A DNA stretch of 64,000 bases from Zychaea mexicana (taxonomy: Eukaryota; Mucoromycota; Mucoromycetes; Mucorales; Lichtheimiaceae), in contig NW_026516670.1 of assembly GCF_025766255.1 (NCBI RefSeq), positions 310,001 through 374,000 of the forward strand. The letters run 5' to 3'. The notes beneath the pieces were generated by a model that saw only the letters and a program-made list of their open reading frames with translations, was not told the origin of the DNA and did not search any database. Below are positions 1 through 64,000 of the stretch, in pieces; positions within the stretch are counted from its first letter, which is position 1; every line of letters begins with the position of its first letter. Both the position numbers and the translations under genes were made by a program.

Positions 1-4
1 AACG

Positions 5-38
5 AATTATCAAGTTCTTCAAAAACAGCTTGATAATT
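5..38. repeat. Left subterminal palindromic repeat of the transposon
   Basis: Inverted halves AATTATCAAG and CTTGATAATT flank the spacer TTCTTCAAAAACAG. The same unit occurs three times at the other end of the element. In CACTA elements such subterminal repeats bind transposon proteins; that role here is inferred. Confidence 0.7.
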
Positions 39-618
39 ATCTGGCAAGGGGCAAGATTAAATAAAAAAACAGATATGTACCTTATGGCACCTGCAGCTGC
101 CACATTTGGTAGTTCTGTGCAAAAGTTTACAAAGCAACCTGATATGCAATTGGGAAAAAAAAAGTTGATGCATAAAATCATATAGTGAATGTCACTGCAT
201 CCTTTATGAAGGCATTAGCTTCCTCAAGATAGTCCCCCTCAAAAATATTTCTTCATACACAGTCCCCTCATCATCCTTTTTCTGGGGGATGAGGATTGCC
301 ATGCATCAATACTACGCGGCTATGCAATGACCATATATGATTTTAATTTATCTCCTTAATTTTTTGCATATACACAAACTATGGAGACAGAAAAGAAAAG
401 CAAAAAAGCAACTAGATCCCCTGATGCATTATTGTCGGTGCATAATGTCAAAGATAGCAAACTCACATACGGAAAAGTGCAGGACAATAACTATAGTAGC
501 AACTAGAAAAAATACCAGGGAAAAACTTAAGGGTGCACTTGAGAGAATATAAGCGGTTTAGTGCTGGTGCTGGCTGCTCGCTCATTTGTCTTCATTTCGT
601 TTTTTTTTTTTTTTCATA

Positions 619-3600
619 ATGCAGCATGATCGCAACGAGCCTTTAGTTGCGTGTCTTTGCACGCGGTGTTCTTCGGCTGGTGGAGGCTATCAAATGGTGA
701 GCCGCAGAATACGCGAATATCACCGAAACCGCGATTTTGACCAAGCCAGAGACAGGCACTCGCACAATGGTACTTTTACAGAATCGTCTCATAGTATTGA
801 AATGTCATAAGTCTCATTATTATGTGCTGTATATACAGTGAGTGCTATCGTTGCCGATATTGAGAGTACTTTACTGCAAGAAAATCCATCGCCATCCCCA
901 TCACCTTTAGGTGACAATTTGGATATGGATATAGACATGATCGATGATCCTCCCTCCTCCCCTGGTATGACGATGATTTGTAAATGCAATAAACATGGGA
1001 ATAGACGATTCACTATCATTGAGTAAATAGATACTGTTGCAGGCCGCCGTTTCACACCTTTTTCTGCCGAGGACAATGTGTTCTCGCTTGAAGAAACAGA
1101 CGATTCCGAGAGAGATCTCGACGATGATCTTGTTGTAAATGCTGACGATGTTGAGTATGGCGATGATGAAGCCAACATTGGAAATGGCAATATCGAACAA
1201 GGTTGGTTTTGCAAAGAACGGTTTTATTGTACGAAATGACAGAAATTAATGCTTTTTTTTCCCGAAAAAAAGACACTTACCTTGATCATCCTCCTCCTCC
1301 TCCTCCTCCTACCGTCCCTCAGCTCCATACTTATCCGCATCCGTTCATCTTTGTCATTCTTTTCCTTGTGTTGTTCCAATTACACTTCGTCTCGGAGCAT
1401 CTGTCGTGCACGATCATTGACTTTTGTATTTTACTTCTTGGTGATCTGCAACCCAATGTTTCCATTCCTGGCTCACTTGCAACTCTCCGTCGCCTTACTG
1501 GCTTCTCTGCGCTGACCGACCGACTACGCATTTATGTGTGCTGCTCTCGTTGTCATAGCCTGTACCTTTTATCTGACCCTGTCTGCCCAACAACATGCAC
1601 CAACGATGACATCCGTTATGGTAATTTGTGCGGCAATGCATTGTTCAAGATCAGTGGCAATCGAAGGGTTCCCATAAAGGTGTATGCGTACCAGCCCTTA
1701 TCTGCGAGTATCGAGAGGCTTTTTATGCGACCAGGATTTGAAGCAAAGATCGAGGAATGGCGAAACCGCAGACGAGTTGCAGACACATTTTTTGACATCT
1801 TTGATGGTGATATGTGGCGAGAGTTTCGAGACGGTGATGGCAGACCGTTTGTTGAGCAGCTTCGCTCCCTGTTGTTGACGTTGAATGTAGACTGGTTCGG
1901 CCCATTCCTAAACTCAACATACTCATGCGGTGCCATTTACTTATCTGTCAACAATCTTCCCCGGTCCGAGCGCTTCAAAACTGAAAACGTCATTCTCGTT
2001 GGTGTTATGCCGGGCCCACGAGAAGCAAGTACATCTGACATGAATCATTTTCTCCGTCCATTAGTTGATGAATTGTTGGAATGGTACAATGGCAAATTGA
2101 TCAGGACGTGTGAGCACCGACAAGGGACATTGGTCCGCTTGGCCTTGCTCATCAATGCTTGTGATATCCCTGCTGCACGGAAAACAAGCGGCTTCACGTC
2201 TCATGCCAGCCTTTGTGCCTGCCATAAATGCGATCGTCGATTCAATGTTTTTCCGGCCACGACCAACATCGATTACTCGGGATTCGACGTCGACAACTGG
2301 GCATTGAGGACGTACGAGGGAAATAGAGCCTGTGCTGAGCAGTGGCGTGCTGCGCCGACGATGACGGCAAGGCGGTCGCTTGAACGTGAGAATGGTACAC
2401 GATGGTCCGAGCTTCACCGACTTCACTACTTTGATCCAGTCCGTTGCACGATCATCGATCCAATGCACAATCTGTTCCTTGGCACGACAAAGCGGATGAC
2501 CAAAATATGGATCGATCGAGAACTGCTCACAAGAGCCGACTTGGAGCAAATGCAAGTGCTCGCAAACGGCATCGTCCTCCCGCCCGATTATGTTACCTTG
2601 AAGCGTAAAATCGAAAGTGGATTCTCGTTCATGACCGCCGACGATTGGAAATCGTGGTGCATCGTGTACTCGCCTTTGGTGCTCGATGGCCATCTCCCGC
2701 GTATGTATCTACAAAACTGGTTGATATTCGTGGACGCATGTCGTTTGTTGGTTAAGCCGTCAATAACTATGGACGAAATTGCAAAAGCAAGCACTCTGCT
2801 CCAGCAGTTTTGCACCGGTTTTGAGCGACTGTACGGCGCGGAGGAAGTCACACCTAACATGCACCTCCACATGCATTTGGACGCAACGATTGAAGATTTT
2901 GGACCCTTGTATGCTTACTGGCTCTTTTCTTTTGAACGGTACAACGGGTATCTAAAGGAGATTGATACCAACCAGAAGGATGCTTTTGAGGTGACGTTCA
3001 TGAAGAAGTTCTTGCAGAAGACCGGAGCTCGCGATTTTGTCCGATCGTTTGAAGCCCTCTTCGAAAATCGCCAACACCATTTCAGCTTTCTGAATGCTTT
3101 TCTGGACCTTGTGCAGCCGATCCCACAAGCCGTCAATGTTATGCAGCATCAGTTCGATGTCCATGCGTTTCTGGCTTTGTCTACCGATGTTAGAGTCACT
3201 TCTGTCACAGGAAGCGAGCCGCTACCGCCAGACGCATATCCTTTGGATTACGGACGGATAGCATATATGCCTGCTCAACTGTATGATTTCTTGTTCGAAT
3301 TCTACCAAGTAGCATATGGTGTGCCTTTCCGTCGTCATAACCAAGCTGGTGATGGGCAAGGTTTTGTCAGTGATCAATACTGGAAAATCAAGACAATAAC
3401 AATGATGGGACAGACCTACCGCAGTACCGAAGCGAGATCGCGACGGGGTGCATATGCGCAGGTTCTCTTCCATGCTGACGACCGTGGGGAAGTAATGGCT
3501 TGGCCTTGCGAAATCCAATTTTTCTTTCGCCATATGCAGCTTGTTCACGGTCAGCAAACTGAGCATATTTTTGCGTACGTCCGTTGGTACGGCATCCACG

Positions 3601-3794
3601 GAGACAACGACGGCCAACGATTCTCAGACCCTTTCATTGAAACTTGGCGTAGTCGGTTTCGAGCTCCAGCGTGGGATTGCATTCTACCTGTTCATCGTTT
3701 GTATGGGCAAATCGCTGTTGTGAAACTCGGCGCACAGTCAAGCGCAAACGCAAGAACAGTTGTTATCCCTTTGCCAAAGAAAATGTTAGCGTAA
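619..3794 (+). CDS. TNP2-family transposase (CACTA/Plavaka-like)
   Basis: The main open frame (ends 3794) encodes a tnp2-like transposase. A conserved DPMHNLFLGTTKR block near 2460 is the usual D-x-MH-x-x-FLG signature of this family, and CHKCDRRF near 2220 is a CxxC motif. A hydrophobic stretch (about 1340-1440) precedes the block IYVCCSRCHSLYLLS. Upstream exons fit: 619-793 begins MQHDRNEP and carries CLCTRC, a common N-terminal motif of these transposases; 839-964 and 1043-1201 are acidic; all three are joined in phase 1. The junction from 1201 into the main exon (between about 1202 and 1323) did not close with a clear GT-AG pair, so the N-terminal join is unresolved. It would act in the nucleus on the element's termini. 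No stop interrupts the core, so it may be functional. Confidence 0.8.
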
Positions 3795-4188
3795 TCATCT
3801 CACTCACTGCTTTTCCTCTATTTCTCATCTTTTTCGTTTTAAAAATTCTTCTTGACATACGCTTTCCATACAAAGTACGACTATGATCTGTTTCCAGGGG
3901 CTGCGGATGGGAAGAGCAAGTAGCCTTTTTACCAGCATTTGCAAGTGATCAGTTTGATGGTGCGAATGTGAGTAAGTGTAAGAAAACAACGCGTGGATAA
4001 TATGAAAGGTGAAAAGGGAAACCCCGTTTTTTTTTTCGAAGTGGCTGAAAAATAAGTGTACCATCAGTACCCCAACCAATCTGTCCCGCGTTTCTTTGCT
4101 TACCCCCAATTGCAAAATCACTGTGTTTGTGCCCACCCCAAACCCACACGGCATACAGCCATGCGACCATTTTATTCTTTTTATTTTT

Positions 4189-5247
4189 TTAAACATCTTT
4201 TACCCAACCGGCCAGCTTCTCACGAGCGCTGTCAGGCAAGGCAACAGGATCAACACCGTCCACTCTCGTCAACTTGTTGGCCTCAGTAGCAGGACTGTTC
4301 GCATCGAGATGCTGTAAAAACAAATTGGCCTGCAAACAGTTTGTCAAGATCTCTGTCAAAGAAGCCACGACGAACCATTCCAAAATACATACCCTTTCAT
4401 TGCGCCATTGCTGCTTACGGACCACAACGCGCTTCCCTACTTCACCAGTGTATTCACCGTCCGTCTCTTCTTCAGACATAAACTCAACTTGGAGTAATGC
4501 CTCCCCTCCTGCGTAGGACGCCTCCAACTGGACCTGATGCCGTCGGAAGACTGCGAGACGTCGCTTGAACTTCTACTCAACATATATCATGAGACAAATA
4601 CTAACAGCATACATACTATATCTATTACCATATGACGACGACCATTGCGGCGGTTGATCACCTTTCTTCGTGCTGCACGCTCAGCTGACTGACGATTACA
4701 CGTGCGCGCATTGTCAAAGTATGTGTACACCTTTTTGGCCAGTTCATCATACGTGATTTCAAACTGGCCGAGGCCTAGTACGTACTCGATGATACTGGCA
4801 CGAACGCTACGGTTATGGGTGCTTCGAAAACCTTCGTTCCAACGAAAGCCTTCCTGTTTCAAAACGTTGTGATGATGGCGTATCGCATCCTTTATATGAT
4901 TATATCAGGATATCATGCTAATTACTTCCATATTAAAAAGATGTTATTAACTTTCTTACAGAAACCTGCGGTGCACGGGTCATTTGCGCGCCTTGGCCAT
5001 GAGTACTGACCACAGCTAGGCTATCCGCAACTTGTGTTGCTGCTTGTTGTTGCACCTGCGCCTGTCGAGCAACTACGTTTGCCATAGCCTGCAGTTGGTG
5101 CTCTTGCGTGGCGCTATGTGCCTCCAGCGTTCTTATACGATCTTCCATGGCCAACATGGCATTGGCGGAATTTTCCCGCTCAACAGCAACCCGACGTTCT
5201 TCGATGCGTTGCTGTCTGGCAGCATTGCGTTCTCCTATTGTGGGCAT
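4189..5247 (-). CDS. Transposon accessory protein, coiled-coil/basic (289 aa)
   Basis: Four exons with phase-0 introns close perfectly: 5247-4960, 4889-4629, 4572-4393 and 4329-4189 (870 nt, 289 aa). The N-terminus is a glutamine/alanine/arginine-rich likely coiled coil (MPTIGERNAARQQRIEERR onward). The middle holds a basic region (ERAARRKVINRRNGRRH) joined to KFKRRLAVFRRHQ. An acidic stretch EEETDGEYTGE follows. It faces the transposase tail to tail inside the same element. I do not recognise the family. By analogy with the second protein of CACTA elements it could bind the subterminal palindromes, which is inference only. Confidence 0.65.
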
Positions 5248-6439
5248 CTACACAGTATTTCAGTATACGGCACTCAATAACTATATGGTCAACGCTACTT
5301 ATTACGCTTACTATGTAGTAGTGTGGATTGAAGGTGTGGATAAGGTAAGTTCTATTGGGATTAATTAATTGGGGGACGTTTTTATAGGGATACACAATGA
5401 TCCTATGCAGGGTGGTGATGATGGAGTTGTGGACAGCAGGAACTTGCCTAAATGACTTTTTTTTTAGATTGATATATTTTCCCTGACTGCATGATTTGGT
5501 TATTTTGTCTCTTCTTTTCCCTTTTTTCTTCTTTTCATACTTCCACGTCGTATTTTATCACCAACCATGAATCTTCTTTTTCTATGGTAAGAATCTATAT
5601 AACATGGTCATTTTCTATCTTTCACATACTTTCAACTTTGTACCGATGATGTTCTTTCAATCACTAACTGCATTCTTTATGAATCTCAAGACATCATCAC
5701 TGAGTTACAAGGAAACGGTGTAAGCTCTCTCTCCTCTTTTTACAGTCTTTTCTGATGGTTGAGAGGTTCAGATACTAATAGTCTCTTATATTATATTTGC
5801 CCACGCTTTCAATTGTCTGAAGCTGTTAGCATTTATATCTTCTTATTCAGAGTCTTTGTTTGCACCTGACTGTTGCCACACAAGTAGCGCTATCTGTAAG
5901 TATGCTTTCTTTCTATCTTCGTTTCTTTTCTACTGCTGATTTCACCGGTTTAACAACTACTTTTTTTTTCTTTATGTATCTCGCCTCTTAGACATTGCTA
6001 CTGAGTTCTCCTCTTACGATTTGGCCCTCTAATTTTGCGAATCGCCTTGCTGTAGATTAGCAATTCTTTGTTGCCGTGCCAATGCCGCCCCAGCACACCA
6101 ACCAATATAGCACTTCCCTTTAGAATAGAAATTTTTGCTTACTTTCATCTCCATAGCATGTTTTTATTTGTAATAATCGTCAATCAATTTTTAATAATAA
6201 AACCGGTTTCGAGCAACCATAACACGTAATTTCACGATCCAAAAAATAATTATACAACCAATTGCCTTGCTACTCTGATCAGTATGCATGTAAAGAAGTA
6301 CATTAAAATATGCGATGCAGAACTCTGTTGCGAATTTGACTGAACCTAGTACCCAATTCATATGTAATGTGATATAGAACCCAACCACTACTGCATACAT
6401 AATATCAAAAACCCCCATTTCCGCGTACATGCATGAGCA
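5248..6439. other. Non-coding part of the transposon
   Basis: AT-rich sequence between the accessory gene start and the right subterminal repeats. No credible coding region; short open frames have no composition or motif support. The accessory-gene promoter should lie just above 5247, but no clear TATA box stands out. Confidence 0.5.
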
Positions 6440-6582
6440 AATTATCAAGTGGTGAAAAACAGCTTGATAATAACAATCGAAGCTGTTTCTGCATAATTAT
6501 CAAGCTGTTCAAAAACAACGTGATAACTACATAGCAAGCTATTATCAAGCTATTATCAAGCTGTTTTTGACTACTTGATAAT
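6440..6582. repeat. Right subterminal palindromic repeat cluster
   Basis: Three palindromic copies of ATTATCAAG-spacer-CTTGATAAT lie at 6440-6472, 6495-6527 and 6552-6582, with an extra half-site at 6541-6549. The spacers share a core of the type CTGTTCAAAAACA in one or the other orientation. They match the repeat at position 5 and mark the right subterminal region of the transposon. Confidence 0.75.
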
Positions 6583-6599
6583 AGCCTACACACCCAGTG
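6583..6599. repeat. Candidate right terminal inverted repeat
   Basis: Read on minus from 6599 the sequence begins CACTGGGTGTGTAGGC and then runs into the subterminal palindromes. The CACTG start resembles CACTA-superfamily termini. The partner is outside the window, so the call rests on position and the first five bases only. Confidence 0.45.
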
Positions 6600-7099
6600 A
6601 TATAATAAATTAATGAGTAACCAGGCTAGACCTTTAGGTCGACGCCCGAAGAATCGAAGATTCTGAGCTCGACTAGATATATATATAGTTAACAATTTTG
6701 TTGTTTACAAAAAAAAATTGTAACTATGAATATATCTCCTGAGTAATCGTCATTGGTATATCCTATTTCAAGCAACATTCCTATCTATATAAACATCAGT
6801 CCTTACTGAACTAAATAAGAAAAAAACTTTCTGGAATGTCCCTAATTATTAGAGAAAATACTAGTTTAAAAATAGAGCTTCAAAGTACTTGAGCTGAACT
6901 TTAATAAAACTAAATAGGTGCTGACCTACTAGCTTAGCAGTCTATCAGACTCACTAAGGTTCTTGAGGAACTTAGCTTCTATTAGCAAGTTGATACCTAC
7001 TAAGTGGTTTCAACACCATAATTACACTGTTTCTATAGATAACTCCCATCTTGATAAAATGGGTAGTATAAATAACACTACTTACTAATAATCCATCCT
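6600..7099. other. AT-rich junction between transposon and LINE remnant
   Basis: Contains a short self-complementary stretch (AGAATCGAAGATTCT near 6649) and a TA run near 6675. No gene is visible. It may be the flank of, or a leader remnant of, the LINE that follows. Confidence 0.4.
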
Positions 7100-9895
7100 T
7101 TCCCTATTCCGTACATGTACTCCCTACTATTTCGCATCATATCCTCTCTTGCAAGATCGCAAACTTTACTATCCACTGCTTATACTTCCCACCAAGTGGA
7201 CTCACACCTTCGCAAGCCAAATATCATCCCTATCCATCCTCTACTAATCTCATCTGACAACCACTAGCAGCACGTGAAACCTGTCCACGTCAGTTGTGGC
7301 ACCTCAACAAATTATACAATGATGAACCTCGAAAGAAGTCTAAGAACCTATTCACAGAAAAAGTAAAAGATATCGATTCCCAGACCTAAATCGCCATTGA
7401 CAACGATGCTATTGAGTCTGATATTGACCATCTAACCGACCAACTAACACATTGCATCCACATGCCAGTAGATCAATCAATAGGCCGTAGGACTCTACAC
7501 CTGCCTCAGGGTAAAATGGTTTGGAATGATGAGCTTAAGATAGCCTTCCAATAGCGAGAACTCTGTTATCAACGAAAGATAAAAGCAATAGGACTATAAC
7601 GCGGAAAATGTACTGTTAACCATCGCGAAGCATCAAAGAAATTTGATTTCTGAGTCCAAAAACGAAAAAGACAAGCCTGGCGGAATATTTGTCTCAAAGA
7701 AGCTCATGACGATTTATCTAACACAACGGCAACTATTAAAAGAATTAGGCAAAATCGGGTAGTTAATTCAACTGTTGCGGATATGGCTGGACCAGAAGCC
7801 GCTGTTAACAAAATGTCACGACAACTAGCACGCACGTTTGCTAGCAATGCGTTACCTAGAGTAAGAGCCAACTCGCCACCTCGTCCAATAGATCCCGATA
7901 TTATCGACGATATTCCTGTTTCAGTAATACGTAAAGTACCTACAAGATGCGCTACATTCCTCCTCCCTACCGATAAATTTTGTCTAAGAGGTTTTCGTAC
8001 CCAGCGTGGCGCATTGGATCAAGCTCTTTGCCTACACGAGTTCTGTTTCCGCCATCGTCCAGATCATAATAACACAAGCCCGGTCCTTGCCTTCTTGGAT
8101 ATCAAATCCGCCTATGATACAGTGGATCGCGCCATTATATGGCGTGCGCTGGAACCAACGGCTGCCTCTCCTCTCTTAGGATTGCTACAAAGCCTTTTTG
8201 AAGACGTATTTATGCAAGTATCGTTATCTGGTACCACATCAAGAACTTTTTGGCCCGCCACTGGGGTTCTGAAGGATCCATTCTGTCACCTCACTTGTAT
8301 TTTATCTATATCAATTCTTTACCTCAATTCCTTCGTTCCCCTGCTTCCCTCTACCCTGATTTCTCTGATTCCGACTCAGATTTTGAGATCGGCTCTATAC
8401 TTTCACCGCGTCAATGTCCTCATCTTCTGGTTTGTGGTAAATGGTTCAATGCACTGTTAAACGTTGACAATGTTGTGTTTTGATTGGCAGTAGATTCAGC
8501 ATTCAACAATTACTGAACCGCGCCAAAGAACACTCATATAAACTTGGATATCGCTGGAATCCAAGTAAATGTGTCGTACTGCAACAACCAACTAGCCAAA
8601 GAACCAATCCCCTTCCGCCACTCCACTTATATAATCAGCCACTCCCCACAGCATCCAACTTCGTTTACCTCGGTATACCTTACAATGCTAGTGGTATGAT
8701 CCACACCAACATCTCATCCAACGCACATCGCCTCTACTCTCACTGCTATGCGTACACTGCGCACTATTGGTTGTAATCCGCCGCACGGCTTTCCTCGCCA
8801 TCTCGCCGTTAAAATTTACAAGCAGTTTACCCGACCCCATTTTCGAATATGGATCAGCAATTGCAACATCATGGACAAGACCGATGCCTTCGCTACATCT
8901 TTGGCGGCCACTCAAATTCCTCATCACTGTTATCTGACTCGTGCTTGTGACTTACCTGACGATGCATTATTGACCCAATTACGAACATGTCTACGGGATC
9001 AGCGCCATCAATGAAACAAGCTTCAAACGTTCAACGCAATATGGAAATCACTGTCATCACCACGAGATCTAAAATCCAGTGTACGCACATATCGCGCCAC
9101 CAACCTTCGTAAGTTACAAGAAGGCCCTAATACAGGTGTCCTTATGTCCGCTTGTCGTCGCTCACTTGAGCTTGGTCCCACCTTCTTCCTAGCCATTGAT
9201 ATGGTAAGGAGAATTTCCATGCTGGTCAGCAGACCAATTTTAAAAATTTCTGACGATTTGTAATCCGCTCTCGTTCGTTTCGGTTCTCTCCCCCGACACT
9301 CTTTCAACCGCTTTTTTTCTATTACTGTATTCAAATATGACATAATTGTCACTTACCCATTTGCTCAGGAACGAAAGCTTTTAAAGCCATTATCATTGTA
9401 TGCCATTAGTACCAAAGTTGTAACACAGGCATGTTCGGTCAAGTGAATCTTTCGTATATCACCATGACATTCAGAAAACGTAACCACCTACTCCGCTGGC
9501 GGATGGGTTGGCTATCCGTAGAACGGATCCAATGTACCAATTGTAACAATAACCACACCAGTCACCACCATCTCATTGAATGTCTCGATATCGCGTATCA
9601 ACTGGACTTACCATCTGATGCAGCACCAAATCCAATCGACCACCTCTTTAACAAACTTCCTCGTAACCCACCAAATAATCCACAAGCCATTTGGTTTTGG
9701 CAACAGCAATGACCAAAATCAATGTTAGCGCTCGAACAACTTGATAAGATATTTCATCCAGATTTGAATGATGATATACCTGATGATCCGGAACTAGGTC
9801 TACAATTATTTGTGGGCTGGTTAACAGCGCCTCCTCCAATATTGCCTCCAGCACTCGCTGCCACGTCTACATTACTTAACACAGCATTATAGGCT
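7100..9895 (+). mobile_element. Degenerate non-LTR (LINE) retrotransposon
   Basis: Reverse-transcriptase and C-terminal LINE motifs lie in order on plus but are broken by stops and frameshifts. Only a hint of the upstream endonuclease end remains before 7290. After the last coding block a CT-rich tail (about 9920-9945) follows. No poly(A) tail or target duplication was identified, so both boundaries are approximate. Confidence 0.75.
7290..9712 (+). pseudogene. LINE ORF2 remnant: reverse transcriptase, frameshifted
   Basis: Fragments in three frames read as one reverse transcriptase. 7290-7780 is the linker (VWNDELKIAFQ then stops). 7783-8270 has GFRTQRGALDQALCLHE and LAFLDIKSAYDTVDRAIIW, classic fingers/palm motifs. 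A frame change near 8270 continues as EGSILSPHLYFIYINSLP. The position of the catalytic YADD-type box reads LNVDNVVF, so the second catalytic aspartate is gone. 8480-8700 carries GYRWNPSKCVVLQ and NFVYLGIPYNASG, typical of the RT C-terminus. 9431-9712 ends with CTNCNNNHTSHHHLIEC, a CCHC-like knuckle. In-frame stops around 7390 and 7555 confirm decay. Confidence 0.8.
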
Positions 9896-12800
9896 GCCGG
9901 TGACCTCATTCAATCTCTATTTCTCTCTCTCTCTCCACTCTCTTTTGTAAATACTATTCCCACCCCCTAACGTAATCTATATTAAAAACCTAAAATCTGT
10001 TTCATGTCACTAACAGCTCCGCTCTTCTATTTTACGCACAGACCACCGATGAGGCTTGACGTTTGAAAGTTTAATTTTCTTTGTATTACCTCTTTTGTCC
10101 CCTCACAACTGTCCATTTTACCTTTTTCCCTTGTCATATAAGGGTTGTTCATTCTGCTCTCTCTGGTGAATTATTTCTATATCTCTCTTCAACCTGAACT
10201 TTGGTACGGTCATATGCTCCATAGAGCGCGGCCCCATAGAAAATCTCACTAATAAACTTATTAAACCAGTTATACCTCGGACAAGTTGTCTCGATGTCTA
10301 CCTCTTCGAAGCTTCAATACAAATACGCATACCAATCGCAAGTCTACGACATATTAAAATATGTTTTTTTGAAATACCAAATGCTTCCAGCTCTACATTA
10401 TTGCGCTGCTAAAATCCAGCGCTCCTCATATAATCTATTCAACAACGCTGTAGAGGTTGGTTTTACAAAGTTAATTAATAAAAAGTATATTTTGGCTTTC
10501 ATGGTTTTTCAATCACATTAAGGCGCAGGCTATGGCTGGACCTGGAAATAATAAAATGCTACAGTTTACTACACACGCCGTCATTCTGTCACTTACTTTC
10601 TTCTAAAAGCACTTACGAATTTTAAATGTAGGTTCTAGATTATGATTGAAGAAAAATCTTCTCGATTGATAACAATAACAACAGAGATATCATATTATTT
10701 ATAGCACTTTCAAAATTGAGAGTAATTTTGACACGTACCGCTCTCAGCTTCCAAAAAGAGAGCACTTTTCTTTCTTTCTCTTCTAAAGCCTAAAGCAACC
10801 CACATCCCACCAAACACCAATACACTTACGCAACTTTTGATTGACACATTGAAGAGACAGTAATCGCAACAGTAAAACTAACACCATCAAGAGACAAAAG
10901 AAAAAGCAACTGGCCGCTTATATCCGACTTCGTTTTTTTATTCACAAGCAAATTCACAAACCATTTCAGTACCCGGCCAGACAAATCAACAGTAACATGT
11001 GCATGTAGGTCTAATTATACTCTCTTTTTTAAATTGTAAAGAGTAGCACGGCTTGCTATTTACCAGACTTCAGATTAACGTACATATGTAATGAACGTGC
11101 TTTAACATTGTGTGGTATGGAGAACGCTTGATCTGCATTCCCAGGCCCCTTACTAGTCAGAGGGACGCTCATTTGGGTGATGCAAAAGGAGTACAAAGGA
11201 TCGGTCTCTCCAAATATTGATTGAGATTTGATACATCTCACCTTTAAACGCGTTTTTTGTTTATATAAAGGCTCTGTTTAGCAGCGACCAGACTTGTCAA
11301 GCGAAGCCAACTGTGGACCGATTGTTGCCAACCCAAGGCAGAACAACATCAAAGTGATACATCAAGAGCTCTCGTGCGATGTATGGGCCAAATTTTAATT
11401 GTAGCGACTAAGCCATCTCTGCTTGATGCTGATGCTGTCGCAACGATGCCAATGAGAAAGGCGCCAAATCGTAGCACTACAGGTTGTGAGCAACGATTCG
11501 ACCCACGTCATTGAGGTCGGGAAATGCAGGAGCTTGGACTTCTTTCACAGCTCTCAAAAAATCTCTTCCTGTTGGTCTGGCGAGTCCGCACTTAGTCATA
11601 TTGTCGGCTCGCATCGACTATACTGAATAAACTCCAGGCAGTATTGTTAATTCCCCCGAACTATAAATGTTGCTCATTAAATAGCTTAAATACCAGTTTG
11701 TGGACTTCAAGTGTTACAAAATACGGTTCTCGTCGCTTTCAAGCACCAACACATACAAAGGATTGTGGCATTGCTTTGACCGTAATCGCACAGTCACTGG
11801 GATGCTTTCCCCCCAACCGTTTCGAATAAGCCTCGTGCACTCTATTTTGACAGTTCTATCTCCAGCCGTAGTGGACAAGTCGATAAAAATGAGACCCGTT
11901 AAACGGTGGCACTGCACGTATATGAAGTATCAAATCTCGCTCGAGCTAAGTTCGCTATCAATTTTACAGCTACACGCCAAGCTTGCTTATTAAATACAAG
12001 AGCTTCTTTCTATGACAATGTACGTGATAAACATCGCCTTCGTGTATCAGACGATCACGCGAAATGTATGCATCTTTATTTGAGAGCACATAAAGTGACC
12101 TTGTATCTCCATTTATATAAATGCAATGTGATACTCACTTTCGAGTGACACGATTCAGGAGTTCTCATCATAAGAGAAACGTACTGAACAAATAAAATTG
12201 CTCGCTTTTCCATGGACGTAATATATTTTGCTTTTGATGAGTGATACAGCAACCGCCAGCCTTGGAAGTCTATTTTCCACTTTGGACTGAATTGGAATAT
12301 AGACACAAGTTAGATGTACTTGTACCTTGCCTGAAGAATTGTTATTTTTATACACTACAATCGCTAATAAGTAGTTTTCTTTGAAAGCTGGAGTGCTGCT
12401 GTCTGCTAAAGAGGGATAGCGAGAAGGAAGGACGACAGTGTATTGTGTGAACAACATGGGCAACAGAATGCATAAAGTAGAGTGAATGCGGTTATTTCTT
12501 TTGACTTACCACCCATTGTTACATTTGTGGACTTAGGTCAGTTTCAACTTTTCTGGCCATTATACTCGCTTTAGGTTGGGTTAACTCATTGTCGTTCATA
12601 GGGGGCAAAATAAGCTTTGTTGCTGCAGACTTTTAGAGAACTGATAATGCTTAGTCCATGAGGATCCTCATCCTCCCTCTATGATGTTTAGCAATGGTGC
12701 ACAATATCTTCTCCTTTCTCCAGCTCATTCGTTGTGATGGTACGAGCAACATAAGCCTGGTATGCACTATGTATACATACTGTAAACTTCCCTTATTAGT

Positions 12801-14170
12801 CAATTTCCCTCGTCAAAAGTTAGAAACATTAAATACAAAGTATAACTCAATCTAGATACATAGAAGCCAAGTACTAGGCTCGCGAAGAATGTAAATCCTG
12901 CATTCGTTATTACATCATATCTTTTCTTTACTAATGACGAAAGGGAAGCACCCGGCAATAAAAACTATTAATGTGGCCTTACAAGCTCATTGATACTTAT
13001 ACTGTGGACCTTTCCGGCTACAGATATGTTCGTAATACCGCCTGCATGAGTAAGCCCAGTCTTCATTTTCTCCTTGTTGATGTAGTACAAGAAACAACTC
13101 GCTGTTGACACTTACCAAATGCAACTGATATGCACACAATGGGTAGCACTAATGAATGTATATCATCTGCTTCTTACACGAACACACATACATCATTCTA
13201 TATATGCGAAAAAAGAACACTAGCACAAAAGAAGAATAAACAGGCATTTTCTGTTCCTCCCACTGACAAGTCCAGCCCGTTCTTTTTTTCATTTTTATAC
13301 TAGTGATGCGCTAAACTTGACCAGCCGGTGACTATGTACATATAGGGGGAGAATAAAAGTGCGTCTAACAACCGGAAGCTGGCAAAAAGGGGATGGAGCT
13401 GGCAAGTAGTTGTTTTTTCCTCAATATAAATCTTACTGCACCAGCCAATTTTGTCATCCACTACTTATTATAAAGAAGAGAGTTATAAGTTTCGCTGTGT
13501 ACGCGCCATACACACGCATTATAGGGTTCTCTTTGCTATTTACCGCTAGAAGTACATATAGCAGTAGTCTCCATTCACATATAATGAGCCTTCAATGTAT
13601 ATTAACATTCGTACAGCGGTTATGGTAAATTCCTGTATCGCTATGTTACGACAGTAAACGTAATAAGAAACGTAATTCCGTACATCCCGGTGACAGAGCT
13701 ATTAAATGCGTTTACACCTTTTGTTAAGTGAGTCCCACAACATTACGGAATGCAGCACCACATTATTTCGTAAGGAGGCAACGCCATTGCTGCAAAGACA
13801 TGCATAATGTCAGCTTTTTAGTCGCGTAAAAAGCTCTACTGTTGTCATGACACTCATGTAAAGCCAGATTTCTTATGAAAAAGGGTGTTACAGTATTTCG
13901 AACCCCTTCAAAACAATCAAACATTGAGCCAACTTTTTGCCAACATAAAGAAAAGTATTCAGTTGCCACTAAAATAGATCAACACTCCTAAAGCGGTTCA
14001 GTAAAAGATACTAATGTGTATATTTTTTAAGAGAACAATAATATGTAATGCGTAATAAAAATTTGAAAAAAAAACTACTACAGTAGAAGGAAAAAGACGA
14101 ATAATGCTGTGGGAATGAGGAGAGTGAGGAGGAATGATTATAATGCTACGGGTTAATAAAAATATCATTA
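9896..14170. other. Long intergenic region without recognised genes
   Basis: About 4.3 kb of AT-rich sequence. Open frames are short, overlap on both strands and lack recognisable motifs or consistent splice sites. A divergent LINE 3' flank could extend into about 10.3 kb. I see no RNA gene. Confidence 0.5.
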
Positions 14171-15671
14171 CTAGTATTTGTTAATGTGCTTTGAAGATCC
14201 TGTCAATTCAGCTGACGTTGCGCTGTCAGTATCATCTTCTCTGGAAGTAGGATGAACAACAGGCAAGTCATGTTTCATGGATCGTTCATGGTGAGCAGTA
14301 GCGGTAGCATCACCATCAAATGTCATTTCACCGGTAATGTGATCAGTCGTTTGAAGGTTCTTGGCGCGTGTGTCAGTGTGACCATTCTTCTTGCTACCGC
14401 TTGTAGTGACCCAGTGGACAGTAATTACGTTGATCTAATAAGACAGTGTCACTTGTATTAGTAACTATGGTGGCGAATTGTGCATCATTACTTTGCTAAT
14501 AGATATTTAAATATAATTACCGTTACATCGACTGTGCACATGGTCAAGCATACCAAACCACGTTCATGACCCGATGTCAATACAACCACAAGCACATTGA
14601 GGAAGGAAATAAGCAAACATACAAGGGATGCCACAAGTGTCTTACGGGCCAATCGATACAGTTTGGTGCTCTTCCAGTCGGTTCGGGTATTCCTTCCAAC
14701 ATTCATCAGTGGATGCATAAACAGCCATGTAAGATATAAGTTGAAGATCTATAATCGTAGAATCCGCACGTGATGTTGTTAACACATTGCTTCTGGTACA
14801 TATACACTGCATAATATTGTCGGTTTTAAGCTTACAAAGTCATAGATCTAGCGAAGGTTATGAATTGGAAACAAGGCACAAGTTAGTACTAGTCGTTTAA
14901 AGCTGTGTATCATTACAGATCGATGATGATGAGCTTACCAAGAGTGGAATACTGGCAATTGGCTGCAAACCAATTGTACATGTGCCATCTTCTTCCAAGT
15001 AGATGTTTCGGAAGGTAACCATGAGGACAAAGATGATAATGTAGGGGCAAAGTAGAACAATGTGGAACTTGTACTGGCATGTCTTCATTCGGGTTGTCTT
15101 GACAGCAGTAACCATGTGTACACGTTCAATCAGCCTGTTTTAATTGCAAGAAACAGATCAATCAGTTGCCACTTGACGATGATTTATGTACTGTCATTGT
15201 ATGGTCATATTGATGGCGAATACATACCAAGCATAAATAGCAATTTTACTACCAGCATAGAAGACGTCGCAAGAAAGCATACCCAAAGTACAAGAAACGA
15301 TGTTATCTAGTAGTAACGAACAGGTTCATTTTAGTTTCTTCGCACAGTGAATGAGCTTCATCTTCATAGCTCTTCTTTTCAATGGCTTTTGTTCTTAACT
15401 TACGGTTGTTAGTAGAAACGACCATGATAGAAGTAACCGAGAAAGCCCAGGACAAAAAGTAAAGCATAATAACCAAAGCACGGCCATAGTTTAAAGATTT
15501 GAGCTTTTCGCCATCAGTCTTTACACCTAACGCGCATGCTAGCACGGTGATGCAAGCCAAAGAGATAATCTCGGAACCGATTTCAAGCGGATCAGGGTTG
15601 ATATCAGCGAAATCATAAGTGGGTTCTGCGGCAACGGCAGCAGCTGCAGTGGTGATAGTTGCTGTTGACAT
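14171..15671 (-). CDS. Seven-transmembrane GPCR-like membrane protein (344 aa)
   Basis: Five exons close in phase: 15671-15404, 15306-15228, 15134-14939, 14748-14521 and 14434-14171 (1035 nt). Seven hydrophobic helices are visible, including EIISLACITVLACALGV (TM1), ALVIMLYFLSWAFSVTSIMV (TM2), DVFYAGSKIAIYAWLIERVH (TM3), FHIVLLCPYIIIFVLMV (TM4), IPLLIFNLYLTWLFMHPL (TM5), TLVASLVCLLISFLNVLVV (TM6) and CTVDVTINVITVHWVT (TM7). The ERV triplet at the end of TM3 resembles the DRY/ERY box of class A receptors. A hydrophilic cytosolic tail of about 65 residues follows TM7. Ligand and partner cannot be read from sequence; receptor function is inference. The first ATG of the frame precedes TM1 by about 30 residues, giving a short extracellular N-terminus. 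Confidence 0.8.
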
Positions 15672-16612
15672 TCGAATTCAAATTTAGTAGAAAAGTGGTA
15701 TTAATGACTATAGTGTGGGATGATGCTTCTGAATAGAAAGGAAGAAAACTTGAGGTTTAACAAAAACAAATGGCAGGTTTTTAACATAAAGCGGCAAATT
15801 TAAGGGGATCCTCTTTTTGATAAATGGGCTTTGACAAGAAGTAGGCTTTTTTCTCTGCATCCATTCTTATGGGCTAAATCTTCCCCCAAATTTCCCAAAG
15901 TCGAGTGTGTTGATAACCTCTTTTTCCGGGAAACAGGAGCAGGTGTTAGTGTGTCTGGCTCGCTCCCTGATCTGCGAGTCTTAAATGCACACACGCGATG
16001 GGCATATGTGTTTGTGTGACACCATTTCATCTCTGAGTTAATAGACCATGTATAAGAGAAGAAGAAGAAGGAAAAAGCCAAGTACAAGTACAAGTACAAC
16101 AAGATTCCGGATGTCAATCCCTGCCTGTCAAGTAGGGTCGTTCCCTTGCTCTCTCTTTCCCTGTGCTGGGTCTCTTACACATTTGCCATTATGTTGCTTC
16201 AACTAGCATGGAAACAGGGGCATCAAGAACAACAACCAGTATAAAAGAGTCACGCAGTATGGAAACCACATTGGGACTGTCTGTGTGTACAGGATCCTTA
16301 ACGCCTTTGGGTTGGTTGTTGCATACTTGCAGGGAGTAGTATTTTGAAGAGAAACAAAGTGGATGTAGGATGTTTTTAGTTATACACGGAATAAATGCTG
16401 TTGTAAGAAGCAGATACGGTAGTGGGCTTTCTTTAGGTGGGTTCAAGGAGGTAGGATGTGAGTAAGTGTGTGTGTGTGTGTGTATAATATGTTGTAATAT
16501 GTGCGGATAGTGTGCTTTATGCCAGTGTGTGTGGGGGATAAGAGAAAAGAGACAAGAGAGTGTGTGCGGATAGAGCAAGAAGCTTGCTATTGTTTTTTCT
16601 TTGTCCACAAGA
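15672..16612. other. Intergenic region with a (GT)n microsatellite
   Basis: Separates the membrane protein start from the Sec66 end; both genes are on minus. It holds a GT dinucleotide run at about 16467-16483. Open frames here are low-complexity and unsupported. The receptor-like gene's promoter should lie just above 15672. Confidence 0.5.
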
Positions 16613-17394
16613 CTATTTCTTGCCACCCTTCTTACTCTTCGAAGAACCACCATTCTTGTTCTTTTGCTGTTGCTCCTCCTCTTCCATCTTGAGCAAATCC
16701 TTTTCAGCCTGCTTGGCTTCTTCGAGTCTCCTTTCCTGTTCGCGTTCTTCAGCAATCTTCAGCTCCTTTTCCTGCATGATTTTACGCTTTTCCTCAGCCT
16801 CTTTCATGGTCTTCATTTCTGCTTGCAACACCTTTTGCTTTTCATGCTCCAGCATTTGTGCCGCAGTCGAAAATATCGTTTGTCCCCAATTCTGTTTGTA
16901 CGTGTTGGCTTCCTGACTCACTTCTTGCAGCTCCATCATGGTTTGTTGTTCGGCTACTGAGAAATCCCGCCACAAGTCATCCCCAATGCTGCCCATTCTC
17001 ATCAGTTGTTGCAAGGCTGGCTTTTCTTGCTGTATTTGCACCAATCGACGTACAGCTTCCATGGCTCGTCGTAAAAGTGCCGCGCGTAAGTGCTGTTCAG
17101 GTACAGGCTTTTCGGTATTTAGCAGTGCAATGTATTGTTCTTTTTCGCGATTTTCAGAGAACCAAGGTTCAACTGATTGAAAACCTTTGTATACACGCAA
17201 CAATAATTGTGATGTAATAGTGAGTGACAACCTGCTTTTTTTCTCAAGGAATCGCTTTACACCCTTCTCCTTTTGAAAGATTGCAATCCTAAAATAGGTT
17301 TGTTACCTGTGACCCGACGGTAAACGAAGGAGAAGACGCTCATGGCGGCAATGCAGCCGCCGAGATAGAGGGCTGGCAGAGCCAATGAATTCAT
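16613..17394 (-). CDS. SEC66: Sec66/Sec71-like subunit of the ER translocon, frame break at about 17.25 kb
   Basis: Sec66 belongs to the Sec62/63 complex that drives post-translational protein import into the ER. The N-terminal part starts at ATG 17394 (MNSLALPALYLGG), has one membrane segment and ends TGNKPILGLQSF, as in the family. The second part carries EPWFSENREKEQYIALL, GSIGDDLWRDFSVAEQQ and NWGQTIF, all strong Sec66 signatures, then a long K/E/Q-rich cytosolic coiled coil ending at 16613. The parts are in different frames. A donor GTGTAAAG exists at about 17259, but the conserved acceptors downstream (before EPWF) are out of phase with it. Either an unusual or very short intron, or a sequence error or frameshift, sits between 17170 and 17260. 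Confidence 0.85.
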
Positions 17395-19163
17395 AATCGC
17401 GTTTTGGGTTAAAGAACTAAAAAGGTGTGTCCACCTCTGTTGGTTTGCTGTGGTATTATTCGATTGGTTCACTTCAGGTCCCGAAGCAAATGTGCGTGTG
17501 CGCTGTTGAGCTGATGACACATGCCAGAATTCTTTATGCGAGAAATTTAGCACCGTTGCCTATGTTTTCAATAAACAATACAACTAAGCAGCACTAAGCC
17601 TCGAGTTTCAATTTACACCATGTACACAACTTTCTTTGAGTAAAAATGTACGTTTTCGCGTAGCGAAACTATATCAATGATGTCTGCCTTTTGACATCCG
17701 CGCTAAAAGTACGAGTTTCACGTGGACGAAACATCAGATACGTCAAAGAGGCAACAAGTGATCCAGGGCACAACTAAGTGATTGATCGTTTCAGCACAAC
17801 AGCAGTGTCACCTTAAGTATTATCTGCAGCAGCACAACGCAGGGCTTTGGACAACACCAACAAGAACAACATATTGATATCATTAGTATTGCTACTCACA
17901 AAATCGAATTGTATATAAATAAAGAGAAAGAACAACAATGGAAGGGAGGCTAAAACTGGCTCATCATTTAAGCAGTACCGCCGTTAGCTCTCAGTAGGGA
18001 ACGTCATTGTTCTGTAAAAACCCTTAGTATGCAACTGACCAGTGTGGTGCCTGTCTTACTGCCCTCGATTAAATTCTTCAATGTTTGATATCTAGCTAAA
18101 CATAGAAAAATTTCTGCTGCTGCTGTGTATGACTCGTAACTCTGTATTAAGTCTATATCGCGGCCTGTATCGAGCCTACTATGTAGCAAAGAAAACGATT
18201 AGTGAAACGGAAGAGTAGAATATCGTAACATGCTTGCAGTCTCCTCATTGACCACAACATCAGCTGAGTTGGCGTCACTGAGTTCTTCAGTGATTAACTC
18301 AGGGCAGCGAACGAACCTTTGCTTTTAAAACCCTCACAGTCGTGTTATGTCTCTCAGTGCTTCTGCAATGTTAATGGTTTTCTATAGTAGACCTTCTGTG
18401 ACACCCTTAAAATGAAGAACAGTGCGAAGAAGATGGCAGGGGTAAATGAAGCATTCATTTTCATAAAAGGCATACATTTCGTTAGTATCTACTCACATAC
18501 TAGTAGTAGGACTAGTACGGTTGACGCTATGTTGGTAATATGGCAGAGACTATTGAATAACGTTAGGTTGTTTAATAGTGCTCGTTGATAACGATGAAGT
18601 AGTTTGTACTGATGCGTTTCTTCATGCTGCATCCCACAGCGGAAAAAAGCAATTTATGTGTAGAGGAACGACGTGGTTGAACTTCTACTTGAAAAGTGCG
18701 TAAAGTAGATGCTTACCACTTCTGTGCAATGTCGAAATTTTGAGTATTCACGCTTAGATCTAAACGAATAATTGATTGGGATACCTCTACTACAGATAGC
18801 CTTTGCTACGGATGGACTTTCCTGTTTGCCTTCTCAACAGAGATGTTCTATTTTCCTTTTGAGGAGCAAAAAGATATTCTGTGAATATAGCAATGTACAA
18901 TAACCCTTTTTCTGCTCTTGCGATGAGCTAGTAGCTCGCTTTGCCCTAACTGCTGTCATCACTTTCTATAGTTCATGAAAGGGTAGTAATGGTAGAAGAA
19001 GTTGGAAGCGAGAGCAACAACCTTCTGATCGCTCTATAAAGTATTCGGTCATTAAAAAATATGCATGAAGCCGAAAGTAGCTTTGTGTTCCACACTCACA
19101 CACACACACCAACTTGGCAAAGTAGTCTCCTTTCTTTCCATACTATTCTTTTTCTTTTTGACA
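17395..19163. other. Intergenic region between divergent Sec66 and WC-1-like genes
   Basis: About 1.8 kb. Genes on both sides point away, so it carries both promoters. A short inverted repeat CGTTTTCGCGTAGCGAAAC at about 17650 and CTTTCAAG/light-responsive-like elements cannot be assigned with confidence. No gene or RNA was seen. Confidence 0.45.
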
Positions 19164-21984
19164 ATGGAGCCTTTATTCAATGGTGCACCCTTTAATCCAC
19201 AGCGCTATGGAAGTAACAATATTCCACAGCCTGCAGATCGCTTATACTCTTACAGCGGATACACCGCTGGTCTCATGACTAGTAATCAAGCAGGTCCGTC
19301 GGGACCCTCCGCTGTCATGTCGCTTAAACAACACCACCAGCCTCAACATTCAATCCCACCTGCACAACCTCCTCTTCCAGCGAATTCTGGAATAATGGCA
19401 GCATCAGTGTCATCAGCAGCGCCAACTTCCGCTGGAACGAGTATAGGGGAACGTTATTCTGGAATGTATGCTTCTACGGGATTTGACATTCTGTCCGTCC
19501 TGTCACGCGTTGTCAATAGGTAATAAATCTTTTATAGTACGTAATGAAGTGGGGATATGATGGCAAGGAGCTTGCTGCTGCTGTATTTTCTTCCTCTCTC
19601 TCTCTTGTCTCTTCCACTGAGAAAAAGAAAAGGATGAAGATAACCCAATTTTAAAACAATTACTCGATCCACTGATGTCTTCCCGCTTGCACATTCACTC
19701 TATAACCAAAAATACAGACCAAACCCCCAGATCAATTTGGGGCCTGTCGATCTATCCAGCTCCATAGTTGTAGTGGATGCACGACAGTATGACTTTCCTA
19801 TTATATATGCATCTCCTATGTTTGAGCGTCTCACAGGCTACGCTCCCTATGAAGTCATTGGCCGCAACTGCAGGTTTTTACAAGCGCCAGATGGTTGTGT
19901 CGCAATGGGATCCAGACGACGGTACACGGACAACAGCACAGTCTGTCACATCAAAACACATTTGGTTCAGGGCAAAGAATCACAAGCCAGCATTATTAAC
20001 TATAAAAAGTCGGGCCAGGTGAATACTTTTTTTTTCGAGATCAACAACACGAACTCTTTGGTTTCAAATAGTAATTTTTCTGTCCTATTCCAGCCATTTG
20101 TCAACCTTTTGACAGTAATTCCAGTATCTTACGAAGCAGAAGAGGAAATTGACTATTTTGTCGGGTTGCAGGTTGATCTTGTAGAACAACCGAATTTGAT
20201 CATTCAAAGCATGAAGGGTAGATAAGGTATTTTTTTTGTACTGCTGGAGCGTAGGGCAGAACGACAATAATGCTAGAAGTTGTTTCTTGTTTCTCTGTCA
20301 TGCTATAATTTTGCCTATGCTCCGGATGGACCAGCTTTAGCTAATTTAGCATGTATGTATTCCTTTAGATGCCACCTATACAGTCAACTATAGGAACGTA
20401 ATGATTCCACCGTATATACCACTATCATCATCAAGTAAGTAAAGAAGAGTTCCTTGTTTGTTGATGTTGCTGTCCTTCATGCATGGTGTTACCCGCAAAT
20501 TGGGGGCTACAGGGCCTAACCGGGACGTCACTTTTCTTACTTGAACACAAACAAACATTAGATGCACAAGCACAACAAGATGGCCAACAAGTTGTGCCTG
20601 CACAAGAATGGACGAGACCGCCATCACCAAAACCGGCTTCTAGTCCACCTCCAGTGACAGAGGCTGCTGAAGAACCTGTGGATATCGAACAGCTGATTGC
20701 GGAAGCCAGTCGAGATAATGGCAAATACAAACGATGCTGGGAAGAACTGCTTTTGGAAGAAAGCCCCGACTTCATGCACGTATTGACGATCAAGGGGATT
20801 TTTCTTTACTGTTCTGATTCAATACGTAGCATACTTGGCTACGAGCCAAACGAGCTGGAGGGTAAATCGATCAGCACAGTGTGCCATCCGTCAGACATGA
20901 CGACTGTCTTACGCGAGCTGAAGCAATCATCCAACGGACCAAGCGAGCGGGTCTACCTCATCTACCGGATACGACAAAAAAACGGCAATTATATGTGGAT
21001 TAAATGCGTGGGACGGTTACACAACGAGGACGGACGGGGGCGGAAGTATATCGTTCTTTCAGGGCGAGAGAGACCAGTATATCAGTTGACGACACATGCT
21101 GCTTCTCTTGGACGCAAGATACAAGGAGGTTCGGGATCAGCATCGTCACCATCATCGAGCGATAACAGGAGTGCAGATGATCATGAAGTGTGGTGCAAGT
21201 TGAGCACAGACGGTCTGTTGCTCTACGCGAGCTGGTCCTGCGCCAACATTCTAGGATATCCTCCAAAAGAAATCACTGGTCATTCCATGTATCAGTTTCT
21301 CAAGAGTAATCGCACAACCGATTTAACTCGAACATTGGCTGAAACCAAAGAAGGGAAAATCGTTCACCTTCAGCACACACTTCTTAATAGTGCTGGTATC
21401 GAGATATCCGTCGCTTCCACGTTTTATCCCGACGGATCAACAACGTGTTTTTCGGAGGATCCAGGCTTTGTTTTAATGCATATCAGGATGGCAGCCGATA
21501 CCCAACCGGATCAAGAACCAATGTTGATATCTCTCGATCTCGATGTCAAGAAAAAGGACAGATCAAATAATAATACAGACAGCAACAGTAGTAGCAACAA
21601 CAGTATTGACGGATCACAACAACAACAATCCACCGTTGAACCAGAAAAGATGATAAAGGAACTTGACATTAAGCACGAGACAAACTGGCAATACGAATTA
21701 CATCAGCTGCGAATAAGTAACAATAAGCTTAGAGAGAGCTTGAATGAGGCCTTAAAGAAACAGAAAGAGGTAAAAGTAGCACCATGGGCAGTTCTTTGTT
21801 ATAATATATCCATATTTTATACCAAACATTCTATCTCTAGGTATCGAGAACGCCAGTAGATGCCATTTGTCAAGGCTGCTTACGGAGGCTGGGAGGATAC
21901 CAAGAATTTATCGAGTGTAGATCACAGGATCAACCTTTGCTCTGTAACACTTGTATTCTGCGACGTTCGTCAGATGGCGTGTAG
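19164..21984 (+). CDS. White-collar-1-like LOV/PAS photoreceptor transcription factor (732 aa)
   Basis: Six exons close in phase: 19164-19519, 19718-20018, 20094-20217, 20369-20434, 20562-21769 and 21841-21984 (2199 nt). Order: a proline/glutamine/serine-rich N-terminus; a LOV domain (about 125-265) with GRNCRFLQ, whose Cys170 is the residue that bonds flavin under blue light; a second PAS (about 350-465) with SIRSILGYEPNELEG; a third PAS (about 505-615); a short coiled coil; and a C-terminal zinc finger. WC-1 proteins dimerise with WC-2 on light-regulated promoters. The finger is CQGC (695-698) then CNTC (720-723), spaced by 21 residues and lacking the usual WRRGP core, so DNA binding may be altered. 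Mucorales have several WC-1 paralogues (madA/wcoA/wcoB type); which one this is cannot be decided here. Confidence 0.9.
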
Positions 21985-22146
21985 TATATCATCGGTTTTA
22001 AAACAATCGCAATAAAATAATGATAGTATAAAGCATGAAAATGCCCTTCCATGATCAGGGCTGCTACGGGGTAAAATAAGGAGTCCGACACATATAAAAT
22101 GCTACGCTCCGCCTGCGATTTGGCCCTCTTTACCCATTGAACCATC

Positions 22147-23600
22147 ATGTCCATCGGCGTACGTATACACATATAAACGCATCCATCCATCCATCCATAT
22201 GCTCCCGAACAGAGAAAAAGAATGCTAATCCAATTGCCCTAATTCTAACAGACAATCCAGTCGTACCCTGATAACCCCCGTGTTGCTAAGGCCCAGATTG
22301 CCGTAAGTTACATGTTGATGCATCTGACACCTCAGCAAAAAGAAAAGCTCAATTCTGAATCGTCTATTTTATGTAGGCTGCCTACAGCGGTGTCTCTGTT
22401 AACGTCGAAGGCTTCGACTTTGCCAAAGACAAGACTCCCGAATTCTTGGCCAAGTTCCCCTTGGGCAAGATTCCTGCCTTCTCCAGCGACAAGGTTGATT
22501 TGTTTGAATCCACTGCTATCGCTTACTATGGTAATTTGAAAGCACGCGCGGTTTTTTTCTCATTAGAAATCAGAAAGCTAACGTGTTGTTGTTGTTAATT
22601 AGCTGCTGCCCAGCAGGAGAACTCCCCTCTTTTGGGCTCGAACGCTGTCGAAAAGGCCTTGATCCTCCAGTGGATCCTTTTCTCTGAGAACGAAATCAGC
22701 AACAACCTCGGCACCTGGGTCTACCCCTTGTTGGGCTTCGTGCCCTATATGAAGCCCAGCGTTGATGCTGGTACTGAAAAGGTCAAGCGTGCCTTGGGTG
22801 CCTTGGACAAGATTCTTTTGACCAAGACCTACCTTGTCGGTGACGAAGTCACCTTTGCCGATATTGCCGTTGTGACCTCGTTGGTCCTCGGTTATAAGAC
22901 TGTTTTTGACAAGGCTTTCCGTTCCGAGTTCAAGAACGTCACCCGTTACTTCAACACCATTGTTGCCAAGAAGCACTTCAAGGCCGCTTTGGGTGAGGTT
23001 GCCTTGTGCGAGACTCCCTTGAAGTACACTCCTCCCAAGAAGGAAAAGAAGGAAAAGAAGGAAGAGCCCAAGAAGAAGGAGCAACCCAAGAAGGAAGCCG
23101 CCGCCGCTGAGGAGGCTCCCAAGCCTGCTCCCAAGCCCAAGTCTGCTTTGGACTTGTTGCCTCCCTCCAACTTCAAGTTGGACGACTGGAAGCGTCAATA
23201 CTCTAACAACGACACCAAGGACGTCATGCCTTGGTTCTGGGAGAACTTTGATTCCGAAGGTTTCTCCATCTGGCGCGTCGACTACAAGTACAACGACGAA
23301 TTGACCCAGGTCTTCATGTCCAACAACTTGATTGGCGGTTTCTTCGCCCGTCTGGAGCGTGCCCACAAGTACGCTTTCGCCTCGATGCTCGTCCGTGGTA
23401 CCAACAACAACAACAGCATCTCTGGCTACTTTGTCATCCGTGGCCAGGAAGTGCCCTTCGAAATCTACGATGCTGCTGACTACGACTCGTACACCTTCAC
23501 CAAGATCGAGCCTTCGCAGTACGAGGAGAAGAAGGATGAAATCTTCAAGTACATGGCTTGGGAACTCGATGACTGCGCCGACGGCAAGGTCTTCAAATAA
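22147..23600 (+). CDS. Translation elongation factor eEF1B gamma (404 aa)
   Basis: Four exons close in phase: 22147-22158 (only 12 nt, MSIG), 22252-22302, 22377-22530 and 22603-23600. The N-terminal half is a glutathione-S-transferase fold (SYPDNPRVAKAQIA, LFESTAIAYY, LVGDEVTFADIAV). A lysine/proline/alanine-rich hinge (about 205-245) follows, then the eEF1G C-terminal domain (FKLDDWKRQYSN, DVMPWFWENFD, GFSIWRVDYKYNDE, AWELDDCADGKVFK). It anchors the eEF1B guanine-exchange complex that recharges eEF1A with GTP. Codons are strongly biased to C/G-ending forms, as expected of a highly expressed gene and unlike its neighbours. AATAAA-like signals lie at about 23647-23663. It starts only about 160 bp after the WC-1-like stop. 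Confidence 0.95.
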
Positions 23601-25633
23601 ACACATCGCGTTATCTCCCGACCCTACTCGCAATCTCTCTCGTCAACAAATAAAAACAATAAAGTCATTTGTACAAAGTTCTTATATCAATTCCCCAATC
23701 TTGGTTTTGACCGTACAAAGAATGGATGGTGATGATATGTTCGGGATATCTATTGGGCAACTCTGGTATAAAGGGATGGGGTTCATTGTAGATTCCAGCA
23801 AAACCAGTTTGTTCCTGCTTCAAGGTATATAGGTTGTCAATAGTGTCTAACCCTGTATGCATCGTAGATACTGTAAACTTTATGACGGCTAGCCTAGTGA
23901 AATATGAGGACTCAAAGATTGATGCATAGTGGCGTACTCTGCATCAACAAATGATTGTGCGTGTCTATATACAATATCGTTAGCAATTGTTTTAAAAGCA
24001 CATATGTCATAAGGTATCTGAATTTTCTACGGTGTGTGAACCCGCTTAAAAGTACCACTTCATCATCATAAAGCGAACTTGTTTATGGTTGCAACTGCTG
24101 CCAGTCGCGTCATTTGACTTCCTGGGATAAACATTAACGGCAAACACCAGATGTCAAGACGACCCAAAAGCATGTTCTTATCGAACAGTAAGTTGTAGTT
24201 AGTGTCCTTTTCATGTACTATAGTGAAATATACAACGCATAGAAATTCCAAAAAAAAGAAGCACTATCATGAGCGAATCAAAATGTTTCTTTTCCTATTA
24301 CTGATTGTAGTGGGAGACAATGCATGAGGTCCTGTTTAGTCTGCTTTCTGCTGCAATCTCTGAACACTTTTACTGCTAACTTTCTACCTTTTGTCAATCT
24401 TGAATTCAAGACTCGTCTTGGAAACTATGCTTATCTTGTAAACATAAGTTACACTGTCTTATCATTACACTAACTTCTGCAAGATAATCCCATCATTTGA
24501 TAGGAAGACTGGTATTAACATCTTCTCTTACTTATTACCATGAGCACATACGGCAGCTGCCGCACAAGGGTCCATGCTGTACCGACTGCCATCATTGCGA
24601 CGACACACGAGAAAACCATGTATTTTTGGTAGTCGCACCAGGAAGCTCGTGGTGTAGCTACCCACTACATTGATGAAGCGTCGCTGCATGTCGTTATTAT
24701 TGGTTTAGTATCATCAAATCTTCTAAATTGCTCTTTTTTTGTAAGGTTTTGGTACATTATTAGCATGTATAGTAAAACAATGAGTATCTCTTTCTGAAAT
24801 TGCTAAAACGGTTGTTTATGTGCTGAGCATCTAGAGCCACTCCACAAATACACCAATCTAATATAGTAATATTACTGTGTACTTGACTCGTTAAATAAGG
24901 AAATTGGCGACATAAATATAGGATCAATTGAATCATGCCAGATTCTTCGTCGCATGGATACTAGTGGAGCTCACGATTGCTACTTGAGCGCTTTATGCTG
25001 TATGTGATATGGATATGACCATGTTTTCGCCGACATCCTCGTTAAACGCATTGGCTTCCTAACTAGTGTAGATTCGTAAGAAGCAAGCAATAAGCGAGAG
25101 AGCCAATGACCTTTGGGTCTCATCAAAGATGAATCAAGAGTAAGTGTCAAATGTAGTGCGAGAAATTGTGTGGGTGGCACAAGCATAAAAAGTTATATGG
25201 TGTACGACAGAATTGACAGCTTTTCTATTTTTACAGTAGGGTTTATAATAATAATAGTAGAAATTTTTCCTGGTGTCGCATCTTCAATTAACCATTTTTA
25301 CCAAACGGGGACAAGAACTGTAGCACTTGAAGGTCGTGACGCCAAATGAAAAGGTTCTATCTTTTGAGATTTTTATTGGTGGCGGTAAAAACAGAGCTAC
25401 AAGGGGGGAAGAGGAGATATGCTTTTTTATGATAGTGACAGTGGTAGTAGAAGTAGTAGTAGTGAATGTACAAATAGTGTCTGTTCATGCTTTCGTATAT
25501 ACATTTTGTTAAAAAAGAGGGGAATGTTTAAAAGAAGTGTGTATGTGAGTTGCAAAAACGGGAAAGAAGAAGAGGAAGAAGAGGAGGAGGAGAATGAAAA
25601 TAAATAATAGAAAAAGGCAATAATAAAGATATT
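23601..25633. other. Intergenic region between convergent genes
   Basis: Holds the 3' ends of eEF1B-gamma (plus) and the secreted-protein gene (minus). About 2 kb with no supported gene. A minus-strand patch at 24.54-24.69 kb reads open for about 50 codons but shows no motif or splice context. Confidence 0.45.
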
Positions 25634-26771
25634 TCAGAATTGTTGTTCTGGGGATACACGTGCAAGTGTCGCAAAATGATGCACGGCGTCAAACATGGTA
25701 CGAGCATCTTCCGCTGGTCTTTTACCAGCTTGTTCGTTGCCGTTAATATCATTATTATTATTGTTATTATTGCTTTGCAGTAAGAACAGCTCGTTGTTCG
25801 GAGTTTGCCAATGAACAACTGTTTCGAGAACCTCGTTGACCTCGGCCGGGACCCACCATTCTGTATGGTCCGCCTCTAGAACGAGTTCCAAATGGTCCTG
25901 TTCCGACAGCACCTGCTGGTTAAAGTGCTCGACAATGTCCTGGACTTGGGCTCGCGTCGTATCAAACAGAACGGGAAGTTCGTACGACACAATATCCGCT
26001 ATCGTCCGCTTAACGTGGTTGCCAAGATACCGGTCGACCGAAGATAGAAACTGTCGGGCGTGCGCCTCGAGGCAAACGTTCGAAACTGTGGTAGGTGTCG
26101 TTATCACCAATGTATCTTCTCGTTCGTTATAGCTATCGTCATACTGTTGTCTCTGTTGCCCTTGTTGTTCGTCAGGAATGCACAGCTTCTGGACCACGAG
26201 TTCTACATATGACTGAAGCGATGCCTTGTTGAGCGCAGCAGCATGTCGACCCCATACAGCTGGAAACTTGTCTTCGATAAATGCTATAAGTTTGATATTA
26301 GAGTTATTCTATCTACTTTCATGTATTAGGTATACGGCTCAAATACGTAGCCTAACCTTCCCAGCAAAGAAAGATGTATGAGAAGAGAGTGAAAGAGAAA
26401 GATACTTTACATCCAACGGCGCCTTTCAGCTGACCCTTCAATATGTGGACGTCGACAGGCGAAGACAGCGAAGGATCGTGTTGAGGTGAAACGTTGACAT
26501 TGACATGAATGGAGTCTCGGAATTGTACCGAGATCTTTCTTGAGAGCATATAAAACGCATTCTCGAGATGATCAAGCAAGAGATGCGTGGAAAGCAGTTG
26601 AGCGTAGCGAGATACGTCGACGGCAAATAGTTCGGAAGAAGATTGTTGTAGTGGCTGTGAGTTTGCCGTATTCTCGAGTAGTTTATCCGTCGTCGTCCGT
26701 GTCGTCGTGGTCGGCAACCCTCTGACGATGGTGGATAGAGCCGTTATAAGCAGCAGCACCCAACAACGCAT
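25634..26771 (-). CDS. Predicted secreted protein of unknown function (336 aa)
   Basis: Two exons, 26771-26411 and 26283-25634, join in phase 1 (1011 nt, stop TGA at 25636-25634). The start ATG at 26771 opens a clear signal peptide (MRCWVLLLITALSTIVRG). The mature part has a Thr-rich start, an asparagine run (about residues 280-290) and moderately conserved-looking helices such as FPAVWGRHAAALNKASLQSY and VKRTIADIVSYELPVLFD. I recognise no enzyme motif. A lumenal or extracellular role is inferred from the signal peptide alone. An alternative GTG-led extension upstream (26792) is less likely. Confidence 0.65.
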
Positions 26772-26988
26772 CCGTAAGAGAAATAACACCACAAGAGGAA
26801 AAAAGCAAAAAAAAAAAAAAAAAGATCGCCGCTCGCTTGATCATTTTTATGTCAGCAACCAGCAACAGCCCGCTTGCCCGCTTTTTCCGACGATATTACG
26901 TTTCAGTAAAAAAAAGTCTTTTTTAGTTTTTTCTTGTAGAAGCTTGGCACGAAGAAAAAAAGCAAGTAGGGCAAAGACAAATTACACG

Positions 26989-27006
26989 CACACACACACA
27001 CACACA
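26989..27006. repeat. (CA)9 microsatellite
   Basis: A perfect CA run in the 3' flank of the zinc-finger gene, between two minus-strand genes. Confidence 0.8.
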
Positions 27007-27067
27007 GAGCACTCGCAAAGTGACAGATAAACAAATGTATGGAGGGAAGGGAAAGAGAAGGGTGAAA

Positions 27068-28788
27068 TTATTCTGCTATTGCTGCTTTACTGGTAGGACC
27101 GTCTGCTGAAGCAATGGCCACTAGTCTGAACCTGCCAAAACCTTGCAGTGCCTGGAATTCGTCTTCAGTCAAGTCCACGCCATTCTCCTGGTCGGGTGTC
27201 GCTGTGGGCTCGAGCGACTCGATAGGGTTACACAGGTCCTGGACCGATAATCGTCGGGTCTTTGGCGATGCCGATGGCTCTTGTTGTGGCGGAGACGGGT
27301 CGTTGTTATTATTAGCCTCGTCGTCGTAATTATTATCATTGTCCTTGTTACTGCTATTCATTCTAGGTTGCTGTTGACTGTGCTGATGATGCAAAAGGTA
27401 GCTCTCGGGCGACTCGTCTGGATTCCTGACGAGATAACTCGCTAGTCGCGGCAAGATCATTTGGCCTGCCAGAAAGTCTTGCTGTGACCCGCGACGACGG
27501 CTACTACTGCTTTGATGAGTGCTTTCGTAGTCCATTTCATCGTCGTCGTCTTCTTCGTCGTCGTCTTCGTCGTCGTCATCGTCGCTATCATAATATCCTC
27601 GTCGTGCTGGTGGATAAGGATGGAAATGTACTTGTGGTGTGATGCGGTTGGACGAACTGCTGGTTCGTCGTCTATAATACGAGGATGAAGAAGAATAGTC
27701 TGTCATGTCGGCTGATTCAGTAGGTGAAGGTGGTGATTCGGGATGATGAGGATGTGCTTGGCCGTGGATTCCTGCCGCTGCCGCTGCTGCTGCTGCTGCT
27801 GCTGAAGAAGCATAGTGAAATTGTGCTGAAGGAGGAGGATGAGGAGGAGGCGGTAGTCCTGGTTGAGCATGTGGATGTAATGGGTGATGATGCCCCACAT
27901 AGGGTGGTGGTACTGCTCCTGCACCTCCGTGTGGCGGCGGTGGCGGTGGCGGTGGCCAGACTGCTCCTTGCGAACTGTACGTAGAATAGTAAAATGGAGC
28001 CTGTTGTTGTTGTTGTGCATAAGGATGCTGTGGGTGCGGAACATAGTTCATCGCGGCTTCGTCTTGGCTAAGTCGCCGAAGCTGGGCCATCATGGCACGT
28101 TGTTCCTTTGCGTTATGACGACGCTTATGTGTAGGCGGATGATAGCTCGCATCGCTGTCTTCATCAGCCTCGTTGTACCCATCGTCGTCTTCCTCTTCGT
28201 CATCCGAGAAGCGGCGTCGATTCGCGAGGTTGCTCTGGACAGAGCTGCGACGGGATGGTGGCGGTGATGGCATCCCTGGGTAATTCTGTTGCTGCTGTTC
28301 GCTGGATTTCTTCTTGGTGCTGACTTTACTGCTTCGTCTCGATGATTTGCTCTTGTTGTGTGTCTGTGTATGTTGCATCATGTTGTCAAAACGGCTAAAC
28401 ATTCTGTCGCAGCCGGGAACAATGCATTTGAATGGTTTCTATTGAATTATTGAATAGAATAAGGGGGAGAAGGTGTGAGCACGTATCGACGAGGCAATGG
28501 CATCAAATTGACAGTAGTAACTAGGGGAATTAAACTACCTCGCCCGTATGCTTCCTAGTGTGTCGGTGATTGTTGTTGTATTCTAGTTAGTTACTAAGCT
28601 TCAAAGGTATTCTAATTTACAGGAAACGGCTACCTCATGTGTCGTGCCAGATGCTCGCTCCGAGTGAAAACCATGCGACAATCACCATAACCCGTACATT
28701 GAAACAACTTTGGCTTGCCACTGCGCGAAGCACGTCTCGATTCGCCGGCAACAGACTGTATTTCTGGCGGCTCGGCCGAACTCTTCAT
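27068..28788 (-). CDS. Two-finger C2H2 transcription factor (513 aa) with a 16-nt exon
   Basis: Three exons close in phase: 28788-28634, 28554-28539 (16 nt) and 28438-27068 (1542 nt). Finger 1 (about 31-52) contains [14 protein letters not shown]. The tiny exon supplies KHTGE, so the spliced product reads RKHTGEKPFKC, the canonical linker. Finger 2 (about 62-82) is [19 protein letters not shown]. The pairing [10 protein letters not shown] / [10 protein letters not shown] resembles the Msn2/Com2-type stress-regulator fingers of yeasts; target specificity is inference. The rest is low-complexity: Q, P, H and A runs, an acidic D/E block near residue 300, and basic serine-rich segments such as KSSRRSSK that may be a nuclear signal or phosphosites. 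It lies between the secreted-protein gene and condensin, same strand. Confidence 0.88.
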
Positions 28789-29258
28789 AGCTGCTAGTAT
28801 TATTCTCCGTGCAGGTTCAGAAAAAGGAAGGAAGGAAAGAGGAAGAGAGGAATAGTATCTGTCGGTTGCTGGTCTTGTTGTTGGGGTTTGGAGGGTGGGG
28901 GATATTTGTAACTGGATGAAATATTATATGTCCCGAAACCTATTGAGATCATTGTTTGGACCTTTTTCAACGCCCTGTATCGGCTACTTTTCATTATAAT
29001 CCGAACCATATTCTGCTAGTCGGAAGTATTCCACACTTTGGCCTTTTCCACTACACTACTACTAGTGTTCCCTGTGGCCCCATATACACTTGGTGCAAGC
29101 TTATTAAAAAGCCCCTCTAGCACACCATAACAGCGATACTATACATGAGTGACATACACACGTGGTGACGTGAGACTAAATCACAGATAAGTGAGGTCAG
29201 TCAAATTGCAAGGTGTGGCACCCCTGGTGCCTTGCAGCTTTATTACGTGTTATTGTTA
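28789..29258. other. Intergenic region, C2H2 gene promoter and condensin 3' flank
   Basis: About 470 bp. It should hold the promoter of the minus-strand zinc-finger gene just above 28788 and the terminator of the condensin gene. No further gene seen. Confidence 0.5.
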
Positions 29259-32200
29259 CTATCGCTCGTCAATTTCTTCCATAAATTCATCCGAGGATGA
29301 TGACTCGTCTCCTATGTCATCGCCATCATCGTCGTCGTCTTCCAGCTCCATTTCGTCGTCGTCGTCGTCATCTTCATCACTGCTATCAACAACACGCCGC
29401 TTGCGCTTACGTGGGGTCTCTGCAGGTTTTTTCCGTTCCTGCTTTGGTCGTTGTGATGTTCGTGAAGGAGCAGATGTCTTGCTTGATTGTGGTGGTACTA
29501 ATAATTCATAAGATACGAGCTGTCAGAAGCGTTCTGCTATTTTCATTTCCGCGCGCAATTTCTAATTAAATTTACCTCGTTTTCTTAAGTTCCGTTTAGG
29601 TGCCTTGGTAGCTTTGGATGATGACGATGTTGCTGTTGTTGTTGTTGAAGTTCCGGCTTCTTCTTGTGGTTGTTCCTGTTGATCTTGTTGTTCTCCATCC
29701 TGATTTGACTCGTCCCCGCCATCGCCCTGTTTTTCTCCGCTTTCCTTTGCTAACTTTTGCTCCAATTCATCCAAAAGGGATTTGAGCTCAGGCTTGGCGG
29801 TCTTCTGTAACCGACCCTATATTCACATACATAGCAAACCATTCAGTAAAGGATCCATTGGTAACGATTGTGTAACCCTCTTCTCTTTATTTTACTGCTT
29901 GCATAATTTTTTTTTGTCATTACCTTCAAAATGATTTCTTGGAAACTCTTGTGCACAGGTTCAATGTGCAGCTTGTCTTGATACGCCGGTAACCCTTCTA
30001 GCAACTTCCTGAAACTACGCTCCGACTTGAATGGAAGCAACGATAAGCAGAATGCAATGTCCCGCCAAATTCTTTCATCATCCGTATTTACAAAACGTTG
30101 ACAAAGTTTATCCACCACGTTTTCGGCTTGTTTCTCCTAAAGCATCGATTGATTCACTTTGTTAATTAATGCACTTCAAAGATCATCTCAATGGCGGTGG
30201 CAGAGGTTATATTATCTTCTTGGTGCTGACGATGAGCGCTGAGTTTACCTTTTCAGCAAATTCAAAAGAGAAAACAAATCGCATGATTCGCCGGAAAATC
30301 TCTTCGTCAACCTTGGGTTCACAATTGGTCAAATTGCTAATGATGTCCGGAAGATTATTGTAGATGGCATTGTCTTTGGTCGCCAGTTCGGTAAAGAAGA
30401 GCTTGGCTAAATCCGCGATGCGCTGATCTGGATCCTCTAAGCACTTTGCCATCTCGCTAATCTGGCCCTTGACCTTGACCATGCCGTTGAGGATAAGATG
30501 TGTCAAAACCATCACGGCGTTCTTTTTCACAATGCTGTTTTCGTCACCCAGTCGGTTGTACAGGAACGAAATGTTTTCGTCGATAAGCGTGTTGAAGCAT
30601 ACGGCCATGTCGCCCAATGCAATCACAATGTTGCTCCGGATCGTCGCGTCTTTGGATTTCTCCAGAATCGTGAAAAGAAGCTGTAGGTTCTTTTCGCAGT
30701 AATCTGAGCTGACACACATGAACTTGCCAAGCGCCAAGGTGGCCATTACTTGCAACGTTCGGTCCGTATACACCTTGTTGCGCGCACAGACTTCGGTCAG
30801 CAATGGACCAAAGCGTGCCAATAACGAGTTTGGCCCAAACAACACTTCACGTTCACGGATATGTGTGATGGTGTCGCCAATATCGTCTTCGGCTGTACCT
30901 CCAACTTGCTCCAGTTCTTCATCTGCTGCATTGTTTCCGCTAGTACTATCGCTACCGCCGTTGTTCTTCTTGGTGTTATCTGCGTTCGTCTTTTTCTTTT
31001 TCCATGCTGCTTCAATGATTTCCAGGTGAACAATTTGTTTTAGGGCGACGTGACCGACAATGAACAGTAGCTGACTAAGCTCTTTGGCACTTTGGTGGAC
31101 TGGGTTTTGTGGGAATGGTAGCGCTTGTTGTGATACGCTCATGCCGTAATCGATATTCATCGATTCGCTATTCGCTGTTGATCCATCGTCAATTGCCAAT
31201 CCTGTTGCTGACAGTGGCGTTTCGGAGCGTTCATGTTCGCCAAATACTTTGACTGTCCTGTTACGGATAATTTCAGCGCACAGTACGTCTGGATGTTCAC
31301 CAAGCATATAGATTGCATTGATGGCCTGCTCCGTCATACTGAACCACTCCATCTCTTGGTTGGGGCTCTCGATGATATCTTTAAGACGAGCAAATACAGG
31401 ATGTGTCATGGGTAGTCGGATACCAGCATGAGCACTTCTTCCTAATTGATTCGATCATACCAATGCATGCACCCACAGACAGTATTCGTATGGTTAGTAA
31501 GGAGAATTTCTATTATAGAAAGCTGAAAGAAGACTTTTCCCTCCTGATATACCTTTCTCGGGAGTTTTCGAGCCAGCTAGCCGTTGAAGAGCAATACAAG
31601 TGTATCTTGCCAAAGCCAAATCCGATTTACCCAAGGGACCAAGACCAATCCGTAAAAGCGTGTCCACTTTTTCATTGACGATTTCTGTTCTGGCTTTTGC
31701 AAGCATGCCGAGGATGATGATAGCGCCACGCCGCTGTTCCTTGGGGATATTGCCGCCCGTGAAGCCATACACACTCCATAATTTGTCAATCACCGTTTCA
31801 CCGAGCAAATCCTCAGCCATCACAGTGCTCAAAAGCTGTTCGAGGGAAGTAAGTTCGGCGAGCGTTGTGTTGAACGTGAGTTGGATTAAATTGCGAGCAA
31901 TGGTGTTGATGTTTTCGCGCTGGTTCAAGCGAGCGTCCGGATCCAAGTAGAGCTTGCGATAGCACTCAAGGAGCTTCATTTTCACGCCTTTGCCTTCATC
32001 GCTCGTGTCCTTAGTCCAGATCAAGTGAAGCATTTTGCGGATTCCGTCCTAGATAAAACCATTTAATGCCAACTGTTGATTTTTTTTTAAACCCGCTGTA
32101 ATATCCGAGGAAACTTTACCGCTGCCGGGCTGACTTTGTATTCGTATGCTGTGACAAGGAACTCCATTGATTCTAGTACTTCTGGCTTGGATTTCGATGA

Positions 32201-34686
32201 TAAAAGCTGGCAGATCAAAGGCATGGCTGTGTGTAGTTGTTGGATGAATTTGACAGCATCGGTATGGAACGCTCTCATAAGAGTCAGTTGTTGCATTTTT
32301 TCAGGTGAGATGACAGTTGGTTTTGGAGCTTTTGGTGGCTCTGAAATCGATTCTTGTGATTGTATCGGTCGATTCTCTTTTTCTTGCTCCTCACCCCTTT
32401 GTTGTTGTGAAGAAGAGGCATCTGAATCGTCGTTGTTTTCTCCTTCTTTTTCTTTATTCTGTTCGTTTGTTACATCCTCCATCTCGACATCTGAATCTGC
32501 TTCGTTTTCATCTTTTTCCTCCCCCTTCTCCTGTTTGTTGTTTTGTTCCTGTTCTTGTTTATCCACCACAGTAATGGGTCCGATAGCAATTGGCGGCATA
32601 TCATCTTCAGTTGTTACGCTCTGTTGCATAGCAATCAATTAGAAAAAGATCAAATCATGTGTTAGGCTCTACACAGTTTGTTTGATCTCATAACTTACGG
32701 CCAATTCTTCTTTGATCTTGTCAAGCTTGGCTTGCCAGCTTTCCAAGCCCAATTCGCCGCCATACATGCTGAAGGGATGGGTCATTGTAAGCTTTGTTAG
32801 GACGCGAATGGCATACTTTCGCACAATACTGCTCTTGTCTTGCAGATGTCGCACGGATAAGACACATAAGGCATATCGTCGTTTAGGGAATTTTGTTTTC
32901 AGTCTACATAATTTGGAATTTTAGTCAGGAAAGCGTTTGGCGTGCCTGATGTATACGTATTAATGTGGAGTATGGGGGAAAAGGCTTACTCTAGTATTCG
33001 CAGGTATGTTTGCAGTACTTTCGATCGAACAAAGGCAATAGGATCGAGCATACGCTCCTCCAAAATGTCAAAGAATCCATTGATTTGTTCTTTTTGAGAA
33101 GGGTTGTCCTCCATATGAGCTGTTAATTCGATTATCAGCGTGCCTAATGCCTCAATGATAGCCATGCGCATCGTGTATGACTAATCAATTGGAGAACGTT
33201 AATTTAAAGCATTTAATCCGGTAAGAACGAGGGAGGTCCGATAGATGGATAGTCTGATAGTATACCTCGCTTCCAAGTTGATGAACAAGTAAGCCCAGAT
33301 TTTTTAGGATTGTCTTTGGTGAGAGTTCAGCAAGTTTGATGAGAAAAGCAGCAAATGTCTTTGCATTGGGCGAGTCCTTGACTTCTTTGGATGAGACATC
33401 CTTAAACTCCTTGTTACTTATTTCACGGAGGATCTCGTCGGCAAGCTGGGTATAGTCTTGTTTTTCAATCAGATACTTTAATAGCTCGGCCATGGGTTCT
33501 GCCGAATGCTCCCAATACTGTAAATCCTGCATGATTGTTGTTTGCGCAGCTGTAAACATATACAAGGTCCATCATTTAGATGTATATATACTTCTTGCAA
33601 CGATCCGTCCTCTTATTAATAGCTTACCAAACATGTAGCCATAATACTTTATGCATAATCCCAGAATCCGAAAAGCACGGAACTTGATTTCCTTTGTATG
33701 TGATTTCGAGGTTGCAGGATCTTCAAAAATTTGGAATGCTGGTTTTGTGAAGAGACCAATGAATGTTTGTCGCTCGGGTGTCAGGGTCCATATTTTGGAT
33801 ATTTTGATATCGAGGAGTCGTGCGATCAGGTCGAATGCTTTAGTTTTGTGTGCGCTATAGTCCGTTACTTCTGATGAAGTTGCTCGGGATTTTCCTTTCT
33901 ACACATATGTGCGTGTGTATATTTGCCACTATTAGATCCACTGCCTATATATACACGCATAGGCGCGTGAAAAGGATGGTGCTGTTCTTTATTTTCTCCT
34001 TCGTCATCGTATTATGAATTACCTTGGGCTTAGTGGTAGTAGATGCTGCTGCTGCTGAAGTAGCTGATCCCTCGTCTGATACAAGTAAGGTCCAATGCAC
34101 TAAGAAGCCGTAATGCTCGAGGCTTTGTCGATGACCAGCAAACGTATCTTTTTCATTGTTGTCAATATCATCGGAGGTTGCTTTAATTTCTGCCCTGAAA
34201 GCTGTTCCATCATTCATTAATCGTTGTTTCGTCGTTCGCCGTAGCATATACAGTAAATATAAGAAATAAGTAACCTTCACATTATCGTTTATTCTTTCTT
34301 GTCATCATCATTTACCAGATAAAAGGCTGTCCATCAACTTTGAAGCAACTTCTTTGGTCAAGTATTGAAAGTTCTTTAAAAAGCTGCGGATCTTGTCGAA
34401 CACTAATGGATCTGTAATGTTGTCTGATGCCACTTCAATCCGGTCCGTGATATCTACAGTCAATTCGAAATTCGTTTTTTTTCCGAATTTCAAGGTGAGC
34501 TTTTTCTACATGTCTATCTGTGTGTTGTTGTGCCTTGAGAAAAGAAACAAACTGACCATATAGGTATCGTGTCAATTCTCCTTTTGTTTTGCCCTGAACC
34601 GCCACTTCATTTGGAATGTAGTAGGTGTGGTTTTCTTCTTGCTGAAGCCGAAGGAGCTCATCGTGCAGTACAAAAGAGCCGGACAT
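29259..34686 (-). CDS. Condensin complex subunit 1 (Cnd1/Ycs4/CAP-D2 type)
   Basis: A large minus-strand gene of about 13 exons, start ATG 34686 (MSGSFVLHDELL), stop TAG 29261-29259. Main coding blocks: 34686-34500, 34490-34310, 34200-34020, 33900-33600, 33550-33270, 33180-32990, 32900-32700, 32620-32110, 32050-31560, 31410-30250, 30130-29930, 29810-29580 and 29500-29259 (edges approximate). HEAT-repeat helices run throughout. The condensin signature region (about 30710-30310) reads SNIVIALGDMAVCFNTLI, then NRLGDENSIVKKNAVMVL. An acidic/Q-rich insert (about 32560-32380) and an acidic, lysine-rich C-tail (KRKRR, D/E runs) are present; the latter may carry a nuclear signal. The HEAT subunit links SMC2-SMC4 via the kleisin for mitotic chromosome compaction. 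The first intron near 34.5 kb did not close cleanly; I could not verify every junction. Confidence 0.9.
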
Positions 34687-35365
34687 GCGATCAATGAAGA
34701 AGAAAAAAAGGTAAAGAATTCAATCTGTACAATAAAAAAAGGGTAAAAGCGGAGAAGAATCCGGAAATGCCTTCTCGTCAACGACAACGACAAAGACGCG
34801 TGTTGTCGCCCTCCGCGCTCTGTTGATTTTGTTTTACGCGTACTTTACTGGTCAAACGCGCGAACAGAAAAAGCTACTCCTACATTCATCCTTACAAAAT
34901 GTCGATTATTCAAGTGCACTTTCTAATCGTGCATGCTGCTCTGTGTGGATACAAGAGCATATCAGCATCCATAGCAGGATATATGCAACTGCTGCTTGAC
35001 TTGAAAAACATGTATTCATCTAATAATTATGAAGCAAGATTGAAGTTCGTTAGAGCTCGATGTTAGTGACGAGGCAGCAAAGCAGGGGATAGTGACCCAA
35101 GTGCTGCCTACTCTAAACTCATAGCTTTCTTTTGGTATGGTTCCCGAGCTAACACAATCGATGTTCCATCGAAAAGCTGAAACAGACATGTGCGCTGTCA
35201 AAAAAACGACCGAGTTTCATCAAAATAACATCATGGTTTCGTCAGTAACGGTGAGGTAATTTAGGGGTTTTCTATTCTCTTTAATAATAAAATATAAGTA
35301 CCAGGGTCCCACCCTCCTTTGTATCTGTTATTCGCAAAGCTCCACAAGACCTATTACTAAAGAAT
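34687..35365. other. Divergent promoter region
   Basis: About 680 bp between the condensin start (minus) and the SMP-like gene start (plus). A MluI-box-like ACGCGT occurs at about 34796 and ACGCG runs recur to 34860; in other fungi ACGCGT drives G1/S genes, which would suit condensin, but this is inference. No gene seen. Confidence 0.4.
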
Positions 35366-35711
35366 ATGTCCAGCGACGCCAACATCAACAGCAAGGTAAA
35401 CAAGAAACTTTTTCCCTTTTTGCGTGCATCTGCTGAGTCTGGTGATGAAAGGAGGTATTGGGGCAGCTGACACTGAAAGGACACAATTTCAGATTCAACG
35501 TGAACTCGACGAAAACAAGCCGATGAGCAAACAAGAAGCTGCCAACATCCAGTCTTCTGCTGACCAGTCTGGCTCGGACCAACAGCACAAGAGACGGGCA
35601 CAAGGCGCAGCAGACCAGCAAGCCACGGACAAAGAACGAGAAGAAATGGCAGAGAAGCGCAAAGCCGCCGGTGAAGATCATCCATACTTGCATTCCACCT
35701 TTAAGAAATAG
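35366..35711 (+). CDS. Small hydrophilic SMP/LEA-like protein (82 aa)
   Basis: Two exons, 35366-35395 (MSSDANINSK) and 35493-35711, join in phase 0 at a good acceptor (AATTTCAG). The product is very hydrophilic. Its core MSKQEAANIQSSADQSG resembles the fungal/plant seed-maturation-protein (SMP) motif in which a basic/polar residue and DAxRIQS are followed by small residues. It ends HPYLHSTFKK. Such proteins are linked to desiccation or stress tolerance in plants; a role here is inference. A plain read-through of the second exon upstream also gives an open frame, but the short-exon model starts with a normal ATG and has consensus splice sites. Confidence 0.65.
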
Positions 35712-37397
35712 AATGAACGGCTCTAGTATGGTAGTCTTTTGCCTCCAATATGTAATACATTGAGGTTTTGAGAGAGCGGAGCATCCAAAGACCAGGCTGT
35801 CCCTTAAAGCCGCCCCACCTCCACAAGGTGGATCTGCCCCCGATGCGGGAAACGGGAGGAAGCAATGATCTATCCAGTTTTCTAGTCATCTGGAAATGCC
35901 TGCAGATCCAGCAGGACAACCTGTTTCAAAACAGGCTATAGATTTTTGCCTTTCCTTTGTGTGATTTTAAACCAACGACAAGAGGAAATCATATATAACA
36001 AAGCCGGGGGGCGGTTGGAATATTCCTAATTGTCTGTTGAGAAATGCTGGTGACCGCTACCGTCGCACTGTGGAAGATGATCTTTCGACATCCTCCTGCT
36101 ATGTGTGTATACGCAGACATCCTTTCAAGACAAGGCTATGTCCTAGATAATGCGTGAGAGAAATAACATTTCTATTTTCACCGACACCAAAACCCCCTTT
36201 ATTTTGCCTATAACAGTACATATTTTCTTGAATATGGGTAAAAAGCCAGATGATGGCTTCCCGCCGCACTTGCATCCCGCTTTCCGCTGCATGGCATGAT
36301 TTCATATGATCGAACAAGGTCATGTGGAGCAGCACCTACAATAGCACTCTTTTTCGATCGAACAGTCCAGCAACCATCGTTATACAGCACAGGATCTACT
36401 GATCTCTTATATTACCAGCTCATCTCCCACTCCAGTTAGTACTACTCTAGAGAATGTAATCAGGATCCCCAACAAGTAATACGCCATCCAATGACGGGAC
36501 ATGTGATTGAAAACAATATGTGGGTGGTTACACTAACGAAGAAGGGCATGATTACTGTGTAATACCATGTCTTTAGGTATAACATATTTTGCATTCAATA
36601 GTGTTGCCGCATCGGCACCCATCGGCCATCATTGTTCGAACCAGACAAGCAAAGGGATGCGTTCATGGTGCAGCAGCTTTTATTAATGGTGTATGACGTC
36701 GTAGGCCATGGTCACCATCTAGTGGCAGCAGAAGCAAGAACAACAAACAACATAAAACACAAGACGGGCTTACTACTATGATAGGATGCCGAAAAGTCTA
36801 TTTAGCCTCTGGTCCCACCAACATTCCAATGCAATTTGCTAAGCGACCGTTCGTCAGAAAAGATGTGAATATCTCTCATAGTTCCTGGCTTGTGGGCTTA
36901 TACAACACAGCAGAAATGCAGAAGCCAGATGCACGGAATACAGGTCCATTTTCTTCATTGTTTGCTGTTGTTTTTTTCTGCCACCGTCACGGGCTCTTTT
37001 TGTTTTCTTTTGCGTGTGAACGCACTTTCGGATTATATGCTCAATACAAAGTTGAGGTATAATTCGGAACGCACTGCAGGGATTTGATTATACTCCTCTC
37101 ACCACTACCACCACTACCACCCCCGTTCGTCAGCGATGCTACTGTTGTAATTGTTATGTGACGATATGGTACAGGTGACGTTTATTATTTGTTGTCCTTA
37201 TGTTAGAATTGGCAAAAGGCAGGGACTAAACCATGTTAGGGGTTTTGCTTGTTGTTTCTCATGGAGAAGAATACAGTTTTTTCCGACCGGTCTGTCATGA
37301 AGAAATAGGGCGTGCTAAGTTTCTGTTTTTCTTACACGCGAGACTTTCTCACAGGTCTGAGCCCACGACCACACCCCTCTCTGTCCATTCCTTTCCA
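35712..37397. other. Intergenic region between convergent genes
   Basis: About 1.7 kb without a supported gene. Open frames overlap on both strands and have no motif. A short ACCACT-rich run lies at about 37100. Confidence 0.45.
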
Positions 37398-37853
37398 TCA
37401 TCTTACCCGTTGGACCGAATTTCGATGGTCTGTTACCGGGAATATATCCTGGCTTAACTCGTTTCGATCCGTATTGAAGTATCGATCCTCGTGCTCAAAC
37501 AGCCAGTCGTAGACCTTGTCGAGCACGCCAGGTGCCCGTCGTTTGTAGTTGGGTGGTAGTGGAAGGATAATTGGCTCACCTACGGCGAACCCGTGTGCTC
37601 GAATTGGAGATGCTACTGGTTGCTTCTGGATACGAGTAGCAGAAGCAGCAGTGGCTGCTTCCGTGGTCGATGTCGTTGAGGGTGGTGATGGTAAGGGTGA
37701 TGCTGACGGTGCTGCTGTTGCATTGTCTTTGTTGCGAGCCTTTTCGAGGAGTCGTTTAAAGTCGTTGCCAGCAGCATCATGAAGAACAGGCGGTGATGAT
37801 TCGGCCTGAGCAGTGAATCGTCGATAGAGCAGTCCGTGGTTTTGCTGAGACAT
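37398..37853 (-). CDS. Unknown Ser/Pro/Ala-rich protein (about 151 aa, C-terminus uncertain)
   Basis: The frame from ATG 37853 (MSQQNHGLLYRRFTAQ) to the stop at 37398 has a low-complexity middle (S/P/T/A) and a tryptophan/aromatic block near the end, LDKVYDWLFEHEDRYFNTDR, that looks like a conserved domain core. The last residues after DIFP may be intron read-through, because GTAACA directly follows at about 37442. I do not recognise the family. It is divergent from the Rei1 gene with 231 bp between starts, so the two may share a promoter. Confidence 0.55.
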   Translation of the reverse strand: MSQQNHGLLYRRFTAQAESSPPVLHDAAGNDFKRLLEKARNKDNATAAPSASPLPSPPSTTSTTEAATAASATRIQKQPVASPIRAHGFAVGEPIILPLPPNYKRRAPGVLDKVYDWLFEHEDRYFNTDRNELSQDIFPVTDHRNSVQRVR

Positions 37854-38084
37854 TTGAATGGGAGAGAAAGTAAAAAGAGGGAAAAAAAAGAATGGGTTTT
37901 TTTTTTTGTACATAACGACGGGCGCAATGTGTGCCCTATTTAAATGCGTTTTTTCTTTACGCATGAGTTTCAACAACCCAAATCCACACTCAGCCGTGTG
38001 TGTGTGACTCAGTCTTCTTAGTCCTCGTTTCATCCGTAGCTAGGTTCTGTTTCTCTCACTCGCTCTATAGTTTTCAAAGACGTC

Positions 38085-39843
38085 ATGTCCGCAGCACTAT
38101 CCACACCATTTGTTAGACAACCACCCATGCCTACTAGAAACGCTGCATTCACTTGCATTACTTGTCGCATTGCCTTCCCAACTAGTGAAAGACAGCGTAA
38201 TCATTGCCGAACAGAGTATGATTCCGACCTTTTTTTTGTCTTCCCCTTCAATACAGCTCCTCTCTCTCTCCTCCCCCCCCCAAAAGACCAATATAGATCG
38301 GGTAACCCATATGTCGGTGCAATGCTCCGCCTTTTATCTTTTACATTAGTTGGCACAAGTACAATCTCAAACGCAAGATTGCCGATCTCGCTCCTGTCAA
38401 TGCAGAACAGTTTGCTCAAAAGGTTTTGGGTATGTATTGTAACTCTGCTTATCAGTTATCAACAAAGAAAAAGGATCCCCATGTTCATTCTGTCTGTGTA
38501 TCTTTTTTCTATCTTGTAGCGCAGCAGACCCAAAATAGAGAAGCCGAGGAACGGCAAGGCTTAATTTACGAGTGTGCAACATGCCGGTATATATCATCTA
38601 TATCACTACCATTACCATCATCATCAATTATAATATCACAGTCGCCCACTCACCCCCAACACCTCTAGCACTATCACTGCCAGCAGAAAATCAAAGCAAC
38701 TGTTAAATTGACATAATGACTTAGGAAATCGTACAACTCTGAAAACGGATATCATAACCACATGCAATCCAAGAAACACAGAGAGATGGAAATCAAGAGC
38801 GAGATTCTCGGCGCTGCTCTCCATCAACAGCCGTCGTCACGACGACAGCAACAACAGCTTGCTCCACTCTTTTCTGACCAGTCGGATCAATCCGATCTCG
38901 AAGATGGTGAGCCAATGGCTGTGATTTTTGATCCTTTGCGGATTTGCCTATTCTGCTTGCTGCCAAGCAACGATTTTGATGGCAACATCGGTCACATGGC
39001 AACCACACATGGCTTTTTCTTGCCAGACCTTGAATATCTCCACGATCGCAAAGGGCTGGTGGGATATCTGGCAGACAAGGTTGAACATGAGCATATGTGT
39101 CTTTACTGCAATGGCCGAGGCAAAGAATGGAAAAGTGCACAAGCTGCAAGAACCCATATGGTAAAGAACCAACAAGTTGCTTGTGTATATTACCTTTTTA
39201 CACGCGCACATGATGTTATAAATATATCGTGTGTGTGTGTAATGGATTTGCTAGCCGCACAATTTCTTGGAGACTCATGTGGCTATTCTATTTGTATTAC
39301 ACGCAGCTTGATAAAGGTCATTGCAAGATGGCCTATGACGACAGCGAGGATCCTGAGGATTTGTTGAACTATTACGATTTTGAACCGCTTCAAGAAAGTG
39401 TAGCGGCTACCAAAACGAGCGACGATACAGAACTGATTTTAGAAAACGGAGCTCGTTTGGGACATAGACAGAATGTCAGATTCTTCAGACAACGGTTACG
39501 TAGAAACGTAAGTCTCTTCACTTGCTTTTGCGTCTTCTCTAATAAAATTGCTTACTTACATCCTTATATATTGTAGCGTGAGGAAGAAGAAGGACAAGAA
39601 ACAAATTCAGCAAAGCGTTTGGAAGAAGCGGAAGCATATGCACGCGAGCAAGGATTAACTCGAAGAGAGCGGCGGCACCTGTTGGCCATTACGGATGGCC
39701 GGAAAAGTGGTGGCGGCGACCAGAACGCCAGTACATATGAAGGCATTCGGGAAGCTGCTGTCAAAAGAGATTTCCAGCGGGATGTCGGTATTAAGCATAA
39801 TATGGCGACCACGTTGCGTTTGCGTAACCAAGTACCTATCTAG
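38085..39843 (+). CDS. REI1: Cytoplasmic 60S biogenesis factor Rei1/ZNF622 (393 aa)
   Basis: Six exons close in phase: 38085-38215, 38350-38429, 38520-38586, 38725-39160, 39307-39507 and 39577-39843 (1182 nt). Rei1 acts late in the maturation of the pre-60S ribosome in the cytoplasm, helping release Arx1 and proofreading the exit tunnel. Visible zinc fingers: CITCRIAFPTSERQRNH with spliced CRTDWHKYNLKRKIA, the hallmark DWHxYNLKRK; CATCRKSYNSENGYHNH; CLFCLLPSNDFDGNIGHM; and CLYCNGRGKEWKSAQAARTH. A tail with YYDFEP, GRLGHR-type LGHRQNVRFFRQR and KHNMATTLRLRNQ matches the family C-terminus. Length is normal. Introns are 75-150 bp. Confidence 0.95.
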
Positions 39844-40695
39844 ACTGTTGTTGTTGTTAATAGACACTCCTAATATACTACCCGCTTACTTTATACTTGT
39901 GTATTACCTTATATATTGCTCAAGTCCGTTCGTGCATGGGCAATCCGAGAAGAAAGCAACATTTTTGTATTTAGGCTTATACATCACCATTACCACGGAT
40001 GAGAGAGTAGTGTGAATATGCTTCTGCATTATAACGGTAGTGTGCATATCAATAGGATGATTATCCTACCATGTTTTCGCTTATTTATTTTTTGTCCAAC
40101 AAAACATGGTTTGAGGCAGGGATTCTATGCTGCCAAAAATTATGTCCTATGCGGAATACGATAGAATGTGTTTCAAGCTTTCAGTCATCATCAAATATTG
40201 AACCGGACAATCAATGAGATCATACGATGATGATGACAAAGTTGAGTTTGAAGCGCTTATATAGTGTCCCCAAAACATGTACAAATCAGGGTTTTGGCCA
40301 AGTACATCGCTAGCGTAAAACGGAAAAACTGTTAAGATAAGGACGGTCCGTTTTAGTTTTTAAAACACCCTGTTCGCATCATGTATGTCCACAGAGCTAA
40401 TATTGCCTACTAACCAGCTGAACAATAGCATCATTGTTCATTTAACGCATGTGATTAGACAGCTGCATTATCCGGTATATTTTCGTAATATGTAGGAGGT
40501 TCTAAGTAAAGCAGCTTACTCTACAACCAATCAGTCAAGTCATTTATTAGCTGTCCGCGCTCGCCAAACGTAGTGGGTCAGTAGTTGTAGTACAGTAGCT
40601 GCAAAGAACTTGGTGAAAACTTGACATTTGATGGATTTGTTTGAACAAGGATTACAATATTCAAGCATGCCGAAAAGTATTTGATTTAATGCTTA
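39844..40695. other. Intergenic region before the Helitron remnant
   Basis: About 850 bp, AT-rich, no supported gene. It ends at the Helitron terminus. Confidence 0.5.
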
Positions 40696-43190
40696 CTAAC
40701 GGTCCTTCCTCGCTTCGCTCGGATGAATGAGCCCCTCCGCTTCGCTCCGTGTCATTCAACGGAAACGCGTCGCAAGGGGGTTCCCCCCAAACCCCCCTGT
40801 GGAGCGAGGTTAGATCAATGTCTTGGTAACAGATGCTTATTGTCTGTTTTCAAAAACAGAAGGAAGATCATTGTGCAGTGAGAAATAGTGTATCATAGAA
40901 AGTCGTCAAAGTTGGATACTTAACTATCTCCAGCTTAAATGCAACGCGAAAATAAGCGTAGAAAAAGATAATGTAGTGATATTTATAAGAAGGTAAAAGA
41001 GGATAGGCGACAAAAAGAATTAGTGAAGAACTTCATGGAAAACAACATTTCTTGTGTTTTGGCCTTGATGACCCGCGATACTTGAGTTCTCGAGATCTAA
41101 CATGATACTGATGGATGAAGGGGTGCGGACGCGCGACATGGCTACATAGAGTAGACCATGCGTGAAAGGAGGCTCAGGCAAGAAGTAGTGGCCAACAGTG
41201 TTGACCCTGTGCCTTTGTGATGGACATTGCAAATGCCAGGCGAACAGGGGATTGCGTGCGTTTAAATTGAATGGGAGAGGGTGTGAGTGTTATGCGGGGG
41301 ATCGGCATGAGGTCCACTGGCTATTTCAGCTTCAAGCACATATCGTTGAAAAGATCGTACAATCAGCCGTGTCCCGTTGCAGAGACCACTTGGGTGTGCA
41401 AGTTTCTCAATAGCATGATTGGGCAACCGACATTGAGTTTTAGCTAGTGTGGTGGGAGGTCGGATGGATTCATGGAGTTGAGCAGCTCTGGTGTTTATGT
41501 AATTTGATCCTCTGAATCATCCACGGTATCAGCGCTCTGGCCTGGGAAATGGTCGAGTACCAAATTATCAATTGCTGTAACATAGACATTCTTGGGAGTC
41601 AAGATGGAGCGACTGATGAGGTGATCAAGATCCACGCGTGGCGCGTTCAGGTCGCCGTAAATCGCTTCTATAAGCTCGTACGTGTTGTAATGTGGCATGA
41701 GCATCCGATCTGGTAGCCGGACTCTGTCATCAGTGGTTAGCACCGACAGCTCAGCACCATCACCGATGCAGAGTAAATATTGCATAAACTGTCCATGCTC
41801 GTTTGTGTCATTGGTGTTGGCAGGTTGTTGGACGCTCATGTTGGTTTCAAGGCGGTGGACGGTGACACTGGGCCAAATTGATGAACGATTTAGATGCTAC
41901 TGTACGATTTGCGAGCGCGATGCATTTGGTATGATATCATAGGAAGGACCTATCAACAGGTTTGATGCAGATACTTTGATGTAAGTACTACCGCTCGATA
42001 GTAAAAGGATGCAAAGTAGAAGAGAGAATACAATGTTGTATACCTGGCGAAATGCAACACCAAAGACCATGATTTCTTATCAAACGGAACATCGGCAAGC
42101 GCTGGATCGTCATGTTCCATGAGATTTTGGATACTCCTGTATACATACAGTATTAAATACGATGATACTTGTATTCAGCGTGTTTAAAGCGATGGCACTT
42201 CTCAGATGATGAAGGATTTGAGGTGAACTTCATATCGTGTTAAGGACGCTTATCCCCTCGAGTCTTTCCTCAATGCGATACCCGTCTACTCACATAGTCA
42301 TACATTCATGTGGAATAATTTTCTGATCTGGAGGAGCCACACACCTTGGCGCATCATAAACGTGAGAGAGTAATATGATTGGATAGATTGAACTGGCTTA
42401 AATGCCGCGTAGCATGTGTGTTCGTTACTACTATATAGCCGCTCTTCTTCCTCTTCGTCAACTTTTCTAAACCAAAGCTATTCAATGTGAGTGTCATTGG
42501 AACGGATCAGAGGATCGGAGAGTGTATGTTTATGGTGGTGAGTGAGAAGAGTGTATGCAACCGGTTGTGAGTATACAGTGATTTCTTTAAGATCCGTTTA
42601 TCTCACTTTCTTTCTTTTTTGACACAGACCTTCTTCTCGTCTTAACCTGGTCCTTCTCCCCTTCACGTTGGCTCTCAAAGCACAAATGCAAGAGTAAGTA
42701 CAATATGGAAAGTGTGAAGTGTACTTTGAGGTTTTGCATGTGGATGTGATATACGAAGAAAGATCTGAATTTTGACGTGTCTAAAGAAGTGTGTGTACAG
42801 CATGCAGCCGCTAATATTATCCTCCTTTCTTCTCTGCTACTACTGTAGAATTCTGACTTTTTGAAATGGTTGGTTCGGTTTGTTGTTTGCACCCCACCCT
42901 TAAACACAAGCAACAACCGTAAGTACGGTAGGGAATGAAATGTGAGGATGAGCTGGAGAGAAGTCGAGTGTCTGTTGGGGGTGCTGATGCCATGACGTGT
43001 CAAGAATAGTTGCATATTTAGAACAGCCTGCTCATGATTTTTCTTCTTTTCTTTCTACTTTAGGTTCCGCTTTATGCTGGTTGGTTTAATCGTGTCCGGC
43101 GGACAAGTAACAGATAGTAAGTATAAGCAAAAGGGGACTTGAACATTGGTAGGTGAGTAGGATGGCCTGGGTGCTTGGGATGACGTGCCA
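40696..43190 (-). mobile_element. Truncated Helitron, copy 1
   Basis: Homologous over about 2.4 kb to 57490-59846. On minus, the low-coordinate end is the 3' terminus: a GC-rich segment (GCGAAGCGAGGAAGGACC) then GTTAG followed by T, the CTRR-like end with A/T target expected of Helitrons (TTAG instead of CTAG). The only coding remnant is the end of a PIF1-like helicase. The Rep domain and 5' TC terminus are not visible. The high-coordinate edge is where similarity to copy 2 fades; copy-1-specific modules continue beyond it. Confidence 0.7.
41020..42125 (-). pseudogene. Helitron PIF1-like helicase C-terminal remnant, copy 1
   Basis: Pieces of the helicase survive in order: DDPALADVP near 42100; EAIYGDLNAPRVDLDHLISRSILTPKN (41495-41839, positions only); and FTHGLLYVAMSRVRTPSS to NVVFHEVLH (41020-41232), the natural C-terminus. 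The block with NKAQ is broken by indels between 41230 and 41490. Walker A is absent. Same origin as the copy at 57.7 kb but more decayed. Confidence 0.75.
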
Positions 43191-44306
43191 AGGGTGTGTA
43201 GTGTGCGCAGCAGCGTGACGGGAAAGGGTTCCTGACCATGACGTGTGCAGTATGGCAGTCTCTCAAAAAAAATTCTTTCTCTCCTCCCCTTTCTTCTCTT
43301 ATTCTTTTTTTCAGAATTGGTCGTGCCCTTCTTGCTTTTCCGCTCTCTAACTCAAGGCTCTCTTCCTCCAACTCAAGGATGTCATAATAGTAAGTGTAGC
43401 TGGAAAGGATTTTGTGCTTGTGTTTGTCTTTGCGTGTTTGAAGAACCAGTCTGCCGTGACATGTCAAAAAGTGTATGCAGCTGCTCATAGATGTTTTCTT
43501 TTTTCTATTATAACTTTGCTGTAAAACGACAAAACAAATGTAAGTGTAGCTAGATCCAGCTTGGGATGGAGGAGGATGGCCATGCCGTGTCAAAAATAAA
43601 GATAGCACAGTGGGTGCAGCCCTACAACGAATCTTTTTTTTCTAGCTAGAAGAGGTGTTTTTGTCTTGGCTGAAATTCTCTGCTCTGCTCTGGCCGTGTG
43701 TCCGGCTCTCCTGCGTCTCATCGTAGAAGTATGGGTAAGTATAGCACCATAGAATTTTTTTTGTGTGTGGTTTAACAGTTTCCCATTAACTGTTCGTCTC
43801 TTTTGTTTCTTGGAATGGCGATAGCGCACAGACACATCCACGCTAGTCAAGATTGATGCTCCACTGTCATCCCGCTCCGCTCCTAGAATCCGACCTGTCA
43901 AGTAGTCCATCGGCTGTGGTCAAGATCTATCCATCCATCTGGACGGTGGCGTATGCTTTTGCTTTGACTTGAACCTGAGGAAGTCGTTAAAAGCCTCATA
44001 TTCTTCTTGCGTTTTTATAAATATCTTTTCTTTTTCTGTGTGTTTCTATTTTGCTTTGTATATAATATCGTTATTGCTATCCTCTCCCCTTCCCTCTCTC
44101 CCCTCTCTCTCTCTCTTGCGCATCTGTATCGCCTAGTAGCCGCTGTTCCGTATCTATCATCGGATGTTGCATCGCCTCATGCGAACGGCATACTCCCCAC
44201 CCCAGGCAGCCTTCGGGCGTAAGTCTTGCACTCACCATTTACCCCAACCACGGGTCAAAAGTGCGGCCGAGGTCCCTCATGAATTTGGCGAATGCTTTGC
44301 GTAAGT
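42694..44306 (+). repeat. Array of GTAAGT-headed intron-like modules
   Basis: Perfect GTAAGT occurs on plus at 42694, 42919, 43117, 43390, 43540, 43735, 44219 and 44301 (and again at 44833). The first six begin GTAAGT followed by A/G-T/C-A/G, then carry a TGACGTGTCAA-like core 40-120 bp on, then a T/C-rich tract and a TAG or CAG. The segments between look like short exons but have no shared frame. The first two to three modules recur at 59358-59780. I call it a repeat, not a gene, because no continuous protein can be built. Confidence 0.55.
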
Positions 44307-45198
44307 ACTTGCTTTCTCTCTCTCACTCTCCGTGCGCGGGTGGAATTATATGGAAAGAGCGGAGGTTCCTTTTTTGGATTTTTCAGCTAACTTTTAAAGA
44401 TTTTAATAATAAAGATACTTTGTCAATTCATCAGAGCCATAGCCCCCTTTCCATGATGAACAGCTCGTATACACCACAACATGTCGTTTTTTATATTATA
44501 ATTAGAATGAGGGGCAATTCTGTAAGAAACAGAAATTTGCTAAACCAAGACCAAGAAGGTATATATCCACTATTTACTGAAAATGTCGAATGGTCTGTCT
44601 CGATAAGATATGAAAAGAAGTCCTTGAATCTTTGCCGGGGGAGGATCTCAACTTGCTCTCTTCTTATCGTCCTCGCAGTCTTGCTCGTCGTTAAAAACAT
44701 AGCCACGCAACAAAGATGACATGTACTCAAAAACGATTTACCATAATATTTTCTCTGGTGCATCACACTGAGAGATAGCCGTACAGTAGTAGCTTGCTCC
44801 CACAGTAATCAGTATGGGCTGCTGGGAATTATGTAAGTCTTTTCCTAGAAAGTCCACAGTGATGCTTCGTACGTTGATAGTTCGATAGCTAAAGTCGGAA
44901 GCATGTTGATCTGTCATGCGGCAATAGTGCTCGAAGATTTATAAGGATCCTCATACATCAAAGTTACTCGATACAAATACAAAGTATACGATTAGCAATA
45001 AAAGAATTATGTAATAAGGCATGACTCGTTTTCTTTAATTGAATAATATTATTCAACAGTAGCTGCTCACATTAAGGAGATTATGAAAAGTTTGATGATA
45101 ACCGCATCATATCCAGCCAATAACAATAAAATGAGTAGCTACGATAATGTTCATGCTTGCCCGCACGCTTTCTCTCTCTCCGCTCCAAGATCTCAACC
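44307..45198. other. Intergenic region upstream of Tfb3/MAT1
   Basis: AT-rich, with the Tfb3/MAT1 promoter at its right end. One further GTAAGT at 44833 may be a last module of the array or chance. No supported gene. Confidence 0.45.
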
Positions 45199-46818
45199 AT
45201 GGCAATGAAAGGAACACTACGAAACCAAACTTTAATGATTGGCAAATCGGGCTCTTCTGTGGTTTCTTACCAAGTAAGGCGGCAGCTCTCACATTATGTC
45301 AGTCCATTTTAGCATGCTTAAAAGTTGATTTATTCTTTGGGATCAATCCGATCGGTTTTCACTTTAGGAAGAAGATGCACAATGCCCTGTTTGTAAAAGT
45401 GACAAGTATCTCACGCCCAACCTCAAACTTCTCGTTTCACCATGTTTTCATAAAATGTATGTACCTGTTTGGGATTGCATCACAAAAGTGTGTTTGTCTT
45501 GAAATTGACCAGGAAGACTTACATGTATTCTTACCTTAGGTGTGAATCGTGTATCGATCGATTGTTCAGTGCGGGTCCTGCGCCATGTCCGATTTGTCAG
45601 CAAGTGCTGCGCAAGAATCAATTCATGTCTCAGATCTTTGAGGATCTTGCAGTTGAAAAAGAAGTGCGGATACGAAAACGAGTCAGCAAAGTGTATGTAA
45701 TTTTCTTATTGTGTGTATATGTTAATCTGTAGAAAGGCTATCGTTTAACAAGAGCAAGACATATTTCAGGTTTAATAAACGACCAGAAGATTTCCCAAGT
45801 TTACGGCTATATAATGATTTTTTAGAAGAAGTAGAAGATATAAGTAAGTAAGGACAAAGGAAAAAGAGCACGGTGCTGCTTGTGAATCAATACACACTGA
45901 CGTATGGTTAAATCAGCTTTCAATTTGATGAACGAGGTGGATGTTGCGGAGACCGAGGCTAGAATCACGGCATATGAGATGGAAAACAAAGACAGTATAG
46001 CAGCAAATGAGGCTAGAATGGTAAAGAAAATATCATGCGGTCTGATCATGTGGCTTCCCTCTCCCAAGGAAAATTTAAGCTTTTTTATTCTTTACTGGCC
46101 GATTTTATAGGCTAATGAGCAGCGATACATGAGCTATCAAGACCAACTTGAAAAGCAACAACGAGAACAGAAACGCGAAGAGTATTTGATGCTGCTTGAA
46201 GAAGAACGTCGGCAGAAAGAACACGAAAAAGCAGAGATCATTAGAGAACTGGTAATGGGACCCCGCTTATACGCATGCGGTGTGTCGTTCACCTGTGTGC
46301 GGGGTAAAAGAGAGAGAGTTTAGAAAGACAAGTGCCCGTTCCTAACGCTATATGTGTTACATAGGCAACATCAAACAAATCAGCACAGGCCGTTCTCGCC
46401 ACACGTCATTCTATCACACTCAAGAGGTCATCCGCTCTGCGACAACAGTCTGAAAGTAGCAGCCCGGCCAGACTGGCCATGCCCTCCTGGATCACAACTG
46501 CGATGGAGACCGATACCGAGATGCGGGATTCTGAGGCAAAGGACTTTGATCCGTTTGAATATCAGTACGAATTTGCAACCGGATTCGAAGTTCGTGACAG
46601 TTACGATGACCCGTAAGTCTAGGGATGGATAAGGATACCACGTTCCGCGATAGGTTCTCTGAGCGAGTGTTTTTTTATCTTTATTGTATAGATCAACCGA
46701 ATATCTTCACAGTAACAAACGAGCACGTGCTGGTGGATATGTTGCAAAATACGCTTTTGACCGAGCGCTGAGCGATGCATTCACAGGAATCGCTTGCATG
46801 CCGTTGGAAGGCAATTGA
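45199..46818 (+). CDS. Tfb3/MAT1, CDK-activating-kinase assembly factor of TFIIH (336 aa)
   Basis: Eight exons close in phase: 45199-45273, 45368-45456, 45540-45692, 45770-45843, 45917-46020, 46111-46251, 46365-46612 and 46692-46818 (1011 nt). The N-terminal RING has [32 protein letters not shown] and [13 protein letters not shown]. It is followed by the family linker ([20 protein letters not shown]), an E/Q/R-rich helical region for Kin28-Ccl1 (Cdk7-cyclin H) contact, and a hydrophobic C-terminus. It tethers the kinase to TFIIH for transcription initiation. ATG 45199 sits in AACCATGG; an in-frame ATG at 45235 is an alternative start that removes 12 residues. Confidence 0.92.
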
Positions 46819-47216
46819 GTAAGAGAGACAGAGGTGTTGTTAATATATTAAAAAAATCCGAGGATGTCGTGGTATACTTATTACACTCAAGTAAATGATG
46901 TACATGCTCTTCGGCAATATAGCGAGCGAAATCGAAAAGAAAAGTGGGAATAAGAGTGAAAGAAAACTGTACAATAATCAAGTATAGAGAGAATGCCTAT
47001 GAATGGGATATATAACAGAAAAGGAATAAAAGGTAAAAGAGAAAAAGATAAGCGTAAAACAACATGAGAGAAAGAGTGAGGTCAACAAGAACAGTTGCGC
47101 TAAACAAGTAGAAAACGTGATCTAGAAAGAGGGAGGGTGAGATTGATTAGTTCCTGCAAGGGCAAGAAAGAGAACGAAGAATGGATGTGACAAGAGACAG
47201 AGAAAAAGAGAGGGGA

Positions 47217-48035
47217 TCAGCCTTGAATAACACAACTGAGCCGATACTTCATTCCAAGGTAGGAGAGGTAGAAGCGCGCCGGAAAAACACGTATGCTTTT
47301 CAACTGGGGGAAGTTATTATCTATCACCAAGTGTTTATATTGCCAGCTCGTATAAATGCATCAAGTATTTCTTTTTTTGTGTGTCGTCAAACTTGCCTTT
47401 GATATCAACATAAATTCCTATATATCAGAATTCCCATAGTGTTAGTAGACTTCCCTTTGAAAACTACCTCGGTATATACCAGCCCGTATTGCGTAGATAC
47501 AAAGAAACACTTACCGCCCATGGTAAACGCTTGTTCAATTTTAAAATGATTCTCGCTCTGAAAGGGCACCCATTGGTTGTCGCGGAAAAACAGCCAAGTA
47601 ACTTCTTGGGGATACTCCGTCATTGGTGCCTCGGAAGACGATGAAGGCTCGGCAGTGGTCATTTTCATATCATTGACTCGTGGAGGAGTGTCGAACGAAA
47701 AAGAGGTTTGTCGGTGTTGTCCAGGTGTGATAGTAGTAGTGTGCACTAGAGGTGTCGGCGGTGAATGCGCTGCTGGTCCACTGTTACCAGTGTCGTGTAG
47801 TAGCTGTGGAGAGCAGTTGTTGTAACGATGGTTGTTCGCAGCCGGTGTTAATGGAGGAGGTGGATGCATGTGTTTAGATTCTGAACAGTAAAACGAGGGA
47901 AGATAAACCGAAAAGGAGAAAAGGGAAAAAAAGAAAAGGAAAAAAGAGGTGTAGGTGCGTACCTGTTGTTTGCCTCTGACTTTCTGTCGACAGTAACGAA
48001 ATTAGTAACCAGCACATCATAGCGACATATGGCAT
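47217..48035 (-). CDS. Protein with signal sequence and WWE-like block, C-terminus unresolved
   Basis: Exon 1 (48035-47963) encodes MPYVAMMCWLLISLLSTES, a signal-like N-terminus, and joins in phase 1 to exon 2 (47880-47515), which is proline/serine/threonine-rich and ends VTWLFFRDNQWVPFQSENH then FKIEQAFTMG. The W-x(n)-W-x-PF-x(n)-IE pattern resembles a WWE-like module. Downstream pieces on the same strand (IYVDIKGKF near 47400; FYLSYLGMKYRLSCVIQG ending in TGA at 47217) look like the rest of the domain, but splice joins could not be closed; a GC-AG donor (GGCAAGT) is possible. Convergent with Tfb3/MAT1. Function unknown. Confidence 0.5.
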
Positions 48036-50097
48036 TAAAATAAATACCACTAACCCTCTATATTATTTCAATATATGCACACAGTATAATAGCTTATTTG
48101 TTTCTCTTTTTCTTTGTATCCGTAATTATGCTGTTAAGCAGCTGTATAGTCTTTTAAAGTTGATAGCATGTTGATATATGATGGCTTGCAAGCAGCAAAA
48201 AAAATTAAGGTTTTCGCTGTGCTTCCAGAAGTACGCATCTTTTCGAGTAACTATACCTTAATAAGAGCCTTCAATGGTATGATGGAGCTTGATCACGGTA
48301 CAGCGCTCAATAGATAGATTGTTTGTCATTGGCTCAGAACGTTATTTTCTTACACAAGTATACGTGTGGACAAAAGTACATACACCCAGGCAATGGTATG
48401 ATGATGCTTGCTTTTACTACTACAACATTAACTTCTGCAACTGAGAGCCGATATGTGGTCAATAGGTATCTCGCGTGCAGGAGTTTCCTTTATTTGTGAC
48501 AAGAACATCAATTGATGAGCCACAACAACGACGCGAAAAGGCTGGCTTGGTGAGTGATATAACTCTGGGACCACGAGCACCCAGCTTTGAATAAACAGCA
48601 GTAGCTTCTATAGATTGAATGTGATGAGCTCCTCATGTTCGGTAAAAACAATTGACTTATCTATAGATGTACTGACGAAGGTATTGCTAATATGCATAGA
48701 TCTTTAAACAATGGCAGATACCGACCTTGCAATTGAATTAGTTTCTCTTTTTAGAGTAAAAGTACACATAGTCATTGGAGCATGCACAGACTTTCTGTAA
48801 AGGCTTATATTACTGAGATACTTATCGTCATCGGTACATGGTATTTCTTTTTCATTTAAAAGCAACAGTGTTCAATATAGCGAGTAATACAAATGCTAAT
48901 GTTCTTAACGATCTCAAGAGTTTCAATTCCTTTACAGTGGACTTGACGTCTTCACAGTAGTTAACACGTGTTTTAAGGGGTCTTCTTGAGCCAGATTTAT
49001 CGTTTGATGTTTGGAACAATCTGTTTAAGAATGTATATTTCATTATACGTAAAGGGTAAGCAGACGACTATACAGAGGAAGAGACGAAGTCAGATAAACG
49101 GGCAAAAGAAACAAGAGAACAATAGAGCAAAAAAAACATTTGAAGGTGGATGTCTATATCTCCTCAAACAATGGACTCCTTGTAACAGAGACAGAGCTGC
49201 CGTCTACAGGCTGGCTAGTACTCTTTTACTCTTATCGCTGCCTTCATCCCATGCGTATGCACTTTGTGATCAACAGCCAGAAATTCAGCGGTATCTAGAT
49301 CGTCGTCATCACCACCTTTGTTAATCATCTGTAAACTTTACATACTTCTAATGACATGTATGGCGGTGCTGGGGTGCGAAAACGAATACTTAATAGAGAG
49401 AGAACGATATAAATGTAACTGGACCAGCGACAAATATAAAGACTGTAACTCTGGAATGAACAGTGCAGATGATGTTTTGTAGAAGCGTTATATATGAGAT
49501 CATCCCATATGAGTGCAACAGAGATACTTACCTTTAATAAAAAAAAAAGAGACCAGGGATGTAGATGAAAGACAAAAAAGGACATGCTGCAAGCTAAGGA
49601 AGAGTCTCGAAGGGTAAGGCCACTGCATAATCAAAGAAAATACGTGTCAAAAAGAAGTTGTAAGCTGCAATACCAATGTTATGTGCGTAGAACGTTAAAT
49701 ATTTGGAACAAAACAAGACAAATACTACTACGGCACGCAAGTTCTGTGTGTATAAATTTAGTTATACACCTTAATACCAAATAAATACAGAAGAAAAACA
49801 TACTCATTGAACAGATTGGCTCGCAGTAACCGACAAAAATCCATTTTCTGTAACTAGAAAGAATGCACAGCAAGGTGGTACCAGGAATGTAGCACAGACA
49901 TGTACATATATATGAGTGAGACGCTTGCTAATTACAAAGATTTGGGCGTCTCAGTTAAAAGTCGAGCACGGCTCGTTTGCTCAAAAGAGGTTTTGAGTCA
50001 GTGATGATTTGTGCAAAGGCGGTGATAATATATTTAGAAGTTACACAAAAAGGCAACAATGCAGTTAAAAAATCGAAGCCTACGGCTACAATCAAGC
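48036..50097. other. Intergenic region
   Basis: About 2 kb with only short unsupported frames on both strands. No RNA gene was seen before the tRNA at its right edge. Confidence 0.5.
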
Positions 50098-50178
50098 GAC
50101 AACAGCAGGATTCGAACCTGCGCGGGCAGAGCCCATGAGATTTCGAGTCTCACGCCTTAACCGCTCGGCCATGTTGTC
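50098..50178 (-). tRNA. tRNA-Ser(CGA)
   Basis: On minus: acceptor arms GACAACA and TGTTGTC pair perfectly; the D-arm begins TGGCCGAGCGGTTAAGGC; the anticodon stem TGAGA/TCTCA encloses the loop CTCGAAA, giving anticodon CGA (reads UCG); a long variable arm (GGGCTCTGCCC) marks a class II tRNA; the T-arm is GCAGG-TTCGAAT-CCTGC. 81 nt, no intron, CCA not encoded, as in eukaryotes. A T-run terminator for RNA polymerase III is not obvious directly downstream. Confidence 0.95.
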
Positions 50179-50424
50179 TTCATTGACACATAAACTAACA
50201 AAAAATAAATAAGCAGCTACAAAATGAAATGACACCACGTGACCATTTATATATAGGTTCTTTTTCAATCTGGTTTTTACAACAATGAACAATGTATGTA
50301 AGGGTAAGATAATAAAGCTGAGAGAAATGTATAGCTTAGTTAAGTTATTTTTACTCGAGATCTTAGAGCTTTATTACTAGGATTAGCTATTTAATTTTCC
50401 AAAAAATATAATTAAATAATAAAT

Positions 50425-52022
50425 AGGGTTCACAATCTGACCTATGGGTCAAAACCGACCTGTAGGTTGAGGACAGGTCAACAGGTCAGGTTGATGCTTT
50501 TCTGACCCACGGGTCAGCCCGTCTAACCCTTGAACCGACCTGTTGACCCGTTGTGACCTATGTTGTAGTATACATATAATATGTATGAGGTACTTATATT
50601 CAAATAGCTAATAGGGATCCGCACGGTTTAGTTCAGTTCGGTTCTTAAAGGGAACCGAATCGAACTATCCAAAAGCAAGAACCGAACCGACTAAAACCGA
50701 TGAGAACTGTAGAACCGAAAAATCGAACCGAAGAACCGAACCCGTCATGTATATAAAAAAGGCAAAATCCAGTATCTTTGAATGAAAGCTGATGTATGTG
50801 TGTTCAAATATCGCGGTATACTTGAATACTGCAGTAAAAAAGAATAGTTTATTATTGTACATTGAACAGCGATTTCAAAATGAATAAGAGAAACAGAATG
50901 TAAACATTTAATATACAATGTGGGTCATTGCATGGTTAAAAGATTAAAGCACAGTTTTCACAAAAAAGCGTGGAGCTTATAGTACTAGAGCGATGTAGTA
51001 TTACTAGTACAATACATTATTGTAACATTGGAGGAATCAAACCACAACCGGTAGTACACACAGCTACTGTGTCTCTACGCGTGTAAAGTGTCTCATAAAA
51101 GGCAAAGTGTCAATGGGTAAGATAACTTTGTTATGGGCCCCAGGATGCGTAATCTTAGACAGAATGCACAAACTTGATAAAACTGATCGAGAAGCCATGC
51201 TGAATCTAGTAGAGTAGTACGTCATGGAGAAAATGCATTGTATGTAGCAAAGTAGAGGAACAAGTAATGATGCGCGTTATGGGCAGAGAAAGCAAGCTGC
51301 CATGAAAAGAAGTGTTTTTTTTTTGTTCTTCTCTTCTTTACTATTTTTCCCTCCCTTCTGCTTTTGCAGGTTTTGTTAAGTTTTTGAATAAAGTATGGCT
51401 TGCAAATACACTACTTCTTGGTCTTTAATAAGGAGTAACATTGTTCGTAACTTCCATTATAGCCTACTTTATACTAATTACCAAAATCGCCAAATGCAAT
51501 CTTCTGCCTCTCAGTTCTTCGGTTCTACGCATACAAAACCGGTTCGGTTCCGGTTCGGTTCTTAGTAGGAACCGAACCGTATTTTCTCGGTTTCGGTTCG
51601 GTTCGGTTCCGGTTCTACGGTTCTGATATGGATCCCTACTCTATTATCTATTATCATTGTACTATTGCTACTCCTTTACTCCTTTTGTATATATCGCTTA
51701 TAGCTTACTTATCCTTTACTCTTCAATATAAAATATAATCCCACAATAAAAAGAATATAAGTACACTTTATGTTATAGTTCTATAGCAGATATATTGACA
51801 ACTATATCTTATAATTTAATGATGCTTCCCAATAAGAAGATTGACTACTTGAATGCAAGTACCTCATACATATTATATGTATACATGGGTCACAACGGGT
51901 CAACGGGTCGGGTCAAGGGTTAGACGGGTTGACCCACGGGTCAGAAAAGCATCAACCTGACCCGTTGACCTGTCCTCAACCCGCGGGTCTGTTTTGAACC
52001 GTGGGTGAGATTGCGACCCCTA
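50425..52022. mobile_element. Fold-back element with long GGGTC-rich inverted repeats
   Basis: Arms of roughly 170 bp at 50425-50600 and 51850-52022 are inverted copies: both contain GTACCTCATACATATTATAT (in one or the other orientation) and a string of GGGTCA/TGACCC units such as GACCCACGGGTC. The termini read TAGGGTTCACAATCTGACC and, on minus, TAGGGGTCGCAATCTCACC. Between the arms is a second element (50612-51637) and AT-rich filler. No transposase is encoded, so the element is non-autonomous. Superfamily unknown. Confidence 0.7.
50612..51637. mobile_element. Nested fold-back element with GGTTC-rich inverted repeats
   Basis: Ends AGGGATCCGCACGG (left) and, on minus, AGGGATCCATATCAGAACC (right). 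Each end of about 120 bp is filled with GGTTCGGTTC/GAACCGAACC units and contains a hairpin with the loop TTANNNG, for example GGTTCTTAGTAGGAACC at about 51555. The interior has no gene. It sits directly inside the left arm boundary of the GGGTC element, so it probably inserted later. Confidence 0.65.
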
Positions 52023-53329
52023 GAAATGATATTAGGAGCATTAAATATTTTATACAATGCTGTACTTTCCGTCCTATAGCTGTTTTGTACTCAAAGTGAT
52101 AATAAATAGAAGATTTTGTGAGGGCACAGAAAGTATAAATGGTTGTGTAGAAATGCCCTCATTAAGGTATATGGAGATTAGTTAGAGATGAGGACCGTGG
52201 TTTTTTGGCAGGTCGTTGAGTAGAGAGCAAAATCGGCGAGTAACGATGCAAATAAATTACTCATCCGGTTGTTAGATGGAGGATATTAGATCAGAGAGCA
52301 GCGTGTATAAAGATGGAGAGCCAAGGCTTCTCCTCAGCATAAATTGTGAAGCAAAACGTTTATTACATAAGCTGTGAATAAAGACCTGACAAGAAAGGTA
52401 TGACAGCATAAACAAGCTAAAAGTGTATGCTTTACTATTGAAGTTATGGCGCAAAGGACGTAACAAAAAAAGTCGCATTATTTTTACCCTAGATCTGTGC
52501 TCTTTTAAGTAAAAGTGTATTCGTAGTAATAGTACTTACTTTTGACGATTTGTTCGTGTAAAGTTATAGACTAGATGTAAAACACGATAAGGATGTACAA
52601 TCAAACACATACCGGTGCATCCATGCTGAAGTATCATAGTGTAAAACGTTTGGGATAGTAAAATAATACAGTGGAGTCAAAGAATGGGGACTGATAGACT
52701 GACAGGAATTATAGTATTAGAAGATTTAGCATAGGGAGCGGCGTGTACCCATTGCTAATATCTTTGTGCCGAAATTCGTTGAATCGAGTAATCCCCGTCA
52801 TCTTCATATCTGCTATCGATAAGTTGCGTAGCTACGGTTTTCAGCAGGTTGGTGTTATTATGAAGTGATAAGGATAAGCTATAGAGAGAAAGTGCTCCGT
52901 GTATGACACAACGGAGCGGATCCATATCTGAGCATTGCTGTAACTCTTCCATTACCTTCAGCCGTTGTAATCGTGTGCAGATGCGAAATGAAGCGTTGTG
53001 TGTAGATAGGAAAGCAAGGAAGCTGGACCCGGCAAGGGCCGACTCCCTGATAGGACGGCTGGATGAAAAGATCTTCCCGGTTTTGAAAATAATTTATTAC
53101 ACCTTTGCTGCCTGCAAGGAACTGGCTGCTTGGTCTGCTTCGACTATAGAACAATGTCTATTTCGTAATACCCCATAATAATACGTGTACACTATGCGAT
53201 ATAGAATGCAGTTGTTTAGCCATGCTCAATACACTGAACTTTTGCACTGATTTCGTTCTTTTCTATTATATTACCTTTTCTGTTATATAAAGAGACGTTT
53301 TGCAGTGTATCTCCTCGGCATATAAGTCG
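52023..53329. other. Intergenic region
   Basis: No supported gene. Short open frames around 52.75-53.18 kb overlap on both strands and lack motifs. Confidence 0.45.
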
Positions 53330-53440
53330 GATCCATGGATCGGATCCGTATCCGCCTACCCACTCGATCTGATCCGTTGATGCTTAGACCGAATCGGATC
53401 CGAGTAGCTCGATCCGATCCGGGTCTTGCAGAACACTAGT
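53330..53440. repeat. GGATC-rich fold-back sequence
   Basis: Dense GGATC/GATCC units in both orientations (GGATCGGATCC near 53338, GATCCGATCCGG near 53410) form an imperfect palindrome of about 110 bp. Same architecture as the GGTTC and GGGTC elements but with a different middle base. Confidence 0.6.
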
Positions 53441-53865
53441 AGTGAGCCACATTAATACACTGTTTAATATATCAACAATAAGATATTCGGTTAAACGTTA
53501 TAGCACACATGTATGAACACTACGACATTCTGGCTAAACACTATTGAATAAAGCCTCTTACTCAGATGATCCACCTTACGTGAACAGGACAATGAACCTA
53601 TCAACAGGTACCTCAGCCATTACATCAGATAACGCCGGTTTTAAAGATGTGCCCGATTAACATAACGACTTCATGAGAAGTTCTGATACGTCCTTGATCC
53701 ATCCTCTATCACATAGTTTATCCATTAGACAGATGAATTGATATCGCCGTCTTAATAGCTAGAATATAAAAGAGCTTAAATTTTTTGTTGAATAAAACAC
53801 TTCCAGTGCTCAAGCTCAGGTTGATTGACACTTCCTTCATCACCATATCGAAATCAGTCTTGACA

Positions 53866-53993
53866 CGTCAACCCGAGTTTTGACCCATTGGGTTGAACAG
53901 GTCGGGTCGGGTCAGTGTCTTCTTCACCTGTAGGTCAACGGGTCAGACCCTTGACCCGACCCGACCCGTCCAATTGCGATCCCTCATAGGCAT
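53866..53993. repeat. Solo GGGTC-rich fold-back sequence
   Basis: GGTCGGGTCGGGTCAG (near 53900) and its inverted counterpart CTTGACCCGACCCGACCC (near 53950) face each other. The right end on minus begins AGGGATCGCAATTGGAC, like the termini of the 1.6-kb element at 50.4 kb, so this is probably a short member of that family. Confidence 0.65.
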
Positions 53994-55925
53994 TACAAAG
54001 ATACTGTTTGGGTCAAGGTCCTTGCAGCTAATCAAATACTGTTCGATTTACATCCAGCCCTGCTGTGTACATAATATATATAGTACAGTGTAACGTGTGA
54101 GGACGTCTATAACAGTAACATTCTGACATATACATATACAACAACAAATTTGTTATAAAATAGAGTATGTTTCACTCATACACCGCGAATAGTTCTCAAA
54201 GAGATATCGTCCAACGATTGAACTCGCCGAGTTTTACTGCCACACTTATGTTCCGAGCGCGCGTTTCTTTTGTTTTATTTCGCCATAACAGTACAGTCTA
54301 AGGGAAACTCAGCTTCTGTCAGGCTTGTTATGTGAGAAACAAGAAAGGAAGCTGAAGTATACCTATTTTTTAATTACTGATGATAAATGTGTTACTATTG
54401 TAGACAACACTTTCCTCTTGATTGTACTCACAAGCAATTTACAAGACTTTCATAATGGAACGGCTTTAATACTTGCAAATATATTAAATTATGCTTACGA
54501 GACGTATGGCGGTGAAGAATGGTTTCTGATAAGGATACGCTTGTGTATAGAGATATCATCCTTAATACTGCAAGAATGCGCATCATTATACTGCGAACAT
54601 TTTGGCAACAAATGATGACGATTGCAACGCAGCGATCTTTGCCAGATTCACATAAAGCGGCTGGGAACCACGGTGGCCGATTTGAAGGCTTTTTGAGGTA
54701 GGTGAAAAACGGATAAAGTCGATATGTCTACGTCTTCTTGATGGAAATGTATGTTGCGAGGACGAATGAAGGGGTCTGTTGGGAATTACTGATATGCATT
54801 TGATAATTGCAATCATTAGCGAAACATTATGATATTCTTACCGGAAACAAGGCTGCTATACATGTTAATTAAAGTCATGATGGAAACGGTCTTGCGCTTG
54901 CTTAAAGCAATAGTAGCGTTGCCGTGAGAGGCTAAGGAAATACTAGTAAAGCAGCTCACTTCGTATTATCAAGAACTTTTTTCGGTAGGCTCCACGACAA
55001 ATGAAAAATGTCCAGCTTATCTGCACATCTCGCTTGTCATGTACACGATTTTTGGGTTGCTGCTCATACGCTCATTATAATGAGAGTGGTACATGAATTA
55101 GAGATTCCTGTCCCACGATATTTAGCAGCTGGATGACTGACAGCGTGATTCGTTTAAAAGTGGTAGGGATGTTATGACTATTATTTCCTGAAGAAGTAAA
55201 AAATGCCCATACGAATCCAGCTTAAAACAGATTGATACGATTATATTTTACTATTATTGATCCACTGTAGGAAAAAGAACCTTAATATACCTTAAAAAAC
55301 CTGAATAAACCTGAATTTAGTTCAACCAGGACCATCGTTGTTGTACCAAATGAAACTTCCGACACACCTGACCACATTTTTTTTTCATCTCATCAATATG
55401 TCAACACCTTCTCTATCACGGAAGAATGATTTTATGCCGCCTGCGGTTGACCATTAACACCAACAGCTGGCACGGTAACAATCGCGTTCAGCAGTCCAGG
55501 CTTATACGTATTGGTGAAGTTATGGTGTACTTTCAGCATTATGATGTAGACGCTGCCAGATTATTTGCCTTGGTGAAAGTATATGACGCTGAAAAGTCTA
55601 CTGACAGTGGCACGTGGCTGTATCGCACGATGGAGTTGTTAATGTAAAGCATATCAAACAGCTGGTGTGCAGTATTGAAAGTACATCGAAGCGTCACTAC
55701 GTTTGCAGGTCACAAACGAGACAACGAACTTCTTGGTGAACTGCGGTATCTATGGTGATTTCCATTTTAGGCTGTATCAAAACAAAGTTGATCCTTTTCT
55801 CCTCATTTGTTTGACCTTGCCTCTCCTTGTATGCTTCATCTTGCCGTTTGAAAAAAAAATCGTTCCTTTTCTTATTCCTTCTCCTCTTTCGGCAATAATA
55901 AAACATCACACAGAAACAACTTAAC
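53994..55925. other. Intergenic region
   Basis: No supported gene. A stretch of repeated AAACCTGAA units at 55281-55320 is listed separately. Confidence 0.45.
55281..55320. repeat. AACCT-rich repeat, left member
   Basis: Contains ATATACCTTAAAAAACCTGA and a further AAACCTGAA unit. An inverted counterpart lies at 57424-57482; both point inward. Confidence 0.5.
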
Positions 55926-56429
55926 ATGAATCCTCAAATCCTAGCAATTCTTAACGCTATCAAAAACAATAACGATTCAATGTTTGCACTTGCACGGTCG
56001 GTCGGCTCCTTGGCAAGGGAAGTTGATGTCACAGTAAGGCGTTGGATGATCTTTCCACATCAGTAACTCTTATAGTTGGGGATGTACAGTGCTGTCCTTT
56101 CATGTCCATCTGTAGAATCTTCCAGCTCCGTATCAAGAGCGTTTTCTTCTGGGCTGTTCGACGGCATGCTCTTGACACGGTCTTACAAACGCAAAGTCGA
56201 CTCACAGACGAAGTTTGTAATGGAGGAGCTGCCCAGTCTGTGCCATGACGTTGTCAGGGAGCACCAATTGGATATCACGCGCAGCGACGAAGTCAATATC
56301 AGGGACAACATATGGGGACGATCTGGGATAATGGTCGATGGTATTCTCAGCAAATTTGATATTGATTTGCTTAGAACGAGCTGGTCAGCGATACCAGAGA
56401 CGACCTTGAAGGCGCAACAAGATTTATAG
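55926..56429 (+). CDS. Hypothetical protein (153 aa), possibly mobile-element associated
   Basis: Two exons join in phase 0: 55926-56033 (MNPQILAILNAIKNNNDSMF) and 56076-56429. The intron is only 42 bp (GTAAGG...TTATAG). The N-terminus is a short amphipathic, possibly coiled-coil helix; the rest is polar with no recognised motif. After the stop, another frame stays open for about 47 codons (to about 56540; FIERMLKICTLGCVREQL), suggesting a frameshift near 56400 that truncated a longer protein. It lies between inverted AACCT-rich repeats. Function unknown. Confidence 0.4.
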
Positions 56430-56540
56430 AGCGCATGCTAAAGATCTGCACCCTTGGCTGCGTGCGTGAACAGTTGAGCTACAAACAAAATCCTGCAACT
56501 TCGGGGGATCGCGCAATAACTTACAAGAAACGCGTTGCCT

Positions 56541-57423
56541 AGGGCGGCTTCTACCAAAAATCAGTAAGTACATACTAGGAGTATTAGCGCTTCCGGTATA
56601 TATGATATAATTCTTACCTTAAAATATTACAGTTTTTAAACGCTATCAGACAATATCAAGCGCTCCACAAGAGGAAACATGTGTTTTTTCAGAATAAAGG
56701 TATATATACTCTACCAATGCTGATGTATTTGACGTACTTCATAGCACACACACTGGTTGTACTCAACCAGCGTTCGTCAACACCATGAGGTTGCGTTGCC
56801 GTCGACATCAAACACAGACGACTGTTCAAGGCTCCTAGTGTAATAGTCGGAAGACGAAGACGCGTCGCAACTGCCCAGTGTGTTGCTCTCTTTAAGCCAA
56901 GGTAAACAGTAGATCAAAAATCCATATTGCATGGCATAGAATGAGCATCCATGATATACCAACCTAATTAAACGAGAGACTACATCACGCAAACGCGCCC
57001 GTTCATGCGATGGGTCTGCTAATGACTTCACTGACAGCACCAGTGTTGCTCGCGTCGGTGCTCGTAATGCTCGTGGTGTTCGCTGTTGCGGTCGTGCTGG
57101 CAACTAAATAGAATTGAACACTTATTTGCTTGTGTACTACACAATGCAAAAATGATTTGTCAAAGAATTATTATAGAAAGCAAAATTTAATAATAAACAT
57201 ATTGTCATCCAATCGAAATCAGTTTTTTAGCATACATAATATGAAAGAGGATCAATGAGGAAATGTGAATAGCTGATGAAGTATCCAATGATGCTCCCAA
57301 ACGGATACAGCTATACGTACAACGACCAATAAGATACGATGTATTTACCCAATCATAAACACAGTTGAACGCATTCCACACTTCAGCCGACCAATAAAAC
57401 GAATCAGAGAAACCAGATATTAT
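56541..57423. other. Intergenic region
   Basis: Short unsupported frames only, including an arginine-rich one on minus at 56777-57103 without motif. Confidence 0.4.
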
Positions 57424-57482
57424 TAAGGTATATTCGAGTTTTCTCAGGTTTTTTCAGGTTTTAGGTTTTTTTAGGTTTTTTA
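57424..57482. repeat. AACCT-rich repeat, right member (inverted)
   Basis: TTTCAGGTTTT and TTTTAGGTTTTTT units; on minus these read AAAACCTGAA/AAAACCTAAA and match the units at 55281. The Helitron copy 2 terminus abuts it. Confidence 0.5.
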
Positions 57483-57489
57483 ATGTATA

Positions 57490-59846
57490 CTAGCGGTCCT
57501 TCCTCGCTTCGCTCGGATGAATGAGCCCCTCCGCTACGCTCCGTGTCATTCAACGGAAACGCGTCGCAAGGGGGTTCCCCCCTTAACCTCCAAACCCCAC
57601 TGTCGAGCGAGGTTGGATCAATACCGTGGTATTAGATACTTATTGTCTGTTTTCAAAAACAAAAGCAAAATTACTGTGCAGTGAGAAGTATTCTATCATA
57701 GGAAGTCGTCAAAGTTGGATACTTACTATCTCCAGTTCAAATGCAAAGCGAATAGAAGTGTGGAAAAAGATGGTGTAGTAATATTGATAAATAGAGAATA
57801 GGTGGTGGTAACAAATGAAAAATAGGCGATATAATAAAAGAGAATAGGCGACAAAAAGAAATAGAGAAGAACTTCATGGAAAGCAACATCTCGGATGTTT
57901 TGACCTTGCTGACCCGTGATACTCGAGTTCTCGGGATCTAACATGATCCTGATGGATGAAGGGGTGCGGACGCGTGACATGGCTGCATAAAGTAGACCAT
58001 GCGTGAACGGAGGTTCAGGCAAGTAGAGGCCGACAGTGTTAAAAGTTTGAACCTGTGCCTTATTGAGGGTCATAGTGAATGCCAGGCGAACAGGGAATTG
58101 GGTGCGTTTGAAGAGAATGGGAGAGCGTGTTAGTGAATGTGTGAGTTTTATGCGAGGGATCAAGACAATGTTGCCGGCATGAGGTCCAGTGGCTATTTCA
58201 GCTTCAAATACATATCTTTGAAAAGAGCGTACAATCAGCCGTGTCCCGTTGCAGAGACCACTTTGGGTGTGCAAGTTTCTCAAAAGCATAATTGGGCAAC
58301 CGACTTTGAGTTTTAGCAAGTGTGGTGGGAGGTCGGATGGATTCATGGAATTGAGCAGCTCTGGTGGGTATGTGATCTGATTCTCTGGATCATCCACAGT
58401 ATCTGCGCTCGGGAATACGTGGATGGTGCCTGGGAAATGGTCGAGTATCAGATCGTTGAACGCTGAAACGTCGACATTCTTTGGAGTTAGAATGGAGCGA
58501 CTGATGAGGTAATCGCCATCCACGTGTGGTGCGTCAAGGCTGCCGTAAATGGCTTCGATGAGCGATTTAAGCACTGCTGTACGATCTGCGAGCGCGACGC
58601 ATTTGGTATCACTGGAAGGACCTATTACCATATACTTTACTCAGAGTACTACCGCTTAATAGTAAAAAACATGCAAAGTAGAAGAGAGGATACAATGTTG
58701 TGTACCTGGCAGAAGTCAACACCAAGGACCATAATTTTTCCACCAAATGGAACATCGGCAAGCGCGGGATCGTCATGTCTCATGAGATTTGGATACGCTT
58801 GTACGTATACGTTGATACTTGTATTGATACTTGTGTCCAGCGTGTTTAAAGCGATGACACTTCTCATATGATGAAGGACGTGAAATGAGCTTCATCTCGT
58901 GTTAATGAAGGTTATCCCCTTGAGTCTTTCCTCGATGCGATACCCGTCTACTCACATAGTCATACATTCATGTAGAACAAATTTTCTGATCTGGAGAAGC
59001 CACACATTTCGGCGCGTCATAAACGTGAGAGAGCAATCTGATTGGATAGATTGAACTGGCTCAAATGCCGTGTTCATTACTACAATATAACCGTGCGGCC
59101 GCAGCAATCATGGGGCTCTTCTGCCTCCTCGTCAACTTTTCTAAGCCAAAGCTATTCAACGCGAGTATCATTGGAACGAATTAAAGGATCGAAGAGTGAA
59201 TGTTTATAATTGTGAGTGAGAGGAGCGTATGCAACCGCTTGTGAGTATACCAAGTTCTGTTATCTCACTTTCTTTCTTTTTTGACACAAACCTGCTTCTC
59301 GTCTTAACCTGGTCCATCTCCCCCTCACGTTGGCTCTCAAAGCACAAATGCAAGTGTAAGTACAATATGGAAAATGTGAAGTGTACTTTGAGGTTTTTGC
59401 GCGTGGATGTGATATACGAAAGAAGATCTGAACTTCAACGTCTAAAGAAGTGTGTGTACAGCATACAGCTGCTAATTTTATCCTCCTTTCTTCTCTGCTA
59501 CTACTGTAGGAGTCTGACTTTTTGAAATGGTTGGTTCGTTTTGTTTTTGCACCCCACCCTTAAGCACACGCAACAACTGTAAGTACGGTAGGGAATGAAA
59601 TGTGAGCATGGGCTGGAGAGAAGTCGAGTGTCTGTTGGGGGTGCTGATGCCATGACGTGTCAAAAGTAGCTGCATTTTTGGAACAGTCTGCTTATGGTCA
59701 TTCTTCTTTTCTTTCTACTTCAGGTTCCGCTTTATGCTGGTTGGGTTAATCTTGTCCGGCGGACAAGTAACAGATAGTAAGAAAGGGGACTCGAACATTG
59801 GTAGGTGAGTAGGATGGCCTGGGTGCTTGGAATTGACGTGTCAAAG
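57490..59846 (-). mobile_element. Truncated Helitron, copy 2
   Basis: Second copy of the element at 40.7 kb. On minus its 3' end is GCGAGGAAGGACCG-CTAG followed by T, a textbook Helitron CTRR terminus inserted before T. It retains the last part of the helicase, a transition region and the first GTAAGT modules (59358, 59580). The 5' end and Rep domain are missing. Confidence 0.75.
57726..58867 (-). pseudogene. Helitron PIF1-like helicase C-terminal remnant, copy 2
   Basis: An upstream fragment (58649-58867) has HDDPALADVPFGGKIMVLG-V-DFCQ, the Walker B region of Helitron helicases, where the family usually has GGDFRQ. After a frame break, 58631-57726 stays open: LISRSILTPKN, GCPIMLLRNL, FPVRLAFTMTLNKAQVQTF (usually NKAQGQT) and FTHGLLYAAMSRVRTP. 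The usual stop after FHEVL is lost and the frame runs on about 40 residues. Walker A and Rep are absent. Confidence 0.85.
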
Positions 59847-61458
59847 GTGATAGACAACTTAAAAAGAAGCCTGTAGTTTTAAACAGTTTTCGGCAGTAAT
59901 TAAGTACGTCTTTACAGGTGATATGAAGCATTGTAAGATAAGTATTTTATACATACTTGAGTGCCTCTCGTACTGTTGTTACTTCCATCATTCCCGAACA
60001 AGTGCTATTGTTTCAATTATCACGTCTTCCCTTCCTGTTCTCGCGTTACATGGAAAGGTATACAGCATTTGAGTGCGTTTTTTAAAGAGATAGGTAAAAT
60101 GTAATACTAGGTTTGACTATACGATTACAGTGCCTCTAGTGCTCTTGCTGTTCATCTAATATCTCGACTAACTGTTAGGGCCTTTTTGGGCCTTACAAGG
60201 CCTTGGAGAGCCATTTTAGTAGGATTTTGAAAGGCTACAAACGGCATATTGAACCTTTCAAATGTTGCTCCCAGCAGGCACTCCTGCCTAAGCAAATATC
60301 TCTGTTCGGCTTCGTCGGAAATTTGAAATTGCAATCTTATGCTTTTTAAGACCTTCGAAGGCTTTTAAAAGCTTTCCACCTCTGATGCTGGAGGAAATAA
60401 CATCATCGATGCATGAGCTGCAATGATGGCCATGGTACAGTAGTGACACTACCGATTCTTCGAAAGATGAGAGAATTAAAGTAGCTTTGCTCTTTGCTAC
60501 ATTTTGTTTTTTCAACTTTGAATAACCAGACCGGTACATTCAATCATTGCTATTCTGCTTGGTTATTACCGAAGTTTCACCGCTCTCATATAGAGCTGTA
60601 TCATGATTTTGAATCAAGTTTCTAAATGGACATAGCTTGTGTAGAGCTGTGTGCAAGTAAAGACGAGAATTCTAATCGCATTCATGCATTGAGCGTGTGC
60701 CATGGACAAGACAGTATGGCTTTGGTGTGCTATGAAGATCTAGCGCATCAAGAACACGAATATACATAAGCACATTACGCTGATCTTAATATGTGATATA
60801 ACAGCATGCTGTATTTACTCAGATGGGGCTATGATTTTTTCAATCTCCTTATATATTCTTAGCAAGGCGCTTTCATTGATGCTCTTATTACTGATGTTTA
60901 TGTAGTAAGTAACGCAATTCTTTGCGCTACAAGAGACCGAAGTGCCTATATAGTCCTTTGGAAAGTTTAAATGCTTACGCGTTATACTAAAATTTTCTTG
61001 AGAAAATCACAAATTTCTAGCAGACATGAGCAGAGGCACATATATTTAGTTATCATATCCTGAAGTTATCAAAAAGAGTAAAGAGTATCTGTGTGTGCAG
61101 ACCTCAAAATTATAAAGTTGCGTTTATGCAACCTGTTCCTGCATATTACACGTCATAATTTAGTATATCTACACTATCGCTTAGATTCATTAAAGCTCAG
61201 ATAGATGTTTATATATCTAGTATCTGTTTTCAGAGCTCATTTTTAAGTAAGTATTGTAGTCGCATTGCGGTGCTGTATCGGAAAAGCGGCTGTGGATACG
61301 AAGAAGCACGTACTGATTTTCCTGTTGAAGGAAGTGCACCCAACGACCGTGATTGTGATTGTCGGAGAATGACATCATCATATTGAATGGGGATTATTAT
61401 TTTGTCGTCGGGCTAGGCAGCTAAGCCGTTTTTCACTCCCTTATCCACAACACATATA
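59847..61458. other. Intergenic region upstream of COX8
   Basis: About 1.6 kb. No supported gene. A minus-strand frame at 60288-60539 is open but unrecognised. The COX8 promoter should lie just below 61459. Confidence 0.45.
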
Positions 61459-62070
61459 ATGAACGCTCACGTCCTTGCCCGTTCCGCCATGCGCTCCCGC
61501 GTCGCCGCCCGTCAGGTCATGCGCTCTGATTTGTATCACTTTGAGAACTCCAACGGCCAGGTAATTACTTCTTTCAAAGGCATCACATATAAAAAAGAAT
61601 TTTAGCAACCGCGACAGTATCGACAGTTCCAGTTAAACACAGATCGATTAACATCGTGCATATTGTATTTCTTATAGAACATTCCTTTCAAGACCACCAA
61701 CCGTGTCGGTCTTGCTTTCAAGATGGTCTCCTTTTTGGGTAAGAATAAGAAATGAGACAAAGAAATATTGCTCGTACTTTGAGTAAAGCGAGAATTAACA
61801 TTTAATTATTGTGTAGGTCTTGGTTTCGCCGCTCCTTTCTTGGGTAAGTTCTCTGCGATAATTATAACGGATTGGGTGGGGACGTAGAACAGAATTGGAG
61901 ATAACTGATTTTAACTTTCTCTCGCTATGGTGGTTTATATATCGATGATTAGGCGCTGCCTGGCAATTGTAAGTGAAATATACGCTGGTATATGAAAGCG
62001 ATGTGACCGAAACGATATTTTGGAAACTAATCCTTTTTTTAAAAAAATCTATAGCCACAAGGCTGGCTAA
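61459..62070 (+). CDS. COX8: Cytochrome c oxidase subunit 8/VIIc (73 aa), five tiny exons
   Basis: Exons 61459-61560, 61678-61738, 61817-61843 (27 nt), 61953-61968 (16 nt) and 62055-62070 (16 nt) close in phase (222 nt). The N-terminus (MNAHVLARSAMRSRVAARQV) is an arginine-rich mitochondrial presequence. The mature part starts about FENSNGQNIPFKTTNR and has one membrane segment (VGLAFKMVSFLGLGFAAPFL) ending AAWQFHKAG, matching subunit VIIc/Cox8, which packs on COX1 in the inner membrane. Codons are C/G-biased as in highly expressed genes. The last two exons are too short for most gene finders. Confidence 0.88.
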
Positions 62071-63703
62071 ACAGTATCTCTCTCTCTCCTTTACATCATT
62101 TTCACTCCATTTTATAGAAAAAGGACGATTCTTTTTTGTTAAAATTGCCCAATAAACCATCATAGAGTCTTATAGACTTGCTTTTTCGTCAACTCGAGTC
62201 TGTATACACCATGGCTCCAATTTGTTAAGTCTTGACCTTCAGGAAGGCGTTTACTTTCATCGTGTGTACTAGGAAATAATTCTTCATGACGTGTACATAG
62301 TATTGTTTTGTCGTCAGCGTGACATTCAGCTTTGGCTCACAAACTCCAAATCATTAGAGCAGGGTTTATGCTTGCCTGGACTATTCCCGATGGGCTTTGC
62401 GAACTGGACGTGTACCATACATCCACCCGTAGTCGCGGTATGCTTGAAGCATAGCGCGTTGTGTGCTAAGGGGTTTTGATCTGTAAAAAAGTCGTATAAA
62501 AACGATCAGGATGCACATATTCATATAATGTATAATACTATTCGCTAGCCACCACTAAGAGCACTTACATTCTTGACCGTATCGGCGGCGGTTTGGTTTT
62601 ATGTGATCAATATCGAAAGCGGTTTCCCATAGCTTCTGGCGCCAGAGCGGATTGCTTTCGAGTTGTCTGCATCTTGAAATCGACAACGGTGACCCGACCT
62701 ACACACACACAAAATATAAGAGTAAGATTATAAAAAAGCTGTAAACAATATTGTATGTGAGAAGCAAAGATACAAAAGCTGACCAATACCTCTGCGAGCA
62801 ATATGAGCGGTACCGGATCATTTCGATATACCATCCGTGCTCTTCTCACCTACTGATACAGAGTACGAGTATCCAACCGAAAGAACCCCGTTTGATGGGA
62901 ACCTAATGGCAATAGTGGCCAAGGCGTGCTCGTGGATAAGTTCGTTCGGAAAATTGAAGCAGGTCGTACGACAAATGCAGAAGGGAGATGCATAAATCTT
63001 CTCCCATCGCGAGACCGCAAATGAGTATGTCTGTGTCATGGAGCAGCTCTTAAAAGCGACCATGAATGAAGCTATCAACTAGTTCACAATAAAGAATCAG
63101 CAAACATATCGCAAACTGTTATCTGTTTAATATAGGCTTACCGATACAGTCTTCCCAATGATTGATTATGAAGTAGATTATTGGGATATTCGGCTTCATG
63201 GTTCAAAATGTTACTTGTTAATACTCATGCTGTTCCGACATAATGTTAGGACAATGAGTTTCTATGTGTACCATATTGATTAGTAAACACAATAATATAT
63301 ATATGTAGGATTATATCTACCTGCTCTTTCCACCTGACCTCGGTTGTGTAGGAGTTGTTGTAAAGCACCCTTCCAAACTCGATTCATGTAATACTTGATA
63401 TTTAGGGCATGCACTCTCATATCTGACATAAAATAGAAATGATGAGCTATCATATCCATTTTCCTTAGTTTCATAGTGCTTATATTCTGTACTTGAGCCA
63501 TACTTTGCAGCGCCATGACAACAAAATTGTTTGCTAACGTATCTCTCAATGATCCAGGAGTAATATCCTCTGGCTCGAAGTATTCTAATAAATCATACAG
63601 TGCACATGCATCAAATATAACAACATTAACCGTTTACCGAAGCCACCAATATCCTGCTCTGTTAGTTATTAATTTGAAATGTTGCAATCACTTACGTTCA
63701 TTA
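62071..63703. other. Intergenic region
   Basis: About 1.6 kb, AT-rich, short unsupported frames on both strands. Confidence 0.45.
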
Positions 63704-63890
63704 CAGTACCCGCTCGTTAAACCGATCACCTTTAAACCGATATTTCGTTAAACCAATCACTTCCCCAAAATACCAGCTTGATAAGCAGTATGTATGTCAT
63801 ATAGTGGACCCTCAATCTTTAAACCGATCATTTGTTAAACCGATCCCTTTCTCGAAAAACAGAGGTGATCGGTTTAACGAGCGGGTACTG
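63704..63890. mobile_element. 187-bp MITE, pogo/Tc1-mariner-like
   Basis: Perfect 28-bp inverted repeats beginning CAGTACCCGCTCGTTAAACC at both ends, flanked on each side by TA. Internal copies of TTAAACCGAT repeat the end sequence. The CAGT start, TA duplication and TTAAACCGA content fit the pogo/Tigger branch of Tc1-mariner. It has no coding capacity, so it needs a transposase from elsewhere. Confidence 0.85.
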
Positions 63891-64000
63891 TATTATGTGG
63901 GTTAGTTCTTTCTGCGACAAAGATTGCTGCTGTGCGCATTAGGTCTTCTTTCCATGGTAGCTATTGGATTATCGGATGTTAGTACGAGTTTTGGAATAAA

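Follow-up and report, generated by a model that had tools for sequence, protein, structure and literature searches.

A GTAAGT-rich array carried by a non-autonomous Helitron of Zychaea mexicana resembles a non-coding multi-intron transcription unit

Canonical rolling-circle Helitrons begin with 5′ TC, end in 3′ CTRR, carry a hairpin 10–12 nt before the 3′ end and encode a RepHel protein, and they enter the target between A and T, leaving no duplication of it. Exon capture by Helitrons is known, drift being the usual expectation for such pieces. GAS5 and UHG are multi-exon non-coding host genes. In Pleurotus ostreatus, PMC4289320 describes Helitrons (HELPO1) with captured genes, which were annotated as gene models and lie 3′ of the RepHel helicase in autonomous elements. 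Introners and introner-like elements are treated in a paper whose main text does not contain the word "Helitron" (PMC9860276). Our literature search, which covered titles and abstract openings, returned no description of Helitron cargo comparable to that reported here among the matches listed.

We analyzed a 64,000-nucleotide stretch of Z. mexicana DNA (the window), in which a first-pass annotation had noted eight GTAAGT hexamers on one strand within about 1.6 kb, where well under one would be expected by chance. The hexamers are found on the + strand at 42694, 42919, 43117, 43390, 43540, 43735, 44219 and 44301, against a one-strand chance expectation of 0.40 per 1,613 b (P ~1e-8), which bears out that observation. 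Between 42501 and 44420, the − strand contains none; local dinucleotides predict 0.67 over these 1,920 b, and the maximum among 179 other permutation/strand controls was 6 per same-size window. The ninth GTAAGT that had been listed, at 44833, is present but lies outside the repeat, whose end is at 44415. A TGACGTGTCAA-like core, proposed to follow each of the first six donors, occurs after five of them but is missing from the body that follows 43735. A pyrimidine tract was likewise said to follow each of these six. When the best tract leading up to an AG was scored over 210 b from each donor, six donors (42694, 42919, 43117, 43735, 44219 and 44301) reached 15–19 of 20 and donor 43540 reached 14, but donor 43390, whose acceptor is absent from the window copy, reached only 11 (random starts averaged 11.8). 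For donor 43735, the top-scoring site differs from the acceptor assumed for intron 6, GCGATAG, which lacks a strong pyrimidine tract and is outscored by another AG.

The array lies within a dispersed repeat, and alignments of other copies with the window extend over approximately 40694–44415. Read on the Helitron strand, the window copy is bounded by A/TCTTTATTATT at its 5′ end and ...ACCGTTAG/T at its 3′ end, where a slash marks the element boundary. Element starts begin with TC, as TCTTTATTATT or TCTTCTTTATTATT and, in L018, as TCTATATTATT; the search pattern for 5′ ends itself included TC, and one of its 13 rows is an additional match from the flank of L016. The usual 3′ end is ...GGAAGGACCGCTAG, with CTAG at 10 of the 12 matched ends and TTAG (window copy) and CTAA (L019) as exceptions. 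By these patterns, no 5′ end was found in, e.g., L009, L011 and L019, and no 3′ end in, e.g., L009, L011, L015 and L017. Non-tandem rows have the flanks a/TC and .../t; in tandem elements, the following element begins directly with TC, as at three end-to-end junctions (CTAG/TCTTTATT and CTAG/TCTATACT on C295, and CTAG/TCTATATT on C260). The family therefore has the TC and CTRR ends of a canonical Helitron and, from its flanks, the insertion between A and T. Of RepHel, the array element carries only a C-terminal helicase fragment and is hence non-autonomous. A possible 3′ hairpin noted early in the analysis is not supported by folding: in the two copies folded, shuffles do as well as the native sequence (z +1.2 and +0.4).

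Table 1. Features of the Helitron and of its antisense array (GT and AG, copies retaining the dinucleotide among ungapped copies)
Feature	Position in window	Strand	Basis or remark
Non-autonomous Helitron carrying the array, 3,720 b	40696–44415	−	5′ end 44415, 3′ end 40696
Broken C-terminal Pif1-type Helitron helicase fragment, without Rep domain	41020–42174	−	ORF pieces, Pfam
Putative exon 1 of antisense unit, start presumed	42630–42693	+	Stops at first conserved donor
Intron 1, donor GTAAGTAC, acceptor TGTAG	42694–42848	+	GT 33/34, AG 33/34
Intron 2, holds TGACGTGTCAA	42919–43063	+	GT 34/34, AG 33/34
Intron 3, two TGACGTG cores	43117–43314	+	GT 33/33, AG 33/34
Intron 4, without acceptor in window copy	43390–43509	+	GT 34/34, AG 32/33
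Top-conserved 39-mer, TGACATGTCA core to putative branch point	43456–43494	+	Rank 1 of 1768 windows
Intron 5	43540–43645	+	GT 32/34, AG 34/34
Intron 6, without TGACGTGTCAA core	43735–43824	+	GT 34/34, AG 33/33
Long exon 7, includes conserved block 43847–43881	43825–44218	+	Alignment of 14 copies
Last intron, candidate donors 44219 and 44301, acceptor TTTTTCAG at 44386	44219–44386	+	Pairing presumed
AATAAA, possible polyadenylation signal	44408–44413	+	Opposite strand of Helitron 5′ end
Second copy of element, truncated	57490–59849	−	BLAST and sequence; 3′ end CTAG/T

Copies of the array are numerous. A search of the 50.3-Mb genome with a 607-b array piece, in which 40 of 63 candidates were scored, returned at least 39 further places with 89–98% identity over nearly the full length. 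Two shorter pieces, the 39-mer core of intron 4 and a 24-mer of exon 7, recur at 47 places (38 perfect) and at 55 places (up to 3 mismatches), respectively. The truncated second copy in the window includes the first two introns and a portion of intron 3. A MAT1/TFB3 gene adjoins the element; it matches Cunninghamella (86% over the whole query) and Phascolomyces (96%) and Halteromyces (93%), both over 80% of the query, and by this gene alone the host was assigned to the Mucorales. A Helitron had been suggested as a possible carrier of the array, and the Helitron-type ends, A/T flanks, dozens of copies and helicase remnant together identify the 3,720-b repeat as a non-autonomous Helitron.

In the window copy, the helicase remnant matches the Pfam families PIF1 (18.1 bits) and Pif1_2B (18.3 bits), both under the cut-off, and its third ORF piece gives no Pfam match; the corresponding region of copy L041 matches Pif1_2B with E 2.8e-20. 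The genome also contains 129 Helitron Rep-domain matches, 128 of them above the cut-off, with some loci represented by two pieces. One Rep- and helicase-bearing Helitron (L041:46-5881), flanked by two array copies and with both ends in view, lacks the array. The array is also absent from the 3.4–3.9 kb upstream of Rep at C76, C224, C68 and C245. These stretches may fall short of the Helitron 5′ ends, and at C76 approximately 2.4 kb of the stretch lies beyond a neighboring array element. A fifth Rep-bearing locus, C259, is cut by the contig end and is uninformative on the array; the array query against Rep loci covered L026, L027, L036 and L037. On the complete element and the four upstream stretches, we rejected the array as a regular part of autonomous Helitrons, and its absence from the Rep-bearing elements examined indicates that it is dispensable for transposition as such. 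The array is cargo, located on the strand opposite the truncated helicase and directed outwards past the 5′ end of the Helitron.

The layout of this cargo can be followed in L010, a copy with exon 5 retained; the alignment of the window copy has a gap at 43509, where it lacks the intron 4 acceptor together with part of exon 5. Introns 1–6 of L010 measure 155, 147, 196, 117, 97 and 88 nt, and exons 2–6 measure 70, 53, 81, 90 and 89 nt. Downstream of exon 7, both candidate donors of the last intron retain GT in 32 of 32 copies, the acceptor string TTTTTCAG is present in 27 of 34, and the two donors probably share this single acceptor. Since an AATAAA lies opposite the Helitron 5′ end, the unit could terminate there.

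To quantify conservation, we counted changes in 34 of the 40 scored copies (the window copy, L009–L020, L041 and L042–L061), with gapped sites set aside; the truncated second copy (W2) was aligned and left out of the counts. Donor GT was retained at 264 of 267 ungapped sites and complete GTAAGT at 251 of these, while acceptor AG was retained at 198 of 202. The test for selection was confined to 48 donor columns on a FastTree phylogeny, with expected changes derived from base context and neighborhood. Internal branches showed 1 change against 12.1–12.3 expected, and terminal branches showed 11 against 25.5–27.1. Resampling of 51 composition-matched hexamers gave P values of 0.009 (internal), 0.045 (terminal) and 0.002 (both). 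A simpler block test gave P 0.006 for donors and P 0.13 for acceptors, the latter not significant against random blocks. We consider it probable, though well short of certain on sequence evidence, that the Helitron carries a non-coding multi-intron transcription unit whose splicing has been maintained in the lineages that spread. Depletion of donor changes on terminal branches as well is unlike pure drift of dead copies, and it counts against this explanation.

Conservation is not confined to splice sites. The most conserved sequence is the 39-mer within intron 4, which is perfect in 85% of the 34 copies, and the exon 7 block shows zero differences over 30 scored columns in 14 copies. In the same 14 copies, the array, roughly half of the element's length, holds 9 of the 10 best conserved 30-mers and 16 of the best 22, and the most variable stretch with gaps counted falls in the helicase remnant (~41500–41870). 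An apparent excess of internal changes per column in exons over introns (0.333 versus 0.186) was dropped because region confounds it; exons 1–5 and introns 1–4, reckoned by hand, give approximately 0.15 and 0.13. Conserved blocks also occur within exon 7 and ahead of exon 1, and the conservation of exon 7 and of parts of other exons means that splicing is not the sole possible constraint. One could accordingly propose a constraint at the DNA level, in which repeated TGACRTGTCA palindromes and other blocks bind proteins or act in transposition while the donors are carried along. The palindrome TGACATGTCA within the top-conserved 39-mer, together with these additional blocks, would fit such a role. 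Yet change is depleted in the donors themselves, at eight separate places, and the array is unseen in the Rep-bearing elements examined and so is not required for transposition as such. We regard a DNA-level constraint as distinctly improbable.

The first-pass annotation had also stated that the exon-like pieces share no frame. In 25 of the 34 copies, an 85-codon frame runs through exons 2–5, and the frame appeared to be missing partly because the window copy has lost the stretch with the intron 4 acceptor. The length of exon 4 varies in steps of three (75, 78 or 81). A captured protein-coding host gene, decayed since its capture with introns and retaining splice sites as relics of a lost protein, would account for both the common frame and these multiples of three, and gene capture by fungal Helitrons has precedent (PMC4289320). 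The ratio of nonsynonymous to synonymous changes in the 85-codon frame (61/27 = 2.26) is nonetheless close to the 2.34 expected without selection, and the frame has no Pfam match. Stop-free frames of at least 45 codons on either strand, spliced or unspliced, showed no synonymous excess (absolute z at most 1.45), whereas the same kind of count gave z 14.2 over 10 Rep sequences and z 7.4 for the helicase fragment (14 array copies). A clean homologous protein spanning the pieces had been named as the finding that would speak against the array; we found none at E ≤ 1 among 5 candidates. On these grounds we rejected a protein-coding gene. A decayed one appears unlikely, as relic donors should not outdo matched hexamers in retention, yet they do.

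A host gene for intron-encoded snoRNAs, or for another structured RNA, would also present short exons, long introns that are conserved in places, and no constraint on any frame. The searches for such RNAs turned up little. Rfam returned three weak matches for 41500–45500, all far under the cut-off, and none above it in the array; in one copy, folding of the six introns does not surpass that of their shuffles (z 0.0 to +0.8); and a scan of that copy detected no C/D-box pair bearing a terminal stem. On the basis of Rfam, folding and the C/D-box scan (with H/ACA RNAs covered by Rfam only), the snoRNA host gene was rejected, and we give this class of explanation almost no credence. Of the identities proposed initially for the cargo, a non-coding spliced transcript thus appears to be the best supported by the sequence, with splice sites kept and coding constraint unseen.

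We then compared the modules with one another. As had been anticipated, they align beyond the donor hexamer, although this holds for 6 of the 15 intron pairs (z 3.1–6.6). The closest are introns 1 and 4 (z 6.1) and introns 2 and 5 (z 6.6), while the pairs 1/5, 2/4 (z 3.8), 3/5 and 4/5 (z 4.7) range from z 3.1 to 4.7; the remaining nine are at chance level (z −1.0 to 1.8). Exon 3 resembles exon 6 (z 3.5). When blocks were aligned, the segment from intron 1 through exon 3 was colinear with that from intron 4 through exon 6 over approximately 400 nt (score 64, z 14.3). Larger blocks gave z 9.9 and other registers z 5.4–8.3; the z of 51 for intron 1–exon 3 against intron 2–exon 4 is trivial, as these blocks overlap. 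In L010, introns 1–3 begin 702, 684 and 670 nt before introns 4–6, respectively. The colinearity and this spacing indicate tandem duplication of a block containing two or more introns. Duplication of a three-intron block was not upheld beyond the segments named above (introns 3 and 6, z 1.8; exons 2 and 5, z 1.3). The weaker likeness of other pairs and registers points to older duplication or shared intron signals, as judged from the alignments, and single introns need not have moved.

This pattern bears on the suggestion that the modules are introner-like introns multiplying in tandem. Similarity outside the main register (introns 2 and 4, introns 4 and 5, and the blocks of z 5.4–8.3) would agree with it, as would the roughly 30 of 67 TGACGTGTCAA places that, sorted by eye, fall outside known array copies, against 12 for the reversed pattern. 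The strongest similarity, however, runs colinearly through intron, exon, intron and exon, block duplication accounts for most of the likeness, and copies travel as whole Helitrons. Furthermore, 45 of the 47 places with the intron 4 core are listed array copies; of the outliers, C223:406065 lies 1.6 kb from a match to the helicase fragment, and the other is C201:91724. The suggestion gains little support from these results, and we judge it very unlikely.

Returning to the Helitron-borne non-coding unit, we propose that the cargo of this non-autonomous subfamily comprises 6–7 spliceosomal introns opposite the helicase remnant, that its capture, from a gene of the host or from another gene, came prior to the spread of the family, and that it is transcribed and spliced, with splicing useful to the lineages that multiplied. 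No parent gene of the array was found; L010, L067 and L068 lack the Helitron halves and look like truncated or old copies, and none is demonstrated as a source. As a guess at the likeliest role, U1-binding donors and splicing might keep an outward promoter-driven transcript productive, and the product could be a spliced lncRNA that terminates at the AATAAA of the Helitron end or a transcript continuing into flanking genes. A more specific proposal, which we offer tentatively and consider doubtful, is that the Helitron lineage maintains the outward unit because splicing or U1 binding benefits the element, possibly through long productive transcripts into neighboring genes or a functional spliced transposon lncRNA.

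Together, these results show a dispersed family in which splice donors and stretches of intron, from a cargo without recognizable coding content, count among the best preserved features. If RNA confirms splicing, the family would provide approximately fifty natural replicates, all at mapped positions of a single genome, for studying what a transposon gains from spliced non-coding RNA, as well as a system for asking whether the element supplies promoters and donors to neighboring genes.

In its short non-coding exons and in the conserved stretches of its introns, the unit is like GAS5 and UHG; unlike in those genes, its introns contain no snoRNA by Rfam, folding or C/D-box scan. Compared with the P. 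ostreatus captures, as PMC4289320 describes them, the cargo here is multi-intronic, lies close to the 5′ end of the Helitron on the opposite strand, shows no coding constraint and has undergone tandem duplication of an intron–exon block. The array shares with introners and introner-like elements, in the account of PMC9860276, the association of repeated spliceosomal introns with a DNA transposon. Whereas introners in that account enter many genes as single introns, the introns described here ride together in the cargo of a Helitron.

The genome of Zychaea mexicana is rich in Helitrons: 129 matches to Helitron_like_N were found across the whole assembly, 128 of them above the cut-off, and many lie within long open frames. 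At one locus (L041), such elements stand end to end, with the end of one array-carrying copy, a Rep-bearing element of 5.8 kb and another array copy joined at CTAG|TC junctions with zero spacer between them. Not all array copies share the same terminus. In the copies at L010 (6810-6960), L011 and L067, TTTTGTGAGTKA replaces the Helitron 5′ end; in L010, repeats of approximately GGAACGCAGTTGGAACGCAAGCCAAA come next after the copy.

Array elements lack Rep, yet their truncated helicase fragment displays a synonymous excess across 14 array copies (142 synonymous and 155 nonsynonymous changes, versus 84.6 synonymous changes expected; z 7.4). The helicases of some Rep-bearing elements share 84-93% identity with this fragment. 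The excess indicates either that the fragment is in use or that it recombines with Rep-bearing elements.

The core pattern of the array introns does not appear to be confined to these elements. TGACGTGTCAA occurs 67 times genome-wide, compared with 12 occurrences for the reversed pattern, and approximately 30 places, as sorted by eye, fall outside the known array copies, including three on one contig (C25) that are 2.7 kb apart.

Features in the window and at locus L041
Feature	Location	Strand	Remarks
Truncated helicase fragment of array element	window 41020-42174	-	also L041:6309-7076
MAT1/TFB3-like gene	window 45200-46000	+	~0.8 kb downstream of Helitron
tRNA-Ser (CGA)	window 50096-50178	-	ordinary
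Helitron tandem	L041:1-9769 = C295:505900-515668		

The tRNA-Ser gene has a long variable arm, as is normal for this tRNA. Given the array's strand, which the MAT1/TFB3-like gene shares, and the gene's downstream position, the putative outward transcript, reading across the Helitron 5′ end, would head towards that gene.
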